Shown piece after piece: positions 1 through 64,000 of a stretch of DNA of 64,000 nucleotides. The stretch's first letter is position 1, and each line of letters starts with the position of its first letter. Both the position numbers and the translations under genes were made by a program. The stretch is from NCBI GenBank assembly GCA_947088865.1, contig CAMUHY010000011.1, forward strand, positions 44,268 through 108,267, written 5' to 3'. This DNA is from an uncultured Eubacterium sp. (GTDB lineage: Bacteria > Bacillota > Clostridia > Lachnospirales > Lachnospiraceae). The notes under the pieces were generated by a model. That model worked only from the letters and a program-made list of their open reading frames with translations, did not search any database and was not told the DNA's origin.

Positions 1-1221
<1,221 letters not shown>

Positions 1222-1261
1222 TGATGAGATATTGGACGCGATAAAAGATAAAGAAAACTAT

Positions 1262-1310
1262 AAGGATGCTGCAAGGTCATTTTTAAATGGTCTTGCAGCA
1301 TCCTTGTTAT
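1262..1310 (+). terminator. Hairpin terminator after groEL
   Basis: Arms 1262-1280 and 1287-1305 pair over 19 bp, with two G-U wobbles, around a 6-nt loop. The hairpin lies 40 bp after the groEL stop. The T-tract is short and interrupted, but stem length and position fit an intrinsic terminator, which may also serve the convergent MCP gene. Confidence 0.8.
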
Positions 1311-1381
1311 TGTAGTTGTAATATATATTTTTAAAGATAGTATAAAATTTGAAAAATATATAAATTAGATATGTACTTATT

Positions 1382-3082
1382 TTAAGCCGTTACATTAAAT
1401 TTGGATACCAAATCAGCCATACAAGTTGCCTCTGCACTTAATTCTTGGCTTGTTGCAGAAGTTTCTTGTGCGGTGGCAGCATTGGATTGTACGATTTCAG
1501 AAATTCGATTGATACCTTCCGTAGCTTGATTCATAGCAACAGATTGGTCAGCAGAAATATCACTTAAATCTTTAGAAGCTGAAGCAATATTTTCTACACC
1601 ATCAACAACATTTTTTAATGATTCAGAAGTACGTTGCGTAACGATATTGCCATCGGTTACCTCATGGAGTACATCTTCAAGTAATGTCCTAGAATCGACA
1701 GCAGATTTTGCGCTCTGTTCTGCTAATGTACGAATTTGGTCAGCTACAACAGCAAATCCTTTTCCAGCTTCACCAGCTCTTGCTGCTTCAATAGAAGCAT
1801 TTAAGGAAAGTAGGTTGGTCTGGCTTGCAATATCTTCAATATCAGAAATAATATTTCCAATTTGTTGTGTGGATGCACTGATGCGTGACATCGATTCCAT
1901 TAAGGCAGTCATATCACCATTGCTTGCCTCTGCCAATTCTGAATATTTTTTTGCATTTAGATAAGCTTCTTTCAATTGTGAAGCAGTAGATTGAATGCCA
2001 TCTGAAAGAGTAGTAATTGTTGCCTGCATTTCTTCAACAGAAGCCGCTTGGTCTGTTGCTCCCTCAGCCAATACCTGAGCTGCTTCAGATAAGTTATCAG
2101 AACCTATGGATACTTGGGCAGCCGCTTGATGAATATTGGTAAGCGTATCTGTCATTTGTTTAATTAAGGTCTTAATAGAGGTAAGCATATGTTCAAATTT
2201 TCCTACATAGAGTTCTTCATGTTGAATTTGAACAACAAAATTTCCTTGTGCCATTTCATCTAATACATTATTTGTATCACTGATAATGTTTTGTAAATGT
2301 TCTGCCATATTAAGAACTTCTGTTATCATATCAGCAATCTCATCTTTGCTTTCTACGGTAGGAAATGGTGAATCAAAGTCCCCTTGTGCAAATGTCTTAA
2401 ACCGTTCTCCCAGTGATTTTAAAGGTTTTTCAATACCTCTTGCAATTTTTTTGGCTATTCGTGTAGATATAAGAATAGCTGTGATAATAGCGATTATTAT
2501 AAGAGCGATAAGGACCAATGCCAATATAGATAGCATATTGTTAGCAGAATCTCCTTTTTCTACATTAACATCCATTAAGCTAATCATTGCTTCATCTAAT
2601 GCGTTATATAAAGGTTCTACTTCATTTATCATTTTTTGCTGTGCCTGAAGACTTGATGAGGAATTAGCGGTAGTTCCCATCTTTATTACAGTTGCATCAA
2701 TTTCTTTATATGTTTTCCATGCAGCATCGATTTTGTCCATACAAGCATGTCCTTCCTCTGTTATCATGGTTGGACGAATTTTTTGCAGATAGTTTTCAAA
2801 TTCATTGACTGAGCTATCATGTTTAACAAGAACTTTATCAATCAATTCTTGACTGTCATATCCAATTATCGCACGTGTTGCACTCCGTATTTCTGCACTT
2901 GCATTCATCAATCGTCCGATATCTCCTTGTGGAAAGGCATAATTATCAAGCACTTTTTGATATTGATTTATCATAAAAAATAAAGCAATACCTACAATCG
3001 TGCAAACAGAACTAAAGATTACCACAATAATTGTAAAAGCAGTAACCAAGCGTTTTTTAATGCGCATTTCATTAAATTTCAT
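1382..3082 (-). CDS. Methyl-accepting chemotaxis protein (four-helix-bundle sensor, HAMP)
   Basis: Membrane chemoreceptor of 566 residues. Order of parts: a transmembrane segment near residues 14-36, an extracellular helical region of about 150 residues resembling a four-helix-bundle MCP sensor, a second transmembrane segment near 185-207, a HAMP linker, then a long cytoplasmic coiled coil with the signalling hairpin tip [17 protein letters not shown]. It should report ligand binding to the CheA/CheW kinase. It is transcribed alone, converging on groEL. The ATG is preceded by the recurring leader cassette (see repeat at 3083-3113), which supplies the TGAGGA ribosome-binding site. The ligand cannot be told from sequence. 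Confidence 0.95.
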
Positions 3083-3113
3083 TTTATCCTCATTTCTGCG
3101 CTGCTTTTTGTGC
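3083..3113 (-). repeat. Start-proximal leader cassette (family A) before MCP gene
   Basis: Read on the minus strand this is TTTTTGTGC-type sequence followed by AAAGCAGCGCAGAAATGAGG and then the ATG. The same cassette precedes at least eight other reading frames here (near 4736, 9423, 15376, 16841, 27000, 34985, 35394 and 41521). The 3' end contains the Shine-Dalgarno sequence. Confidence 0.7.
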
Positions 3114-3195
3114 TAAGAACAAATGTTCTTACGAATTTATGGCAAGCAGCGCGCAGACACAAATCTCGCTATTGAATTTATATACACTGGGTTCG

Positions 3196-3372
3196 TAATA
3201 CTATTTTCATTGCTTATAAAAAACAAAAAAGTGCCATAAAATAAAAATATACAAGATATTGATATTACTAACTTACATCAACATCTTGTATAGAAATTTT
3301 ATTTTATGACACTTGTGTTTATGATAGATGTTAAAAGTTATCCATAATTTATAAGCAATGTTTCAAGTATTA
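3196..3372. repeat. 177-bp foldback (long inverted-repeat) element
   Basis: The 393-bp gap between the MCP and lipoprotein genes holds a nested palindrome. Outer arms 3196-3220 and 3348-3372 match as inverted repeats, including a perfect 13-bp core (3208-3220 with 3348-3360). An inner hairpin of about 35 bp runs from 3229 to 3314. It could be a MITE-like foldback element or a strong terminator for the minus-strand lipoprotein gene. No coding sequence is visible in it, and I saw no second full copy in this window. Confidence 0.65.
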
Positions 3373-3475
3373 ATTATATGATACTACGTTTTAAAAATCT
3401 TTCAACCTTTTATTTAAATATTACCTAAAAATTTTTAATTGTAAAAAGATATTACAGCATATTTTATAGACGATT

Positions 3476-4582
3476 TTAATTTGGTTGGTTGGTGTCTTGA
3501 TTAGTCTGCTTTTGCTGATTGGAATTATCAGGCGCAGCAGGCGATGCATTATCAACAGGATGATGAATCGGGTGGTTCATTGTATTGTTTATATGTTTGT
3601 TCATATGATTGTTTATATTATTTCCCATATTAGGATTTGGAGGTCCTTGTGTTCTTTTCGTATAATTTTGTGGATTTTTCTTCTTTTTGTTTTTGGTTAT
3701 TTTAAATATAACCAGTATAATAATAGCAATAATTACAATATAAGGAAGGAAGAATATAAATATAAACAATATGGTCTGGCAGATATATAAGAAATATTCC
3801 CAGCTTCTCTTTACGGTTTCTTGTAATTTTTGCAGGAAAGTCTTTTCAGAATAAGGCGTAGTATATTCTGTAACTTCATTTAATTCAATATTGACATAAG
3901 AGTAAGCCACATCATTATTCATCTTATTCATATTGGTTTTTAATTTTTTAATTTCGATTTCGATATTGGTTAATTCCTTTTCAATGCTAATAGCATGTTC
4001 ATTGTCTGTTATTGTGCTAAGCATTTTTATATAGCGGTCGCGTTTGGCTTCATAAATTTCAAGAGTGGTTTTGGCATCGCTATATTCTTGGCTAATATTT
4101 TCAGCGTTTGCAGTCTTAAAACGAAGCGTGCCGATGGAATCTAAGCCAGATACAAAGTTTTCATATTTACTGCTGGGAACTCTTACCGTTGCAGAATAGG
4201 TGTGCATCAGTGTTTTATCATTGTTTAGATAATGGCTTCTTGAACCGTTATCGTTATAATTTTCAGATTCGACAAAACCATTATACTCTTTTAATGTGCT
4301 TTTAAAATCCGATACAGCTTTTTGAAAGTCCATTACATCAATTTCCATATTGCAGGAATATACAAGCATTTCTTCGGATAATGTCGTATTTTCAGAATTA
4401 TTATTAAAAGTATTTTTGTCGTTTTCTATTTCAGACTTTGATATACTATCTTTTGAGCCTGATGATTCACTAGAAGTACCAGAGCTGCCTATATTATTTT
4501 TACCGCCTGAAGAAGTACCTCCGCAAGATACAAGGCATAATAAAAATAGAATGGCAACACATGCAATTATTTTTCTTTTCAT
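3476..4582 (-). CDS. DUF4349-type membrane lipoprotein
   Basis: Predicted lipoprotein of 368 residues: a hydrophobic N-terminus ends in the lipobox LVSC (Cys20), then comes a Ser/Gly/Asn-rich linker and a folded region (about residues 70-240) resembling DUF4349, with a coiled coil around TNIEIEIKKLKTNMNKMNND. A second strong transmembrane segment lies near residues 265-295. The cytoplasmic tail is rich in Asn, His and Pro. The gene appears monocistronic. Its ribosome-binding site, GGAATGGAGG, is the terminal part of the 170-bp repeat at 4589-4762. Function is unknown; the architecture suggests an envelope protein anchored at both ends. Confidence 0.85.
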   Translation of the reverse strand: MKRKIIACVAILFLLCLVSCGGTSSGGKNNIGSSGTSSESSGSKDSISKSEIENDKNTFNNNSENTTLSEEMLVYSCNMEIDVMDFQKAVSDFKSTLKEYNGFVESENYNDNGSRSHYLNNDKTLMHTYSATVRVPSSKYENFVSGLDSIGTLRFKTANAENISQEYSDAKTTLEIYEAKRDRYIKMLSTITDNEHAISIEKELTNIEIEIKKLKTNMNKMNNDVAYSYVNIELNEVTEYTTPYSEKTFLQKLQETVKRSWEYFLYICQTILFIFIFFLPYIVIIAIIILVIFKITKNKKKKNPQNYTKRTQGPPNPNMGNNINNHMNKHINNTMNHPIHHPVDNASPAAPDNSNQQKQTNQDTNQPN

Positions 4583-4727
4583 AATAAACCTCCATTCCGA
4601 AGCGTAGCGTAGGAATTGCGCAATAGAAATTCGCGGAGGCGATTTCTATTGTCGCATCAAGCCCTATTTGTGACGCTTCGGCACAAATAGGCGTGTGAAA
4701 AATAAGCGCATCAGCATTATTTTTCAC
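4500..4727 (-). other. Small reading frame carried by repeat copy 1, runs into lipoprotein gene
   Basis: Inside the 170-bp repeat a GTG codon at 4727-4725 follows GGAGG with a 6-nt spacing. It opens a 75-codon frame starting VKNNADALIFHT that overlaps the first 83 bp of the DUF4349 gene in another frame. The first ~47 codons are nearly the same as the frame in the second copy (41362-41514). Most differences between copies change the amino acid, while hairpin pairing is kept. It is therefore more likely a leader frame or by-product of RNA structure than a selected protein. Confidence 0.35.
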
Positions 4728-4762
4728 ACTAAACCTCCATTTCTGCATTGTTTTTTGTTAAA
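4589..4762 (-). repeat. 170-bp multi-hairpin leader repeat, copy 1
   Basis: Nearly identical to 41377-41549. Read on the minus strand it contains a family A cassette (4736-4760), then successive hairpins: GTGAAAAATAA with TTATTTTTCAC, CCTATTTGTG with CACAAATAGG, and a 13-bp ATAGAAAT-containing stem. It ends with GGAATGGAGG, the ribosome-binding site of the DUF4349 gene. The second hairpin pairs as CT/AG in the other copy where this one has CC/GG, a compensating change. Confidence 0.8.
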
Positions 4763-4783
4763 TTTTTACCTAAATAGGTTTAT

Positions 4784-4818
4784 GTCAAGCAGCGTAGCGG
4801 ATTGCGAATATCCGCTTA
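4784..4818. repeat. 33-bp hairpin repeat (family B), copy 1
   Basis: CAAGCAG, 3 nt, AGCGGAT, a 7-nt loop, then ATCCGCT. Two other copies (12468-12500 and 34936-34968) have the same spacing and a 7-nt loop. The stem differs from the 12468 copy by a paired A-T to G-C exchange. It overlaps the stop codon of the gene at 4816-5163. Confidence 0.6.
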
Positions 4819-5163
4819 ATATTCACCATTATATTCGTTATATTTATATACGGAGAAAAAATCAATGTGGTATGGCATATAGATATTTTTTAATTTAGGA
4901 AAATTATGTTCTAAAAATTGTATAATATCCTCTGTCATTTCTTCACAAAAATGGTTTTGATTTAAGCTGCCGCTTAAAACGGCATCATTGCCTATGTATT
5001 GAAGTAACAAGTATCCATATGAAGGTTCAACAATCACTAAATCACTTAATAAATCCGAATGCAGTTCATTGCTGGCAGCATAAAAACGAATCATATCTGC
5101 ATTGTCACTGTGGAAATATTCTACATTATAAGAATAACCATGACTGTAAAACATTGGTTGCAT
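4816..5163 (-). CDS. Small hypothetical protein
   Basis: A protein of about 115 residues with mixed alpha/beta composition, no signal peptide and no membrane segment. It contains YGYLLLQYIGNDAVL and an acidic stretch around CEEMTEDIIQFLEHNFP. I do not recognise the family. The ATG at 5163 was chosen because GAGAG lies about 8 nt upstream; an in-frame TTG at 5178 has no ribosome-binding site. Its stop codon lies within a family B hairpin repeat. It is flanked by the DUF4349 lipoprotein and, divergently, by a membrane protein; no functional inference is possible. Confidence 0.6.
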   Translation of the reverse strand: MQPMFYSHGYSYNVEYFHSDNADMIRFYAASNELHSDLLSDLVIVEPSYGYLLLQYIGNDAVLSGSLNQNHFCEEMTEDIIQFLEHNFPKLKNIYMPYHIDFFSVYKYNEYNGEY

Positions 5164-5298
5164 TTGTATCACTCTCAATTTTAATTTATATAATTATTAT
5201 AGTATATAGACAATCTCGTTGCAATGTATAATTTATTTTCTTTAAATAAGTAAAAAATCTTGACGAAAATCACAATATGACAGATAATTACAATAAAT

Positions 5299-5357
5299 GA
5301 TTTGTGCCTGCATATAGAACAGCGAACGATTTATTACATTTGCAGGTTATGGAAAGG
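5299..5357 (+). repeat. Leader element family C, copy 1
   Basis: About 50 bp starting GATTTGTGC and ending TTTGCAGGTT, matching 57279-57328 before rho at roughly 80 % with one gap. CCTGCA at 5307-5312 pairs with TGCAGG at 5341-5346. In the rho copy the left arm is changed only to bases that still pair through G-U wobbles. Confidence 0.5.
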
Positions 5358-5370
5358 TATGGTAATTTTT

Positions 5371-5889
5371 ATGGAAATATCCGATATTTCAGTGGAACAG
5401 ATTATTAAACAAAAAGCGTCAAATAATTCTATTATATTTAAAGTGGTAATGATAATTGCATGTATATTGGCGGCAACGACGATTCCATCAACACAATCCT
5501 TTGGATTTTTGGTTCTTTGTATGCTTATTGTATTTACAGTGATGCTGTTTAGATATTATAAGATAGAAATTGAATATGCGATTGTTGACAATGAACTGAT
5601 AATTGATAAGATAACAGCTAGAAATTCCAGAAGGCGATGCGGCAGATATAGTTTGGAAAAAGCGGAACTGGTTGCAAAAAAAAATTCACAGGCAGCCCTT
5701 AGAATGGCGCATAGAGATTTGAGAACATATGATTATACATCACGTGAAAATGAAGAAAACAGCGTTGTTTTGTACACGTATAATGACAGCAATGAGATGG
5801 AACGGATACTGTTAGAACCCAATGAACGAATAACAGAGCGCATAAAAGAAATTGTGTCAAAACAATGTTATAAACTTGATGAAAATTGA
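5371..5889 (+). CDS. Small membrane protein of unknown function (DUF6106-like)
   Basis: Predicted 172-residue protein starting MEISDISVEQ. Two adjacent hydrophobic segments (about residues 25-62) form a membrane hairpin, followed by a soluble region of about 110 residues rich in charged residues, with RNSRRRCGRYSLEKAELVAK. The pattern resembles the Lachnospiraceae DUF6106 family, a guess from memory of the fold order rather than a search. The ATG at 5371 was preferred; an in-frame ATG at 5359 lies directly on the GGAAAGG sequence and has no room for a ribosome-binding site. The guaB promoter begins right at its stop codon. Confidence 0.7.
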   Translation: MEISDISVEQIIKQKASNNSIIFKVVMIIACILAATTIPSTQSFGFLVLCMLIVFTVMLFRYYKIEIEYAIVDNELIIDKITARNSRRRCGRYSLEKAELVAKKNSQAALRMAHRDLRTYDYTSRENEENSVVLYTYNDSNEMERILLEPNERITERIKEIVSKQCYKLDEN

Positions 5890-7414
<1,525 letters not shown>

Positions 7415-7565
7415 TCATTATAGGAAATTAGTTCTATACTTGCACAATGATTTAATATATTGTATACTAAACTAAATGATTATCTAATCTCTATGTCATA
7501 TTTATAGAGAGCAATTTAGAGAAAACTGTAACTGTGTTTAATATAGGCTGAGAGGAAGTTGACAT

Positions 7566-8153
7566 ATGAATAATGCAATGTTGGGTAGTTACATTGCCAA
7601 GAGTCATAATAATGGCAATTTTACAGATTATGAGTTAAAAGTGTTGAGAGAAAATAATCTGGATGATATGGTAGCTACATTTATTAAATTAAAAAATGAT
7701 AGATATACAATTCAGTTTCAGTGTGTTTTTAAGACTTTGGAGTATTTTGTTGGTGATGGTTTTATGCTGGAACAGATAAATACAGCGAATGAATATGGCG
7801 GACATTTTATAGGATGTCAGTTTATGGACGGAGACGAAAATGTTTTTTTCGGTATCAGCGGTGATGATGATGCACTTTTAGAATTGGCATCTATTTTTGC
7901 AAAAGAAGACTTTAAAGATTTTGATGATAATGCGTATGATTCCGTTTGTGAACTTATTAATTGTATCAATGGTTTATTTGCAACAAAACTGAGTGATGAG
8001 AAAGTAGAAGTTGTATTAAGACCGCCTGTTTTTTATGGAGATGCACATATTGTCAGTGATAAGTCATTTTATATTGCTACTTTTTATGTAAAAGGCAAAA
8101 AAATAGATATGATTATGAGTGTTTCTAGTAAGATTCATTTAGAGAGTAATTGA
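7566..8153 (+). CDS. CheX/CheC-type chemotaxis phosphatase-like protein
   Basis: A 195-residue soluble protein. The stretch DSVCELINCINGLFA, with a proline about 22 residues after the ELIN asparagine (LRPPVF), fits the CheC/CheX/FliY active-site pattern of Asp/Ser, Glu three residues before Asn, then Pro. These proteins dephosphorylate CheY-P. The gene is followed after 47 bp by a CheY-like receiver, so the two probably form a response regulator-phosphatase pair. The N-terminal 100 residues are not diagnostic. ATG at 7566 follows GAGGAAG. The family is read from the motif only. Confidence 0.7.
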   Translation: MNNAMLGSYIAKSHNNGNFTDYELKVLRENNLDDMVATFIKLKNDRYTIQFQCVFKTLEYFVGDGFMLEQINTANEYGGHFIGCQFMDGDENVFFGISGDDDALLELASIFAKEDFKDFDDNAYDSVCELINCINGLFATKLSDEKVEVVLRPPVFYGDAHIVSDKSFYIATFYVKGKKIDMIMSVSSKIHLESN

Positions 8154-8200
8154 TATTCCGTAGACAAAGTGTGCCATTTAGACAGATTGGAGGAATAGTT

Positions 8201-8563
8201 ATGGCAAAGATATTGATTGTAGATGATTCAATGACTTCAAAGAAATTTTTAAGAACGATGCTTGAGAGAGCCGGATGTGAAATTATAGGAGAGGCTTCTG
8301 ACGGCCAGGAAGGTATTGATAAATATAAAGAACTTAAGCCAGACGTAGTTACTATGGATATTACTATGCCGATAAAAAATGGAATTGAAGCATTACAAGA
8401 AATTATGCAATATGATTCTAATGCAAAGGTTGTTATGGTGACAGCAGCAGGACAAAATACAAATATGGTGGAAGCTTTAAAGTTGGGCGCTGCTGATTTT
8501 ATACAAAAGCCTTTTGAGATTGACCAGATTTCTGCTGTTATTAAAAAGGTATTAGACGAGTAA
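8201..8563 (+). CDS. Single-domain CheY-like response regulator
   Basis: A 120-residue receiver with no output domain. Visible key residues are the acidic pair in ILIVDDS (Asp8/Asp9), the phospho-acceptor Asp in VVTMDITMP, the Thr in VMVTAAGQ and the Lys of FIQKPF. Such proteins act by binding partners, classically the flagellar switch. The start at 8201 has GGAGG 8 nt upstream. It directly follows the CheX-like gene, and its stop overlaps the truA start by one base, so the three are probably co-transcribed. It is probably controlled by the neighbouring phosphatase and a kinase outside the window. Confidence 0.92.
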   Translation: MAKILIVDDSMTSKKFLRTMLERAGCEIIGEASDGQEGIDKYKELKPDVVTMDITMPIKNGIEALQEIMQYDSNAKVVMVTAAGQNTNMVEALKLGAADFIQKPFEIDQISAVIKKVLDE

Positions 8564-9300
8564 TGTATAATTATAAAATAAATATACAATATGATGGTGG
8601 AAGATACGAAGGATGGCAGCGAATTGGCAAGGATTTTTCATCAAATACGGTTGAAAATAAAATTGTGACAGTCATAGAGAAGATGACTGGAGAACAGATA
8701 GAATTGCCATGTGGCTGCCGCACGGAAACAGGCGTTCATGCACTGGGTCAGGTTGCTAATTTTAAATTATCGCAAAAGAAAGAAAAAAATGATATTAAAA
8801 ATTACTTAAACCGATATCTTCCTAGAGATATTGCAGTTCTTAGCGTAGAGCAGGTTGACGAGCGTTTTCATAGTCAGCTTAATGCAAAGAGTAAAACATA
8901 TATGTATGTGTTGGATATGGGAAATGTTGCTAATGTATTTAAACGCAAGTATTCGTACCATACATTTCATCGTTTAAATATTGAGGCAATGCAAAAAGCT
9001 AGTCATTTTTTTGTTGGGGAGCATGATTTTAAGGCATTTACCACAGCTAAAAAAAATAAATCTACAATAAGAAATGTAGAAGCTATTGGTATTGATGTTC
9101 AAGGCAGTGAAGCTGTTATTGAAATAACAGCAAATGATTTTATGCACAATATGGCAAGGTATATGATAGGTATGCTGCTTGATATTGGCAACGAAATTAG
9201 AAAGCCAGAGATAATAAATGATGTATTTGAAAACAAAGAAGTAACCATGTCATTTCCAGCAGAAAGTTATGGATTATTTTTAAAAAATATTATGTATTAA
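8563..9300 (+). CDS. truA: tRNA pseudouridine synthase A homologue with Asp-to-Glu at the catalytic position
   Basis: TruA converts U38-U40 of tRNA anticodon stem-loops to pseudouridine. The 245-residue length and whole-length features (start YKINIQYDGGRYEGWQ, the KSKTYMYVLD segment, DFKAFTT, the C-terminal NDFMHNMARYMIGML) are typical. However, the signature normally reading GRTDAGVHA is CRTETGVHA here: the catalytic aspartate is replaced by Glu55 and the preceding glycine by cysteine. I read the codon as GAA at 8725-8727. The protein may be inactive, slower, or a specialised paralogue of another TruA elsewhere. It is translationally coupled to the upstream cheY-like gene. Confidence 0.88.
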   Translation: MYNYKINIQYDGGRYEGWQRIGKDFSSNTVENKIVTVIEKMTGEQIELPCGCRTETGVHALGQVANFKLSQKKEKNDIKNYLNRYLPRDIAVLSVEQVDERFHSQLNAKSKTYMYVLDMGNVANVFKRKYSYHTFHRLNIEAMQKASHFFVGEHDFKAFTTAKKNKSTIRNVEAIGIDVQGSEAVIEITANDFMHNMARYMIGMLLDIGNEIRKPEIINDVFENKEVTMSFPAESYGLFLKNIMY

Positions 9301-9422
9301 CATCAAAATCTTTGAATGAATGGGCTATCGCATTAAGCTTTAAGCTGCAAGATATGTATTCTTGTACCTTTTGTTTTGTGTGACAGCCTTGTTTTATATT
9401 ATAAAAATATATATGTCTATGC

Positions 9423-9448
9423 GCAAAAAGCAGCGCAGAAAAGAGGGA
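9423..9448 (+). repeat. Start-proximal leader cassette (family A) before argS
   Basis: GCAAAAAGCAGCGCAGAA followed by AAGAGGG and the argS ATG at 9452. It is the same cassette as at 3083-3113 and 16841-16866. The remaining bases from 9301 to 9422 show no other structure. Confidence 0.7.
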
Positions 9449-9451
9449 TTT

Positions 9452-11218
9452 ATGGATACCATTATTGAAAACATAAGTAATGTGCTTGGTCAAGCTTTTA
9501 CATTGTGTGGTTATGATGCAAAATATGCAAAGGTGACTCTTTCCAATAGACCTGATTTGTGTGAATATCAGTGTAATGGTGCTATGGCGGCGGCAAAAGT
9601 TTATAAAAAGGCACCGTTGACAATTGCTGATGAAGTTGTCAATCAGTTGAAAGAAGATGTGCTATTTGAGCAGATAGAAAGTGTAAAGCCAGGATTTATC
9701 AATATTTGCGTTTCGCCAGCATATCTTACAGAATTTCTTAATACAATGTCTGTATCGAAGCAATTTGGATATGTTCCTAAGGTGACAAATAAGACGGTTA
9801 TTGTAGATTATGGCGGAGCTAATGTTGCCAAACCGCTGCATATAGGGCATTTGCGTTCGGCAGTTATCGGCGAGAGTATCAAACGTATTCAAAGATATGC
9901 AGGTAATACCATAATAGGCGATGTACATTTAGGAGACTGGGGTCTTCAAATGGGGCTTATTATAGAAGAATTAAGAGACAAAAATCCAAATCTTTCTTAT
10001 TTTGATGAATTCTTTTTGGGAGAGTATCCATCCGAACCGCCTTTTACTATATCCGAGTTAGAACAAATATATCCCGTTGCCAGCAAAAAGTCCAAAGAAG
10101 ATGAGACATTTATGGAGAGAGCCCATCAGACAACATTGGCGTTACAGGGCGGCAATAAAGCATATACAGCTATTTGGAAACATATAATGAATATTTCCAA
10201 AGCAGATTTAAAGAAAAATTATGATGAGCTTCATGTATCGTTTGATTTGTGGAAGGGTGAGAGCGATTCTCAAGTCTATATTAAAGATATGCTTCAGCAA
10301 ATGAACGATAATGGTTTGACTTATGAAAGTCAAGGTGCTATGGTGATTGATATACAAGAGGAGACCGACAAAAAAGAACTTCCTCCATGTATTGTCCAAA
10401 AATCCGATGGTGCAGCGTTGTATGCTACATCAGACCTTGCCACAATGGTTCAAAGGGAATTGGATTATCACCCCGATGCTTACATTTATTTGGCAGATAA
10501 GAGGCAGGAACTTCATTTTACACAGGTGTTTCGTGTTGCAAAGAAAGCAGGAATTGTAAAGCAAAATACCGATATGACCTTTTTGGGGTTTGGAACAATG
10601 AACGGCAGTGATGGAAAACCTTTCAAAACACGTTCAGGCGGCGTGATGAGACTGGAATACCTTATAAAGGATATTCAAGAAGCTGTGTATAATAAAGTTA
10701 TAAACAATCGGGATATGTCGGATGAGGAAGCTTTAAATATTGCTAAAATAGTAGGATTGGCGGCATTAAAATATGGTGATTTGTCCAATCAGGCCTCAAA
10801 GGATTATGTATTTGATATAGACCGATTTATATCGTTTGAGGGGAATACAGGACCTTATATTTTGTATACGATTGTAAGAATCAAGTCTATATTGTCAAAA
10901 TATCAAGAAGAGGGAAATTCTATTTTATGTGATAAAGTGCAGGCCGCTTCATCCGATATTGAAAAAAATCTTCAGTTATCCCTTGCTCGATTTTTAGATA
11001 TGATAGATATGGCATATATGGAGAAGGCTCCACATAAAATATGCCAATATATTTATGAAGTGTCCAATATATTTAATCAATTTTATCATAGTACTAAAAT
11101 ACTTGGTGAAAAAGATAAGGAAAAAAAGCAAGGCTATATTGCGTTGATTTGTTTGACAAAAGATATTTTACTTACATGTATTGATTTATTAGGGTTTGAA
11201 TGTCCAGATAAAATGTAG
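9452..11218 (+). CDS. argS: Arginine--tRNA ligase
   Basis: Charges tRNA-Arg; class I synthetase of 588 residues. The N-terminal Add1 domain (about 1-110) is followed by the catalytic core with the HIGH motif HIGHLRSAV, the arginine-binding region VIVDYGGANVAKP and the ArgRS-type signature FKTRSGG in place of a canonical KMSKS. A helical anticodon-binding domain ends the protein (about 470-588). ATG at 9452 was chosen because AAGAGGG precedes it by about 5 nt; the frame is open further upstream but without a better site. The leader carries the family A cassette. Confidence 0.96.
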   Translation: MDTIIENISNVLGQAFTLCGYDAKYAKVTLSNRPDLCEYQCNGAMAAAKVYKKAPLTIADEVVNQLKEDVLFEQIESVKPGFINICVSPAYLTEFLNTMSVSKQFGYVPKVTNKTVIVDYGGANVAKPLHIGHLRSAVIGESIKRIQRYAGNTIIGDVHLGDWGLQMGLIIEELRDKNPNLSYFDEFFLGEYPSEPPFTISELEQIYPVASKKSKEDETFMERAHQTTLALQGGNKAYTAIWKHIMNISKADLKKNYDELHVSFDLWKGESDSQVYIKDMLQQMNDNGLTYESQGAMVIDIQEETDKKELPPCIVQKSDGAALYATSDLATMVQRELDYHPDAYIYLADKRQELHFTQVFRVAKKAGIVKQNTDMTFLGFGTMNGSDGKPFKTRSGGVMRLEYLIKDIQEAVYNKVINNRDMSDEEALNIAKIVGLAALKYGDLSNQASKDYVFDIDRFISFEGNTGPYILYTIVRIKSILSKYQEEGNSILCDKVQAASSDIEKNLQLSLARFLDMIDMAYMEKAPHKICQYIYEVSNIFNQFYHSTKILGEKDKEKKQGYIALICLTKDILLTCIDLLGFECPDKM

Positions 11219-11376
11219 TGTAAAAAATTTTAGCTTGAAACAGGAATTTATGCTGAAGCGTCATAAGTTCTGATTATTGCAGGAAATGTTACAAAATAGT
11301 AACAGTTTTGTTTAGCAGGCAGCAAATGGATTGTAAATATCCTTTGACTATAAAACGCTTCGGAATGGAAGGCAAC

Positions 11377-12390
11377 ATGAAATTAATATCGTTTACAATA
11401 CCATGTTATAATTCAGCAGCTTATATGGATAAATGTATTCAGTCTGTATTGGCAGGCGGCAAAGATGTTGAGGTAATTATTGTTGATGATGGTTCTACGA
11501 AAGATGACACAGCAAGGATAGCAGACAATTATTCAAAAAAGTATCCCGATATTGTAAAAGTGATACATCAAGAAAATGGCGGGCATGGAGAGGCTGTCAA
11601 CACGGGGCTTGCACATGCAACAGGAAAGTTTTTTAAAGTTGTTGACAGTGATGATTGGGTTGATTTGAAAAGTTATAAAAAGATTTTATCGGTTCTTAAA
11701 AGTTTTGAAGATGGAGAAGAACCCGATATGCTGATTGCAAATTATGTATATAATAAAGTTGGTGTCAGCCGAAAAAAAGTTATTCATTATGACAATGTCT
11801 TTCCTGTGGAAAAAATGTTTGGCTGGAATGAAGTGGGAAATTTTAAAATTGACCAGTATATTCTTATGCACTCTGCTATTTATAGAACGCAGATACTGAG
11901 GGAGTGTTCTTTACAACTGCCAAAGCATACGTTTTATGTGGATAATATATTTGTCTTTGAGCCATTGCCATTTGTTAAAAAAATGTATTATGTAAATACA
12001 AATTTTTATAGGTATTTTATTGGAAGAGCAGACCAATCCGTAAACGAAGATATTATGATATCAAGAATTGACCAACAAATTGATGTTACCAAACGAATGA
12101 TTAATTTTTATCTTGAAAGCCACATAGAAAATGTAAAATGTGATTTGTATATGGTTCAATATTTAAGAATTATGATGGAGGTATCGTCAATATTTTTGAT
12201 AATATCAGGAACAAAAGAAAATTTAGCAAAAAAGAAAGAACTTTGGAATTACGCAAAAAAAGATAAAAAACTATACAGAAGATTGCGATACAGTCTGCTT
12301 GGATTTTCCGTTAATTTTCCAGGAAAAATCGGCAGAATGATATCAAAAAATGGTTATAAGGTAATGAATAAATTGATAGGATTTAACTAA
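11377..12390 (+). CDS. Family 2 glycosyltransferase
   Basis: A GT-A fold glycosyltransferase of 337 residues, cytoplasmic and presumably acting on an envelope polysaccharide or glycolipid. The N-terminal nucleotide-sugar domain shows SFTIPCYNSAAYMDKCI, VEVIIVDDGST and the metal-binding VVDSDDWVD. The C-terminal third is helical and basic without a clear membrane span. The ATG at 11377 sits after GGAATGGAAGG. The upstream bases 11356-11371 (GCTTCGGAATGGA) match the end of the 170-bp repeat, possibly a remnant. Substrate unknown. The gene stands alone and ends at a bidirectional terminator. Confidence 0.88.
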   Translation: MKLISFTIPCYNSAAYMDKCIQSVLAGGKDVEVIIVDDGSTKDDTARIADNYSKKYPDIVKVIHQENGGHGEAVNTGLAHATGKFFKVVDSDDWVDLKSYKKILSVLKSFEDGEEPDMLIANYVYNKVGVSRKKVIHYDNVFPVEKMFGWNEVGNFKIDQYILMHSAIYRTQILRECSLQLPKHTFYVDNIFVFEPLPFVKKMYYVNTNFYRYFIGRADQSVNEDIMISRIDQQIDVTKRMINFYLESHIENVKCDLYMVQYLRIMMEVSSIFLIISGTKENLAKKKELWNYAKKDKKLYRRLRYSLLGFSVNFPGKIGRMISKNGYKVMNKLIGFN

Positions 12391-12405
12391 ATAAAACTAA
12401 AATAG

Positions 12406-12449
12406 GACTGTCACAAAATGAATAAATAGCAATTCATTTTGTGACAGTC
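12406..12449. terminator. Bidirectional hairpin terminator
   Basis: A perfect 18-bp stem (12406-12423 with 12432-12449) with an 8-nt loop lies between the convergent glycosyltransferase and YcxB-like genes. A-rich and T-rich flanks are modest, but the placement and perfect stem support termination on both strands. Confidence 0.85.
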
Positions 12450-12467
12450 TTATCTAATCTCATCAGG

Positions 12468-12500
12468 CAAGTAGCAAAGCAGATTATCCATATCTGCTTG
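12468..12500. repeat. 33-bp hairpin repeat (family B), copy 2
   Basis: CAAGTAG, 3 nt, AGCAGAT, a 7-nt loop, ATCTGCTTG. It aligns base for base with the copies at 4786 and 34936. It lies at the 3' end of the YcxB-like gene. Confidence 0.6.
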
Positions 12501-12504
12501 ACGA

Positions 12505-13026
12505 TTAAAAGAGAACTTTACAATGGTTCATATCAATATGCGATTTGATATATTGTGATACAATGAAACGTTTATCTTCTGGAATGTCCGCTTCTCTTAG
12601 CATAACAATCATTTTTGATTTATTAAAGAAAAGATAATATCCATATTTTTTATAAATGGTAGTTGGCTCGTCCCAGCCATAGTTTTCTGTTCGCTCAAAA
12701 TCAGGTATATCCGCTATAATACCTGTTTCTTGCAAGGTTATTTTACACGGTGCGCTCTCAGCAGGGTCACGGTGTTTTAAATGATAATTGACGCTGTTTT
12801 TAAATTGTATGAGAAAAATATATAGTGGGTAAGCCCAGCAGGCAGCATATAAAACAGCTAGATACGTATTAAAAAATCCCATAACCGTAAGTACAATAGT
12901 AATAATAGAAGGAATCCATGTTAAAATGGTTTCTAGGGGGTTGCGTATAAAGCGATTCCAAAACACAATTTTTTTATATTCATCACCACATGCCTTTAGT
13001 GTCGTCGTATAAGTAATAAAATCCAT
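12505..13026 (-). CDS. YcxB-like membrane protein
   Basis: A 173-residue protein. Two hydrophobic segments (about residues 38-75) form a membrane hairpin, then a cytoplasmic domain follows, with ENYGWDEPTTIYKKYGYYLFFNKSKMIVM, resembling the YcxB-like C-terminal domain in which a WxxI/T-type strand precedes a short YLF strand. The function of the family is not established. A likely weak ribosome-binding site (AAAGG) lies 12 nt before the ATG. It is transcribed alone, divergent from the GGDEF-EAL gene. The family call is by pattern only. Confidence 0.65.
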   Translation of the reverse strand: MDFITYTTTLKACGDEYKKIVFWNRFIRNPLETILTWIPSIITIVLTVMGFFNTYLAVLYAACWAYPLYIFLIQFKNSVNYHLKHRDPAESAPCKITLQETGIIADIPDFERTENYGWDEPTTIYKKYGYYLFFNKSKMIVMLREADIPEDKRFIVSQYIKSHIDMNHCKVLF

Positions 13027-13236
13027 AATTGTAACTATGCCTTTCTATGATTAAAAAATAACGTAAGCGTACAGCCATATAGTGCCAATTGTAAAAAATA
13101 TGCAAACAGCATGGCTGAATTATTACAGAATATAATAACATTTATAGATAACCATGTCAAAACACTTTCCAAATACTTCAAAATGAGATATACTGTAATA
13201 TATTTAGGTGAAAAATTAAGATGAGAGGACGAAACA

Positions 13237-15375
13237 TTGGATAATTATAATTTGAAAGACGATGTAATGACAAATATTGTTAATCTTCTTGACAAAGACG
13301 GCACATTTATGGAAATCGTTGAAGAGATTATCCATGAAACACAGAAGTATCTTTGTACGTCACATGCAGCTATCTTACAGATAAGCGTTGACAATAGCTG
13401 GATTAATTCAGTTATAAGCTATGTGGGTGAAGATGAGGAGCCTTTGCCTGTAACGAATATGGCAATGGAAAAGTTCCATATTGACGTCGAGGAATTAAAA
13501 TGCTGCAATATGGATAACAGTACAGAACAAGAACGTAAGACATTACAGTATATGGGTATTAAATCAATTGTTATTGCCCCTGTGTTTATTAATGATATCC
13601 GAGTGATGTATTTTGCTGTTATGGATGTTCATTCTGTGATTGAGTATAACAAAGAACAATTAAAGTTTATAAGTGATGTTGTCAATATTATTCAAGCGAT
13701 AGCACAAAAGAAGGTGACAAAAAATTCATTACTTTCATCATATGAAGTTTTAAAAGCGATATTAAATAGTATTGGTTCTGGTATTATTGTGTTTGGCAGG
13801 ACAGATGGCAATATATTTTTTGAAAATGATATTGCACAGCAGATTGAGGAAGTCAATAGAACAGCCAGCAAGGCGGTAAAAGAGTTTCTTCACATTGATA
13901 AAAGAAAAACCAAACTGTTAAAACCGATGGAGCATTATGACCCACAGTCTGGTTTATGGTTTGAGGTAAAGTTTTCGGATTTAACCTGGATTGATGGAAG
14001 TGCGGTGAGTGTTTGTACCATTATGGATATCACTCAAAAAAAGAAAAATCAGCAAAAAATTGAATATCAAGCAAATAATGATTTTCTTACAGGCATATAC
14101 AATCGAATGAAATGTGAGGCAGATTTAAGAACAATTTTAAAACAAGCCGTTGAAGAGCATATAAAAGGTGCTGTGATGTTTCTTGACTTAGACGATTTTA
14201 AACATATTAATGATGGTTTGGGACATCAATATGGCGATGTGCTTTTACAGCAAATTGCGGCAGGATTGCAGAGTGTTCCGGGACTTCGCGGGCATTGCTA
14301 CCGAATGGGCGGCGATGAATTTTTAGTGATTGTACCGCCAAATCAATATAGTAATTTAGATAGGATTGTTGAAAATGTAATAGCCATGTTTAACAAGCCT
14401 TGGTATCTGATGGGGACAGAGTATTTTTGTACAATGAGTATGGGTATAGCAACCTTTCCAGATAATAGCTGTGAAGTCCACGAGTTGGTGAAGATGGCAG
14501 ATACAGCGATGTATGATGCAAAAAAATCCGGAAAGAATCGTTATTCGTTTTATGACAGCAAAAAAGATGTCAATACAATCAAGCGATTGGATATTGAAAA
14601 TAATATGCGTCAGGCGATAGCGACACAGATACAAGAATTTATTGTATTTTTTCAGCCTGTTGTTGATATAGAAACGAGAAAATGTGTATCATGTGAGGCG
14701 CTTGTCAGATGGGACAGCAAGACGTTAGGATTTATGGGACCAGGTGATTTTGTACCGCTTGCCGAATATTTGGGATTGATAACCGACATTGGCGATTATG
14801 TCTTAGAGGAGGCCTGCAAACAGTGTAAATTGTGGAATGATATGGGATATAAAGATTTTCATATCAATGTCAATTTGTCTGTTGTTCAGCTTTTACAGAA
14901 AGATGTCGTTAAAAATGTGCGTGAAATTTTTGATAAGACAGGTGTCAATCCATGCAATATTGTACTAGAAATCACAGAATCCTTTGCCATTAATGATATG
15001 GACCGTGTAATGAAAATTATTGATGGCTTAAAAGAATTGGGACCAGAAATCGCACTAGATGATTTTGGAACAGGATATTCTTCATTAAATTACATAAAAC
15101 AACTCCCTTTAAATATAATAAAAGTGGACAAAACATTTATTGATGATATTGTGGAAGACGAGTATGCACAGGCATTTATTAAGCTGATTGTCGATTTGTC
15201 AAAAACAATAGGAACAGAAATTGTCGTTGAGGGAATAGAGGACATCCATCAGTTTCAGTTGTTAAAGGAGATTGGTGTTGATTATATTCAGGGCTATTTC
15301 TTTGGAAAGCCAGTGGATGCAGAAACATTTGAGAAGACCTATCTAGGAAAAGTGTTAGGAAAAGAAGCGTTGTAA
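13237..15375 (+). CDS. GAF/PAS-GGDEF-EAL cyclic-di-GMP turnover protein
   Basis: A 712-residue cytoplasmic protein. A GAF-like sensor (about 1-160) and a PAS-like region (about 170-270) precede a GGDEF domain (about 280-445, motif RMGGDEF) and an EAL domain (about 465-705). Catalytic residues look intact on both sides: GGDEF for diguanylate cyclase, and EALVRW, NVNLS, LEITES, LDDFGTGYSS and EGIED for the phosphodiesterase. The inhibitory RxxD site upstream of GGDEF is absent (RGHC). The TTG start at 13237 lies 8 nt after GAGAGGA. pyrC starts 29 bp after the stop, so it may be co-transcribed with pyrimidine genes. Confidence 0.95.
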   Translation: MDNYNLKDDVMTNIVNLLDKDGTFMEIVEEIIHETQKYLCTSHAAILQISVDNSWINSVISYVGEDEEPLPVTNMAMEKFHIDVEELKCCNMDNSTEQERKTLQYMGIKSIVIAPVFINDIRVMYFAVMDVHSVIEYNKEQLKFISDVVNIIQAIAQKKVTKNSLLSSYEVLKAILNSIGSGIIVFGRTDGNIFFENDIAQQIEEVNRTASKAVKEFLHIDKRKTKLLKPMEHYDPQSGLWFEVKFSDLTWIDGSAVSVCTIMDITQKKKNQQKIEYQANNDFLTGIYNRMKCEADLRTILKQAVEEHIKGAVMFLDLDDFKHINDGLGHQYGDVLLQQIAAGLQSVPGLRGHCYRMGGDEFLVIVPPNQYSNLDRIVENVIAMFNKPWYLMGTEYFCTMSMGIATFPDNSCEVHELVKMADTAMYDAKKSGKNRYSFYDSKKDVNTIKRLDIENNMRQAIATQIQEFIVFFQPVVDIETRKCVSCEALVRWDSKTLGFMGPGDFVPLAEYLGLITDIGDYVLEEACKQCKLWNDMGYKDFHINVNLSVVQLLQKDVVKNVREIFDKTGVNPCNIVLEITESFAINDMDRVMKIIDGLKELGPEIALDDFGTGYSSLNYIKQLPLNIIKVDKTFIDDIVEDEYAQAFIKLIVDLSKTIGTEIVVEGIEDIHQFQLLKEIGVDYIQGYFFGKPVDAETFEKTYLGKVLGKEAL

Positions 15376-15399
15376 AAAAGGCAGTGCAGAAATGAGGAC
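15376..15399 (+). repeat. Start-proximal leader cassette (family A) before pyrC
   Basis: AAAAGGCAGTGCAGAAATGAGGA directly before the pyrC ATG, filling nearly all of the 29-bp gap after the GGDEF-EAL gene. A short form of the cassette. Confidence 0.65.
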
Positions 15400-15404
15400 A
15401 AAGA

Positions 15405-16724
15405 ATGAAAATTTTAATTAAAGGCGGAAGGGTGCTTGACCCTGCCAGCAATACCGATGCAGTAAAGGATATATTAATAGAGGATGATATGATTGCAAAG
15501 GTTGAAGAAAATATTACCGATGAGGTGGATAGTGTTATTGAGGCAAACAACTATTATGTTATGCCAGGTTTGATTGATTTGCATGTTCATTTTAGGGAAC
15601 CTGGTTTTGAGCATAAGGAAACGATAAGAACGGGAGCCAGAGCAGCGGCAAGAGGAGGATTTACAACGGTTTGTTGTATGCCAAACACAAAGCCAGTAAT
15701 TGACAGTGTTGAGATGGTTGACTATATTGTTAATAAGGCAAAGGAAGTCACAGATATTAATGTGCTGCCAATTGCAGCAATAACAGCAGGACAAGACGGC
15801 GAGTATTTAACTGATTTTGAAGGATTAAAAGAGCATGGCGCTGTTGCTGTGAGCGAAGATGGAAAGTCTGTTATGAATGCAAGGGTGGCAAGACAAGCTA
15901 TGAGACTTGCAGCAGAAGTGGATATACCCGTTTTTGCACATTGTGAAGATAAGAATCTTGCGGCAAGAGGTGTGATGAATGCAGGAGAACATGCAAGACA
16001 GCTTGGATTGTATGGTATTATGAACGCAGTGGAAGATGTGATTGTGGCAAGAGATATTATACTGGCAAAAAATGCAGGAGCAAGGCTTCATCTGTGCCAC
16101 TGTTCAACAAAGGACAGCGTTCGTATGATTGAGGATGCAAAGAAAGAAGGACTGCAAGTTACAGGGGAAGTGACACCACATCATTTTACATTGACAGAAA
16201 AGTCGGTGACATCAGACGATGCAAATTTTAAGATGAATCCGCCGCTTCGCACGCAGGATGATGTTGATGCCTTAAAAGATGGTTTAAAACATGGTGTTAT
16301 GGACTGTATTTCGACAGACCATGCCCCACATCATAAAACGGAAAAAGAGCGTCCGTTTGCAGAGGCGCCGTTTGGTATAACAGGGCTTGAAACATCCGTT
16401 GCAATTACAATAACAGAGCTTGTAGATACAGGGATACTCACACCATTACAGATGGCAGATAAAATGAGTTATTCGCCTGCGACGATTATTAACAGTGACA
16501 GGGGAACTTTGCTGCCTGGACGAATTGCCGATATTACGATTATCAATCCAAGTGAACAGTATAAGATAGATAGCAATACATTTGCCTCACTTGGAAAAAA
16601 TACGCCGTTTAATGGAAAGACAGTCAAGGGCAGAGTGGTTTATACGATTGTGGGCGGTAAAACGGTTTATTCATACAGACCAGGACGAGAGTCGATTGTT
16701 GATAAAGATGTGTTAAAATATTAG
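15405..16724 (+). CDS. pyrC: Dihydroorotase
   Basis: Closes carbamoyl aspartate to dihydroorotate, step 3 of UMP synthesis. The 439-residue length fits the class I enzyme of Gram-positive bacteria. Zinc-binding motifs are visible: HVHFREPG near residue 59, a carbamylated-Lys region, HCEDKN and the catalytic STDHAPH. It heads the pyrC-pyrF-pyrK-pyrD-(MCP)-pyrE run, with 147 bp to pyrF and a family A leader. No PyrR-type attenuator is visible, so regulation is not evident. pyrB/pyrI and carAB are not in the window. Confidence 0.96.
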   Translation: MKILIKGGRVLDPASNTDAVKDILIEDDMIAKVEENITDEVDSVIEANNYYVMPGLIDLHVHFREPGFEHKETIRTGARAAARGGFTTVCCMPNTKPVIDSVEMVDYIVNKAKEVTDINVLPIAAITAGQDGEYLTDFEGLKEHGAVAVSEDGKSVMNARVARQAMRLAAEVDIPVFAHCEDKNLAARGVMNAGEHARQLGLYGIMNAVEDVIVARDIILAKNAGARLHLCHCSTKDSVRMIEDAKKEGLQVTGEVTPHHFTLTEKSVTSDDANFKMNPPLRTQDDVDALKDGLKHGVMDCISTDHAPHHKTEKERPFAEAPFGITGLETSVAITITELVDTGILTPLQMADKMSYSPATIINSDRGTLLPGRIADITIINPSEQYKIDSNTFASLGKNTPFNGKTVKGRVVYTIVGGKTVYSYRPGRESIVDKDVLKY

Positions 16725-16840
16725 TGTACAATTTTTGGATAATGGTAAAAGATATAAGTTGCTATTGAATGAGGTTATAAGCAAGCTGTGTCTACGCGTT
16801 GCTTGACACAAAGTTGCAAAAATAAAATTTTGTTTTTTGT

Positions 16841-16866
16841 GCAAAAAAGCAGCGCAGAAATGAGGA
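16841..16866 (+). repeat. Start-proximal leader cassette (family A) before pyrF
   Basis: GTGCAAAAAAGCAGCGCAGAA then ATGAGGA before the pyrF ATG. This is the longest match to the consensus. Upstream, 16780-16805 has a CAAGC/GCTTG inverted repeat that may be a degenerate family B hairpin. Confidence 0.7.
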
Positions 16867-16871
16867 TTTTT

Positions 16872-17798
16872 ATGATAAACAAGTTAATTGATGGTATTAA
16901 AAAGAAAAATGCGCCTATTGTTGTGGGTTTAGACCCTATGATGAAGTTTATTCCCGCACCTGTAAAAGATGCTGCATTTAAGGAATATGGCGAGACGTTA
17001 GAGGGGGCAGCAGAGGCAATATGGCAGTTTAACAGACAAATTATAGACCATATATATGATATTATTCCGGCAGTAAAGCCACAGGTGGCAATGTATGAAC
17101 AGTTTGGTGTTCCAGGACTTACAGCATTTAAAAAGACGGTTGATTATTGCCATGAAAAAGGATTGATTGTGATAGGCGACGTCAAGCGAGGGGATATCGG
17201 TTCTACATCAGAGGCTTATGCGGTTGCCCATTTAGGTAAAGTTTTGGTAGGCAATGCTTATATAAGCGCATTTGATGAAGATTTTGCAACGGTGAATCCA
17301 TATTTGGGAACGGATGGAATAAAGCCATTTTTAGATGTATGCACACAGGAGAAAAAAGGTATTTTTATTCTTGTCAAAACGTCCAATCCATCCAGCGGAG
17401 AATTTCAAGACCAGCTTGTTGATGGAAAACCATTGTATGAGTTGGTTGGAAAGAAAGTTGACGAATGGGCAAGCAGGTGTATGGGTGATACGTATAGTTA
17501 TGTTGGCGCTGTTGTCGGCGCAACATATCCAGAGATGGGGAAAGTATTAAGAAAAGTGATGCCAAAGTCTTTTATATTGGTGCCAGGTTATGGCGCGCAG
17601 GGCGGAAAAGCGAAAGATTTAGTGCCATATTTTAATGATGATGGGTTAGGCGCTATTGTAAATAGTTCAAGAGGCATTATTGCAGCCTACGCGAAAGAGG
17701 AATATGCAGCGTTTGGCGAGAGTCGTTTTGCTGAGGCTTCAAGACAGGCTACAATGGATATGATTGAGGACATTAATCAAGCGTTACAAAATAAATAA
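16872..17798 (+). CDS. pyrF: Orotidine-5'-phosphate decarboxylase (type 2)
   Basis: Decarboxylates OMP to UMP, the last step of the pathway. At 308 residues it belongs to the long (type 2) branch rather than the ~240-residue B. subtilis type. The signature Asp-x-Lys-x-x-Asp is seen in VIGDVKRGDIGSTSEAYA; substrate loops include VVGLDPMMK at the N-terminus and VKTSNPSSGEFQ. ATG at 16872 has TGAGGA 6 nt upstream in the family A cassette; in-frame codons further upstream run through repeat sequence and are not supported. Confidence 0.96.
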   Translation: MINKLIDGIKKKNAPIVVGLDPMMKFIPAPVKDAAFKEYGETLEGAAEAIWQFNRQIIDHIYDIIPAVKPQVAMYEQFGVPGLTAFKKTVDYCHEKGLIVIGDVKRGDIGSTSEAYAVAHLGKVLVGNAYISAFDEDFATVNPYLGTDGIKPFLDVCTQEKKGIFILVKTSNPSSGEFQDQLVDGKPLYELVGKKVDEWASRCMGDTYSYVGAVVGATYPEMGKVLRKVMPKSFILVPGYGAQGGKAKDLVPYFNDDGLGAIVNSSRGIIAAYAKEEYAAFGESRFAEASRQATMDMIEDINQALQNK

Positions 17799-17835
17799 TA
17801 TAAAATAAATAGTATAATCAGGAATGGAGTAAGAT

Positions 17836-18603
17836 ATGTCATACAGAGAAAATGCTGTAATAAAGAGTACATCATGTCTGGCGACAGACGTATATGAGAT
17901 ATGGTTTCAGACTTCTGATATTGCAAAGGCAGCAAAACCAGGACAATTTATTAATGTTTATTCAGGTGATGGCGCGCATTTATTGCCGCGACCAATCAGT
18001 ATATGTGAAATTCAAGGGAATTTGTTAAGAATTGTCTATCGCGTTGTGGGAGATGGCACAAGAGAATTTTCTCAAATGAAGGCTGGTGATACGCTTTCTA
18101 TACAAGGACCGCTCGGCAATGGATATGACGTAGAAGCCGCTTATGCCAATAAAAAGGCAATTCTTTTTGGCGGTGGAATTGGTATTCCTCCTATGTTAGA
18201 ATTGGCAAAAAGGCTTCACTGTGAAAAAAATATTGTTTTGGGCTACAAAGATGAGTTGTTTCTCAATGATGAATTTAAACCGTATGGAACGGTTACCATT
18301 GCCACAGAGGACGGCAGTGCAGGCGTAAAAGGAAATGTATTAGATGCCGTTTGTGAGTATTCTATACAAGGAGAAGTGATATATGCCTGCGGACCATTGC
18401 CAATGTTAAGGGCAATTAAGGCATATGCGTTAGAACATCAGATTGATTGTTATTTGTCGCTTGAGGAAAAAATGGCGTGCGGAATAGGTGCATGTCTTGC
18501 ATGTGTCTGTGATTCAACACAGGTTGATGAACATTCCAAAGTAAAAAATAAACGTATCTGTAAAGAAGGACCTGTATTTCATGCAATGGAGGTTGAATTT
18601 TGA
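17836..18603 (+). CDS. pyrK: Dihydroorotate dehydrogenase electron transfer subunit
   Basis: Iron-sulfur flavoprotein that passes electrons from the PyrD flavin to NAD+. The 255 residues contain the FAD-binding LLPRPISICE, the NAD-binding GGGIGIPPM, and the [2Fe-2S] ligands in CGIGACLACVC plus a final Cys in KRICKEGP. It overlaps pyrD at the stop codon, as expected for PyrK/PyrDB pairs. Start ATG follows GGAATGGAG. Confidence 0.97.
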   Translation: MSYRENAVIKSTSCLATDVYEIWFQTSDIAKAAKPGQFINVYSGDGAHLLPRPISICEIQGNLLRIVYRVVGDGTREFSQMKAGDTLSIQGPLGNGYDVEAAYANKKAILFGGGIGIPPMLELAKRLHCEKNIVLGYKDELFLNDEFKPYGTVTIATEDGSAGVKGNVLDAVCEYSIQGEVIYACGPLPMLRAIKAYALEHQIDCYLSLEEKMACGIGACLACVCDSTQVDEHSKVKNKRICKEGPVFHAMEVEF

Positions 18604-19520
18604 TGAATAATTTGGTAAATATGAATGTAGATATAGCAGGCATATCTTTTAAAAATCCTGTAACCGTTGCCTCTGGTACGTTTGGTTCTGGTATGGAATA
18701 TGCGGATTACGTTGACTTAAACCGATTGGGAGCCGTCACAACAAAGGGTGTTGCAACAGTGGCTTGGGCTGGCAATAAAACGCCAAGAATTGCAGAGACT
18801 TATGGCGGTATGATAAATGCAATTGGTTTGCAAAATCCAGGTATAGATACATTTTTAACAAGAGATATTCCTTTTTTAAAGCAATACGATACAAAAATTA
18901 TTGTCAATGTTTGCGGAAGAAGTAAGGAAGATTACGTTGAGGCAGTACAAAAGCTTTCAGAAGCTCCTGTTGATATGTTAGAAATTAATATTTCATGCCC
19001 AAACGTAAAAGAAGGCGGCATTGCATTTGGACAAAATGCGGCGGTGGCAGAGGATATTACGGCTGCTGTTAAAAAAGTGTCAAAACATCCAATTGTAATG
19101 AAATTAAGTCCTAATGTTACGGATATTACAGAGATGGCGAAAGCAGTGGAAGCAGGAGGGGCAGATGCTATATCGCTTATTAATACCATAACAGGCATGA
19201 AAATTGATATTAATAGAAGAACATTTGCGGTTGCAAATAGGACAGGCGGTTTGTCAGGACCTGCAATAAAGCCGGTTGCGGTGCGTATGGTTTATCAAGT
19301 TGCAAATGCAGTGAACGTGCCTATTATCGGTATGGGTGGCATTTCCAATGCGGCTGATGCGCTGGAGTTTATAATGGCAGGCGCAACAATGGTTGCTGTT
19401 GGAACAGCAAATTTTCATGACCCATTGACCACCATTAAGGTGATAGATGGAATTGAACAATTTATGAGAGAAAAAAATGTAAAAGATATCCATGAACTTA
19501 TTGGATGTGTGAATGGATAA
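18603..19520 (+). CDS. pyrD: Dihydroorotate dehydrogenase, class 1B catalytic subunit
   Basis: FMN enzyme oxidising dihydroorotate to orotate, working with PyrK. The 305-residue barrel shows the N-terminal FKNPVTVASGTFGSGMEY, the active-site loop with the catalytic Cys in EINISCPNVKEGG, and the FMN-binding IGMGGISNAADALEFIMAGA near the C-terminus. ATG at 18603 overlaps the pyrK TGA; an in-frame TTG at 18600 is equally spaced from GGAGG (18588-18592) and cannot be excluded. The following gene is an MCP 30 bp on, not pyrE. Confidence 0.96.
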   Translation: MNNLVNMNVDIAGISFKNPVTVASGTFGSGMEYADYVDLNRLGAVTTKGVATVAWAGNKTPRIAETYGGMINAIGLQNPGIDTFLTRDIPFLKQYDTKIIVNVCGRSKEDYVEAVQKLSEAPVDMLEINISCPNVKEGGIAFGQNAAVAEDITAAVKKVSKHPIVMKLSPNVTDITEMAKAVEAGGADAISLINTITGMKIDINRRTFAVANRTGGLSGPAIKPVAVRMVYQVANAVNVPIIGMGGISNAADALEFIMAGATMVAVGTANFHDPLTTIKVIDGIEQFMREKNVKDIHELIGCVNG

Positions 19521-19550
19521 AAAATTTTTGTGCAAAAAATGGAGGATAGT

Positions 19551-20915
19551 GTGAAAAAGCGAATTTCTTTAAAAATTATGATACCCCAGTTGTTTTTACT
19601 GGTACTTACTGTTGTTGTCAATATGACTACAACAAGCAAAATGCAGGAAATTAGAACATTTCTTGAAGGATTGATACAAAAGGCGGATATTTCATCGGAT
19701 ATCGTCTCTTCGGCTTCAAAGATGAACGACAGTATTTCTACAAGTCTTTCAATTAATGGGATTGTTTCTTCACTCCAGCTTTTAAACGTTGTTTTGGTTA
19801 TTGCTGTTACATATTTTTGTATTGTTTTGCCATTAAAGAAGTTAAAACAGCAATTAGATAAGATTATTGTAAATATTGAAAACAATGAGGGAAATTTAAA
19901 TGAGCGCGTTTATATAAAAAAGACCGATGAGATTGGTCGATTGGCACAGGGTATCAATCTTTTTATGGATAAACTTCAAGTGATTATGAAACAGATAAAA
20001 GAACATTCTGGTTCTCTTGATAAAGCATCACAAAATATACGAGCGAAAGTAAATGATTCTACAAATGATACAGAAATTGTCACACAGCAGACCGATGAGT
20101 TATACTCAAAAGTACATACGATTTCTAATTCTGTTGAGGATATTGTTAAAGCGATGGATGTACTTAGCGGGGACAGTCAATCTATATTACAAGATGCCAA
20201 TAATGGCAAGACTTATGCTGTTGAGATGAAAGGGCGAGCAAATGGAATTAAAGATATGGCAGAGGGCAGTAAGAGTGCGTCCGTAGAGATAACAACAACA
20301 TTAAAAGCCGATTTGCAGCAATCGGTTGAAAACAGTAAGAGCGTCAATGCTATTTTAACGCTTACCGATGAAATCTTATCCATAGCAAGTCAAACCAATC
20401 TGTTAGCGCTCAATGCTTCTATTGAGGCAGCAAGAGCGGGCGATTTAGGAAAAGGTTTTGCAGTCGTTGCCGATGAAATCAGAGAATTGGCAGATAACAG
20501 CCGAAATACTGCCAATAGGATTCAAGAGATAAGCAATGAAGTTACAACAGCCGTACAAAATTTGGCAAATACTTCCGATAAGTTGTTGCAGTTTGTGGTA
20601 ACGAATGTATTGGCAGACTACGACCATTTTGTGGAGGCTTCCGCACAATATTTAGGCGATGCTGATGTATTGGAGGATATGATGGGAACCTTTATGAATA
20701 CATCCAATTCTCTTGCACAGTCAACCGATAGAATGAATGACAGAGTGTATGATATATCGGGTGCAATTAACGAGGAAAATGAGCGCATAGAAAGGCTTTC
20801 TACCACCATTGGAGAACTGTCGTCAAATATGGCGCAAATTCAAGAATATACAGCAGTAAATGAGAATGTTTCAGTGGATTTAAAAAATGAAATACAAAAA
20901 TTTAAGGAGATTTAA
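19551..20915 (+). CDS. Methyl-accepting chemotaxis protein embedded in the pyrimidine cluster
   Basis: Chemoreceptor of 454 residues starting at GTG 19551, with GGAGG 5 nt upstream. Transmembrane segments lie near residues 9-24 and 70-92, leaving only about 45 residues outside the membrane, so a normal ligand-binding domain is missing. HAMP (about 95-145) and the signalling region with [17 protein letters not shown] follow, and the protein ends soon after. It lies 30 bp after pyrD and 3 bp before pyrE in the same direction, so co-transcription is very likely. It may sense membrane or cytoplasmic state, or work with a partner. Confidence 0.93.
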
Positions 20916-20918
20916 GGA

Positions 20919-21593
20919 ATGGAACAGTATAAACAGGATTTTATTCAATTTATGGTGGATTGTGATGTGTTGCGATTTGGTGAGTTTACATTAAAAAGTG
21001 GAAGAAAATCTCCATTTTACATGAATGCTGGATTGTATGTCACAGGCGGACAGTTAGAAAAATTGGGGCAATTTTATGCCAAAGCAATACACGATAATTA
21101 TGGCGATGATTTTGATGTACTTTTTGGTCCGGCATATAAGGGGATACCTTTAAGTGTTGCAACAACGATGGCTTATCATACATTGTATGGAAAACAGATA
21201 CGATATTGTTCAAACAGAAAAGAGATAAAAGACCATGGCGATGCAGGCATTCTTCTTGGAGGTCCAATTAAAGAAAATGATAAAATTGTTATTATAGAAG
21301 ATGTCACAACATCTGGAAAATCAATAGAAGAGACGTTTCCAATTATAAACGCGTATAAAAATGTGACGATTAAGGGCTTGATGGTGTCTTTAAATCGTAT
21401 GGAGCGCGGAAAAGGTGAAAAAAGTGCATTGTGTGAGATAAAAGAAAAGTATGGTTTTGAAGCCAATGCAATTGTTACGATGGAAGAAGTTGTCGAGTAC
21501 CTCTACAATAAAGAATACAATGGACGTATTGTGATAAATGATGAGATAAAAGCGGCATTGGATAAATATTATAAAGAGTATGGTGTAAAATAA
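20919..21593 (+). CDS. pyrE: Orotate phosphoribosyltransferase
   Basis: Joins orotate and PRPP to give OMP. The 224-residue protein shows the PRPP-binding signature IVIIEDVTTSGKSIEE and the N-terminal GEFTLKSGRKSPFYMNAG typical of OPRT. It starts 3 bp after the MCP stop, using AAGGAGATTTAAGG as ribosome-binding region, so it depends on read-through of the MCP gene. It is the last pyrimidine gene of the cluster. Confidence 0.96.
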   Translation: MEQYKQDFIQFMVDCDVLRFGEFTLKSGRKSPFYMNAGLYVTGGQLEKLGQFYAKAIHDNYGDDFDVLFGPAYKGIPLSVATTMAYHTLYGKQIRYCSNRKEIKDHGDAGILLGGPIKENDKIVIIEDVTTSGKSIEETFPIINAYKNVTIKGLMVSLNRMERGKGEKSALCEIKEKYGFEANAIVTMEEVVEYLYNKEYNGRIVINDEIKAALDKYYKEYGVK

Positions 21594-21622
21594 TTAAAAC
21601 AAAGAATGGAGGATTATTGATT

Positions 21623-21775
21623 ATGGAAGAAAAATTGTATAAAAAAATGAAACATATAGGTGCATCGGATTTAATATTTGGCATAGTAACTATGTTATTT
21701 GGCATAGGCGTAGGCATTATCATGATTGTCAATGGCGCAAAGCTGCTGACCTATAAGTCTGAAAATTTATTTTAA
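21623..21775 (+). CDS. 50-residue single-span membrane protein
   Basis: A short gene with a good ribosome-binding site (GGAGG at 21609-21613, spacing 9). It begins MEEKLYKKMKHIGASD, followed by one hydrophobic helix (FGIVTMLFGIGVGIIMIV) and a short polar tail ending LTYKSENLF. The Gly-rich helix with GxxxG spacing suggests helix packing. It lies 30 bp after pyrE and before a VanZ-like gene and another small membrane protein, so it may be part of a small membrane-protein operon. Function unknown. Confidence 0.7.
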   Translation: MEEKLYKKMKHIGASDLIFGIVTMLFGIGVGIIMIVNGAKLLTYKSENLF

Positions 21776-21835
21776 TTTGTTATATTGGTTTGTTTGAAAA
21801 TAGGATTTATTGTTGAAAGGTATGAAAGGATTAAT

Positions 21836-22294
21836 TTGAAGAATAATAAAATTAAATCCGTTATAAAATGGGTGGCTTTTTTAACATATATAATGGTACT
21901 TATATATTTTGTATTTTTTGCAGAATTGTTTGGCAGAACACATTTAGCTACGGAATATCGCTATAATCTTGTTCCTTTTAAAGAGATTAAAAGGTTTATC
22001 ATGTATTATAATACATTGGGACCAATGGCAGTTTTTTTAAATCTTGCTGGAAATGTTTTGGCATTTATGCCACTAGGCTTTTTTTTGCCATCCGTATCTG
22101 GACATAAAATGGGATTTTGGAGCATATTATGTACGTCTTGTGCGTTAAGCGTAGCAATAGAGTTCGTCCAGCTTATAACGAAAGTGGGTTCATGTGATGT
22201 GGATGACGTTATATTAAATACATTAGGAGGAGTTTTAGGGTATCTAGTATACAAATTATATAAGGTTTTTATAAGAAGTAAGAATGAGGTTTGA
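21836..22294 (+). CDS. VanZ-family membrane protein
   Basis: About 152 residues with four predicted transmembrane segments and the VanZ-like pattern: RYNLVPFKEI after helix 1, NLAGNVLAFMPLGFFLP, AIEFVQL and DVDDVILNTLGGVLGY. VanZ proteins are associated with teicoplanin tolerance in some hosts, but most homologues have unknown roles. TTG at 21836 is chosen because AAGGA ends 5 nt before it; a TTG at 21785 has no site. The stop overlaps the upstream region of the next gene (ATG at 22297), so translation is probably coupled. Confidence 0.85.
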   Translation: MKNNKIKSVIKWVAFLTYIMVLIYFVFFAELFGRTHLATEYRYNLVPFKEIKRFIMYYNTLGPMAVFLNLAGNVLAFMPLGFFLPSVSGHKMGFWSILCTSCALSVAIEFVQLITKVGSCDVDDVILNTLGGVLGYLVYKLYKVFIRSKNEV

Positions 22295-22296
22295 AC

Positions 22297-22617
22297 ATGA
22301 AATTGTTTAACAGATACAAATTTTCAGATAAAAGTCAGACATTGGGAGGAGTTATATCCACATTGATGGGTATAGCTTCTCTTTGTTGTCTTGTTTATGG
22401 TGTATATATGTCTTTTACCAAAGGAGGAGCAGCAGGCTTGGAGGTTGGCGGATTTGGGTTGCTTGCGTTGATGTTGTCCGTCATTGGCACAGTGATGGGA
22501 CTGCTCAGCTTTAAAGAAGACAATAAATTTTATACACTCTCAAAGATTGGTTCTTTGCTGTGTGGGATTCTTACCATATTTATGATTTCCGTATTGATTA
22601 TGGGATTGGGGTTTTGA
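22297..22617 (+). CDS. Small three-span membrane protein, unknown
   Basis: A 106-residue protein starting MKLFNRYKFSDKSQTLGG, with three hydrophobic helices (about 20-42, 50-70, 82-104) and little loop sequence. It follows the VanZ-like gene by 2 bp and uses the GAGGT just before that gene's stop as ribosome-binding site. The layout resembles DUF6142/DUF4190-like proteins of clostridia, but I cannot assign a family. It ends 104 bp before the long peptidase gene. Confidence 0.7.
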   Translation: MKLFNRYKFSDKSQTLGGVISTLMGIASLCCLVYGVYMSFTKGGAAGLEVGGFGLLALMLSVIGTVMGLLSFKEDNKFYTLSKIGSLLCGILTIFMISVLIMGLGF

Positions 22618-22721
22618 TTGGACATAAAGGTGGCTTGCAGAGCGTGTCACTGGTTGTTTTATCAAGGAAGAATTGAAATGGCTTATTGACCTATCAAAAT
22701 TTGGAAAGGCGTGGTTTGGTA

Positions 22722-24800
22722 ATGTTTGAAGATAATTTAAAAGAACGGTATGAATTGGCTGTTGACCGTATAAAAAGAATAAAAGTAGAATGTGAAAGCG
22801 CAGTGTGTCCATTGTCTGCTGCTGCCGCCTGCTATTTTAAAACAGTTTCTTCTTTTCTTGAGCGTTGTGTAGAGTGGTCGCAATGGATTCAAGAAGATGG
22901 ACATAAAAAGGATAGTCTTGAACAATTGCAGGCGGTCAACTATCAGATGTATGAAGATATACTTGTGAGCCATTATGATAAGAGCTATGCAAATCCTTCC
23001 TATGCAGTAAGCATTTTTGGCTTGGAAATGGGACAGCTTTTATCGTTTCTTTATGTAGAATTAAGAAGCATTCTTGTGATGACATTTGAGAATAGAGTGG
23101 GAGAGATTACCTCACTGTTTGAGTTATTTATTGAAATATATTGCTGTTTTTTAGATGAAAATCCATCGTATCAGGAATTAAAAGATATCATATATTGGTA
23201 TGTCAGTGATTACAGCGATGAATATGTGGAGTATCGAGTGCGCGAGCAAATAGACCCCTCTTTTGATTTTGCCACTAATATTATAATGAATGAAGATTTG
23301 TCTGATGTGCGTTACCTCTATCAGTTTGGAGAGTATATTACGGATAATGAAATAAAGACAGCACAGTATCTAAATCGTTTGTCTGAAGAAAAAATACAAG
23401 CGATGGCGTATACATTTACAGAAGGATACAGAAAAGGTTTTGAGTTGGGAAATAAGGATATAACGAAGAAAAAAATTGTTAATATCCGATATTGTTTAGG
23501 GTTTGAGAGACTTGTCCGAGAAGAGATAAAACAGTTTAAGGAAATGGGGCTTGACACAACGATATATAGGGCGGCAGTCAATACGATTAATAAACGTATG
23601 CACATCAAAGTGGGCTATTATGCTGTCAGCCCAAACAGGCAGATGGAATATGACCATCGTTTTGACAGCGCTTTATATATGGACAGCGCTTTTGTTGAGC
23701 GAAAACTGGGCGCATTAAAATTGGCTTATGAAAAATATACCAATTTAGCAGGCGTATTTGGCGGTCCTGCTGTGATGGAAGTATTTGGCGAAACGCCTTT
23801 TGAGCCAGTGGACAAACCCGAAAATATACAGTTTAGTGAAAAGCAGCAAAAACTTTCAATACGGTATGATAATGAGTCCTCAAGTATTGTCAATCAATAT
23901 ATTAAGGGCGAGGAGAGAAGCTTTACAATTATTGCTTATCCAATGCCGGAGATTGGCGAAAAATTTGAGCAAATATTTGATGAAGTGGTCAAGATTAACA
24001 CATTGGATTATGAAGTGTACAAAGAGATTCAGCAGCACATTATTGACGTCCTAGACGGTGCAGATTATGTGGAAATTAAAGGCTGCGGCAACAATAAAAC
24101 CGATATGAAAGTGCGCATGATGACGATTCAAAATCCAGAGAAAGAAACGATTTTTGAAAATTGTGTTGCAGATGTCAATATTCCGCTGGGGGAAGTTTTT
24201 ACCTCACCAGTGCTAAAAGGTACACAGGGCATTCTTCATGTCAGTAAAGTATATTTAAATGATTTATTATTTAAAGAATTAAAAGTATATTTTAAAGATG
24301 GGATGATAACAGACTATACTTGTGAAAACTTTGAAGAAGAAGAAAAAAATAAGGCATTTTTTAGACAGAATGTATTGTATAATCAAACATCACTGCCGCT
24401 TGGCGAGTTTGCAATCGGCACCAACACAACGGCTTATGTGATGGCTGATAAATATGATATTGTCAGCAAATTGCCAATATTAATTGTTGAAAAGATGGGG
24501 CCGCATTTTGCAGTGGGGGATACGTGTTATTCAAGAGCAGAAGATGTGACTGTGTATAATCCTGATGGAAAAGAAATTATATCAAGGGATAATGAAATTT
24601 CTATATTAAGAAAGACACAGCCCGATAAAGCATATTTTAATTGCCATACCGATATTACCATTCCATATGATGAGATTGGTCGAATATCGGCTGTAAAGAC
24701 AAATGGAGAACGAATAGATATTATTAAAGATGGACGATTTGTGCTTGAAGGCTGTGAGGAGTTAAACAAACCATTTGACGATTATGGTAAAACAAAGTAA
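22722..24800 (+). CDS. M29-type aminopeptidase with long N-terminal extension
   Basis: A protein of about 692 residues. The C-terminal ~400 residues resemble thermophilic M29 aminopeptidases (AmpS/AmpT): the likely ligands of the two-metal site are seen in LGEVFTSP (Glu), LPLGEFAIGTN (Glu), KMGPHFAVGDTCYS (His, Tyr) and NCHTDIT (His, Asp). The first ~290 residues are an unrecognised helical region absent from standard ~410-residue M29 enzymes. Start uncertain: ATG 22722, or a TTG at 22716 better spaced from AAAGG. It would release N-terminal residues from peptides in the cytoplasm. It lies just before the purine run with a 54-bp gap. Confidence 0.8.
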   Translation: MFEDNLKERYELAVDRIKRIKVECESAVCPLSAAAACYFKTVSSFLERCVEWSQWIQEDGHKKDSLEQLQAVNYQMYEDILVSHYDKSYANPSYAVSIFGLEMGQLLSFLYVELRSILVMTFENRVGEITSLFELFIEIYCCFLDENPSYQELKDIIYWYVSDYSDEYVEYRVREQIDPSFDFATNIIMNEDLSDVRYLYQFGEYITDNEIKTAQYLNRLSEEKIQAMAYTFTEGYRKGFELGNKDITKKKIVNIRYCLGFERLVREEIKQFKEMGLDTTIYRAAVNTINKRMHIKVGYYAVSPNRQMEYDHRFDSALYMDSAFVERKLGALKLAYEKYTNLAGVFGGPAVMEVFGETPFEPVDKPENIQFSEKQQKLSIRYDNESSSIVNQYIKGEERSFTIIAYPMPEIGEKFEQIFDEVVKINTLDYEVYKEIQQHIIDVLDGADYVEIKGCGNNKTDMKVRMMTIQNPEKETIFENCVADVNIPLGEVFTSPVLKGTQGILHVSKVYLNDLLFKELKVYFKDGMITDYTCENFEEEEKNKAFFRQNVLYNQTSLPLGEFAIGTNTTAYVMADKYDIVSKLPILIVEKMGPHFAVGDTCYSRAEDVTVYNPDGKEIISRDNEISILRKTQPDKAYFNCHTDITIPYDEIGRISAVKTNGERIDIIKDGRFVLEGCEELNKPFDDYGKTK

Positions 24801-24854
24801 AATAGGGCTGTATAATTTAGAGTATAGTATTACAGAATGGAGGAATGAACAATT

Positions 24855-25361
24855 ATGGCACAGGTTGGAATTGTTATGGGCAGTGATTCAGATATGCCTG
24901 TTATGGCAAAGGCGGCAGATATTTTAGAGGAGTTGGGTATTTCTTATGAGATGCGAATTATATCTGCACATAGAGAACCGGATATATTCTTTGAGTATGC
25001 AAAAAATGCAGAGAGTAATGGCGTGAAGGTTATTATAGCAGGAGCAGGTATGGCAGCACATTTGCCAGGAATGTGTGCGGCAATATTCCCAATGCCTGTT
25101 ATTGGAATACCAATGCACACGACATCGCTTGGAGGCAGAGATTCATTGTATTCGATTGTTCAGATGCCTAGCGGGATACCTGTTGCAACAGTTGCAATTA
25201 ACGGCGGTGCCAATGCGGGACTTTTAGCTGCAAAGATACTTGCAACATCGGATGCAACGCTTCTTGAAAGATTAAAAGCATATAGTGAATCGTTAAAAAC
25301 GAGCGTTCAGAAAAAAGATGAAAAGTTACAGGAAATAGGATATAAGAATTATAGTAATTAA
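24855..25361 (+). CDS. purE: N5-carboxyaminoimidazole ribonucleotide mutase
   Basis: Class I PurE, which moves the carboxyl group of N5-CAIR to give CAIR in purine synthesis. The 168 residues carry MGSDSDMPVM, ISAHREPD with the catalytic His, and GAGMAAHLPGM. Ribosome-binding site GAATGGAGG is present. It opens purE-purM-purN-purD-hisS, all co-directional with gaps of 33 bp or less. No purine riboswitch or PurBox could be recognised in the 54 bp upstream. A purK is not in the window. Confidence 0.96.
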   Translation: MAQVGIVMGSDSDMPVMAKAADILEELGISYEMRIISAHREPDIFFEYAKNAESNGVKVIIAGAGMAAHLPGMCAAIFPMPVIGIPMHTTSLGGRDSLYSIVQMPSGIPVATVAINGGANAGLLAAKILATSDATLLERLKAYSESLKTSVQKKDEKLQEIGYKNYSN

Positions 25362-25379
25362 AAGGAGTAATATAACGTT

Positions 25380-26405
25380 ATGGATTATAAAAAAGCTGGT
25401 GTGGATATTGAGGCAGGATATAAGTCGGTTGAACTGATGAAACAGCATATTGCAAAGACAATGAGACCGGAAGTGCTTGGCGGAATTGGTGGATTTTCAG
25501 GGGCATTTTCAATGGAAAAGTTTAAGGATATGGAAAAGCCGACCTTAGTTTCAGGTACAGATGGAGTGGGTACAAAATTAAAGCTTGCATTTACAATGGA
25601 CAAACATGATACGGTTGGTATTGATTGTGTTGCTATGTGTGTGAACGATATTGCATGTGCAGGTGGCGAGCCATTGTTTTTCTTGGATTATATTGCATGT
25701 GGAAAGAATGAGCCGGAAAAGATTGCAACGATTGTAAAAGGTGTGGCAGAGGGGTGCGTCCAGTCGGAATGTGCTTTAATTGGCGGCGAGACAGCCGAGA
25801 TGCCAGGATTTTATCCTGTTGAAGAATACGACCTTGCAGGCTTTGCTGTTGGTGTTGTCGATGAAAAGGATTTAATAACAGGCAAGGATATTGCGGCAGG
25901 AGATACGCTTATCGGTATTGCCTCAAGCGGTATACACAGCAATGGATTTTCTCTTGTTAGAAGCGTATTTACAATTACAGAAGAATCTTTAAATACATAT
26001 TATGATTCACTTGGCAAGACGCTTGGCGAAGCGTTGATTGCGCCGACAAAAATTTATGTAAAGACGCTTAAAGAGATAAAGAAAGCAGGTGTGCGCATAA
26101 AGGGATGCAGTCATATTACAGGTGGCGGTTTTTATGAAAATATACCTAGAATGCTGCCAGAAAATGTCTGTGCAGTGATAAAGAAAGACAGTTATACCAT
26201 TCCTCCTATTTTTCAAATGCTTGCAAAAGACGGCGATATTGAGGAAAAAATTATGTATAATACATTTAATATGGGAATTGGCATGGTTCTTGCGGTTTCG
26301 CCAAGTGATGCGGATAAGGTACTTGAGGCAATTGCGGCAGCAGGTGAGACTGGATATAGGATAGGGCATGTTGAAGCTGGACAGAAAGGGGTTACATTAT
26401 GCTAA
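25380..26405 (+). CDS. purM: Phosphoribosylformylglycinamidine cyclo-ligase
   Basis: AIR synthetase, closing the imidazole ring with ATP. The 341 residues include [32 protein letters not shown] and [11 protein letters not shown], hallmark segments of PurM. It follows purE by 18 bp, with AAAGGAG as ribosome-binding site. Its stop codon overlaps the purN start by 7 bp (ATGCTAA), indicating coupled translation. Confidence 0.97.
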
Positions 26406-26992
26406 AAATTGCTGTGATGGTATCTGGAGGCGGAACAAATCTTCAGGCAATTATTGACGGCATAGATAATGGCACGATTACAAATACACAAATTGCTGCT
26501 GTTATCAGTAATAACCAAGATGCTTACGCGCTTACAAGGGCAAAGGAGCATGGAATAGCTGCTCTTTGTATCTCCCCAAAATCTTATGATACAAGAGAGG
26601 CATTTAATGATGCTTTGTTAAATGAAGTCAATAAACTTCAGGTGGATTTAATTGTTTTGGCAGGATATCTTGTAAAGATTCCAGAGGCAATGGTACATGC
26701 GTATTCTCATAGAATTATTAATATTCACCCTTCTTTGATACCTTCTTTTTGCGGCGTTGGATTTTATGGGCTTCATGTGCATGAGGCTGTATTGGAAAAA
26801 GGCGTTAAGATTACAGGTGCAACGGTACATTATGTAGATGAAGGTATGGATACAGGTGAAATTATTTATCAAAAGGCAGTTGAAGTGTGCGAGGGCGATA
26901 CACCTGAAATTTTACAGAAAAGAGTGATGGAGCAGGCAGAGTGGAAACTGCTTCCTGCTGCTATCAATATGATTGCAAATAAAAGTAAGTAA
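26399..26992 (+). CDS. purN: Phosphoribosylglycinamide formyltransferase
   Basis: Transfers the formyl group of 10-formyl-THF to GAR. The 197-residue length is typical. Visible motifs are [11 protein letters not shown], the active-site [10 protein letters not shown] with its Asn and His, and [13 protein letters not shown] carrying the catalytic Asp. It overlaps purM by 7 bp. The next gene, purD, starts 32 bp on behind a family A cassette. Confidence 0.97.
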
Positions 26993-26999
26993 GAAGTGT

Positions 27000-27020
27000 A
27001 AAAGCGGCACAGAAATGAGG
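27000..27020 (+). repeat. Start-proximal leader cassette (family A) before purD
   Basis: AAAAGCGGCACAGAAATGAGG directly before the purD ATG at 27025. A shortened, diverged form of the cassette inside an operon. Confidence 0.55.
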
Positions 27021-27024
27021 AAAT

Positions 27025-28305
27025 ATGAAGGTTTTAGTTGTGGGCAGTGGCGGTCGTGAACATGCCATATGCTGGAAAATATCAAAGAGTAATAAAGTAG
27101 AAAAGATTTATTGTGCGCCAGGCAATGCAGGAATTGCACAGGTTGCAGAATGTGTGAATATTGGGGCAATGGATTTTGATGGGCTTGTGGACTTTGCCAA
27201 AGAAAAGAAGATTGATTTGACCGTTGTAGGAATGGATGACCCGCTTGTCGGCGGTATTGTTGACGCATTTGAACAAGAGGGATTACGCGTTTTTGGACCT
27301 CGAAAAAATGCGGCTATATTGGAGGGGTCAAAAGCATTTTCTAAAGATTTGATGAAAAAATATAATATACCTACGGCGGCATATGAGACGTTTACCAATG
27401 CAGAAGAGGCAAAGGCATATCTTGAGAATGCAGCGTTTCCTATTGCTATAAAGGCAGATGGATTGGCGTTAGGCAAGGGTGTTTTCTTATGTGAAGATTT
27501 AGAACAAGCAAATGAAGCTGTTGATGAATTGATGCTCAATAAAATGTTTGGCGATTCAGGAAATACCATTGTAATAGAAGAATTTATGACAGGTCGTGAA
27601 GTTTCTGTTCTTTCTTTTGTTGACGGCAATACAATTAAGATTATGTCATCGGCAATGGACCATAAGAGAGCGTACAACGGAGATGCAGGACCAAATACAG
27701 GCGGTATGGGCAATATATCACCAAATCCATTTTATACAAAGGAAATTGACGAGTATTGTCAAAAATATATTTATCAGGCGACAGTCGATGCGATGAAAGC
27801 AGAAAACAGACCGTTTAAGGGCGTTATCTTTTTTGGTCTTATGCTCACAGAAAATGGACCAAAAGTGCTTGAGTATAATGCACGTTTTGGAGACCCAGAA
27901 GCACAGGTTGTATTGCCAAGAATGAAAAATGATATTATTGATGTTTTTGAGGCTTGTATCGATGGAACACTTGATAAGATAGACCTTCAATTTGAGGATA
28001 ACGCTTGTATGTGTGTTGTATTGGCTTCTGATGGATATCCAATTGAATATAAAAAAGGATATGAGCTTTTTGGACAGGAAAATTTTGATGGAAAAGATGA
28101 TTATTTTCTGTTTCATGCAGGCACAAAATTTGACGGTGATGGAAAAGTAGTGACAAACGGAGGGCGTGTTGTCGCTGTTACGGCGCTTGGCAGGGATTTA
28201 CAGGAAGCTAGAAGAAAGGCATACGAAGCTACGGAGTGGGTTCAGTTTGTCAATAAATTTATGCGACATGATATCGGCAGAGCGATTGATGAGGTGAATT
28301 TATGA
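27025..28305 (+). CDS. purD: Phosphoribosylamine--glycine ligase
   Basis: GAR synthetase, an ATP-grasp enzyme of 426 residues. It begins MKVLVVGSGGREHAI and contains the ATP-grasp lid region with IKADGLALGKGV, the segment HKRAYNGDAGPNTGGMG and the metal site EYNARFGDPEAQ. Length is normal. It shares the last four bases (ATGA) with the start of hisS, so the two are translationally coupled. Confidence 0.97.
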   Translation: MKVLVVGSGGREHAICWKISKSNKVEKIYCAPGNAGIAQVAECVNIGAMDFDGLVDFAKEKKIDLTVVGMDDPLVGGIVDAFEQEGLRVFGPRKNAAILEGSKAFSKDLMKKYNIPTAAYETFTNAEEAKAYLENAAFPIAIKADGLALGKGVFLCEDLEQANEAVDELMLNKMFGDSGNTIVIEEFMTGREVSVLSFVDGNTIKIMSSAMDHKRAYNGDAGPNTGGMGNISPNPFYTKEIDEYCQKYIYQATVDAMKAENRPFKGVIFFGLMLTENGPKVLEYNARFGDPEAQVVLPRMKNDIIDVFEACIDGTLDKIDLQFEDNACMCVVLASDGYPIEYKKGYELFGQENFDGKDDYFLFHAGTKFDGDGKVVTNGGRVVAVTALGRDLQEARRKAYEATEWVQFVNKFMRHDIGRAIDEVNL

Positions 28306-29558
28306 AAATTACATCCGTAAAAGGAACGAATGATTATCTTCCAAACGAGGTAGAAATAAGGGATTATCTTATCAACAAGATACTTGAAGTATATAAAATC
28401 AATGGATTTGAGCATATTATGACGCCTGCTGTTGAAGATATAGAAAATCTAAACAAAAGTGACGGCGGAGAGAATTTAAATCTTATCTTTAAAATTCTTA
28501 AGCGTGGCGATAAGCTGGATAAGGTGTTAACTTCAGGTGCTGTTGCAGATGAAAATACATTAGCGGATATAGGGTTAAGATATGATTTAACATTGCCTTT
28601 AACCAGATATTATGCCAATAATAAAGAAAAATTGACACTGCCTATGAAATGTATACAGATTGACCGCGTATACAGAGCAGAACGCCCTCAAAAGGGACGA
28701 TTGAGAGAGTTTGTGCAGTGCGATATTGATATTCTTGGCTCAAAATCAGCAGATTGTGAAGTGGAGTTGATTCTTACAACAACAAAAGCTTTAGATGCTA
28801 TTGGCATGAAAAACTTTAAAGTAAAGTTAAATGATAGGCAGATTTTAAGGGCAATACTTCTTTCCTTTGGATTTAAAGAAAACGAGCTTGACAGTGTATG
28901 TATTACATTTGACAAGATGGATAAGGTTGGAATGGAAGGCGTTGTGCAGGAATTAAAGGATAAAGGCTTTGATGAAAAGACCATTGAAGGGTTTAATGGT
29001 TTTCTTCAAAAAGGTGATTTTACGTTAGATGTGGTTTCTGGTCTGCTTCAAGAAGCATCGCCAGTAGAAAATATAAAGTATATTATAAATGCTGTTAAAG
29101 AGCTTTCAGATATTGATTTTGACATTGTGTTTGATTTGACCTTAGTTCGAGGTCAAGGCTATTACACAGGAACCGTATTTGAAGTGGAAAGTGTTGATTT
29201 TAAAGGCGCTATTGCAGGCGGTGGAAGATATGATAATTTGATTGGCAAATTTTTAAATGAAAGTGTGCCAGCAGTAGGTTTTTCAATTGGCTTTGAAAGA
29301 ATTTTCTCTATTTTTATGAGCAGTAATCGAACCATTCCAGAACGATCAAAAAAGATTGCAGTAGTATATGATGAAGGAAATGTAATACAAGCGATAAAAG
29401 AGGCTGATAAGTTAAGAGAAGCAGGAAATATTGCTTCTATATATGTAAGACCAAAGAAACTTGGGAAATTATTAAATCATCTGGAACAACATCAATATGA
29501 TGGCTTTTTCAATGTGGGTGTAAGTGATGAAGTGAAGATGTTTCAAGAGCAGCAATAA
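28302..29558 (+). CDS. hisS: Histidine--tRNA ligase
   Basis: Class II synthetase of 418 residues. It has the N-terminal GTNDYLPNEVEIRDYL, motif 2 RVYRAERPQKGRLREF, and the histidine-binding motifs LVRGQGYYTGTVFE and AGGGRYDNLIG. A C-terminal anticodon-type domain (about 330-418) is present. The catalytic Arg in LVRG argues for a true synthetase rather than the HisZ regulatory subunit. Motif 2 and the Gln in RGQGYY differ from the B. subtilis form, so a divergent or second HisS is possible. It is the last gene of the purine run. Confidence 0.88.
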   Translation: MKITSVKGTNDYLPNEVEIRDYLINKILEVYKINGFEHIMTPAVEDIENLNKSDGGENLNLIFKILKRGDKLDKVLTSGAVADENTLADIGLRYDLTLPLTRYYANNKEKLTLPMKCIQIDRVYRAERPQKGRLREFVQCDIDILGSKSADCEVELILTTTKALDAIGMKNFKVKLNDRQILRAILLSFGFKENELDSVCITFDKMDKVGMEGVVQELKDKGFDEKTIEGFNGFLQKGDFTLDVVSGLLQEASPVENIKYIINAVKELSDIDFDIVFDLTLVRGQGYYTGTVFEVESVDFKGAIAGGGRYDNLIGKFLNESVPAVGFSIGFERIFSIFMSSNRTIPERSKKIAVVYDEGNVIQAIKEADKLREAGNIASIYVRPKKLGKLLNHLEQHQYDGFFNVGVSDEVKMFQEQQ

Positions 29559-29575
29559 TAATAAGATGAGTAAAG

Positions 29576-29677
29576 AGCTGTTGCAAAATAGAAATTTCAT
29601 ACGAAATATAGGAATTAGGTAAGTTAATTATAACTATATTTGGTATTGAAAAATCTTTTTGCAACCGCTTTTTTTAT
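29576..29677 (+). terminator. Hairpin terminator after hisS (shared terminator family)
   Basis: GCTGTTGCAAAATAGAAATTTCA pairs imperfectly with TGAAAAATCTTTTTGCAACCGC across a long AT-rich loop, followed by a T-run. The left arm shares the core TGCAAAATAGAAATTT with the terminator at 39322-39392, so both belong to one repeat-type terminator family. Confidence 0.65.
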
Positions 29678-29730
29678 GTTATTGGAACCTGTTTCGTTTT
29701 TTATTTTTATACAATTTTATACAAAAGGAA

Positions 29731-29759
29731 TTGACAAAAACAATACTTCGTAATATGAT
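29731..29759 (+). promoter_or_regulatory. Promoter of the PadR operon
   Basis: TTGACA at 29731-29736 and TATGAT at 29754-29759 with a 17-bp spacer, a near-consensus sigma-A promoter. The -10 element lies inside the dyad at 29749-29767. Confidence 0.85.
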
Positions 29760-29767
29760 GTATTACG
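29749..29767. promoter_or_regulatory. Likely PadR operator overlapping the -10 element
   Basis: The dyad CGTAAT, 7 nt, ATTACG overlaps the -10 box of the promoter just before the padR-like gene. PadR repressors usually bind their own promoter at such inverted repeats, so autorepression is the simplest reading. Confidence 0.6.
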
Positions 29768-29783
29768 TATAAGGAGGTATGGT

Positions 29784-30104
29784 ATGGATATTCAATTGAA
29801 ACGTGGTCTTTTAGATGTTTGTGTATTGGCTGCTATTAAAAGCGAAGATTCTTATGGCTACAAAATTATTAAAGATATGAAGCCGTATATTGAAATGTCT
29901 GAATCGACCTTGTACACCATTCTAAAGCGTTTAGAACTGGCAGGTATGCTGACAGTCCGAACCGCAGAGTATGGCGGAAGGCTGCGAAAGTATTACCACA
30001 TTACCGATGTGGGATTAAAACGCATTGAGGATTTCAAAGACGAGTGGAAAGAAATTATGTCCATATATCGATTTGTAACCAAGGAGGATGATGACAATGA
30101 GTAA
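29784..30104 (+). CDS. PadR-family transcriptional regulator
   Basis: A 106-residue winged-helix regulator with the PadR pattern: KRGLLDVCVLAAIKSEDSYGYKI, SESTLYTILKRLE as recognition helix, and the wing GGRLRKYYHIT. It is one domain long, without the larger C-terminal dimerisation helices of big PadR proteins. AAGGAGG precedes the ATG. It overlaps the HAAS-domain gene by 8 bp and is followed by a DUF4097 gene, a common three-gene cassette in Firmicutes thought to sense envelope stress. Confidence 0.93.
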   Translation: MDIQLKRGLLDVCVLAAIKSEDSYGYKIIKDMKPYIEMSESTLYTILKRLELAGMLTVRTAEYGGRLRKYYHITDVGLKRIEDFKDEWKEIMSIYRFVTKEDDDNE

Positions 30105-30699
30105 ACAAGAATTTCTTGACGAATTGAGGAAAGGATTGTCTAGCTTACCGCAAAGCGACCTAGAAGAACGACTGATATTTTACAGTGAAATGATTGATGA
30201 CCGAGTGGAAGAGGGTCTTACGGAAGAAGAAGCCATTTCTGAAATTGGAACGGTAAACGAGGTTTTATCACAAATTATAGAGGAAATTCCTCTGACGAAA
30301 CTTGTAAAGGAAAAAGTAAGACCGAAGCGAACATTGCACATGTGGGAAATTGTACTTTTGGTATTGGGTTCGCCTATATGGATTTCTCTTTTGATTGCCG
30401 CATTTGCCATAATCTTTGCTGGTTATGCTGTATTATGGTCTGTAAGTGTTTCCCTGTGGGCAATTGAGGTTTCATTGATGGCATGTTCACTTGGCTGCAT
30501 AGTATCGGTTGTGATTTTTGTTTTTCAAGGTAATGGATTTGTGGGGATTGCTATGTTTGGCGCTGCTATGTTTTGTGCAGGGTTGTCTATTTTTTTATTT
30601 TTTGGGTGCAAAGCGGTTACAAAAGGAATTTTGTTTTTGACTAAAAAGATGGTTTTTGGCGTTAAATCCCTAATTTTGGGGAAGGAGGATAAAAAATGA
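30097..30699 (+). CDS. HAAS/DUF1700-domain membrane protein
   Basis: A 200-residue protein. The N-terminal ~75 residues are a helical HAAS-type domain (KQEFLDELRKGLSSLP, EERLIFYSEMIDDRVEEG, EEEAISEIG); then come three to four transmembrane helices (about 88-175). HAAS domains are found next to PadR regulators and are proposed to interact with them at the membrane. It overlaps padR by 8 bp and the DUF4097 gene by 4 bp, with its own AAGGAGG, so the three are expressed together. Confidence 0.88.
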   Translation: MSKQEFLDELRKGLSSLPQSDLEERLIFYSEMIDDRVEEGLTEEEAISEIGTVNEVLSQIIEEIPLTKLVKEKVRPKRTLHMWEIVLLVLGSPIWISLLIAAFAIIFAGYAVLWSVSVSLWAIEVSLMACSLGCIVSVVIFVFQGNGFVGIAMFGAAMFCAGLSIFLFFGCKAVTKGILFLTKKMVFGVKSLILGKEDKK

Positions 30700-31667
30700 G
30701 TAAAACAATGAAAATATGGTTTATTATAGCAACTTTTCTTGTGGTGTTTGGGTTTATTATTTTTGTAGTTGTGATGGCGGTCTATGATTTTTTTGATTTG
30801 GGTTTTACAAAATTTAGCACGATGAAATATGGAACGAATACTTATGAGGTAAATGAAGCGTTTGATAAAATATCAATCAATGTAGAGACAACACAGATTG
30901 AATTTGTGCCATCCGATGACGAAAGCTGCAGAATTGTTTGTTTTGAAACAGAGAAGATGAAACATTCTGCCACTGTTCAAAATAAAACACTTATTATTGA
31001 TATGATTGATAATCGAAAGTGGTATGATTATATTGGCATATCCATTGGAAGTCCAAAGATGACTGTATATTTACCGCAAAATGAGTATGCATCACTTTTT
31101 ATAGATACCCATACAGGAGATATTGCTATACCCAAAGACTTTACTTTTGAAACGCTTAAAATCAACGGGAATACGGCAGATGTAGAATGTTTGGCATCGG
31201 TTTTAAATGGTATAGAAATTAAATTAAGCACAGGTAATATCAAGATGGATGGCGTTTCTGCAAATGAGATTCGTCTTGCATCTACAACAGGCAAAATCAA
31301 TATCAATTCTGTATCTTCTAAGGGAAATATTGAGATAGAAACAACTACTGGAGCAGTGCATTTGACAGATGTTGCTTGTATTGATTTTTCTGCAAAAAGT
31401 AATACAGGAACAATTGTATTAAAGAATGTTGTTGCTTCTAACTGTTTTTTTATTGAAAATAAGATAGGTGATGTGCGATTTGAAAATAGTGATGCAGCGC
31501 AGATTTCAGTCAAAACAAGTACAGGTGATGTCACAGGTACATTGCTTTCTGAAAAGGTGTTTATAACGGAAACTTCAACTGGAACTATCCGTGTGCCTAA
31601 AACGATAACAGGCGGCAAATGTGAGATTACAACCAGTACTGGTGATATTAAAATAGATACAAAGTAA
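30696..31667 (+). CDS. DUF4097-family beta-helix envelope protein
   Basis: A 323-residue protein with one N-terminal transmembrane helix (about 7-32) and an external region made of short repeated strands containing STGDI-, TTGKI- and NTGTI-type turns (residues ~125-320), typical of the DUF4097 right-handed beta-helix. The role is unknown; an adhesin-like or sensing function is suggested by its fixed association with PadR and HAAS genes. It overlaps the preceding gene by 4 bp and ends the operon. Confidence 0.88.
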   Translation: MSKTMKIWFIIATFLVVFGFIIFVVVMAVYDFFDLGFTKFSTMKYGTNTYEVNEAFDKISINVETTQIEFVPSDDESCRIVCFETEKMKHSATVQNKTLIIDMIDNRKWYDYIGISIGSPKMTVYLPQNEYASLFIDTHTGDIAIPKDFTFETLKINGNTADVECLASVLNGIEIKLSTGNIKMDGVSANEIRLASTTGKININSVSSKGNIEIETTTGAVHLTDVACIDFSAKSNTGTIVLKNVVASNCFFIENKIGDVRFENSDAAQISVKTSTGDVTGTLLSEKVFITETSTGTIRVPKTITGGKCEITTSTGDIKIDTK

Positions 31668-31680
31668 TATTTTTAAAAAA

Positions 31681-31712
31681 GGTAGTATAAAAGGTAGTAT
31701 ATAAATTATACC
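31681..31712. promoter_or_regulatory. Tandem GGTAGTATA motifs upstream of motA
   Basis: GGTAGTATA occurs at 31681-31689 and 31693-31701, 12 bp apart, followed by a TATACC half-copy in reverse. The same 9-mer appears at 32757-32765, 32770-32778 (reverse) and 32792-32800 before the mini-MotA gene. These may be binding sites of a dedicated regulator, possibly the LuxR-type protein of the cluster. Confidence 0.4.
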
Positions 31713-31907
31713 TTAAATAGGTTAATGTAGAATAGGCAGTTTTTCCTTTTTATGATACATTTTTTTTAACAATAAGCAAAGTAAAGTTATAGTGTAAGCG
31801 TATTTGTTTTGTGATATTTTTTCTATATAAAACAATAAGCTTTCTATGAAATGAACAGGCTAAAAAATGGTTGTTAAGAAATGTTTGCTAAGAATGGAGG
31901 AGTTGCT

Positions 31908-32693
31908 ATGAAAAAAATAAATATTTCAGCTATAACAGGATTTATGTGCTGCTTTGGAATGATTATTATTGGTATTGCCACAAATGGAGGATTAAAAACG
32001 ATATTGAATTTTATTCATATACCGTCTATGATAGTAACGTTTGGCGGGGCATTATGTGCCGTTATGATAACGTCAAGCTCTTTTAAAGATTATATACAGG
32101 CGCTTGCAAGTATAAAGAAAGCATTTTCCAGCAATAATACAAGCTTAGATGAAATTGGAGAACAGATATATGAACTGTCTAATATTGCAAGAAAAGAGGG
32201 ATTATTAGCTTTAGATGAACAGATGCAAAAATTGGACAATAAATTTATGGAAAAAGGTATTCGTATGACGGTTGATGGTACAACGCCGGAATTGGTAAAG
32301 GATATTTTAGAGACCGATTTAATGAATCGTGTGGAGGATAACAAAAGGCATATCCAGTTTTGGGATAGTTTGGGCGCATATGCACCTGCATGGGGAATGG
32401 TTGGAACGCTGTTAGGCTTGATTAATATGATGAAATCAATGGGTACGAATCCTGATTCCATAGGAGAAGGCATGTCACTGGCTTTGATTACGACATTATA
32501 CGGTTCGATACTAGCCAATTGGGTATGTATTCCAATTGCTGCAAAATTGAGAAAGAACAGTTTAGAGGAAGAGATGCAGATGGCATTGATTATTGAAGGG
32601 GTATTGTCTATACAGGCAGGAGAGAATCCTATGGTCATCAAAGAAAAGATTAGAGCGTTTAGAAATGATTGGGAAGAAAGTCAAGCAGCATAA
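31908..32693 (+). CDS. motA: MotA-type stator ion-channel protein
   Basis: A 261-residue MotA/TolQ/ExbB-superfamily protein. Transmembrane helices lie near 5-25, 33-52, 145-170 and 182-205, with a ~90-residue cytoplasmic loop between helices 2 and 3. The conserved Pro of the third helix (YAPAWGMVGTLLGLI) and of the fourth (WVCIPIAAKL) are present, as is GGLKTILNFIHIPSMIVTFGG at helix 2. Normally it pairs with MotB to turn the flagellar motor; no motB is found in this window. GGAGG lies 8 nt before the ATG. Confidence 0.9.
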   Translation: MKKINISAITGFMCCFGMIIIGIATNGGLKTILNFIHIPSMIVTFGGALCAVMITSSSFKDYIQALASIKKAFSSNNTSLDEIGEQIYELSNIARKEGLLALDEQMQKLDNKFMEKGIRMTVDGTTPELVKDILETDLMNRVEDNKRHIQFWDSLGAYAPAWGMVGTLLGLINMMKSMGTNPDSIGEGMSLALITTLYGSILANWVCIPIAAKLRKNSLEEEMQMALIIEGVLSIQAGENPMVIKEKIRAFRNDWEESQAA

Positions 32694-32756
32694 AAACATA
32701 ATATTATATAAAAATATAAAACATATTAAAACAATAGAATACAGTTGTCAATGAAG

Positions 32757-32785
32757 GGTAGTATAGCAATATACTACCTGTTTTT
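32757..32785 (+). terminator. Terminator-like hairpin between motA and mini-motA
   Basis: GGTAGTATA (32757-32765), loop GCAA, TATACTACC (32770-32778), then TGTTTTTA: a perfect 9-bp stem with a stable tetraloop and a short T-run. It also contains two copies of the GGTAGTATA motif, so DNA-binding and termination functions cannot be separated by eye. Confidence 0.6.
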
Positions 32786-32889
32786 ATGTAAGGTAGTATA
32801 TACAATATAGTGGTAGTGTGCTATATTTTGAGATGTTAAGAAGTTCTATTGTGCTATTTTTATACTACGTTTTGGAATGGAGGATTCAT

Positions 32890-33450
32890 ATGTGGAAAAT
32901 TAAGGTAGAAAAAGTAAAAACAGAAAAGACAGAAAAACGTGAAAAGATGGATATAGGCAAGGTATTATTAATTGAGATGTTAGTTCTTATTGCAGGATTA
33001 ATGTATACCGTAATGGTAACAGGAGGAGTGAATGGTATTGTAACGTTGCTTGATTTGCCTTCTCTGTTTTTGATAATACTTTTTTGTGTACCAGTACTTG
33101 TTATATCAGGATTATGGGGAGATTTTGTAAAGGCATTTTCAGTCAGCAAACAAAAATATTCCATTGCACAATTAAGAAGATGTTTAGAAGCTGTTTTAGT
33201 AGTGCAGAAATTGGTGTTAATCAGCAGCTTTTTTACAGCGTTTATTTCCATTATTATGTTATTAAAAAGACTTGAAGAGCCAAGTCTTATTGGACCCAAT
33301 CTTGCAGTGATATGTCTTTCAGGTCTTTATGCAGCTATCATTGAATTTTTATTGCTGCCTTTAAAGACAAATATTCAGGTGACGTTGATTCATGAAATGG
33401 AAATCAATAATGAAGAAGATGAAACGGAAACAAGTAATGAAGAAAAATAA
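32890..33450 (+). CDS. Shortened MotA-like membrane protein
   Basis: A 186-residue protein with a Lys-rich N-terminus, four hydrophobic segments (about 27-47, 55-75, 104-125, 135-157) and an acidic tail. Helices 1-2 parallel MotA: GGVNGIVTLLDLPSLFLIILF matches the spacing of GGLKTILNFIHIPSMIVTFGG in the gene before, followed in both by a D(F/Y) and K(A/K) segment. The large cytoplasmic loop is reduced to about 30 residues and the helix-3 Pro is missing; LLLPL keeps the helix-4 Pro. It may be a regulatory or degenerate stator paralogue. Homology is inferred by eye. Confidence 0.55.
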   Translation: MWKIKVEKVKTEKTEKREKMDIGKVLLIEMLVLIAGLMYTVMVTGGVNGIVTLLDLPSLFLIILFCVPVLVISGLWGDFVKAFSVSKQKYSIAQLRRCLEAVLVVQKLVLISSFFTAFISIIMLLKRLEEPSLIGPNLAVICLSGLYAAIIEFLLLPLKTNIQVTLIHEMEINNEEDETETSNEEK

Positions 33451-33988
33451 ATGTATATTTTATTTACTGGTTGTTCTTTACAGTGCTTTTTTTATATTTA
33501 CATTTATTATGCAATGGATTAGTATACACAATCCCAATCTTCGCTGGATTATTAACGGCAGCACATTATTGTTAGGATTGATTGCAGGGGCGCTTTTTTA
33601 TCTGCTGTATCAAATGAATAATAAAAAAAATATGGACATAGAAAATAATAGAAATGAAGAAGATAATAAACAAGATATTTCTATGGCAGAAGATAGTATT
33701 GCACAAGATAATGAAGTAAAAGGCAATACGGCAGACAGAGCGGAAGAACAAAAAGAAGTATCATTGAAAGATGTTTATATCAAGTTTGCCGATGCCTATA
33801 TATTGACAAAAAGAGAAACACAAATAGGATATTTGGTTTTTAGCGGATATACAAATCAGCAAATTGCAGAGGAATTATATATATCGGAAACGACTGTAAA
33901 AAAACATTTGACACATATATATGAAAAGACGCAGACAAGCGGGAGAAAGGAATTGAAGGAAAAAGTAAAAAACTATGAGAAAGCTTGA
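33392..33988 (+). CDS. Membrane-anchored LuxR-type HTH regulator
   Basis: Up to 198 residues: a very basic N-terminus, two transmembrane helices (about 22-44 and 54-72), a ~60-residue acidic linker, and a C-terminal GerE/LuxR helix-turn-helix (LTKRETQIGYLVFSGYTN, QQIAEELYISETTVKKHL). The DNA-binding domain would face the cytoplasm. Start is uncertain: ATG 33392 has AGGTGA about 9 nt upstream; ATG 33410 and 33437 are alternatives. It overlaps the mini-MotA gene by up to 59 bp and is followed by a terminator, so it is the last gene of a stator-like unit and may control it. Confidence 0.8.
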   Translation: MKWKSIMKKMKRKQVMKKNKCIFYLLVVLYSAFFIFTFIMQWISIHNPNLRWIINGSTLLLGLIAGALFYLLYQMNNKKNMDIENNRNEEDNKQDISMAEDSIAQDNEVKGNTADRAEEQKEVSLKDVYIKFADAYILTKRETQIGYLVFSGYTNQQIAEELYISETTVKKHLTHIYEKTQTSGRKELKEKVKNYEKA

Positions 33989-33989
33989 G

Positions 33990-34016
33990 ACCTCGCTGCT
34001 TGCAGCGGGGTTTTTG
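33990..34016 (+). terminator. Intrinsic terminator after the LuxR-type gene
   Basis: ACCTCGCTGC (33990-33999) pairs with GCAGCGGGGT (34002-34011), one G-U, and is followed by TTTTTG. It has an unusually GC-rich stem for this region and sits just past the stop at 33988. Confidence 0.88.
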
Positions 34017-34167
34017 ATTAGAAAAATTCCTTACGTCCCTGATATTCGCTTTTTAAATTTTGTTTTTTCAGACAGATTTAGAAATATTTTAATTTCCAGA
34101 TTGCTAAAAACAGTATATAATGATATTGATTTATACAGACAAGAAAAAGGAGTTGAGGTGATAGGGG

Positions 34168-34881
34168 ATGCCAAAATTTTGGGGATATGTTTCTAATGAA
34201 GAATATGCCATAGGTTGTATAAGTACAACGGTGTATGTCTATGACAAGGAAGGAAATGAATTGGCACAATTGAAGAATATAGAATATGGATATACAGCTA
34301 AATTAAGCCCAAAGAACAATTGTTTTGTTGTAAAATCTACACGCGCATATTTTGGTGTATATTCATTGGATACATTCAGTTTGGTAAAGAGAGTGCGATA
34401 TTCTCGTGTGGACGGTGGTCAAGATGATGGGTATTGTTTTTCAATAGATGGAAACTATTTTTATAATATAGAACGACAGAAACAATCGACGAATCATGTT
34501 ATTTCTATATATGACGCCTCCAATTTTAAACGTATAAAAATGTTTTTAGAAGAGGACAGACAAACAGAGCCTTGTTATATTGAGATGGATACGGATGGGC
34601 AGCTTTATGTGTTGGGATTTCTTCGCGGTGAAAATGGTATTATAGAAAGCGGCTTTATTTCTAAAATGGAAGATACGGGACTTGAAGCGTTATATACGAT
34701 TCCTGTCTCAGAATATGAAAAGTATACTTCTATTAAAAGTCTTGAATTATTTGGATTTACAGATAAAAAGAAAGAACTGTTTGCGTGGGAATATTCCGAT
34801 ATAGATACAAGTAAGATAAAAAGCACAATATTTACGTTAGCCCAGTTGTGGGAAAAATATCAGTCTGCAAATAAAGATTAA
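34168..34881 (+). CDS. Hypothetical beta-propeller-like protein
   Basis: A 237-residue soluble protein starting MPKFWGYVSNEEYAIG. It contains several strand-rich repeats with YVYDKEGNELAQL, GVYSLDTFSLVKRV and ISIYDASNFKRIKM that resemble blades of a WD40- or YVTN-type propeller, too few for a complete ring. No signal peptide. GAGGTG lies 7 nt before the ATG. It stands alone between a terminator and the family B repeat. Function unknown. Confidence 0.65.
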   Translation: MPKFWGYVSNEEYAIGCISTTVYVYDKEGNELAQLKNIEYGYTAKLSPKNNCFVVKSTRAYFGVYSLDTFSLVKRVRYSRVDGGQDDGYCFSIDGNYFYNIERQKQSTNHVISIYDASNFKRIKMFLEEDRQTEPCYIEMDTDGQLYVLGFLRGENGIIESGFISKMEDTGLEALYTIPVSEYEKYTSIKSLELFGFTDKKKELFAWEYSDIDTSKIKSTIFTLAQLWEKYQSANKD

Positions 34882-34935
34882 AGTAGTAATAAGATATAGT
34901 TTAATGTAATATGATAAAAAGTACAAGGTTATAAG

Positions 34936-34968
34936 CAAGCAGTGAAGCAGGTTGCAGATATCTGCTTG
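34936..34968. repeat. 33-bp hairpin repeat (family B), copy 3
   Basis: CAAGCAG, 3 nt, AGCAGGT, a 7-nt loop, ATCTGCTTG. It aligns without gaps to the copies at 4786 and 12468. Here it is directly followed by a family A cassette and a start codon, which shows that the two families can form one leader. Confidence 0.6.
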
Positions 34969-34984
34969 ATATAAAAAATCTTTG

Positions 34985-35010
34985 TGCAAAAGCAGTGCAA
35001 AAATGGAGGA
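34985..35010 (+). repeat. Start-proximal leader cassette (family A) before zinc-ribbon gene
   Basis: GTGCAAAAGCAGTGCAAAAATGGAGG before the ATG at 35015. Confidence 0.65.
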
Positions 35011-35014
35011 TGGT

Positions 35015-35239
35015 ATGAAAGATACAAAAATTTGTCCCAAATGCAATGGTTCTGATATTCTTATTGTTGATGGGTATGCAGGACCGTATGGCTCTGGAAA
35101 TAATATTATGACAGGAGCAACAATTTTTTCTGCTGTAAAGATAAATCGTTATATTTGTTGTTCTTGTGGATTTACAGAAGAATGGATTAACAGGGAAGAT
35201 ATTGAGAAAGTTAAACGCTCAAAAAAAGCGCATTATTAA
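35015..35239 (+). CDS. Small zinc-ribbon protein
   Basis: A 74-residue protein with two CxxC knuckles, CPKC near residue 6 and CCSC near residue 48, arranged as a single zinc ribbon. The middle contains a Gly-rich GYAGPYGSGNNIMTGATI. A basic C-terminus (KVKRSKKAHY) could bind nucleic acid. GGAGG lies 5 nt before the ATG. It is preceded by joined family B and A repeats. Similar small proteins are widespread and uncharacterised. Confidence 0.75.
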   Translation: MKDTKICPKCNGSDILIVDGYAGPYGSGNNIMTGATIFSAVKINRYICCSCGFTEEWINREDIEKVKRSKKAHY

Positions 35240-35393
35240 TTTTTGATTGCTTGTTGTGAATAATAAATGAAATGCTGCTGTTTAACTGTTGGTAAAATAC
35301 AGCCCTTGTTTTTACAACGAATATTTTATATAATGCAAATAGTGTAGTTTGACGCCGCATATTTTGCGGCTATGATGTAAATTGTGCAGATAA

Positions 35394-35415
35394 ATAAAAA
35401 TAGCACAGAAAAGAG
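35394..35415 (+). repeat. Start-proximal leader cassette (family A) before hydrogenase
   Basis: A diverged copy: AAAAATAGCACAGAAAAGAGGA before the ATG at 35422. A GCCGCA/TGCGGC hairpin lies at 35354-35370 just upstream. Confidence 0.5.
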
Positions 35416-35421
35416 GACAAT

Positions 35422-36885
35422 ATGTTAACGAATGATGCTACCATTATGAAAATTAAGCATGAAGTGAATTATGAAGTGGCAAAGCTTGTCTATGAGGGGA
35501 CATTTGAAGAGCAAAAAGACGAGATACCATTTAAAATGATACCAGGTTTGAAACCAAAGTTTCGATGCTGTGTGTATAAGGAAAGAGAGATTATAAGACA
35601 GCGAGTAAGGCTGGCAGAGGGGTTAAATCCAAACGATAACGGGCATGAGGATTCAAAAAATATCATTCAAGTTATTGGCTCGGCTTGTGCAGACTGTCCA
35701 TTGTCCCATTACCTTGTGACGGATAACTGCAGAAAATGTATGGCAAAGGCATGTCAGCAGTCTTGTAAATTCGGCGCTATAACAATGGGACGCGACAGAG
35801 CTTATATTGACCCTGATAAGTGTAAAGAGTGTGGTATGTGTGCGAAGGCTTGCCCATATAATGCGATTGCAGACCTTATCCGACCTTGTAAAAAAGCTTG
35901 TCCAGTCAATGCAATTACAATGGATGAAGAAGGCATCTGTGTGATTGATGATGAGAAATGTATACGTTGTGGAAAGTGCATACATAGGTGTCCGTTTGGC
36001 GCTATTGGTTCAAAAACAGATATTGTCCATGTTATCAATGCCATTAAATCGGACAAGCCCGTTATTGCTATGTTTGCTCCTGCAGTGGAAGGGCAGTTTG
36101 GCACAGATATTACGATGAGCAGTATTAGAAGCGCATGTAAAAAGTTAGGTTTTGACGATATGATTGAGGTTGGACTTGGCGGCGATATGACGGCTGCTGC
36201 CGAAGCGGACGAATGGGTTGAAGCATATGAGTTTGAAAAGAAAAAAACAACGTCTTGCTGTCCGGCGTTTGTCAATATGATTCGTCAGCATTTTCCAGAG
36301 CTTTCAGAGGATATCTCAACAACAGTATCCCCAATGTGCGCTGTGTCAAGGATGGTTAAGGCAGGCAATCCTGAAGCCATTACAGTGTTTGTGGGACCTT
36401 GTATAGCAAAAAAAGATGAGGCAAAAAGAAATCCGGTAAGAGGAAATGCAGATTATGTTCTTACAATTGGTGAATTTCGCGCTATTATGAAGGCAAAAGG
36501 TGTTACATTTGAACCAGATAGTGAGAATGTTCAGCAGGCAAGTGTTTTTGGCAAGCGTTTTGGCAATGGCGGAGGTGTTACCAATGCTGTGCTTAAAAGT
36601 ATAGAGGAAGCAGGACTTGACCCATCACAGTATAAAGTTGAAAAATGTGCAGGGGCTGATGCGTGTAAGAAAGCATTGCTTATGCTTCGGGCAAAGAAGT
36701 TAAATGCAGATTTTATAGAAGGAATGATGTGTGAAGGCGGTTGCGTAGGAGGACCAAGTCAGCATAAGACAGAGATGGCATTTAAAAAAGACCGCGATAA
36801 GATGATTAGCGAGGCAGACGAGCGCGGCGTTCGTGAAAACCTTGAAAATTATCCTATGGATTCATTTAGTATGTATAAAAAATAA
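35422..36885 (+). CDS. [FeFe] hydrogenase, group B-type, with multiple [4Fe-4S] sites
   Basis: A 487-residue protein that reversibly reduces protons to H2, probably with ferredoxin. The N-terminal part carries Cys clusters CKECGMCAKACP, PCKKACP and CIRCGKCIHRCP plus further cysteines around CRKCMAKACQQSC. The H-cluster ligands are in TSCCP (Cys279), FVGPCIAKKDEA (Cys327) and MMCEGGCVGGP (Cys437 and Cys441). Motif variants (no MPC in the second motif, GGP rather than GGGxP) point to group B rather than the group A enzymes. No maturase genes hydE/F/G are nearby. It is transcribed alone. Confidence 0.9.
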   Translation: MLTNDATIMKIKHEVNYEVAKLVYEGTFEEQKDEIPFKMIPGLKPKFRCCVYKEREIIRQRVRLAEGLNPNDNGHEDSKNIIQVIGSACADCPLSHYLVTDNCRKCMAKACQQSCKFGAITMGRDRAYIDPDKCKECGMCAKACPYNAIADLIRPCKKACPVNAITMDEEGICVIDDEKCIRCGKCIHRCPFGAIGSKTDIVHVINAIKSDKPVIAMFAPAVEGQFGTDITMSSIRSACKKLGFDDMIEVGLGGDMTAAAEADEWVEAYEFEKKKTTSCCPAFVNMIRQHFPELSEDISTTVSPMCAVSRMVKAGNPEAITVFVGPCIAKKDEAKRNPVRGNADYVLTIGEFRAIMKAKGVTFEPDSENVQQASVFGKRFGNGGGVTNAVLKSIEEAGLDPSQYKVEKCAGADACKKALLMLRAKKLNADFIEGMMCEGGCVGGPSQHKTEMAFKKDRDKMISEADERGVRENLENYPMDSFSMYKK

Positions 36886-36901
36886 TATTTATTCGTTAAA
36901 G

Positions 36902-36942
36902 CCCTCCCCATTTCAATGCTGCAAACGCATAAATGGGGTGGG
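36902..36942. repeat. Hairpin with conserved inner segment, copy 1
   Basis: Outer stem CCCTCCCCATTT with AAATGGGGTGGG, inner CAATGCTGCAAACGCAT, in which ATGC pairs with GCAT. The copy at 55250-55292 has the same inner segment with one change, but a different, fully paired outer stem. It lies between the hydrogenase and Nudix genes and lacks a T-run. Confidence 0.7.
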
Positions 36943-37016
36943 AACGTTTCGTTCTTTGTGCAAAAATACAAAAATTTGAGCCCTTAGCTGCTTAAGATGC
37001 CGCATGGAGGTTAATT

Positions 37017-37580
37017 ATGAAGTTTAATAAGATAGAGAAGGTTCATAGAGGAAGATTTATTGACCGATATGATATTACATATACAACTGCTGATAATCAA
37101 AAAAAGGTATATGAGATTATTAGCCGCAACAAAAATATAACAACAGCAGAAGAAATAAAAAATCCTAATACAGATGGCGTTGTGATTGTGATGACCGATG
37201 AGGCAAATGAGAAAATTCTTTTAAATAGAGAGTTTCGATTGTCTGTAAATGATTATGTCTATAATTTTCCGGCAGGATTGATTGATTCAGGCGAGACGCC
37301 GGAGGTGGCAGCAGCGAGAGAATTAAAAGAAGAGACTGGACTTGATATTGTAAGGATAGAAGATAAACTATATGACAGTTACAGTGCGATAGGATTTTCA
37401 AATGAGACGAACGCTGTTATTATTGGTGTTGCAAAAGGTGAATTTGCACCAAGTACGTCAACGGTTGAAGAAATTGAAGCAAAATGGTATACACGCGATG
37501 AGATAAAAGAGTTGCTCAAAAATAATCATTTTGCAGCAAGAACGCAAGCATATTGTTATATGTGGTCAAAGGGGCAATAA
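37017..37580 (+). CDS. Nudix hydrolase, ADP-ribose pyrophosphatase-like
   Basis: A 187-residue Nudix protein. The Nudix box GLIDSGE followed by AARELKEETGLDI matches the GX5EX7REUXEEXGU pattern, and VYNFPAG precedes it as in ADP-ribose pyrophosphatases. It probably hydrolyses nucleoside diphosphate-linked compounds. GGAGG lies 8 nt before the ATG. Its stop is followed after 1 bp by a GTG start for an LRR lipoprotein, so the Nudix, lipoprotein and hydrolase genes form a tight three-gene unit. Confidence 0.9.
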   Translation: MKFNKIEKVHRGRFIDRYDITYTTADNQKKVYEIISRNKNITTAEEIKNPNTDGVVIVMTDEANEKILLNREFRLSVNDYVYNFPAGLIDSGETPEVAAARELKEETGLDIVRIEDKLYDSYSAIGFSNETNAVIIGVAKGEFAPSTSTVEEIEAKWYTRDEIKELLKNNHFAARTQAYCYMWSKGQ

Positions 37581-37581
37581 G

Positions 37582-38331
37582 GTGAAAATACATAAAATAC
37601 ATTATATTTTAATAGTGATTAGTGCCGCCATAATATCATGCTTTATGGGCTGTGGAAAAAAGAATACGGTTCAATATATTCGGTATGAAAAATTGGATAA
37701 TGGAACATATTATGTAAAAGAACTTACCGATGCGGGCAAAGACGCCTCTGAAATTACCATACCATCCGAGTATGAGGGAATCAAAGTGACAGCCATAGGA
37801 CGCGGCGCATTTCAGGATAGCCCGAATCTTAGAGCGGTTCATATTGCAGACAGCGTTACAAGCATTCTTGAAAATGCTTTTCTTCATTGCAGCGGACTAG
37901 AAACCATTGAATTATCGGAGAGTACGGTTGAAGTGATAGGCGCCAATGCGTTTGAGGGGACAAAGTGGCAAAACGATATTTTAGCGGACAAAGGTGTAGT
38001 GATAGTAGGAAGTATATATGTCAATGGAAAACAAATAAGCGGTGAATATACAATTCCAGATGGTATTAAGACTATTGCAGCAGAAGCATTTAAAGATAAT
38101 AAAAATATAACAAACCTTGTTGTCTCAGAAGGGGTTAAGACACTTGGCGTATATAGCTTTTCTTCTTGTGAAAACCTTGAGAGCGTCAATATTCCAGAGT
38201 CATTGGAAAAAATAGGATATGGTGCGTTTAGTTATTGCAGCAATCTATCCATAGTTATTCCAAAGACCGTTAAAAATATTGATAATGATGCTTTTTTAGA
38301 TATTAAGGAACTTGAATATCAGGAGGGGTAA
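37582..38331 (+). CDS. Lipoprotein with BspA-type leucine-rich repeats
   Basis: A 249-residue exported lipoprotein. The signal sequence ends in a lipobox-like FMGC (Cys24; Cys20 is an alternative). The rest is a run of LRR_5/BspA-like repeats such as GRGAFQDSPNLRAVHI, ENAFLHCSGLETIEL, YSFSSCENLESVNI and GAFSYCSNLSIVI. Such proteins often mediate surface binding in gut clostridia. The GTG start at 37582 has AAAGGGG about 6 nt upstream. It is coupled to the Nudix gene before and to the hydrolase after. Confidence 0.88.
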   Translation: MKIHKIHYILIVISAAIISCFMGCGKKNTVQYIRYEKLDNGTYYVKELTDAGKDASEITIPSEYEGIKVTAIGRGAFQDSPNLRAVHIADSVTSILENAFLHCSGLETIELSESTVEVIGANAFEGTKWQNDILADKGVVIVGSIYVNGKQISGEYTIPDGIKTIAAEAFKDNKNITNLVVSEGVKTLGVYSFSSCENLESVNIPESLEKIGYGAFSYCSNLSIVIPKTVKNIDNDAFLDIKELEYQEG

Positions 38332-38333
38332 TG

Positions 38334-39305
38334 ATGGCTGGCAAAAACAATCATTCAACGACGAATTTATCAGAATTGACTTTTTTATCAACAAGTGGAT
38401 ATTGCAATATACATGTGTGTATATGGTATCCCGATAAAACAAAATATACAAGACCAATAGGAATTATTCAATTGGCGCATGGTATGGTAGACCATATTGA
38501 ACGATTTGAAGCTATGGCAACATATTTTGCCCAAAGAGGTTTTTTAGTTGTTGGCAACGACCATCTTGGACATGGCGATTCGATTGCAAGTAAGGATGAT
38601 TGGGGATATTTTGTTGACCGTGAGGATTGTGCAACGTATCTTGTCAAGGATATGCACAAGCTTACCAAAATTATAAAAAAGAAATATCCAAATTTGCCTT
38701 ATATTCTTATAGGACATAGTATGGGTTCCTTTTTGACAAGGAAATATATGATGATGTATAAAGATGAATTGTCTGCTTGTGTTGTGCTGGGAACAGGAAA
38801 TCAACGACTTATTGTTGTTCAGGCAGGAAGGCTGCTTGTTCATATAACAAAGCGTTTTAAAGGAGACCGATATAGAAGCTCACTTTTAAAGAAACTAATG
38901 TTTGCCAATTATAATAAAGATATAAACAATTGTAAAAGTGAAAATGCGTGGCTTACAAGAGATGATGAGATTGTAAAGAAATATGACCATGATGAAAAAT
39001 GTTCCTTTATGTTTACAGTGAATGCCTATGAAGGAATGTTAAAAGTGATACGATTTGTTATACGTAATGCTAATATCAGGCATACTTCGCGTTATTTACC
39101 TGTATTGTTTGCGGCAGGAACATCAGACCCCGTAGGAGAGTATGGAAAAGCTGTCAAGAGAATTTATCGCAAATATGCAAGATGGCTTGATGATGTGGAG
39201 TTAAAGTTATATGATAATTGCAGACACGAGCTTCACAGTGAAATCAATAAAGAACAGATATTTGAAGATATCTATTTATGGATATTAAAAAAAATAAATG
39301 TATAA
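38334..39305 (+). CDS. Alpha/beta hydrolase, lysophospholipase/monoglyceride-lipase type
   Basis: A 323-residue serine hydrolase. It contains the oxyanion-region LAHGMVDHIERFEAMA, NDHLGHGDS, the nucleophile elbow GHSMGS, a likely Asp in AGTSDPVG and the His in CRHELHSEIN. This matches the Hydrolase_4 family acting on monoacylglycerols or lysophospholipids. No signal peptide, so cytoplasmic. ATG 38334 is preferred to 38331 for spacing from GGAGG. It overlaps nearly with the lipoprotein stop and ends at a convergent terminator. Confidence 0.9.
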   Translation: MAGKNNHSTTNLSELTFLSTSGYCNIHVCIWYPDKTKYTRPIGIIQLAHGMVDHIERFEAMATYFAQRGFLVVGNDHLGHGDSIASKDDWGYFVDREDCATYLVKDMHKLTKIIKKKYPNLPYILIGHSMGSFLTRKYMMMYKDELSACVVLGTGNQRLIVVQAGRLLVHITKRFKGDRYRSSLLKKLMFANYNKDINNCKSENAWLTRDDEIVKKYDHDEKCSFMFTVNAYEGMLKVIRFVIRNANIRHTSRYLPVLFAAGTSDPVGEYGKAVKRIYRKYARWLDDVELKLYDNCRHELHSEINKEQIFEDIYLWILKKINV

Positions 39306-39321
39306 TAAATGCAATTTATAA

Positions 39322-39392
39322 AAAAGATGCTGCAAAATAGAAATTTTATGTAAGATATAGAATAGTTAAAATTTCTTTTTGCAGTATCTTTT
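39322..39392. terminator. Bidirectional terminator between hydrolase and hemerythrin genes
   Basis: A stem of about 25 bp with one mismatch and a small bulge: left arm 39322-39348 against right arm 39367-39392, flanked by A and T runs. Left-arm core TGCAAAATAGAAATTT is shared with the terminator at 29576-29677. Confidence 0.85.
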
Positions 39393-39412
39393 TATTTTTA
39401 TGTAGATGATAA

Positions 39413-40303
39413 TTATTTGCCTTCTTTTACACAAAATGCAAAATAACCATTATTTTTTGTATTAAATAATAAGCTGTAAGATGGATATTGTTTGTCAAAA
39501 GCTTTCGTAAGCTGGTCAAATGTCATAACATCTATTTTTTCTAGCTGATAAGTTTCGTCAAGAACAAAGTGTCTTGCAATGCACTCCATCAGTTTTTGCG
39601 AGAGCATCTTAAATGTGTAAATGACCGTTTTATCAACCTTAGTGATTTGTTTGTCAAGCATTCCGCTGAGTATATTCAGAATCATCTGCTGTTCATAAAT
39701 CATATAAACTTGTATGGGTTCTTTTTTGGAAGTGTAGTAGAGCAGTCGATAACAGAGCTGACTGCCGGCAGAAAAATCTTCTCCGCTATAATGAATACTC
39801 ATAAGTTGTGCGTTTATTCGGAATAACTTTTCTAATGTTTGAACAATTGCTTTTTCAAGGGAATCAATTTCATTTTCGGAGGCTTGATGCACCCATTTTT
39901 TAGACACACGCCCTGAAAGTGCATAGTCCTCAATTAAAATATGTCCGTTGAGCCAGCCGATACAGATACCAAGAAAATGCTGCACCGATTCCACAGAGTA
40001 ATGATGTGCTTCTAAATCTTCCTCAAGAGCAGGAAGCGTATTATCGCGCATATTGTCATGTAAACTTTTGTGCAGGGCGTAATCGCCGTAATGGAGCGAC
40101 TGCATATAGGCTTCTTCTTCAGCAAAGTGTTTTAGCGCGTAGCTTTTAAAATACTTGATACCCTCGCGGCAGGCGTGCTGCTGTTTTGCTGTATCTTCAT
40201 TGAGACTTAACAATTTCGATACAATTGAGAAGAGTCGTTGATGTGCCTTGTCAATGCAACCTACACCAATATTAAACCAATCATTCCATTTTAATTCATT
40301 CAA
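39413..40303 (-). CDS. Bacteriohemerythrin with extra C-terminal domain
   Basis: A 296-residue protein. The N-terminal ~135 residues form a hemerythrin domain with all expected di-iron ligands: His21, His59, Glu63, His78, His82, His121 and Asp126. It would bind O2 or NO in the cytoplasm, useful for an anaerobe. The remaining ~160 residues are an unrecognised alpha/beta region (EQQMILNILSGMLDKQ, YTFKMLSQKLMECI) that only weakly recalls CheX-like folds. TTG at 40303 is taken as start, 7 nt after AGGGGT. Monocistronic, divergent from no gene; the DegV gene lies upstream. Confidence 0.85.
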   Translation of the reverse strand: MNELKWNDWFNIGVGCIDKAHQRLFSIVSKLLSLNEDTAKQQHACREGIKYFKSYALKHFAEEEAYMQSLHYGDYALHKSLHDNMRDNTLPALEEDLEAHHYSVESVQHFLGICIGWLNGHILIEDYALSGRVSKKWVHQASENEIDSLEKAIVQTLEKLFRINAQLMSIHYSGEDFSAGSQLCYRLLYYTSKKEPIQVYMIYEQQMILNILSGMLDKQITKVDKTVIYTFKMLSQKLMECIARHFVLDETYQLEKIDVMTFDQLTKAFDKQYPSYSLLFNTKNNGYFAFCVKEGK

Positions 40304-40463
40304 TATTTTTACCCCTTTCTACCCTTTTTAATTTGCAAACAATGAGCCAAACAGACTATATATAGTCCGATTGGCAATCATTGTAAGATATTCGATTATT
40401 GTGTTCGTGTAACATAAAGTATTAAATTGTACAATCATTCAAAAAGAAAAAGGAGTGAAGAAG

Positions 40464-41369
40464 TTACACTTCGTTTATTAGTGTTTCGTATTTTGGCATA
40501 AATCCAATGCCAGTAGTGTATGCGCCTGTATGACAGCCTGTAATAATACTGACACGACCGTCAAAACGTTCCCTGCTCTCAACACATTTTATATTTAGGG
40601 CTTCCTCAATATTTTTTCTTAATTCATCGCGTTCTTCATAAAGGTTTGCTGAACCTGTACTAAAATCATATGTTTGAGGGTCGATATGATTGTTTACAAA
40701 ATGTTTTTTTACATTTTCAAATACAGAATTGATGGATTTTTTTCTTGTTCGGCTTACACCTGCTAAATTAATCTCACCGTTTTTAAGGAAAATCGTTGGA
40801 CGAATACTAAGTACACCTGTAATAAGGGTGGCAAGTTTTCCAATTCGTCCGCCTTTTTTTAAGTAATCGAGATTTTCAATAGTAAATATAACCGTTCCTA
40901 TACTGGTCATTTTTCTAAGAATTTTAACGGCTGTATCAAAGTCAATATTATCACGATTCATGCGGATAGCTTCATAGACAAGCAGTCCTTGTGCAGCAGA
41001 ATTTAATTGTGAATTGATAACTTCTATTTTTGCATCGGGATATTTCTCTTTTAATTGTTCGGCAGCGATTCGTGCAGAATTATAAGAACCGCTAAGTACT
41101 GTGGAAATCGTCATAGCAACTACGGGAATATTTTTTTCTACATAAGGTAAAAAAGTATCTGTATAATCTTGAACACTAGGAAGAGAAGTTTTTGGATAAA
41201 TTTTATTGTTTATAATTTTTTGGTAAAAATCTTCCACAGAAAGCTCATATAAATCTTTATAATAAGTTTTTTCGTCAAATGTAACATAAAAAGGAACTAA
41301 TGTAACATCAACGGAATTAGCATAATCAAGGGTGTAATCACATGCCGTATCGCTTATAATTTTAAACAT
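40464..41369 (-). CDS. DegV-family fatty-acid-binding protein
   Basis: A 301-residue DegV protein, which binds fatty acids (FakB-like) and presents them to the kinase FakA. Typical signatures are ISDTACDYT, the YPKTSLPSVQDY lipid-binding loop, STVLSGSYNSA and the GGRIGK segment. C-terminal GCHTGAYTTGIGF is also conserved. The ATG at 41369 uses GGAATGGAGG at the end of the 170-bp repeat, and the small frame in that repeat ends 8 nt inside this gene. fakA is not in the window. Confidence 0.93.
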   Translation of the reverse strand: MFKIISDTACDYTLDYANSVDVTLVPFYVTFDEKTYYKDLYELSVEDFYQKIINNKIYPKTSLPSVQDYTDTFLPYVEKNIPVVAMTISTVLSGSYNSARIAAEQLKEKYPDAKIEVINSQLNSAAQGLLVYEAIRMNRDNIDFDTAVKILRKMTSIGTVIFTIENLDYLKKGGRIGKLATLITGVLSIRPTIFLKNGEINLAGVSRTRKKSINSVFENVKKHFVNNHIDPQTYDFSTGSANLYEERDELRKNIEEALNIKCVESRERFDGRVSIITGCHTGAYTTGIGFMPKYETLINEV

Positions 41370-41514
41370 AATAATCCTCCATTCCGAAGCTTAGCGTAGG
41401 AATTGCGCAATAGAAATTCGCGAAGGCGATTTCTATTGTCGCATCAAGCCTTATTTGTGACGTTTCGGCACAAATAAGTGTGTGAAAAATAAGTGCATCA
41501 GCATTATTTTTCAT
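41362..41514 (-). other. 50-codon reading frame carried by repeat copy 2, ends inside degV start
   Basis: ATG at 41514-41512 follows TGGAG with good spacing and encodes a 50-residue frame starting MKNNADALIFHT and ending FGMEDYYV. The stop lies 8 nt inside the DegV gene, a layout suited to translational coupling. The first 47 codons match the frame in copy 1. Amino-acid changes between the two are frequent, so selection seems to act on the stem-loops rather than on the peptide. Confidence 0.35.
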
Positions 41515-41549
41515 AATAATCTCCATTTCTGCGCTGCTTTTTTGTTAAA
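41377..41549 (-). repeat. 170-bp multi-hairpin leader repeat, copy 2
   Basis: Same element as 4589-4762, with about nine differences over the ~140-bp core. On the minus strand: family A cassette (41521-41546), hairpin GAAAAATAA/TTATTTTTC, hairpin CTTATTTGTG/CACAAATAAG, the ATAGAAAT stem, then GGAATGGAGG used by degV. The rest of the 407-bp gap up to hypB (41550-41776) is AT-rich and probably holds the hypB promoter; nothing else was recognised. Confidence 0.8.
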
Positions 41550-41776
41550 ATAAATAGTGCTAAGCAACGTCCATTACTAAGTAATATAGTTTAATAAAGT
41601 GTATTATAATAATATTGAATAATATAACACATAGTTTTAAAAACTACAATATATTTTTTTGTTTATTGTGAAAAATTTTATTACCAAAACATCGATTTTA
41701 TTAAGATTATATATTTTATAATTTGTGTTTTTAGTTTAAAATAGAGGTGGTAAATTGTTGTGGAAATGGGGAAAGT

Positions 41777-42421
41777 ATGAAAATAATAGAAGTCAATAAA
41801 AGAGTGTTGGAAAAAAATGATATTATAGCAAGCAGGTTAAATCAATATTTGCATGATAAAGGGATTGTACTTGTCAACTTGCTTGGAACACCTGGTTCAG
41901 GAAAGACAACATTGTTGGAGCGGATTTTTGAAAGAGTGGATTTTCGTAAAGCGGCAGTGATTGAGGGGGATTTATATACCGATAGCGATGCTAAAAGAAT
42001 AGAAAAATTGGGTGTAAAGACCATTCAGCTTAATACATGTGGAGCTTGTCATCTGGAAGCTTCTATGATAGAGGAAGCCATTTATGAATTGGATTTAAAT
42101 GGAATCAAAGTTATTATAATAGACAATATTGGAAATTTGGTTTGTACAGCAGAATTTAAACTAGGAGAGGACAAGAGAATTATGGTGTTTAGCGTTACAG
42201 AAGGGAACGATAAACCATTAAAATATCCTCTGATGTTTCAGACAACAGACATTTTAATTATCAATAAGATGGACTTGATAAGACATACTAATTTTAATAT
42301 AGAACGTTTTAAAAAAGATGTATGGGCGTTAAACCCACAATGTTATATTTATGAATGCAGCGCCTATTGTAATGAAGGAATCAATGAGATATTGGGTGTA
42401 ATAGTTCCTTCAGATAAATAA
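41777..42421 (+). CDS. hypB: HypB-like nickel-insertion GTPase
   Basis: A SIMIBI-class GTPase of 214 residues. It shows the P-loop GTPGSGKTT, the HypB motif [13 protein letters not shown], the metal-binding [27 protein letters not shown] and the guanine-specificity NKMD. HypB delivers nickel to [NiFe] hydrogenase or other nickel enzymes. It stands alone: no hypA, other hyp genes or nickel enzyme is nearby, and the only hydrogenase here is nickel-free. The N-terminal His-rich nickel-storage stretch of some HypB proteins is absent. Start ATG 41777 follows GGGGAAAG. Confidence 0.88.
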
Positions 42422-42548
42422 GATTTTGCTAAAAGAATAGTAAAACGAGTGAAGAAAAGTAAAATCAGTATATAAGAATGAAATAAATTTAAAATTAGAA
42501 TAGTGATTTGCCAAAAACTAAAAAATAGTTTATAAAAAAGTATGATTT

Positions 42549-42908
42549 TTATTTATCAGCAGTACTATTATTATCAATAATTTCTATAACTGCTTCAAGA
42601 AAATTATCAACTTGAGTTTGCAGATTACTACCAAGTTTTTGATATAATTCAAGATGATGTGCTTCCTTAAAAGTTTTTGGCATCAATGTAATAGTAAATG
42701 TTTCTTGTGTGCCATCAGCAGTTTCATAACCAATTAAATAATCAACAGTTGTGTGGAAAAAGTTGGCAAACTGTTTTAGTGTGGCAAAATCAGGTTCAGC
42801 AAGACCATTTTCATACTTATAAATAGATTGTTGGCTTAAGCAAAATTTGTCAGCTAGTTTTTGTTGACTTAAACCACGTTGTTCTCTTAAAGTTTTAAGG
42901 TTTTTCAA
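42549..42908 (-). CDS. XRE-family HTH transcriptional regulator
   Basis: A 119-residue regulator with an N-terminal Cro/CI-type helix-turn-helix (LREQRGLSQQKLADKF, SQQSIYKYENG, and a third helix to DYLIGYE) and a ~55-residue tail that ends in a helical segment likely to dimerise. TTG at 42908 is the start, with AAAGGAG about 8 nt upstream. It is divergent from the clpS operon; the 354-bp AT-rich region between them (42909-43262) holds the promoters of both, but I found no clear operator. Target unknown. Confidence 0.88.
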   Translation of the reverse strand: MKNLKTLREQRGLSQQKLADKFCLSQQSIYKYENGLAEPDFATLKQFANFFHTTVDYLIGYETADGTQETFTITLMPKTFKEAHHLELYQKLGSNLQTQVDNFLEAVIEIIDNNSTADK

Positions 42909-43262
42909 GGTAACATCTCCTTTCTTTGGTATGTTTTAATATTAACAACATTACTGATAATATTCTAAAAGTTTTAAGTAATTCTGTGCAACAACTATTT
43001 GTGGTTATATAATTTATTGACAAATTGTAAAAAATTATACAAAAAAATGATTATTGATAATATATATAAATGGTGTTACTATGAAATAGTAAGTTTATTA
43101 AATCTTAAATAAATTATTACTATAAGTAAATGCTTATAAATAAGTCATAAAGCAGATTATAAATAGTTGTTAAAGTGAATTTTATATTGGAATAATAAGA
43201 AGTAAACTTTTATAATAAAAAGTTGTTATAAATGAATTTTAAAGATGAAGGAAGAAGAAAGT

Positions 43263-43562
43263 ATGTCTGTACAGGGAGAAATTAAAGAAAAAACAAAGAT
43301 AAATATACAAGAACCAAAACATTATAGAGTGATTATGCACAACGATGATTTTACGACAATGGATTTTGTTGTTGAGATATTGATAGATATCTTTCATAAA
43401 GAGGATGCAGAGGCAGAACGTTTGATGCTTTTGGTACATGAGAGCGGCAAGGCAGTGGTTGGTACATATCCATATGATATTGCAGTGACAAAAGTTCAGA
43501 TTTCAAGGGAACGAGCAAAGCAAGCAGGATTTCCATTTCGATTGACGATAGAGGAGGGATAG
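43263..43562 (+). CDS. clpS: N-degron adaptor ClpS
   Basis: A 99-residue adaptor that binds proteins with N-terminal Leu, Phe, Tyr or Trp and hands them to ClpA. Binding-pocket signatures are visible: IMHNDDFTTMDFVVEIL and VHESGKAVVGTYPYDIAVTK, carrying the Asn-Asp-Asp and His residues. The first ~24 residues are a flexible tail as needed for delivery. ATG at 43263 is used, with AAGGAAGAAG upstream. It is 7 bp before clpA, forming an operon with clpA and aat. Confidence 0.93.
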   Translation: MSVQGEIKEKTKINIQEPKHYRVIMHNDDFTTMDFVVEILIDIFHKEDAEAERLMLLVHESGKAVVGTYPYDIAVTKVQISRERAKQAGFPFRLTIEEG

Positions 43563-43569
43563 CATCATT

Positions 43570-45843
43570 ATGAATATGTCAAAGGAAGTAAAAGAAATTT
43601 TTAATGAAACCATATTGATTGCCCATAAAAAACATTATGAGTTGGTGACGCCGGAATTGTTACTATACAGCATTTGTCACAATCCAGTATTTGTGCAGGC
43701 TTTTAAAAATTGCGGCGGGCAAATTCATCATTTGCAGGAACATTTAAAAAATTATCTTGACAGCTATATGGAGGTGGTACAAGACAGCAGATTTCAAGGC
43801 GCTTGTGAATTTTCACAGGGAATGAAAGAAGTGTTGGAATATGCGTTAGAAGTATCCGAAAATGGCGGTAAAAAGAAAGTAGAGCTGCCTCATATTATAT
43901 TTGCTATCTATCAGCTTCAGCAAAGTTATGCCGTTTATTATATGAATCTGCAAAAGATAGACCAGACAGAATTATTGCAAGAATTGACCATTGCTTATTC
44001 ACAGACCTATCAACAAAATCGTAAGGAGAGCAGTAAAGAAAGTGATGGGGAACCATATAGAGATAACTCTTCTGAAAAAAAGACGCAAGATGCGGCTTGG
44101 CAGCAGTATGCCACCTGTTTAAATGAGGAATTGGAAGGGGTGAATCCCTTGATTGGGAGACATCAGGAATTGGAAAGAACCATGCAGATTCTTTGCCGCA
44201 AAGAAAAAAATAATCCTCTTCATATAGGAGAACCAGGCGTTGGAAAGACGGCAATCACCTATGGTCTTGCAAAACTTTTAAATGAAGACCGTGTTCCGCA
44301 GCCGTTAAAGGGAGCAAAAATTTTTTCGCTCGATTTGGGAAGTCTGCTGGCAGGCACACAGTATCGCGGGGATTTTGAGAAGCGTTTTAAAATGGTTATG
44401 GACAGTATCAATAATGAAGAAAATCCGATTATTTATATTGATGAAATTCATAATATTGTAGGTGCAGGCGCAGTCAATGGAGGAACATTTGATATTTCAA
44501 ATATGTTAAAGCCATACCTTGCGGCAGGGCATATTCGTTTTATAGGCGCAACCACATATGAAGAGTATAAAAAACACTTTGAAAAAAATAAAAGTTTGGT
44601 AAGACGCTTTCAAAATATGGAGATAAAAGAACCAAGTATTGAAGATACCGTCAAAATTTTGGAAGGTTTAAAAGATAATTATGAGCGTTTTCATAGTGTT
44701 GTTTATAAAAAAGGAGTGTTTCAATATGCCGTTGAGGTGAGTGCAAAATATCAAAATGAACGTTATCTTCCAGATAAAGCAATTGATTTGATAGACGAGG
44801 CAGGTGCGTATCGTCAAATTCATCCATTAGAGCAAAAAGCACAATATGTCAATAAAGAATTGATTGATGAAATTTTATCAAAGACGTGCCGTATTCCAAA
44901 GCAAGCGGTGGCAAAGGATGAGACAAAGTCGCTTGCAACGCTTGAAAAACGTATGCTTGATGACGTATATGGGCAAAACGAAGCGATATCACAGGTTGTC
45001 AATGCAGTAAAATTTTCCAGAGCAGGGCTTTTGGAAGAAGGAAAACCGCTTGCCAGTTTTCTTTTTGTAGGACCAACGGGTGTTGGAAAAACACAGATAG
45101 CAAAAAGCTTGGCAAAAGAGCTTGGTGTGAAACTGGTTCGTTTTGATATGAGCGAATATGAAGAAAAACATGCCGTTGCCAAGTTGATTGGCGCACCATC
45201 GGGGTATGTGGGATATGAGGAGGGTGGATTGCTCACAGAAGAAATCCGAAAAAATCCGCACTGTGTTCTTTTGTTAGATGAGATAGAAAAGGCTCATCCC
45301 GATATTTACAATATTCTTCTTCAAGTGATGGATTATGCCACATTGACCGACAATCAAGGAAGAAAAGCTGATTTTAGAAATGTGATTATTATTATGACGT
45401 CCAATGCAGGTGCAAGTCGAGTGGGCAAAAAAGGGATTGGCTTTGGCGATGTGGATATTAAGTCCGATATTATTTTAGAGGAAGTAAAACGAATTTTTCA
45501 GCCGGAATTTCGCAATCGTTTAAGTAAAATCATTGTGTTTAATACAATTGATGAAAGAACGGCAGAGCAGATTGTCAATAAAAAACTTCGCGAACTTCAG
45601 ACATTATTGTCAAGAAAAAAGGTGAAGATGAATGTTGATAAAAAAGCAAAAAATTTGATAAAACAAAAAGGGATTAGCGCTGAATTTGGCGCTAGACAGA
45701 TAGAACGTGTTATTCAAAGTGAAATTAAGCCGTTAATGGTAGACCAGATACTGTTTGGTATGTTAAAAAAAGGAGGTAAGTGCAAACTAACCACAGCTGG
45801 AGGTGGTTTTGATATTCAGTTTTTGTCAAAAGAAGGTGAGTAA
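43570..45843 (+). CDS. clpA: ATP-dependent Clp protease ATPase subunit ClpA
   Basis: Double-AAA+ unfoldase of 757 residues that feeds substrates to ClpP. N-terminal Clp repeat domain (about 1-140), D1 with Walker A GEPGVGKT and Walker B YIDEIHN, D2 with GPTGVGKT and LLLDEIEKAHP. No long middle coiled-coil domain separates D1 and D2, which fits ClpA rather than ClpB or ClpC. The ClpP-docking IGF loop is present (KKGIGFGD). It sits between clpS and aat with gaps of 7 and 3 bp. clpP is 7 kb away in the same direction. Confidence 0.95.
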   Translation: MNMSKEVKEIFNETILIAHKKHYELVTPELLLYSICHNPVFVQAFKNCGGQIHHLQEHLKNYLDSYMEVVQDSRFQGACEFSQGMKEVLEYALEVSENGGKKKVELPHIIFAIYQLQQSYAVYYMNLQKIDQTELLQELTIAYSQTYQQNRKESSKESDGEPYRDNSSEKKTQDAAWQQYATCLNEELEGVNPLIGRHQELERTMQILCRKEKNNPLHIGEPGVGKTAITYGLAKLLNEDRVPQPLKGAKIFSLDLGSLLAGTQYRGDFEKRFKMVMDSINNEENPIIYIDEIHNIVGAGAVNGGTFDISNMLKPYLAAGHIRFIGATTYEEYKKHFEKNKSLVRRFQNMEIKEPSIEDTVKILEGLKDNYERFHSVVYKKGVFQYAVEVSAKYQNERYLPDKAIDLIDEAGAYRQIHPLEQKAQYVNKELIDEILSKTCRIPKQAVAKDETKSLATLEKRMLDDVYGQNEAISQVVNAVKFSRAGLLEEGKPLASFLFVGPTGVGKTQIAKSLAKELGVKLVRFDMSEYEEKHAVAKLIGAPSGYVGYEEGGLLTEEIRKNPHCVLLLDEIEKAHPDIYNILLQVMDYATLTDNQGRKADFRNVIIIMTSNAGASRVGKKGIGFGDVDIKSDIILEEVKRIFQPEFRNRLSKIIVFNTIDERTAEQIVNKKLRELQTLLSRKKVKMNVDKKAKNLIKQKGISAEFGARQIERVIQSEIKPLMVDQILFGMLKKGGKCKLTTAGGGFDIQFLSKEGE

Positions 45844-45846
45844 AGT

Positions 45847-46512
45847 ATGCCTGTTTACCTATTAAATAAGAAAGAAATTTATTTTCCAAGTCCGCTTTTT
45901 GCCAGACCAGACGGATTGCTTGCTGTTGGGGGCGATTTGAGTGTCAACCGTCTTTTACTGGCATATAAAAATGGAATTTTCCCATGGTACAGTCCAGGTG
46001 AAGAAATTATGTGGTGGTGTCCTAGCAAACGTTTTGTTATTTTCCCCAATGAAATACATATTTCACATTCCATGAAAAAATATATAAAAAAATATCAGCC
46101 TAGCATAAAAATCAATAGAGATTTTGCAGATACGATGCATCGCTGCCGGATAAAAAGGGAGTTTAATGAAGGCACATGGATTTCTGATGAGATGGAAGAC
46201 GCTTATTATAACCTGCATAAAGCAGGGTATGCGCTGAGCGTGGAGGCTTTTGAAGCAGGTGAACTTGCAGGCGGGCTTTATGGCGTTTGTATTGGACGTT
46301 GTTTTTTTGGAGAAAGTATGTTTTCAGAAAAAGAAAATGGTTCAAAGACAGCATTGATTTTGTTTTCAAAATGGTTATGCAGCAATCAGTATTTGTTTAT
46401 TGATTGTCAGTTTCATACCGAACATTTAGAGAGTATGGGCGGAAGATATATTTCATGGGAAAAATATGATAAGATATTGCAAAATGGAATAAAAGATAGA
46501 GATAAAATATAA
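45847..46512 (+). CDS. aat: Leucyl/phenylalanyl-tRNA--protein transferase
   Basis: Adds Leu or Phe from aminoacyl-tRNA to proteins that start with Arg or Lys, creating the degradation signal that ClpS reads. The 221 residues show FPSPLFARPDGLLAVGGDLS, GIFPWYSPGEEIMWWCPSKRFV, and EAFEAGELAGGLYGVCIGRCFFGESMFS, all typical of Aat. It starts 3 bp after clpA, using AAGGTGAG as ribosome-binding site. It completes a three-gene N-degron operon, unusual for a low-GC Gram-positive genome. Confidence 0.94.
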   Translation: MPVYLLNKKEIYFPSPLFARPDGLLAVGGDLSVNRLLLAYKNGIFPWYSPGEEIMWWCPSKRFVIFPNEIHISHSMKKYIKKYQPSIKINRDFADTMHRCRIKREFNEGTWISDEMEDAYYNLHKAGYALSVEAFEAGELAGGLYGVCIGRCFFGESMFSEKENGSKTALILFSKWLCSNQYLFIDCQFHTEHLESMGGRYISWEKYDKILQNGIKDRDKI

Positions 46513-46516
46513 AGAA

Positions 46517-46545
46517 TTGACGAAATTTATTAATTTTAGTAGAAT
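46517..46545 (+). promoter_or_regulatory. Promoter of hppA
   Basis: TTGACG (46517-46522), 17-bp spacer, TAGAAT (46540-46545). A leader of roughly 90 nt follows, before the hppA start. Confidence 0.65.
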
Positions 46546-46644
46546 TACTATAAACAACATATTTTTTAAGCTTGTGGGGTAAACAAAAGTGGGGCTTGAT
46601 GTGAAATGTTGTTGTAAATTTTCATATGATTAAGGGGGAAAATT

Positions 46645-48831
46645 ATGGAGGCTCTATTAGTTTTAGTCATTGTGGCAGCGTTGCTTGCACTTGGCTATGC
46701 AGCTTTCAACTTCATCGGAATCAAAAAGATGGATGAAGGAACTGCTCGCATGTCGGAGATTGCGCAGGCAATCCGTGTGGGAGCGAATGCGTTTATCACA
46801 TATGAATACAAAATCATAGCAGTTGTTGTTGTGATTATTTCAGTTGTATTTGCGGTGATATTTACGGTGCAATATGGTTCGTTTAGTTGGGAACCATCCG
46901 TATGTTTTATTATTGGTGTGCTAATGAGCGCAGCCGCAGGTTGGGTTGGCATGAAGATTGCTACGTATTCTAATGTAAGGGTGTCAAACACAGCGCGCTT
47001 GACAAAAAATATTGGTGCGACCTTAAAGGTTGCATTAAAGGGCGGTTCCGTTATGGGACTTTGTGTGGGCGGCTTTGCACTTCTAGGACTGTTTCTTGTC
47101 TATATTATTTTTGGCTATGGCTTGGGACTAATTCGATATGAATTGTTAATTGAAGGACAGCATGTATTTACACAATGTCTTTCATGTTATGCGCTGGGCT
47201 GTTCCATTGTGGCAATGTTTAATCGTGTTGGCGGCGGTATTTATACAAAAGCTGCCGATATGGGAGCAGACCTTGTTGGAAAGACAGAAGCCCATATTCC
47301 AGAAGATGACCCGCGCAATCCAGCTACCATAGCAGATAACGTAGGAGATAATGTAGGAGATGTTGCGGGACTTGGTTCAGACCTGTTGGAATCTTTTGTA
47401 GGAGCAATCGCATCTTCTGTTATCCTTGCAATTAGTTTGGCATTACATGCAGCGGTTGATGCACAGGCATTTATTCCATATGATATCTTACAAAAAATGA
47501 TGTATTTTCCGCTTGTATTTGCCGCACTTGGCTTGATTGCTTCCATACTTGGAGTTGCATTTGTCCTGTTTAAGAAAGGCTCGGATAATCCTCACAGAGA
47601 TTTAAATATCTCTACATGGAGCGCTGCCGCTATTACGATTATTGGTGGATTTATTGCTACGCAGATGATGTTTAGCGGTATGAACTATGACTTAATGGGT
47701 GTTGGATTTAGTATAGGCTGGATTTCGCCATGGGTTGCGGCATCACTTGGCGTTTTAAGCGGTGTTGTGATTGGTGGAATCGCAGAGTATTATACCAGTT
47801 ATGATTATAAACCAACACAGATGATTTCAGAGGCTTCCAAAGAAGGACCGGCACTTACCATCACACAAGGTCTTGCAGTGGGAATGAAATCATGTATGTA
47901 TCCGTTGATTATATTAGGTATTACAACGTATGTCAGTTATGCGGTATCTGGAATGTTTGGCATTGCTATGGCAGCAGTAGGTATGCTTTCTTTTGTATCA
48001 GCAACCGTTTCTGTTGATACATATGGACCTATCTCAGACAATGCCGGCGGTATTGCAGAGATGGCAGAGCTTGAGCCAGAAGTAAGACAGATAACCGATA
48101 AGCTTGATTCTGTCGGCAATACAACGGCGGCTATCGGTAAAGGTTTTGCCATAGGTTCTGCTTCTCTTGCAGCACTCTCACTGATGGTTAGCTTTTTGTA
48201 TGCGTTTCAACCGATAGAAGCAGAGTTGAATTTGAATTTTACAGACCCAAAGATTTTAGCAGGGGCTTTAGTTGGCGGGGCGTTGCCATTTTTGTTTTCA
48301 GGAATGTTGATAGAGGCTGTTGCAAAGGCTGCCAGAAAGATGGTTGAAGAAGTGCGACGCCAGTTTAAAGAAATTCCAGGAATCTTAGAAGGCAAAGCGA
48401 AACCAGATTATAAGACTTGTATTGAAATTTCGTCACAAGGTGCGATTAAAGAAATGAAAATGCCAGCAATTATGGCAATTGTTTTTCCATTGGCATCGGG
48501 TTTTCTCTTTGGACCCTATTTTGTTGGCGGATTGTTAATCGGCGCGACGCTCTCTGCTATTATGCTTGCAATCTTTACAGGCAATGCAGGCGGCGCATGG
48601 GATAATGCTAAAAAATATATTGAGTCTGGAGCGATAAAAGGACAGAAAAAAGGCTCTCCAGCACATGATGCAGCCGTTGTCGGTGATACAGTCGGCGACC
48701 CATTAAAAGATACCGTAGGACCATCACTGGATATTTTAATTAAAATTATGTCTACCGTGTCACTTGTAGCCGCTGTTTTATTCAGCAAATATAATTTATT
48801 AGATTTTATCATGGAAATGTTTAACAAGTAA
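46645..48831 (+). CDS. hppA: Membrane pyrophosphatase, K+-dependent ion pump
   Basis: A 728-residue protein with about 16 transmembrane helices that pumps Na+ and/or H+ while splitting pyrophosphate. Substrate-site motifs are intact: GGGIYTKAADMGADLVGKTE, DDPRNPATIADNVGDNVGD and, near the end, VVGDTVGDPLKDTVGPS. In GNTTAAIGKGFAIGSA the residue after TT is Ala rather than Lys, the mark of the K+-dependent subfamily. Whether Na+ or H+ is pumped cannot be settled by eye; Na+ is likely in clostridia. Monocistronic, with its own promoter and terminator. Confidence 0.95.
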   Translation: MEALLVLVIVAALLALGYAAFNFIGIKKMDEGTARMSEIAQAIRVGANAFITYEYKIIAVVVVIISVVFAVIFTVQYGSFSWEPSVCFIIGVLMSAAAGWVGMKIATYSNVRVSNTARLTKNIGATLKVALKGGSVMGLCVGGFALLGLFLVYIIFGYGLGLIRYELLIEGQHVFTQCLSCYALGCSIVAMFNRVGGGIYTKAADMGADLVGKTEAHIPEDDPRNPATIADNVGDNVGDVAGLGSDLLESFVGAIASSVILAISLALHAAVDAQAFIPYDILQKMMYFPLVFAALGLIASILGVAFVLFKKGSDNPHRDLNISTWSAAAITIIGGFIATQMMFSGMNYDLMGVGFSIGWISPWVAASLGVLSGVVIGGIAEYYTSYDYKPTQMISEASKEGPALTITQGLAVGMKSCMYPLIILGITTYVSYAVSGMFGIAMAAVGMLSFVSATVSVDTYGPISDNAGGIAEMAELEPEVRQITDKLDSVGNTTAAIGKGFAIGSASLAALSLMVSFLYAFQPIEAELNLNFTDPKILAGALVGGALPFLFSGMLIEAVAKAARKMVEEVRRQFKEIPGILEGKAKPDYKTCIEISSQGAIKEMKMPAIMAIVFPLASGFLFGPYFVGGLLIGATLSAIMLAIFTGNAGGAWDNAKKYIESGAIKGQKKGSPAHDAAVVGDTVGDPLKDTVGPSLDILIKIMSTVSLVAAVLFSKYNLLDFIMEMFNK

Positions 48832-48886
48832 GTTTTATTATAAAAGCATTATATGGTATATAATTGTAGAAAATATGGCATTATAT

Positions 48887-48919
48887 TTAGGAGAAGGTAA
48901 AATCTTCTCCTAATTTTTT
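48887..48919 (+). terminator. Intrinsic terminator after hppA
   Basis: TTAGGAGAAG (48887-48896) pairs with CTTCTCCTAA (48904-48913), followed by TTTTTT. Confidence 0.92.
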
Positions 48920-48990
48920 GGTTTAAGAAAAATTATTTTTTGCATATGTAAATAATGGATTCATTTTTTTTGTTTAATTGTAAAAAATAG

Positions 48991-49019
48991 TTGGTGATAT
49001 TTGTAATACATGATATAAT
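48991..49019 (+). promoter_or_regulatory. Promoter of the DJ-1/dacF-type pair
   Basis: Weak -35 TTGGTG (48991-48996), 17-bp spacer, TATAAT (49014-49019), 61 bp before the ATG. Confidence 0.55.
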
Positions 49020-49080
49020 CGCCATATATTTAAGAATGTTTACAGTAATTTTATAGGTTAAGCAAGAATGGGGGATTATA

Positions 49081-49659
49081 ATGAAGGTTACAACATTTTT
49101 GACAGAAGGATTTGAAACAGTAGAAGCGTTGGCTGTTGTTGATATATTAAGAAGAGCAAAGATAAATGTAGATACGGTTTCTATAACTGGAAATCGTCAT
49201 GTTACAAGCGCTCAATCAATTGCAGTCGAGGCGGATACATTGTTTGAAGAAGCAAATTTTGAAGATTCCGATGTTTTATTTTTGCCAGGTGGACCTGGAC
49301 ATACGTCTTATTTAGAACATGCAGGGCTTCTGGAGTTGATTAAAAAACATTATGCACAAGGAAAACGCGTTGCTGCAATCTGTGCCGCACCTAGTATATT
49401 GGGAAAATTAGGGCTGCTGGAAGGAAAAAAAGCCGTTTGTTTTCCGGGATTTGAAAATGATTTAAAAGGAGCTGAGGTATTGGCTGACCGGGTGGTAACA
49501 GATGGCAATATAACGACTTCTAAAGGAATGGGGACATCTTTGGATTTAGGATTAGAGCTTGTGCGTTTATTAGTGGGGCAAGAGGCAGCAAGAAGTTTGT
49601 CAGATTCGACACAATATGGGATTATTTCAATAACTGGTTTGAAGAATCAGCTGGATTGA
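49081..49659 (+). CDS. DJ-1/PfpI-family protein
   Basis: A 192-residue flavodoxin-like protein of the DJ-1/ThiJ branch. Conserved Glu in TEGFETVEAL and the nucleophile elbow AAICAAPSILGKLG with the reactive Cys are present, as is FLPGGPGHTSYLEHA. DJ-1 homologues are linked to oxidative or carbonyl stress; the exact activity is debated. Ribosome-binding site GGGGG lies 6 nt before the ATG. The next gene starts 32 bp after the stop, and the two are probably co-transcribed. Confidence 0.9.
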   Translation: MKVTTFLTEGFETVEALAVVDILRRAKINVDTVSITGNRHVTSAQSIAVEADTLFEEANFEDSDVLFLPGGPGHTSYLEHAGLLELIKKHYAQGKRVAAICAAPSILGKLGLLEGKKAVCFPGFENDLKGAEVLADRVVTDGNITTSKGMGTSLDLGLELVRLLVGQEAARSLSDSTQYGIISITGLKNQLD

Positions 49660-49691
49660 TAAATAAATCAGTCATAACATGGAGATTAATA

Positions 49692-50780
49692 ATGAATGGA
49701 TTTGATGATTATAGTATAGAAGAAATCGCCAGACAAAATGCAAAAAGACGAAAAAGACATGCAATGAAAATGAAAAAATTAAGGCAAAAAAAATTAAGAA
49801 GAATTAAAGCCTTTGTTTTTCTTATCGCTGTTGTTTTTATTATTTGCATTTCTGGCGTTGTGGGGATGATTCGCGGCGGTGACAGTGAGCTGAAAGATTC
49901 TATCAATGAGAGAGAAACATTGCAAGTGGCGGTGAACAATATAAAAATACCCGATATGATACAACAGACAACCATGCCAAAGGTGGAGAAGAGCAATCAT
50001 TATACGAATATTGACAGTGAGAAAGTAAATTCTCCTTATATTTCTTTAATTGATGTGAACAATAATCAATTGATTGCTGGCAGAGAAAGTGAGACAAAAA
50101 TATATCCAGCATCGATGACAAAAGTAATGACGTTGATAGTGGCAGTAGAAAATGTTAAAAATAAAAATGATTCGTATACATTTGGATTTGAGATGTTAAA
50201 CCGATTATTTTTAGAAGATGCATCCGTTGCTGGATTTTTAGAAAATGAAACCATTGATTTTAATGAATTGCTCTATGGATTGATTCTCCCTTCAGGAGCT
50301 GAAGCGGCAGAAGGTCTTGCAGAGCTTATAGCGGGCAGTCAAGATGCATTTGTGGAATTAATGAATAAAAAATGCAGTGAGCTTGGACTGAGCAATACAC
50401 ATTTTATGAATGTATCTGGATTATATGACGACAATCAATATACGACATGTACAGAGATGGCAATGATAATGAATTATGCAATGAGTAATCCAGAGTGCGC
50501 TAAAGTATTGTCAACGTATCAGTATACAACAAAGACGACAGAACAGCATCCAGAAGGTATTTTGCTGACAAGTACAATGTTTAGCAGAATGTATGGAACA
50601 GAAGTTGAGGGAGTGACAATTACGGCAGGCAAGACCGGATATACAAATGAAGCGGGACATTGTATGGTAAGTTATGCGACAAAAGGTGATAATTCTTATA
50701 TATGTGTTACCGCATATGCTTCCAATAAATGGCATTCCATTTTTGATTCCTTTGAGATTTATGGGAATTATTTACCATAA
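49692..50780 (+). CDS. D-alanyl-D-alanine carboxypeptidase (S11 family)
   Basis: Membrane-anchored penicillin-binding carboxypeptidase of 362 residues that trims peptidoglycan pentapeptides. A very basic cytoplasmic N-terminus is followed by one transmembrane helix (about 38-58), a linker and the catalytic domain. Ser141-Met-Thr-Lys144 (PASMTK) is the active site and AGKTGYT is the third motif. The second motif, normally SGN, reads SGA (LPSGAEAAEG). A signal-anchor replaces the cleavable signal of DacA/DacF. Ribosome-binding site TGGAG lies 8 nt before the ATG. Confidence 0.9.
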   Translation: MNGFDDYSIEEIARQNAKRRKRHAMKMKKLRQKKLRRIKAFVFLIAVVFIICISGVVGMIRGGDSELKDSINERETLQVAVNNIKIPDMIQQTTMPKVEKSNHYTNIDSEKVNSPYISLIDVNNNQLIAGRESETKIYPASMTKVMTLIVAVENVKNKNDSYTFGFEMLNRLFLEDASVAGFLENETIDFNELLYGLILPSGAEAAEGLAELIAGSQDAFVELMNKKCSELGLSNTHFMNVSGLYDDNQYTTCTEMAMIMNYAMSNPECAKVLSTYQYTTKTTEQHPEGILLTSTMFSRMYGTEVEGVTITAGKTGYTNEAGHCMVSYATKGDNSYICVTAYASNKWHSIFDSFEIYGNYLP

Positions 50781-50844
50781 ATAATTTTTTGAATACGGCA
50801 CATAATAACATCAAGATAACGTAGATGTTTTCAGGGCGACAAAT

Positions 50845-50877
50845 GCTGTCTTGATAGGTCTATGTTATCAAGACAGC
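50845..50877 (+). terminator. Hairpin between carboxypeptidase and SASP genes
   Basis: GCTGTCTTGATA (50845-50856) pairs perfectly with TATCAAGACAGC (50866-50877). No T-run follows, so it may be a factor-dependent terminator or a regulatory hairpin in front of the spore gene. Confidence 0.6.
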
Positions 50878-50946
50878 AAGAATGTTGTCAGATATAGCTT
50901 TTGTCAATAAAAGTTAACAAAATAAAACTTTTTAGGAGGTGTTATT

Positions 50947-51153
50947 ATGGCAAACTATTCATCAAACAGCAAAACTAAGGGAGAGGCTAAGAGCGCATTA
51001 GATAAGTTCAAAATGGAAGTAGCTTCTGAAATTGGTGTAAACCTTAAGGAAGGTTACAATGGTGACCTTACAGCTGCTGAAGCTGGTTCAGTAGGTGGTA
51101 ATATGGTTAAGAAGATGATTCAAAGACAAGAAGAGCAGATGTCTGGTAAGTAA
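50947..51153 (+). CDS. Small acid-soluble spore protein, alpha/beta type
   Basis: A 68-residue DNA-binding protein that coats and protects spore DNA. The two family helices are clear: ALDKFKMEVASEIGV with the germination-protease-type cleavage region around EVASEIG, and GDLTAAEAGSVGGNMVKKMI. Strong ribosome-binding site TAGGAGG. It should be expressed in the forespore from a sigma-G promoter, which I could not identify with confidence. It is good evidence that the organism can sporulate. Confidence 0.96.
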   Translation: MANYSSNSKTKGEAKSALDKFKMEVASEIGVNLKEGYNGDLTAAEAGSVGGNMVKKMIQRQEEQMSGK

Positions 51154-51191
51154 TTAAAATTTAAGAACTTATATCTATCTTCAATATTTTG

Positions 51192-51223
51192 GCTGTAGTG
51201 TTTTTGCACTACAGCTTTTTTTT
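51192..51223 (+). terminator. Intrinsic terminator after SASP gene
   Basis: GCTGTAGTG (51192-51200), 6-nt loop, CACTACAGC (51207-51215), then eight T. Confidence 0.95.
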
Positions 51224-51234
51224 ATAAATATATA

Positions 51235-51264
51235 TTGTCAACAAAGGAATGGGTGTGATATAAT
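51235..51264 (+). promoter_or_regulatory. Promoter of tig
   Basis: TTGTCA (51235-51240), 18-bp spacer, TATAAT (51259-51264), 83 bp before the tig start. Confidence 0.65.
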
Positions 51265-51346
51265 GGCAACAGTTGTGCTGTGACATTTGAAGAAAGTCCA
51301 AAACAAAGATAAAAAACAAGTGAATTTATGAAAGGAAAAATTTATA

Positions 51347-52642
51347 ATGAGTTGTAAGGTAGAACAGTTAGAAGAAAAAAATATGGTTAAACTTGTAATA
51401 GAAGTTTCATCAGAAACATTTGAGACAGGTTTAAATAAAGCATACAATAAAAATAAGAACAAGATTAATGTGCCTGGTTTTAGAAAAGGCAAGGCTCCAC
51501 GTAAAATGATAGAAAAGTTATATGGAGAGAGCTTTTTCTTTGAAGAAGCAGCCAATATGATTATTCCAGAAGCTTACGCTGAGGCGTATGAGGAGAGCGG
51601 ACTTGATATTGTTTCACAGCCTAAAATTGACGTTGTTCAGTTAGAACAAGGAAAGCCATTTATCTTTGAAGCGCAGGTTGCCGTAAGACCAGAAGTGGAA
51701 TTAGGACAATATAAGGGCGTTGAAATCTCAAAGGTGGATTCTGAAGTTACAGACGCTGATATAGAGGAAGAGTTAAAGAAGGTTCAAGAGCAAAATTCAA
51801 GAATTGTCACCATTGAAGACAGAGCCGTTCAAGACGGCGATATGACCGTTATTGATTTTGAGGGATTTATTGACGGCGAAGCATTTGACGGCGGAAAAGG
51901 CGACAATTATCCTTTGACAATAGGTTCGCATTCATTTATTGACAATTTTGAAGAGCAGCTTATTGGGATGAATATTGGCGATGAGAAAGAGGTTCATGTT
52001 ACATTTCCAGAAAATTATCATGCTGAAAATCTTAAGAGCAAGCCAGCTATGTTTAAAGTAAAAATCAATGAGATTAAGGAAAAATTACTTCCGGATTTGG
52101 ATGATGATTTTGCAAGTGATGTTTCCGATTTTGATACGTTAGATGAATACAAAGAAGATTTAAAGAAGACAATCGGCGAGAAAAAACAGAGCGAAGCAAA
52201 AACAAAAAAGCAAAATGAAGCTGTTGACAAAGCCGTTGAAAATTCAACAATGGATATTCCAAATGCTATGATTGACACACAAGTGCAAAGAATGGTTGAA
52301 GATTTTTCACAGAGACTTCAGCAACAAGGACTTACCATTGAACAATATTTTCAATATACAGGACTTACACCAGAAAAAATTATTGGCGATATGAAGCCTG
52401 AGGCTGAGAGAAGAATTAAAAATAGTTTGGTGCTTGCTGCTGTGGCAAAGGCAGAGAACATAGAAATTTCGGATGATGAATATGAAGAAGAGCTAAAGAA
52501 GATGGCGGAAGCTTATCATATGGACATTGAGAAGATTAAGGAATTGACAGGTGAAGAACAGGCTGGACAGATTAAAGAGGATATGAAAATTCAAAAAGCT
52601 GTTGAGCTTATTGCAGAGGCTGCTGTTGAGAAAGCAGATTAA
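51347..52642 (+). CDS. tig: Trigger factor
   Basis: Ribosome-bound chaperone of 431 residues. The ribosome-docking signature lies in VPGFRKGKAPRKMIEK (about residues 44-60), the FKBP-type prolyl isomerase domain in the middle (VIDFEGFIDGEAFDGGKG, IGMNIGDEK), and a helical substrate-binding C-terminal arm follows. It has its own promoter and leads tig-clpP-clpX-engB, a conserved order in clostridia. A hairpin separates it from clpP. Confidence 0.96.
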   Translation: MSCKVEQLEEKNMVKLVIEVSSETFETGLNKAYNKNKNKINVPGFRKGKAPRKMIEKLYGESFFFEEAANMIIPEAYAEAYEESGLDIVSQPKIDVVQLEQGKPFIFEAQVAVRPEVELGQYKGVEISKVDSEVTDADIEEELKKVQEQNSRIVTIEDRAVQDGDMTVIDFEGFIDGEAFDGGKGDNYPLTIGSHSFIDNFEEQLIGMNIGDEKEVHVTFPENYHAENLKSKPAMFKVKINEIKEKLLPDLDDDFASDVSDFDTLDEYKEDLKKTIGEKKQSEAKTKKQNEAVDKAVENSTMDIPNAMIDTQVQRMVEDFSQRLQQQGLTIEQYFQYTGLTPEKIIGDMKPEAERRIKNSLVLAAVAKAENIEISDDEYEEELKKMAEAYHMDIEKIKELTGEEQAGQIKEDMKIQKAVELIAEAAVEKAD

Positions 52643-52662
52643 TATGGATTGTAAGTAGAGGA

Positions 52663-52688
52663 CTTGTGCCGGCGTATGCAGGCACAAG
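52663..52688 (+). terminator. Hairpin between tig and clpP
   Basis: CTTGTGCC (52663-52670) pairs with GGCACAAG (52681-52688), with an inner GC/GC extension. Only a weak T-rich stretch follows, so partial read-through into clpP is possible. Confidence 0.6.
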
Positions 52689-52755
52689 ATTTCTGTATAT
52701 ATTCTGGACAATTGGTTTATAAATTTGTAAAAAATGGAAATAATGGAGGATTAGT

Positions 52756-53340
52756 ATGAGTTTAATACCTTATGTTGTTGAACAAAATAGTCGTGGAGAA
52801 AGGTCTTATGATATCTATTCAAGATTATTAAAAGACAGAATTGTTTTTTTAGGTGAAGAAGTCAACGATGTATCAGCCAATATTGTTATTGCACAGTTAC
52901 TGTTTTTGGAAGCAGAAGACCCATCAAAAGATATTCATATGTACATTAATAGTCCAGGTGGTTCTGTATCAGCAGGTTTTGCCATTTATGATACAATGCA
53001 GTATATTAAATGTGATGTGTCAACGATATGTATGGGCATGGCTGCAAGTATGGGTGCTTTTTTGTTAGCTGGTGGCGCAAAGGGAAAGCGATTAGCATTG
53101 CCGAATGCAGAGATTATGATTCATCAGCCTTCCGGCGGTGCTAGAGGACAGGAGACTGAAATTAGAATTGTTGCGGAAAATATCTTAAAGACACGTAATA
53201 AGTTAAATGAGATTCTTGCAGCTAATACAGGAAAATCAATAGAAGAGATTGCACGTGATACAGAGCGCGATAATTATATGACTGCATCAGAAGCTTTGGA
53301 ATATGGATTGATAGATAGCATAGTAGAAAAGAGAGCATAA
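52756..53340 (+). CDS. clpP: ATP-dependent Clp protease proteolytic subunit
   Basis: Serine peptidase of 194 residues forming the 14-subunit barrel served by ClpX and ClpA. The catalytic triad is Ser98 (GMAASMGA), His123 (MIHQPSGG) and Asp172 (ERDNYM). GGAGG lies 6 nt before the ATG. It is 19 bp before clpX. Substrates in this genome should include N-degron proteins delivered by ClpS-ClpA. Confidence 0.97.
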
Positions 53341-53359
53341 TATCAGTTAGGAGTAAAGA

Positions 53360-54631
53360 ATGGTTGGAAAGAATATGAATGAAGTGCTTAGATGTTCCTT
53401 CTGTAATAAGTCTCAAAATCAAGTGAAAAAGCTTATAGCAGGGCTTGATGGAACATATATCTGTGATAAATGTGTCAGTATATGTGAAGAAATCCTTGAT
53501 GAAGAGCTGTATAATGAAGATGATGACAGTGTGTATGACGAGTTGGATTTAGATATCAACTTGTTAAAACCAAAAGAAATAAAAGAATTTCTGGATGAGT
53601 ATGTGGTAGGTCAAGATACGGCAAAAAAGGTGTTATCAGTAGCTGTCTATAATCATTATAAGAGGATTCTTTCAGGCAGAAAAGTAGATGTAGAATTACA
53701 AAAGAGTAATATATTGATGTTAGGACCAACAGGTTCAGGCAAAACATTTTTGGCTCAAAATCTTGCTAGAATTTTGAATGTGCCATTTGCTATTGCCGAT
53801 GCAACCACTCTTACAGAGGCAGGTTATGTAGGTGAAGATGTAGAAAATATCCTCTTAAAGGTTATTCAGTCGGCAGAGTACGATGTAGAGAAAGCTCAAT
53901 ATGGTATTGTCTATATTGATGAGATAGATAAGATAACAAAAAAATCAGAAAATGTATCTATAACAAGAGATGTTTCCGGCGAGGGCGTTCAGCAGGCATT
54001 GCTTAAAATTCTTGAGGGGACAGTTGCGTCTGTTCCGCCTCAAGGAGGAAGAAAGCATCCACAGCAAGAGTTGATACCTATTGATACAACAAATATTTTG
54101 TTTATTTGTGGTGGAGCATTTGATGGACTAGAAAAAATTATTGAGTCCAGAATGGATAAAAGTTCCATTGGATTTAATGCACAGATTAAAGAAAAAAAGG
54201 ATGCCAATGTAGGAGAGATGTTTTCTCAAGTACTTCCGCAAGACCTTATAAAGTATGGTTTAATACCAGAGTTTGTAGGCCGAGTTCCTGTTGTTGTCTC
54301 TTTGGATTCATTGGATGAAGATGCGCTTGTACGTATTTTAAAAGAGCCAAAGAATGCAATTATCAAACAGTATAAAGCATTGTTTTCACTTGACGAGGTT
54401 GACCTTGACTTTACAAATGATGCTATTATTGCTGTTGCAAAAAAGAGTTTTGAGCGCAAGACAGGTGCAAGAGGCTTACGGTCTATCTTGGAAAATGTAA
54501 TGAATGATGTTATGTATACCATTCCTTCAGATAATACGATTGCAAAGTGTATTATTACAAAAGAAGCTGTTGAGGGAACAGCAAAGCCGTTGATTGAGTA
54601 CAGAACAGATATTGTGGGGAAAGAAGCATAA
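53360..54631 (+). CDS. clpX: ATP-dependent Clp protease ATPase subunit ClpX
   Basis: Single AAA+ unfoldase of 423 residues. The N-terminal zinc finger uses Cys12, Cys15, Cys35 and Cys38. Walker A is GPTGSGKT and Walker [11 protein letters not shown]; the pore loop GYVGED and the ClpP-docking IGF (SSIGFNAQ) are visible. It partners with ClpP. The Lon gene often found after clpX is absent here; engB starts 2 bp after the stop. Confidence 0.97.
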
Positions 54632-54633
54632 AG

Positions 54634-55224
54634 ATGATTATAAAAAAAGTAAATCTGGATATTGTTATCGGCGTCACAAGTAAGATTCCGGAAACAACCA
54701 TGATGGAAGTTGCTTTTGCAGGCAAATCCAATGTGGGAAAATCCTCGCTTATCAATGCTTTAATCAATCGAAAATCATATGCAAGAATATCCTCACAGCC
54801 AGGCAAGACGCAGACAATTAACTATTATAATATTAATGATAGTATATTTCTTGTTGATTTGCCAGGCTATGGGTATGCAAATGCCAATGAAGCCATCAAA
54901 GCAAAGTGGGGCAAGATGGTTGAACGGTATTTAAAAAACTCTCGTTCATTAAAACAAATTTTTCTTCTTATAGATATTCGTCATAATCCTTCAGCAAATG
55001 ATGTGATGATGTATCAATGGATTATAAGCAATGGATATCGTCCAGTGATTATTGCCACAAAGATGGATAAGCTGAAAAGAAGTCAGATTGATAAGCATAT
55101 AAAAGAAATTAAAATAGGGCTTGGTATGGAAAAAGATGATTTGCTTATCCCTGTTTCGTCAGAGACAAAGCAAAACATCGACAAAATATGGGAATATATT
55201 GAATCATTGAATGTGTCTGAATAA
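54634..55224 (+). CDS. engB: Ribosome-biogenesis GTPase EngB/YsxC
   Basis: Small TRAFAC GTPase of 196 residues needed for late 50S assembly. G1 GKSNVGKSS, G2/G3 region QPGKTQTINYY and VDLPGYGYA, and G4 TKMDK are all present. It is tightly linked to clpX and ends the tig cluster. The stop is followed by the conserved-loop hairpin at 55250-55292, which probably terminates the transcript. Confidence 0.96.
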   Translation: MIIKKVNLDIVIGVTSKIPETTMMEVAFAGKSNVGKSSLINALINRKSYARISSQPGKTQTINYYNINDSIFLVDLPGYGYANANEAIKAKWGKMVERYLKNSRSLKQIFLLIDIRHNPSANDVMMYQWIISNGYRPVIIATKMDKLKRSQIDKHIKEIKIGLGMEKDDLLIPVSSETKQNIDKIWEYIESLNVSE

Positions 55225-55249
55225 AAAAATGATTTTAACCTCATCAAGG

Positions 55250-55292
55250 AAGTCCCCCACTTCAATGCTGCAAAGGCATAAGTGGGGGACTT
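55250..55292. repeat. Hairpin with conserved inner segment, copy 2
   Basis: A perfect 13-bp outer stem AAGTCCCCCACTT / AAGTGGGGGACTT around CAATGCTGCAAAGGCAT, in which ATGC pairs with GCAT. The inner segment is the same as at 36914-36930 but for one base, although the outer stems differ at several paired positions. It lies between convergent engB and DUF4364 genes. Confidence 0.75.
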
Positions 55293-55301
55293 GCTGTACG
55301 A

Positions 55302-55820
55302 TTATTTTACTTGCATTAAATGTTTCATAATAAATTCATATATATCAGCACTTGAATTTTTCCAGTTTGCGCACATAATATCCGCTTGATGTTCAAGAGG
55401 AACACTAATATTTAATTCAATTAAATTGGTATTGCCTTCTTTTACCATACAATGGACGACATAATCGCCGTCCGTTGTGCGATGGTAATCGGAGGTGGTG
55501 CCAATTTCTTTTTTTAATTCGTAATGATGTTCCACTAGATAAGAATTGATATCTTCTTTTACCTCAATGGATAGTTTGTTTGAGAAAAAAGTTATCGTTT
55601 CCATAGCTTCATCGGTTAATACATATTGTGTGCTGTTTCTATGTATCATTTCACGGATAAAATTATCGGTAAGTAAAGAATTAATAGCTTCTTGTATTGT
55701 GAAATAAGTTGTATATTGTTTTTCCAAAAAAAAGTTTGTTATCTGTGTATTTGACAATGGAAAACTAACTTTATTTAACATATAAAGAATCATAAGTTTG
55801 TAAAGAGTTTTCGTATCCAT
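55302..55820 (-). CDS. DUF4364 family protein
   Basis: A 172-residue protein with an N-terminal winged-helix-like part (KLMILYMLNKVSFPLSNTQI, TTYFTIQEAINSLLTDNFI, STQYVLTDEAMETI) and a C-terminal strand-rich domain with DYVVHCMVKEGNTNLIEL. DUF4364 proteins are common in Clostridia and look like transcription regulators, but none has a known target to my knowledge. The start ATG has only a distant AAGGA. It is 49 bp downstream of the malic enzyme gene on the same strand and could be co-transcribed. Confidence 0.85.
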   Translation of the reverse strand: MDTKTLYKLMILYMLNKVSFPLSNTQITNFFLEKQYTTYFTIQEAINSLLTDNFIREMIHRNSTQYVLTDEAMETITFFSNKLSIEVKEDINSYLVEHHYELKKEIGTTSDYHRTTDGDYVVHCMVKEGNTNLIELNISVPLEHQADIMCANWKNSSADIYEFIMKHLMQVK

Positions 55821-55869
55821 ATTTTAGTGTATTGTTCCTTATATAATGTGATTAATAGTTGCGAGAAAT

Positions 55870-57021
55870 TCAATGAATATGCTCCATTACTGCTTTGCTT
55901 ACGACTTCTGCCACACGTGGGTCAAAGGCTTCAGGCAAGATATTCGTATCGCTTAACTCCTCGTCAGACAGTAAGTCAGCGATAGCCGTTGCAGCAGCAA
56001 GCTTCATCTCTTCTGTAATCTGTTTTGCATGACCTTCCAATGCGCCTTTAAATATGCCTGGAAAGGCGATAACATTATTTACCTGATTTGGAAAATCAGA
56101 ACGTCCCGTTCCAACAATTCTTGCGCCGGCAGCTTTTGCAACATCAGGCATAATTTCTGGCACAGGATTAGCCATTGCAAAAAGAATCGCATCTTGATTC
56201 ATTGTAGAAACCATTTCAGATGTGACAATATTAGGGGCAGACACACCGATAAAAATATCAGCACCCACAAGGGCATCTGCTAGTGTACCTGTCTTATTCT
56301 CAAGGTTGGTTAAATCCATCATCGTCTCTTGCATCCAGTTTAACCCCTCACTGTTTTTAGAAAGAATACCTGTCTTATCACACATTGTAATATGCTTAAA
56401 TCCATAGGAAAGAAGCAGTTTTGTTATAGCGATACCAGCAGAACCCGCTCCATTGACAACAACATTGCAGTTTTCTTTGGTCTTTTTTGTCACCTTAAGG
56501 CTGTTGATAATGCCTGCTAAGACAACGATAGCAGTACCATGCTGGTCATCATGGAAAACAGGAATATCTAATAATTGTTTTAAACGTTCTTCAATTTCAA
56601 AACATCTTGGAGCAGAGATATCTTCCAGATTAATTCCGCCAAAAGCAGGTGCAATATGCACAATGGTTTTAATAATTTCTTCTGTATCTTGAGTGTCAAG
56701 ACAGATTGGTACAGCATTGACGCCGCCAAAGGACTTAAAGAGAACAGATTTTCCCTCCATCACAGGCATAGCGGCATAGGCGCCGATATTGCCAAGACCC
56801 AGTACGGCGCTTCCATCGGATACAACAGCGATGGTGTTGGATTTGATGGTATATTTATAAGCAGCCGATTGGTCTTTGGCTATTATTTTGCAAGGCTCTG
56901 CAACGCCAGGTGTGTAAGCAAGTGCCAAATCCTGCCTTGTTGCAATAGTCATCTTAGGAGTAGTCTCAAATTTACCGTTCCATTCTTCGTGAAGTGCGAT
57001 AGCTTTTTCTGCATTTGTCAT
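55870..57021 (-). CDS. NAD(P)-dependent malic enzyme
   Basis: A 383-residue short-form malic enzyme that oxidatively decarboxylates malate to pyruvate. Visible parts are LALAYTPGVAEPCK, the catalytic Lys-containing SNTIAVVSDGSAVLGLG, the metal-binding HDDQHGTAIVVLAG, and the dinucleotide fold VVVNGAGSAGIA. Start chosen at ATG 57021; GAAAGG lies 12 nt upstream, which is long. NAD versus NADP use cannot be decided. TATAAT (minus strand, 57098-57103) may be its -10 box. Confidence 0.93.
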   Translation of the reverse strand: MTNAEKAIALHEEWNGKFETTPKMTIATRQDLALAYTPGVAEPCKIIAKDQSAAYKYTIKSNTIAVVSDGSAVLGLGNIGAYAAMPVMEGKSVLFKSFGGVNAVPICLDTQDTEEIIKTIVHIAPAFGGINLEDISAPRCFEIEERLKQLLDIPVFHDDQHGTAIVVLAGIINSLKVTKKTKENCNVVVNGAGSAGIAITKLLLSYGFKHITMCDKTGILSKNSEGLNWMQETMMDLTNLENKTGTLADALVGADIFIGVSAPNIVTSEMVSTMNQDAILFAMANPVPEIMPDVAKAAGARIVGTGRSDFPNQVNNVIAFPGIFKGALEGHAKQITEEMKLAAATAIADLLSDEELSDTNILPEAFDPRVAEVVSKAVMEHIH

Positions 57022-57127
57022 AATCGTTAAAATCCTTTCAATGTAAACTTTTATCATAATATAAATTGGAATATAAAAAATTGCGCTTTGGCTTTTTATT
57101 ATAGCATAGCTGTAAAAAAAAATCTAT

Positions 57128-57155
57128 TTGAAATTTGGACAAAATAGTGTATAAT
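57128..57155 (+). promoter_or_regulatory. Promoter of rho
   Basis: TTGAAA (57128-57133), 16-bp spacer, TATAAT (57150-57155). It leaves a leader of nearly 190 nt, long enough for autoregulation by Rho, in which the family C element lies. The whole gap 57022-57348 otherwise holds no gene. Confidence 0.55.
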
Positions 57156-57278
57156 AAATTTGATTCCACGAGGGTGGTGGATTTAATTCTTAATACGAGT
57201 TCAGTATAATATCCCTTAATTATTTTAAAATTTAAGATTAATAAAATAGGAGAATAGCGAAATAAAAATTAGTTCGCA

Positions 57279-57346
57279 GATTTGTGCTTGTGTATAGAAC
57301 AGTAAATGTTCTTTAAATTTGCAGGTTGAGTAAGAATGGAGGACTT
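57279..57346 (+). repeat. Leader element family C, copy 2
   Basis: GATTTGTGC to TTTGCAGGTT, related to 5299-5350. It contains an inner AGAACA/TGTTCT stem and ends close to the GGAGG ribosome-binding site of rho. Confidence 0.5.
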
Positions 57347-57348
57347 TT

Positions 57349-58773
57349 ATGAGAGAAAAGCTAGAAACATTATCACTTGTTGTTTTACGGGAATTTGCAA
57401 GAGATAAAAAGCTAAAAAATATTTCTTCAATGAGAAAGGCTGAATTAATTGATGCGTTAATTGCCGCATCAGAGCAGGAAAAGCAGGAAGAGGAAACGTT
57501 AGACAAACAAGATGATATAAAGGAAGAAAAAGCGGCAGAAAAGGAAAAGAAAGCTGTCAAAAGCGAGCCAAAAGCAAATGGCAGTGAAAAAAGCGAACAG
57601 GGAACCCAACCTCAGCAAGTATTAGGATATTCTCATCAACAGGCAGCGCCACAAGAGATTGCAAATGGAATATTGGAAGTGATGTCTGAGGGATATGGAT
57701 TTATACGTTGTGAAAACTTTTTACCAGGTGATAATGATGTATATGTATCACCATCACAAATAAGGAAGTTTAATCTTAAAACAGGTGATTTTATAAAAGG
57801 ACCCAAAAGACCCAAAAATCAGGGAGAAAAATTTTCAGCATTGATGTATCTTGAATCGGTAAGCGGCATGAGTCCTGCTGAAGCCACTAAAAGACCATCA
57901 TTTGAAAGTCTTACGCCGATATTTCCAAATGAGAGAATACATATAGAGAAAAATAGCAGTACGGTTGCTATGAGGGTTGTTGATTTGATTTGCCCGATTG
58001 GAAAAGGACAAAGAGGTATGATTGTATCACAGCCAAAATCAGGAAAAACAACACTTTTAAAACAGATAGCTAACGCTATTACAAAGAACAATCCAGAGAT
58101 GCATTTGATGATATTGCTTATAGACGAGCGTCCAGAAGAAGTAACAGATATAAAAGAATCCATTATTGGCGATAATGTAGAGGTGATTTATTCAACGTTT
58201 GACGAATTGCCAGAACGCCATAAAAGGGTGTCTGAGATGGTTATTGAGCGTGCTAAAAGGCTGGTGGAAAATAAAAAAGATGTCATTATACTGTTAGACA
58301 GTATAACAAGACTGGCAAGAGCCTATAATCTTACAGTCCAGGCTAGCGGAAGGACGCTTTCAGGCGGTTTAGACCCCGCAGCGCTCCATATGCCTAAACG
58401 ATTTTTTGGCGCTGCCAGAAATATGCGTGAAGGCGGAAGTCTTACCATACTTGCCACAGCATTAGTTGAGACAGGCAGCAAGATGGATGATGTTGTATTT
58501 GAAGAATTTAAAGGAACAGGCAATATGGAGCTGGTATTAGATAGGAAGCTTTCAGAAAAAAGAGTGTTTCCAGCTATCAATGTTGCTAAATCTGGAACGA
58601 GAAGAGATGATTTGCTTTTAAATAAAGATGAGAAACAAGCAGTGGATATTATTCATAAAGCATTGAGCGGCTTAAAGGCAGATGAGGCAGCAGAGAGAGT
58701 ACTTGATTTATTTAGCAAAACAATTAATAATAATGAATTTGTACAAATTGTATGCAAAAATAAACATATATAA
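57349..58773 (+). CDS. rho: Transcription termination factor Rho
   Basis: Hexameric RNA helicase of 474 residues. The N-terminal Rho helical domain ([20 protein letters not shown]) is followed by a Lys/Glu-rich insert (about 45-90), the RNA-binding cold-shock-like domain ([21 protein letters not shown]) and the ATPase with Walker [10 protein letters not shown] and Walker [16 protein letters not shown]. The charged insert is longer than in E. coli. It has its own promoter and long leader; rpmE follows with a separate promoter. Confidence 0.97.
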
Positions 58774-58878
58774 GAAGCGGCAATTCAAAAATTATATTTT
58801 TAGATAAATATTCCATTGTTTTTTATTGATGCAAACAATTATAAAACCCAATTGTTTTTAAAACAATCTAAAAAAGTC

Positions 58879-58907
58879 TTGCATATGATTATGACATATG
58901 ATACAAT
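58879..58907 (+). promoter_or_regulatory. Promoter of rpmE
   Basis: TTGCAT (58879-58884), 17-bp spacer, TACAAT (58902-58907), 66 bp before the rpmE start. Confidence 0.7.
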
Positions 58908-58973
58908 ATCAACGCTGCTTATTGAAGACAAAGATTACTGAATAAATAAATAATTGTTAAAGAGGTGAAAATC

Positions 58974-59180
58974 ATGAGAGAAGGAATCCATCCAGAGTAC
59001 TATCAGGCAAAAGTTGTTTGTAACTGTGGCAATGAATTTGTGACAGGTTCAACAAAGGAAGAAATCCATGTAGAGATTTGTTCTAAATGCCACCCTTTCT
59101 ATACAGGTCAACAAAAGGCAACAGCTGCTCGCGGACGTATTGATAAGTTTAACAGAAAGTATGGTGTTAAGAATAATTAA
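58974..59180 (+). CDS. rpmE: 50S ribosomal protein L31
   Basis: A 68-residue zinc-binding (C+) form of L31 with Cys16, Cys18, Cys36 and Cys39 (CNC and CSKC) and the conserved [12 protein letters not shown] at 58974 is preceded by AGAGGTG with a 7-nt spacing; an in-frame GTG three codons earlier overlaps that site. It lies downstream of rho, as often in Firmicutes. Confidence 0.97.
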
Positions 59181-59189
59181 TGCCTGTTT

Positions 59190-59224
59190 AAGATTGAGGT
59201 CATGCAAGGTCTCAATCTTTTATT
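59190..59224 (+). terminator. Intrinsic terminator after rpmE
   Basis: AAGATTGAG (59190-59198) pairs with CTCAATCTT (59211-59219), followed by a T-run. Confidence 0.88.
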
Positions 59225-59231
59225 AAATAAG

Positions 59232-59264
59232 GATGCCGCGCATTTGCGTGGCATCTGTTGTTTT
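59232..59264 (+). terminator. Second hairpin downstream of rpmE
   Basis: GATGCCGCGC (59232-59241), loop ATTT, GCGTGGCATC (59246-59255) with one G-U, then TGTTGTTTTA. It may back up the first terminator or attenuate the DUF1385 gene. Confidence 0.7.
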
Positions 59265-59432
59265 ATGTACACAGACATTTATAGGAAGATTGTCAGCAAA
59301 TTTGATGGGTGTCTGGTGCATAGGTAGGAGAAGATGACTTTTTCCTGCTTGATTTTACTTATGGAAAATAGTGTCAGTAGACATGATAATAAGCAAACTT
59401 GCGCTTTTTTGAGGCAAGAATGGGGGATTAAT

Positions 59433-60821
59433 ATGAAAAATTCTGGAATTGGAGGGCAGGCTGTACTGGAAGGCATTATGATGCGCAACAAGGATAAATA
59501 TGCGATTGCAGTAAGAAAGCCCGACAAAGAAATTGAACTAGTTGTAAAAGACAGTAAACTGTTGACTGATAAATATAAATGGCTAAATTATCCTATTATT
59601 AGAGGTGTATTTAATTTTATTGATTCAATGGTAACAGGAATATCAACAATTACATACTCTGCTTCATTTTATGACGACCCTGCTGAACAGAAGAAGACAA
59701 AGGCGGATGAAATTGGCAGAGCAGTGTTTAAAGATAAACTGGAATCCATACTGATGGCTGTAACCGTGATTGTATCTGTTATATTGGCAGTGGGATTATT
59801 TATGATACTGCCATATTTTGTGTCAAGGTTATTAAAAAATGTAATCTCTTCTCAAATCTTCTTAAATTTTATTGAGGGGTTGGTAAGAGTTCTCATATTT
59901 TTATTATATATGGTTGCTATATCGCAAATGAATGATATAAAAAGAACATATATGTATCATGGAGCAGAACATAAGTGTATCAATTGCATAGAAAATGGAG
60001 CAAGACTGACGGTAGAAAACGTTATGAACAGCTCACGGCTTCATAAGCGCTGTGGTACTAGTTTTATGTTTTTAGTTATGTTTATCAGTATTGTGTTTTT
60101 TATCTTTATAAGAGTTGATAATACAATATTGCAGGTTATTATTAGAATCTTTATGATTCCAGTTATTGCAGGCGTTTCTTACGAGATATTAAAATGGGCT
60201 GGAAGAAATGATAATGCGTTTGTAAATATTGTAAGCAAACCAGGTATGCTCCTTCAAAAGCTTACCACAAAAGAGCCTGATGCCGATATGGTTGAGGTTG
60301 CAATAAAAGCGGTGGAGGCTGTTTTTGACTGGCAAGAATTTCTTGATGCATATTATGAGAATGAAACGGATAAGGAAGCTGCAATACAGGCTTGTGAAGA
60401 TGCATTAAAACAAAAGGCACAGGTGATGGATATTAAAATTTCTAAGGAGACTGGCTCTGTTACGGCATCTAAAGATAAACCAGAGGAAGAAATAAACATG
60501 AAAGAGGAAAATGCAGATACTTCTGTATATGTAAATCATATAGATGAGGATATAGAGGAGTTTGAATTTGATGGTCATGCAGATATTGAATTTGAGGATT
60601 TAGATAGTGAATCGTCACATAGTCTATCACAAAACCAGGAAGATTTTGAACCATTAGAAAAGGATATCGAAATGGACAGTCTTTATGATGAGCAAGAAGA
60701 TGATGGTGAATCAGAGGATGTATTTGAAGGTTTTGAGTTTGAAGAGCCACAACCAGAAGTTGTTGATGAATTAGTTGCAGATGAAGTTCCTCTTTTTAAA
60801 GAGCGAAAGACAGATAAATAA
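59433..60821 (+). CDS. DUF1385 (YqhQ-like) membrane protein with acidic C-terminal tail
   Basis: A 462-residue protein. The DUF1385 core (about 1-310) opens with GIGGQAVLEGIMMRN and has several membrane helices (about 105-128, 142-165, 210-260) around the conserved MYHGAEHKCINCIENGA. The last ~150 residues are very rich in Glu and Asp (DIEEFEFDGHADIEFEDLD) and lack any fold; YqhQ of B. subtilis does not have this extension. It is 4 bp from prmC, and the DUF1385-prmC-prfA order is conserved in clostridia. Function unknown. GGGGG lies 6 nt before the ATG. Confidence 0.92.
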   Translation: MKNSGIGGQAVLEGIMMRNKDKYAIAVRKPDKEIELVVKDSKLLTDKYKWLNYPIIRGVFNFIDSMVTGISTITYSASFYDDPAEQKKTKADEIGRAVFKDKLESILMAVTVIVSVILAVGLFMILPYFVSRLLKNVISSQIFLNFIEGLVRVLIFLLYMVAISQMNDIKRTYMYHGAEHKCINCIENGARLTVENVMNSSRLHKRCGTSFMFLVMFISIVFFIFIRVDNTILQVIIRIFMIPVIAGVSYEILKWAGRNDNAFVNIVSKPGMLLQKLTTKEPDADMVEVAIKAVEAVFDWQEFLDAYYENETDKEAAIQACEDALKQKAQVMDIKISKETGSVTASKDKPEEEINMKEENADTSVYVNHIDEDIEEFEFDGHADIEFEDLDSESSHSLSQNQEDFEPLEKDIEMDSLYDEQEDDGESEDVFEGFEFEEPQPEVVDELVADEVPLFKERKTDK

Positions 60822-60825
60822 TTGT

Positions 60826-61737
60826 ATGAGTCATATATCTTATAGAGAGGCAGTTTTAGAAGCTGCCAAACGGTTAAAAAAGTGCGGTGTGGATAATCCT
60901 CAATATGACAGTCAAGAATTATTGATGAGTGTAACAAATATGGATAGAACGGCTTATTTGCTGCATTGTGAGGAAAAAATGGAGGATAGTCTGTACACTG
61001 CATTTGAGAAATTAGTAAAACGGCGGGCAAATAGAGAACCCTTGCAGCATATTTTAGGTTATACTTACTTTTGGGGGCGAAAATATCTAGTTAATAAAAA
61101 TGTGCTTATTCCTAGACAAGATACAGAAGTGCTTGTGGAAAAGGCGTTAGAATGTATTAGAACAGGAGACCGTGTATTAGATATGTGTACAGGGTCAGGC
61201 TGTATTATTATTACACTTGCCAGTGAAAAAAAATTATCGAGGGCAGTTGGAGTAGACTTATCTCCAAAAGCGCTTGAAGTGGCAAAAGAAAATGCAGACC
61301 GTCTTTTAGCAGATGTCCAATGGATAGAAAGTGATTTATTTCAAAATATAAATTTGTCGGTGCAGACAAATTTAAAAAGGAATCTAAAATCAGATGTACA
61401 GATGAGTATAGATTCAAATTCTTTATATGATATAATAGTCTCTAATCCGCCCTATATTGAGCGGAATGTGATTGATACGTTAAGTGATGAAGTGCGCCGG
61501 TTTGACCCATTGACAGCGTTAGACGGCGGTGAGGATGGACTTGTGTTTTATCGCAAAATTACAGAACAGTCTGTAAATTATTTAAAGACAGGCGGCTGGC
61601 TGCTCTATGAAATAGGAAGCAATCAATCAAGGCAGGTAAAAGATATAATGTCTGCCAGTGGTTATGAGGATATACGTGTTGTGAAGGATTTAGCTGGTCT
61701 GTGCAGAGTTGTAATGGGAAGACTTAAAGGTGATTAA
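60826..61737 (+). CDS. prmC: Release factor glutamine methyltransferase
   Basis: Methylates the GGQ glutamine of release factors, using SAM. The 303 residues have an N-terminal helical substrate domain and the Rossmann methyltransferase with VLDMCTGSGCIIITLA and the catalytic VSNPPYIE. A Lys/Ser-rich loop of about 15 residues before NPPY is longer than usual. The ATG at 60826 has no good ribosome-binding site, so translation may depend on coupling to the DUF1385 stop 4 bp upstream. prfA follows by 22 bp. Confidence 0.95.
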   Translation: MSHISYREAVLEAAKRLKKCGVDNPQYDSQELLMSVTNMDRTAYLLHCEEKMEDSLYTAFEKLVKRRANREPLQHILGYTYFWGRKYLVNKNVLIPRQDTEVLVEKALECIRTGDRVLDMCTGSGCIIITLASEKKLSRAVGVDLSPKALEVAKENADRLLADVQWIESDLFQNINLSVQTNLKRNLKSDVQMSIDSNSLYDIIVSNPPYIERNVIDTLSDEVRRFDPLTALDGGEDGLVFYRKITEQSVNYLKTGGWLLYEIGSNQSRQVKDIMSASGYEDIRVVKDLAGLCRVVMGRLKGD

Positions 61738-61759
61738 AAAGAAAGGTGTGTAATTATCA

Positions 61760-62842
61760 ATGGATATGTTTGATAAATTGGAAGATATAGTAAATAGATA
61801 TGAGGATATCACAGCAGAACTAAGCAATCCTGATGTAGTGAATGACCAAAATAAATTTAAGATGCTGATGAAAGAGCAAAACAACATTGTTCCTATTGTT
61901 ACAGCATTTACCGAATACAAAAGTTGTAAGCAAAATATTGAGGATAGTTTAGCAATGCTGTCGGAAGAAAGTGATGCTGAACTTTTAGAATTGGTAAAGG
62001 AAGAATTAAATGATTCCAAGAAAAAGGTAGAAGAACTAGAAAACGAGTTGAAAATATTGTTATTGCCAAAAGACCCAAATGATGACAAAGATATTGTGGT
62101 AGAGATTCGAGCAGGCGCAGGTGGTGATGAGGCGGCTTTGTTTGCCGCAGAGTTGTTTCGTATGTACACACATTATGCAGAGTCTAAACGGTGGAAGATT
62201 GAAGTTGTCAATGCAGATGAAACAGGTATTGGCGGAATGAAAGAAATCGAATTTATGGTAAAAGGTCAAGGCGCATATTCTGTGATGAAGTATGAGAGCG
62301 GCGTTCACAGAGTACAGCGAGTGCCAGAGACGGAGTCTGGAGGAAGAATCCACACCTCTACGGCATCAGTAGCCGTTATGCCAGAGGCAGAGGATGTGGA
62401 TATTCAAATTAATGATAAAGATATACGAATTGATGTTATGCGTGCTTCCGGCAATGGCGGACAGTGTGTCAATACAACGGATTCCGCAGTACGACTTACC
62501 CATTATCCAACAGGCATTGTGATTTATTCACAGACAGAAAAGTCACAGATTCAAAATAAAGAAAAGGCATTTGCACTGCTGCGCGCCAAATTATATGATA
62601 TGGAAATGCAAAAAGCCCATGATGCAGAAGCGGATGCAAGAAAAAGCCAAATTGGTACAGGAGACCGTTCTGAAAAAATTAGAACATATAATTTTCCGCA
62701 AGGGCGTGTGACTGACCATAGAATTGGATTGACTTTATATAAGCTTGATAAAATTATGGACGGAGATATTCAAGAGATTATTGATGCCTGTATCGCCGCC
62801 GACCAAGCGATACGCCTAAGTAGCTTGAATGAGGAGGGCTAG
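61760..62842 (+). CDS. prfA: Peptide chain release factor 1
   Basis: Recognises UAA and UAG stop codons and triggers peptide release. The 360 residues show the catalytic GGQ (GNGGQCVN, Gln235), the codon-reading PxT motif as PET in [15 protein letters not shown], and [17 protein letters not shown]. Gln235 is the substrate of the upstream PrmC. AAAGGTG precedes the ATG. A strong terminator follows. Confidence 0.97.
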
Positions 62843-62903
62843 AAGGCTTGATTTTACTGGGTTTTGGTGAAAATGTAAAGTTTTAAAAAGTGAAAGTTTG
62901 AGG

Positions 62904-62952
62904 AAAAAATCGGTCTGATGAGTGAAAAATCAGACCGATTTTTGATTTTTTT
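62904..62952 (+). terminator. Intrinsic terminator after prfA
   Basis: AAAAATCGGTCTGAT pairs with ATCAGACCGATTTTT (right arm from 62929) with a 9-nt loop, then further T-rich sequence. The remaining bases up to 63078 are AT-rich without a gene. Confidence 0.93.
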
Positions 62953-63078
62953 GAGTTTTAGAGATAGTGGTTATTCTAAAAGACACAATATTCAAATATT
63001 TTAGATAGGATTTCAGAAGTAAGTAGTTATAAAATAAATTATATCATTAAAGATAAGTTGATTTACTAAAAAAATAAG

Positions 63079-63107
63079 TTGTATAGTATCAAAACAAGAG
63101 GTATAAT
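63079..63107 (+). promoter_or_regulatory. Promoter of the PIN-domain toxin-antitoxin pair
   Basis: TTGTAT (63079-63084), 17-bp spacer, TATAAT (63102-63107), 88 bp before the antitoxin ATG. Confidence 0.6.
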
Positions 63108-63195
63108 ATAGATAAAGACACTTTAAGGTATCGTTTATAATAAATAGGATACTAAGTTCAAGTTGTATTGTGGAAAGGATGAAAAAGGTGTTTAT

Positions 63196-63441
63196 ATGTT
63201 AGCATTACAAGGATATTATGATGGAAGTACAGTACAAATGTTAGAGGAAATTCATGCAAAAAAGAATCAAAAATTGATTATCACAATATTAGATGAATTT
63301 ATAGATGTAGAAGATATAAATGAACGTACTAAAAATTTATCAGCAAGAGGTTCATTAGCACAATATGCAAATCCAAAACTGCAAAAGAAAGAAAAATTTG
63401 CATGGGAGGAGGCAGTAAAAGACAGCTATGATAATACTTGA
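63196..63441 (+). CDS. Putative antitoxin of a PIN-domain module
   Basis: An 81-residue protein beginning MLALQGYYDGSTVQMLEEI. A strand-rich first half (KKNQKLIITILDE) recalls the AbrB/AF-type or DUF-type antitoxin cores, and a charged second half (YANPKLQKKEKFAWEEAVKD) would wrap the toxin. The family is not certain. It overlaps the PIN-domain gene by 14 bp, the usual gene order for type II antitoxin-toxin pairs. AAAGGTG lies 6 nt before the ATG. Confidence 0.7.
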   Translation: MLALQGYYDGSTVQMLEEIHAKKNQKLIITILDEFIDVEDINERTKNLSARGSLAQYANPKLQKKEKFAWEEAVKDSYDNT

Positions 63442-63796
63442 TACCAATATGATTTTAAGATATTTATTAAATGATAATAAAGAAATGGCAGATGAGGTAG
63501 AAAAAGTTATCACACAAGGTAATGCAGGTGTGACAATAGAAGTTATTGCAGAAGTAGTGTATGTTTTAAAAGGAGTTTATTTAATACAGCGTGATTCAAT
63601 AAGAATAAGTTTGTTAAATTTTTTGTTAGAGATACAGGCAGATGAAAAGGATGTATTGAAGGTTGCTTTAGAAACATATGGTAAACAGAATTTAGATTTT
63701 GTGGATTGTATTTTATATGCTTATAATAGAGTAAAAGGGTATGAAATAAAAACATTTGATAAGAAACTAAAAAAATTATTAACGTATGAAAGATAA
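63428..63796 (+). CDS. PIN-domain toxin (VapC-like)
   Basis: A 122-residue ribonuclease-type toxin. The metal-binding acidic residues of a PIN domain are visible: Asp in MIILDTNMILRYL, Glu in EVIAEVVYVL, Asp in DFVDCILYA and Asp in IKTFDKKLKKL. It overlaps the antitoxin by 14 bp. Such toxins cleave tRNA or other RNA when freed from the antitoxin. The 204 bp after it, to the window end, are very AT-rich and show no gene. Confidence 0.9.
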   Translation: MIILDTNMILRYLLNDNKEMADEVEKVITQGNAGVTIEVIAEVVYVLKGVYLIQRDSIRISLLNFLLEIQADEKDVLKVALETYGKQNLDFVDCILYAYNRVKGYEIKTFDKKLKKLLTYER

Positions 63797-64000
63797 TGAG
63801 ATATGAATTTATAAAATGAAGATGTATAAAAAATAATAAAAATATTTATTTGTATATTTGTTGCAGGAGTATTTAAATAAGACTTGTCTTTTTATATTTA
63901 AATGTTTTCAGTTGAAATTGGCTTGTATATTAAAAATATATTTATTATTTTATTAAATAATATTATTAAGGAAGATCAATTTTAAGTTAAAAAATTTTTT

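Follow-up and report, generated by a model that had tools for sequence, protein, structure and literature searches.

Almost the same folded leader precedes two unrelated genes in a 64,000-nucleotide stretch of DNA from an uncultured Eubacterium sp. of the Lachnospiraceae (the window, to which all coordinates refer). What kind of sequence is this, and how did it come to lie there? A first-pass annotation described a 170-bp repeat in two copies, at 4589–4762 and 41377–41549, and proposed that selection acts on its hairpins, either as RNA or as DNA bound by a transposase. Inspection of the sequence places both copies at these coordinates, directly before start codons on the minus strand, namely those of a DUF4349 lipoprotein gene and of degV (Pfam). 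They are indeed nearly identical, with 92% identity over 174 nt by BLAST and 90% over 166 nt without gaps (family D1).

The repeated unit and its borders

A repeat is thus present, but its true unit is shorter than 170 bp; it comprises approximately 4595–4729, plus flanking copies of the Shine–Dalgarno (SD) sequence. This unit is referred to as element A. The adjoining 4740–4762 looks like the tail end of another repeat that is related to it, element B (family D3, with 75% identity over this part). The features of element A in the window are as follows.

4595–4729, minus strand: copy 1, the repeated unit, in gene sense GTGTGAAAAAT...CGCTTCGGAA (sequence, BLAST, covariance model)
4585–4594, minus strand: 3′ SD copy of copy 1, before the DUF4349 gene, sense TGGAGGTTTA, a 10-mer common with the 5′ copy
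4730–4739, minus strand: 5′ SD copy of copy 1, sense TGGAGGTTTA
3476–4582, minus strand: gene downstream of copy 1, DUF4349 lipoprotein (PF14257, 9.4e-44)
4693–4729, minus strand: hairpin A, GTGTGAAAAAT...ATTTTTCACAC; helix 1, changes on both sides in 10 of 13 pairs
4663–4691, minus strand: hairpin B, CCTATTTGTG...CACAAATAGG, loop 4673–4681; helix 2, changes on both sides in 9 of 10 pairs
4618–4655, minus strand: hairpin C; helix 3, changes on both sides in 9 of 11 pairs
4597–4605, minus strand: 3′ segment pairing with the hairpin B loop, sense ACGCTTCGG
41382–41516, minus strand: copy 2, with the long-range pairing partly broken (sequence, BLAST, covariance model)
41370–41381, minus strand: 3′ SD copy of copy 2, before degV, sense TGGAGGATTATT
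41512–41525, minus strand: 5′ SD copy of copy 2, sense TGGAGATTATTATG
40464–41369, minus strand: gene downstream of copy 2, DegV (PF02645, 5.4e-61)
11217–11371, plus strand: third copy, decayed, before the ATG at 11377 (model E 4.4e-8)

In gene sense, copy 1 begins GTGTGAAAAAT and ends CGGAA. The 5′ SD copy of copy 2 overlaps the first bases of that element and repeats the gene start including its ATG, with one G fewer than the 3′ copy. A covariance model (R1) of hairpins A, B and C, built from 22 sequences with copy 1 among them, recovers all three window copies; its matches to copies 1 and 2 span 4589–4730 (127.7 bits) and 41376–41517 (109.6 bits). As a chance control, the 25-mer at the 5′ end, with up to three mismatches, finds copy 1 only, with 0.00 matches expected (100 shuffles). 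Element A is mostly 129–145 bp long, and up to 172 bp in its own genome.

The SD sequences recur on both sides of the element throughout the family. The 13 nt preceding the left end contain an SD core (GGAG, GAGG or GGGG) in 126 of 154 copies, compared with 14 of 154 windows taken 32–45 nt upstream, and the first 13 nt past the right end contain one in 146 of 154. In 144 of 154, an open frame comes next that spans 40 codons or more, or that is still open where the stretch ends. Within genomes, the SD variants on the left and right also match each other. The mean shared string is 6.32 nt against 5.39 for permuted partners (sd 0.14; 0 of 1000 as high; n = 96) in a test that counted three bases of the element in; leaving out those bases gives 5.71 against 4.89, the largest of 1000 permuted values being 5.20 (128 of the 154 copies, from genomes with at least four). 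Shared strings of at least 8 nt account for 29.7%, against 10.1% when permuted, and unusual variants can be found on both sides of one and the same copy (GAGGCATA in L173, AGAGGGTAG in L179, GGAGAGGTA in L148 and CGGAGAATA in L166). The flanks thus carry a target-site duplication without a fixed length, of about 6–11 nt; half of the copies (64 of 128) share 5 nt or fewer and are without matching flanks.

Element B is 94 nt long. By inspection of 14 nearly uniform copies from the window's own genome, its left hairpin is as in element A, it has SDs on both sides, and the loop of a further hairpin, CTGCGC, matches GCGCAG before its SD. Some copies lie directly behind the end of element A (L301, L302), and an element B tail lies directly upstream of copy 2; this is read as nesting by repeated insertion into SDs. 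The tail has seven matches in the window with up to two mismatches, one of them at 34992, against 1.17 expected.

41524–41537, minus strand: element B tail directly upstream of copy 2, GCAGCGCAGAAATG
3086–3169, minus strand: copy resembling element B but with no recognisable 5′ hairpin, before the gene at 1382–3082 on the minus strand (by inspection)
16782–16866, plus strand: copy resembling element B but with no recognisable 5′ hairpin, before the ATG at 16872 (by inspection)
9421–9446, plus strand: element B tail, before the ATG at 9452

At 15381–15394 and 27004–27017, further element B tails (GCAGCGCAGAAATG or a near match), each followed by an SD and a start codon, stand before window genes. 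An unrelated second repeat, at 36906–36938 and 55255–55287, forms the hairpin CCCCAYTTCAATGCTGCAAASGCATAARTGGGG, and both of its arms have changed together between copies.

Hairpins, covariation and a long-range pairing

The two window copies fold better than all of 200 dinucleotide shuffles (z of −5.87 and −4.50), and the compensating base change that the first-pass annotation had quoted between them, affecting both arms of a hairpin, is correct in the sequence. In the alignment of 22 copies, 96.5% of cells are paired, compared with 38–51% in slid versions, and 14 of 34 pairs have changed on both sides. For 107 matches fitted to the model, an alignment that leans towards the covariance model, 97.4% of cells are paired (slid versions 38–58%) and 28 of 34 pairs show changes on both sides; such changes occupy 466 cells, against 136 in shuffles. 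Many copies, diverse genes and covariation together support selection on the hairpins. The stems alone leave RNA versus DNA undecided, because G-U and A-C cells are about equally common (40 and 51) and show no bias towards the sense strand. In four copies from the window's own genome (G000; L007, L009, L011 and L012), hairpins A and B are separated by an optional stretch of 12–16 nt that contains the small palindrome AACAAACCAGTTTGTTA.

A further pairing lies outside the hairpin helices, in which the hairpin B loop complements the nucleotides just before the 3′ SD. Loop and 3′ segment differ together between copies, as in CCGGAGCGT with ACGCTCCGG, CCGAAGCGT with ACGCTTCGG, CCGCAGGCG with CGTCTGCGG and CCGCAGGCA with TGCCTGCGG. 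A collection of 130 copies was drawn from 177 HMM hits by dropping duplicates and those covering less than 85% of the model; over the 115 of these that were used, 89% of the nine loop positions are paired, compared with 69% when partners are permuted (largest of 2000, 76%). Seventeen of the 115 pair at fewer than seven positions. Nine of these belong by inspection to subfamilies with a shifted loop (G195, G231, G226, G017, G086), four reflect a search error at copies with the inserted palindrome, and the rest look decayed. The best contiguous helix has a mean length of 8.6 bp, as against 5.4 bp with partners swapped and 4.2 bp with loop letters shuffled; it reaches at least 6 bp in 129 of 134 copies (out of 157 unique elements), window copy 2 being one of the five below this. 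Here G-U cells outnumber A-C cells by 64 to 9, counted in selected rows with at least seven of nine pairs, and this excess points to sense-strand RNA.

Such an RNA could in principle control access to the SD. Predictions for 98 of the 130 copies give no consistent effect of the long-range pairing, mean SD accessibility being 0.36 when free and 0.29 with the pairing held; holding it raised accessibility in 23 of the 98 copies and lowered it in 40. A regulatory switch that works by masking the SD is set aside for this lack of a consistent folding prediction. Nor does the element correspond to a known RNA family above the Rfam cut-offs: the window has no match over the gathering cut-off, and seven loci have none over it at E ≤ 5, the one match overlapping the element being TD-2 with 26.9 bits against the 48.7 required.

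Spread, targets and empty sites

The two copies of the first-pass annotation are real but are not the total; besides the third copy in the window, there are many more in the genome. Searches of the genome and its relatives gave, for the own genome, 37 BLAST pieces (174-nt query) and 51 covariance-model hits at E ≤ 0.01, many of the weaker, 94-nt hits being element B. The outcome that would have spoken for a simple duplication, only two copies and no covariation elsewhere, is not what was found. Among 61 genomes (the own genome and 60 relatives), at least 18, the own included, have BLAST matches, with up to 13 candidates scored per genome; G043 is the sole positive among the 24 genomes of other families in this set. 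Model hits at E ≤ 0.001 occur in at least 36 of 200 sampled genomes of the family, again including the own (up to 16 candidates scored). In a phylum scan with strict filters one of 398 genomes was positive, the own; absence across the phylum is weak evidence here, because only the best eight candidates per genome were scored. Copy numbers can be high: G138, a 2.4-Mb genome, has 49 BLAST matches to one of its own copies, and G226 has 43. A degenerate 52-base pattern gave exact matches at ten loci in genome contigs, in records named Eubacteriales, Lachnoclostridium or Lachnospiraceae.

The genes downstream are unrelated, and the common pathway that marks riboswitch targets was not found among them. 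Of ten downstream proteins tested by Pfam, nine have a family, all different, namely DUF4349, DegV, ribose/galactose isomerase, UPF0004, ParB, GatC, tRNA pseudouridine synthase, glutamine synthetase and phosphomethylpyrimidine kinase; the tenth (L123) has none. Judged from the sequence, further targets presumably include MnmG, biotin carboxylase, glycyl-tRNA synthetase and a MoxR-like ATPase. Nine of 24 examined copies (L005, L012, L036, L048, L052, L057, L123, L128, L130) begin 2–24 nt past an open frame of at least 50 codons on the same strand; the frame downstream of L005 has only 11 codons.

Sister species allow filled and empty sites to be compared. Sixteen orthologous loci of G006 and G020, whose downstream flanks are 90–99.5% identical, comprise nine clean filled/empty pairs, five loci occupied in both species (of which one carries an internal deletion in G006 and another has a changed 5′ part), one with differing subfamilies and one ambiguous case (L228). 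Two more loci are filled in both (L241/L231, L242/L230), and 6 of 23 query segments had no orthologue in the sister genome (L227, L240, L243, L245, L248, L259). In seven of the nine clean pairs (L235, L229, L232, L246, L251, L239, L247), a string of 6 nt or more that contains the SD is common to the left flank, the right flank and the empty site. An example is L281/L246, where the empty site reads AAGATTGGAGGATTTTTTATG and the filled one AAGATTGGAGGAT, element, GATTGGAGGATTTTTTATG. The base that immediately precedes the right-hand SD is the target's own in L246 and L251, so that the duplication reaches about 9–11 nt there. In L247, the right SD ATGAGGATT shares 6 nt with the empty site GAAAGGATT. 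The remaining two clean pairs depart from this pattern; the left flank differs in L250, and the flanks of L244 match each other and not the SD of the sister. The empty sites of L229 and L232 themselves end like the 3′ end of the element, so an older insertion may lie there.

At one locus, the SD of one orthologous gene holds different subfamilies in the two species, L249 in G006 and L289 in G020, which suggests hot spots or replacement. In a further pair of genomes, G011/G016, one locus is ambiguous (L260/L268) and one filled in both (L258/L261).

The junction of mnmE and mnmG was followed through 20 genomes of the genus. Element A is present in G000 and G020 and an element B-like copy in G018; by inspection, neither was seen in the other 17, G006 included. 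The empty site of G006 reads TAG-AAAAATGGAGACTAAATTG; in G020, TAG-TAAGCTTGTGAAGGAGACT stands before the element and ATGGAGACTAAATTG after it. This pair is not base-perfect, since the two genomes have different bases from the mnmE stop up to the SD. The copy in G018 (L215) directly adjoins the mnmE stop, over 100 nt ahead of mnmG, and is followed by an SD and ATG of its own with a two-codon frame.

Nature of the element

By the presence/absence evidence, the element A family is mobile; it occupies SDs and leaves an SD on both sides. The best explanation, and a very probable one, is a short, non-autonomous mobile element that inserts into SDs. In this mechanism, the element would enter the SD of a gene in one orientation, the left SD would remain behind the upstream gene or leader, and the right SD would serve the target gene, so that the gene can still be translated after insertion. 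The element would be moved by an enzyme acting in trans, and a staggered cut, or an exchange of strands, inside the SD would produce its second copy. Once transcribed, the element would fold hairpins A, B and C, with the loop of B pairing just upstream of the 3′ SD, and this fold may serve either the element or the leader that it has created. At some sites, precise loss by recombination between the SD repeats may have occurred, which is compatible with presence/absence taken alone.

Candidate enzymes were sought in 28 genomes, 14 carriers and 14 without element hits. RVT_1 (PF00078) was detected in eight carriers and nine non-carriers, and not in the carriers G006, G020, G013, G034, G138 or G104, which are 99–100% complete except for G020 (85%). 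Y1_Tnp (PF01797) was found in six carriers and seven non-carriers, and not in the carriers G032, G138, G226, G202, G240, G104, G142 and G174. The IS110 DEDD transposase (PF01548) was found in nine carriers and six non-carriers, and not in G138, G226, G105, G142 or G020. G138, 99% complete and with its 49 matches, shows none of the three. None of these enzymes can be a universal mobiliser, each being undetected in several carriers, unless it lies in missing sequence or outside the models; a transposase common to all 14 carriers was not found among them. Among the G138 matches listed (40 of 100 candidates scored), no two element ends lay on one strand at a distance of kilobases, and none of the matches represented a longer, autonomous form carrying a gene inside.

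These results bear directly on two other modes of mobility. A group II-intron-like or other retroelement, copied via RNA and primed at the SD by target-primed reverse transcription, would fit the lack of inverted termini, the variable duplication, the RNA-level pairing, the target-like 3′ end and the copies that lack a 5′ part. It is nevertheless decidedly improbable, given the six carriers in which RVT_1 was not found and three 5′-incomplete copies (L016, L018, L234) that have no SD at their left border. A single-strand element of the IS200/IS605 or REP type, mobilised by a Y1 transposase, would likewise account for hairpins near the ends, termini without inversion and a fixed orientation to a short target motif. 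IS200/IS605 elements are not known to duplicate their target, yet in L246 and L251 it is the target sequence that the right SD follows; with Y1_Tnp also not found in eight of 14 carriers, this reading is hardly credible.

Two further readings place the emphasis on the host. The copies could be a cis-regulatory RNA, a riboswitch- or attenuator-like leader kept by hosts and spread by selection. The strong covariation, a loop-to-3′ pairing that adjoins the SD and the G-U excess expected of sense RNA would all suit it, yet the nine target families share no pathway, copies differ between sister species as close as G006 and G020, SD accessibility shows no consistent predicted effect and the window has no Rfam match over the gathering scores, which leaves it quite unlikely. 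Alternatively, the left SD could drive a peptide of 40–50 codons whose end lies close to the gene start, which would couple the two translationally; this small upstream cistron, compatible with the reading of an SD-targeting mobile element rather than exclusive of it, is unlikely. GTG or ATG stands at nucleotides 4–6 of the extracted element in 109 of 130 copies, and its frame stays open across the whole element in 59 of the 130 (other frames, 3 and 9; only +2 is a fair control, because +1 is closed by a TGA overlapping the start). In 15 of these 59 frames the stop ends at +4 relative to the start codon, in six it ends at −1, and 17 run through the stretch read without a stop. Three of ten genomes show an excess of third-position differences, G202 (73/47/120), G032 (6/6/11) and G195 (31/25/57; 0 of 5 open); against this, the excess is absent in the other seven, some subfamilies are frameshifted relative to each other, and none of 21 copies in G034, G240 and G195 is open. 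Five element peptides matched no Pfam or NCBIfam family over the cut-off. A conserved peptide is thus not supported overall, with seven of ten genomes lacking the excess and no family match; the frame is possibly a by-product that may help coupling.

Among known systems, element A comes closest to repeats of the bcr1 or BOX type. No repeat that targets the SD was found in the open-licence PMC literature searched (titles and abstract openings). REP and IS200/IS605 elements are intergenic, contain hairpins and occur in many copies, as does element A, from which they differ in the SD on both sides and in the eight carriers without a Y1 match. The short interspersed repeats of Bacillus cereus are described as 100–400 bp long, with bcr1 restricted to the group, present in up to 130 copies and showing mobile features tied to a repeated short motif, TTTAT (PMC6542083); bcr1–bcr3 are MITE-like and often lie in UTRs or operon junctions, and the secondary structure of bcr10 and bcr18 is conserved (PMC3446304). 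Compared by description, element A is likewise a short repeat that folds, has mobile features and is bordered by a recurring motif. Its border motif is the SD rather than TTTAT, and its covarying loop-to-end pairing is absent from the bcr descriptions cited here. BOX and RUP of Streptococcus pneumoniae are portrayed as small, tightly folded, probably parasitic and inserted into one another; they are co-transcribed with genes and can create ORFs (PMC3049150). They have terminal inverted repeats (PMC3049150), whereas none were seen in element A by inspection of 40 aligned copies; its left end, AGTGTGAAAAAT, is unrelated to the reverse complement of its right end (TTCCGGAGCGT, TTCCGAAGCGT or TTCCGCAGACG). 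Insertion into SDs, in turn, does not appear in the cited description of BOX and RUP. MITEs, defined as short, non-autonomous, folded elements with a target-site duplication at their flanks (PMC3049150), share all of these properties with element A. Unlike them, it lacks inverted termini, and no parental insertion sequence was seen among the matches listed.

The transcript may even guide its own mobility, the hairpin B loop recognising the element's own 3′ end by RNA pairing while a putative enzyme homes this SD-like end into translation start sites. This extension is speculative and itself doubtful; if it held, element A would be an RNA-directed mobile element that targets the ribosome-binding site. 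On the very probable reading of an SD-targeting mobile element, in which the SD is both target and duplicated, insertion ahead of essential genes would be possible without removal of the start signal, which would explain dozens of copies before housekeeping genes. Element A offers a defined long-range RNA pairing and a putative integration enzyme to look for, and an element of this kind would rewire 5′ leaders across many genera of the Lachnospiraceae.
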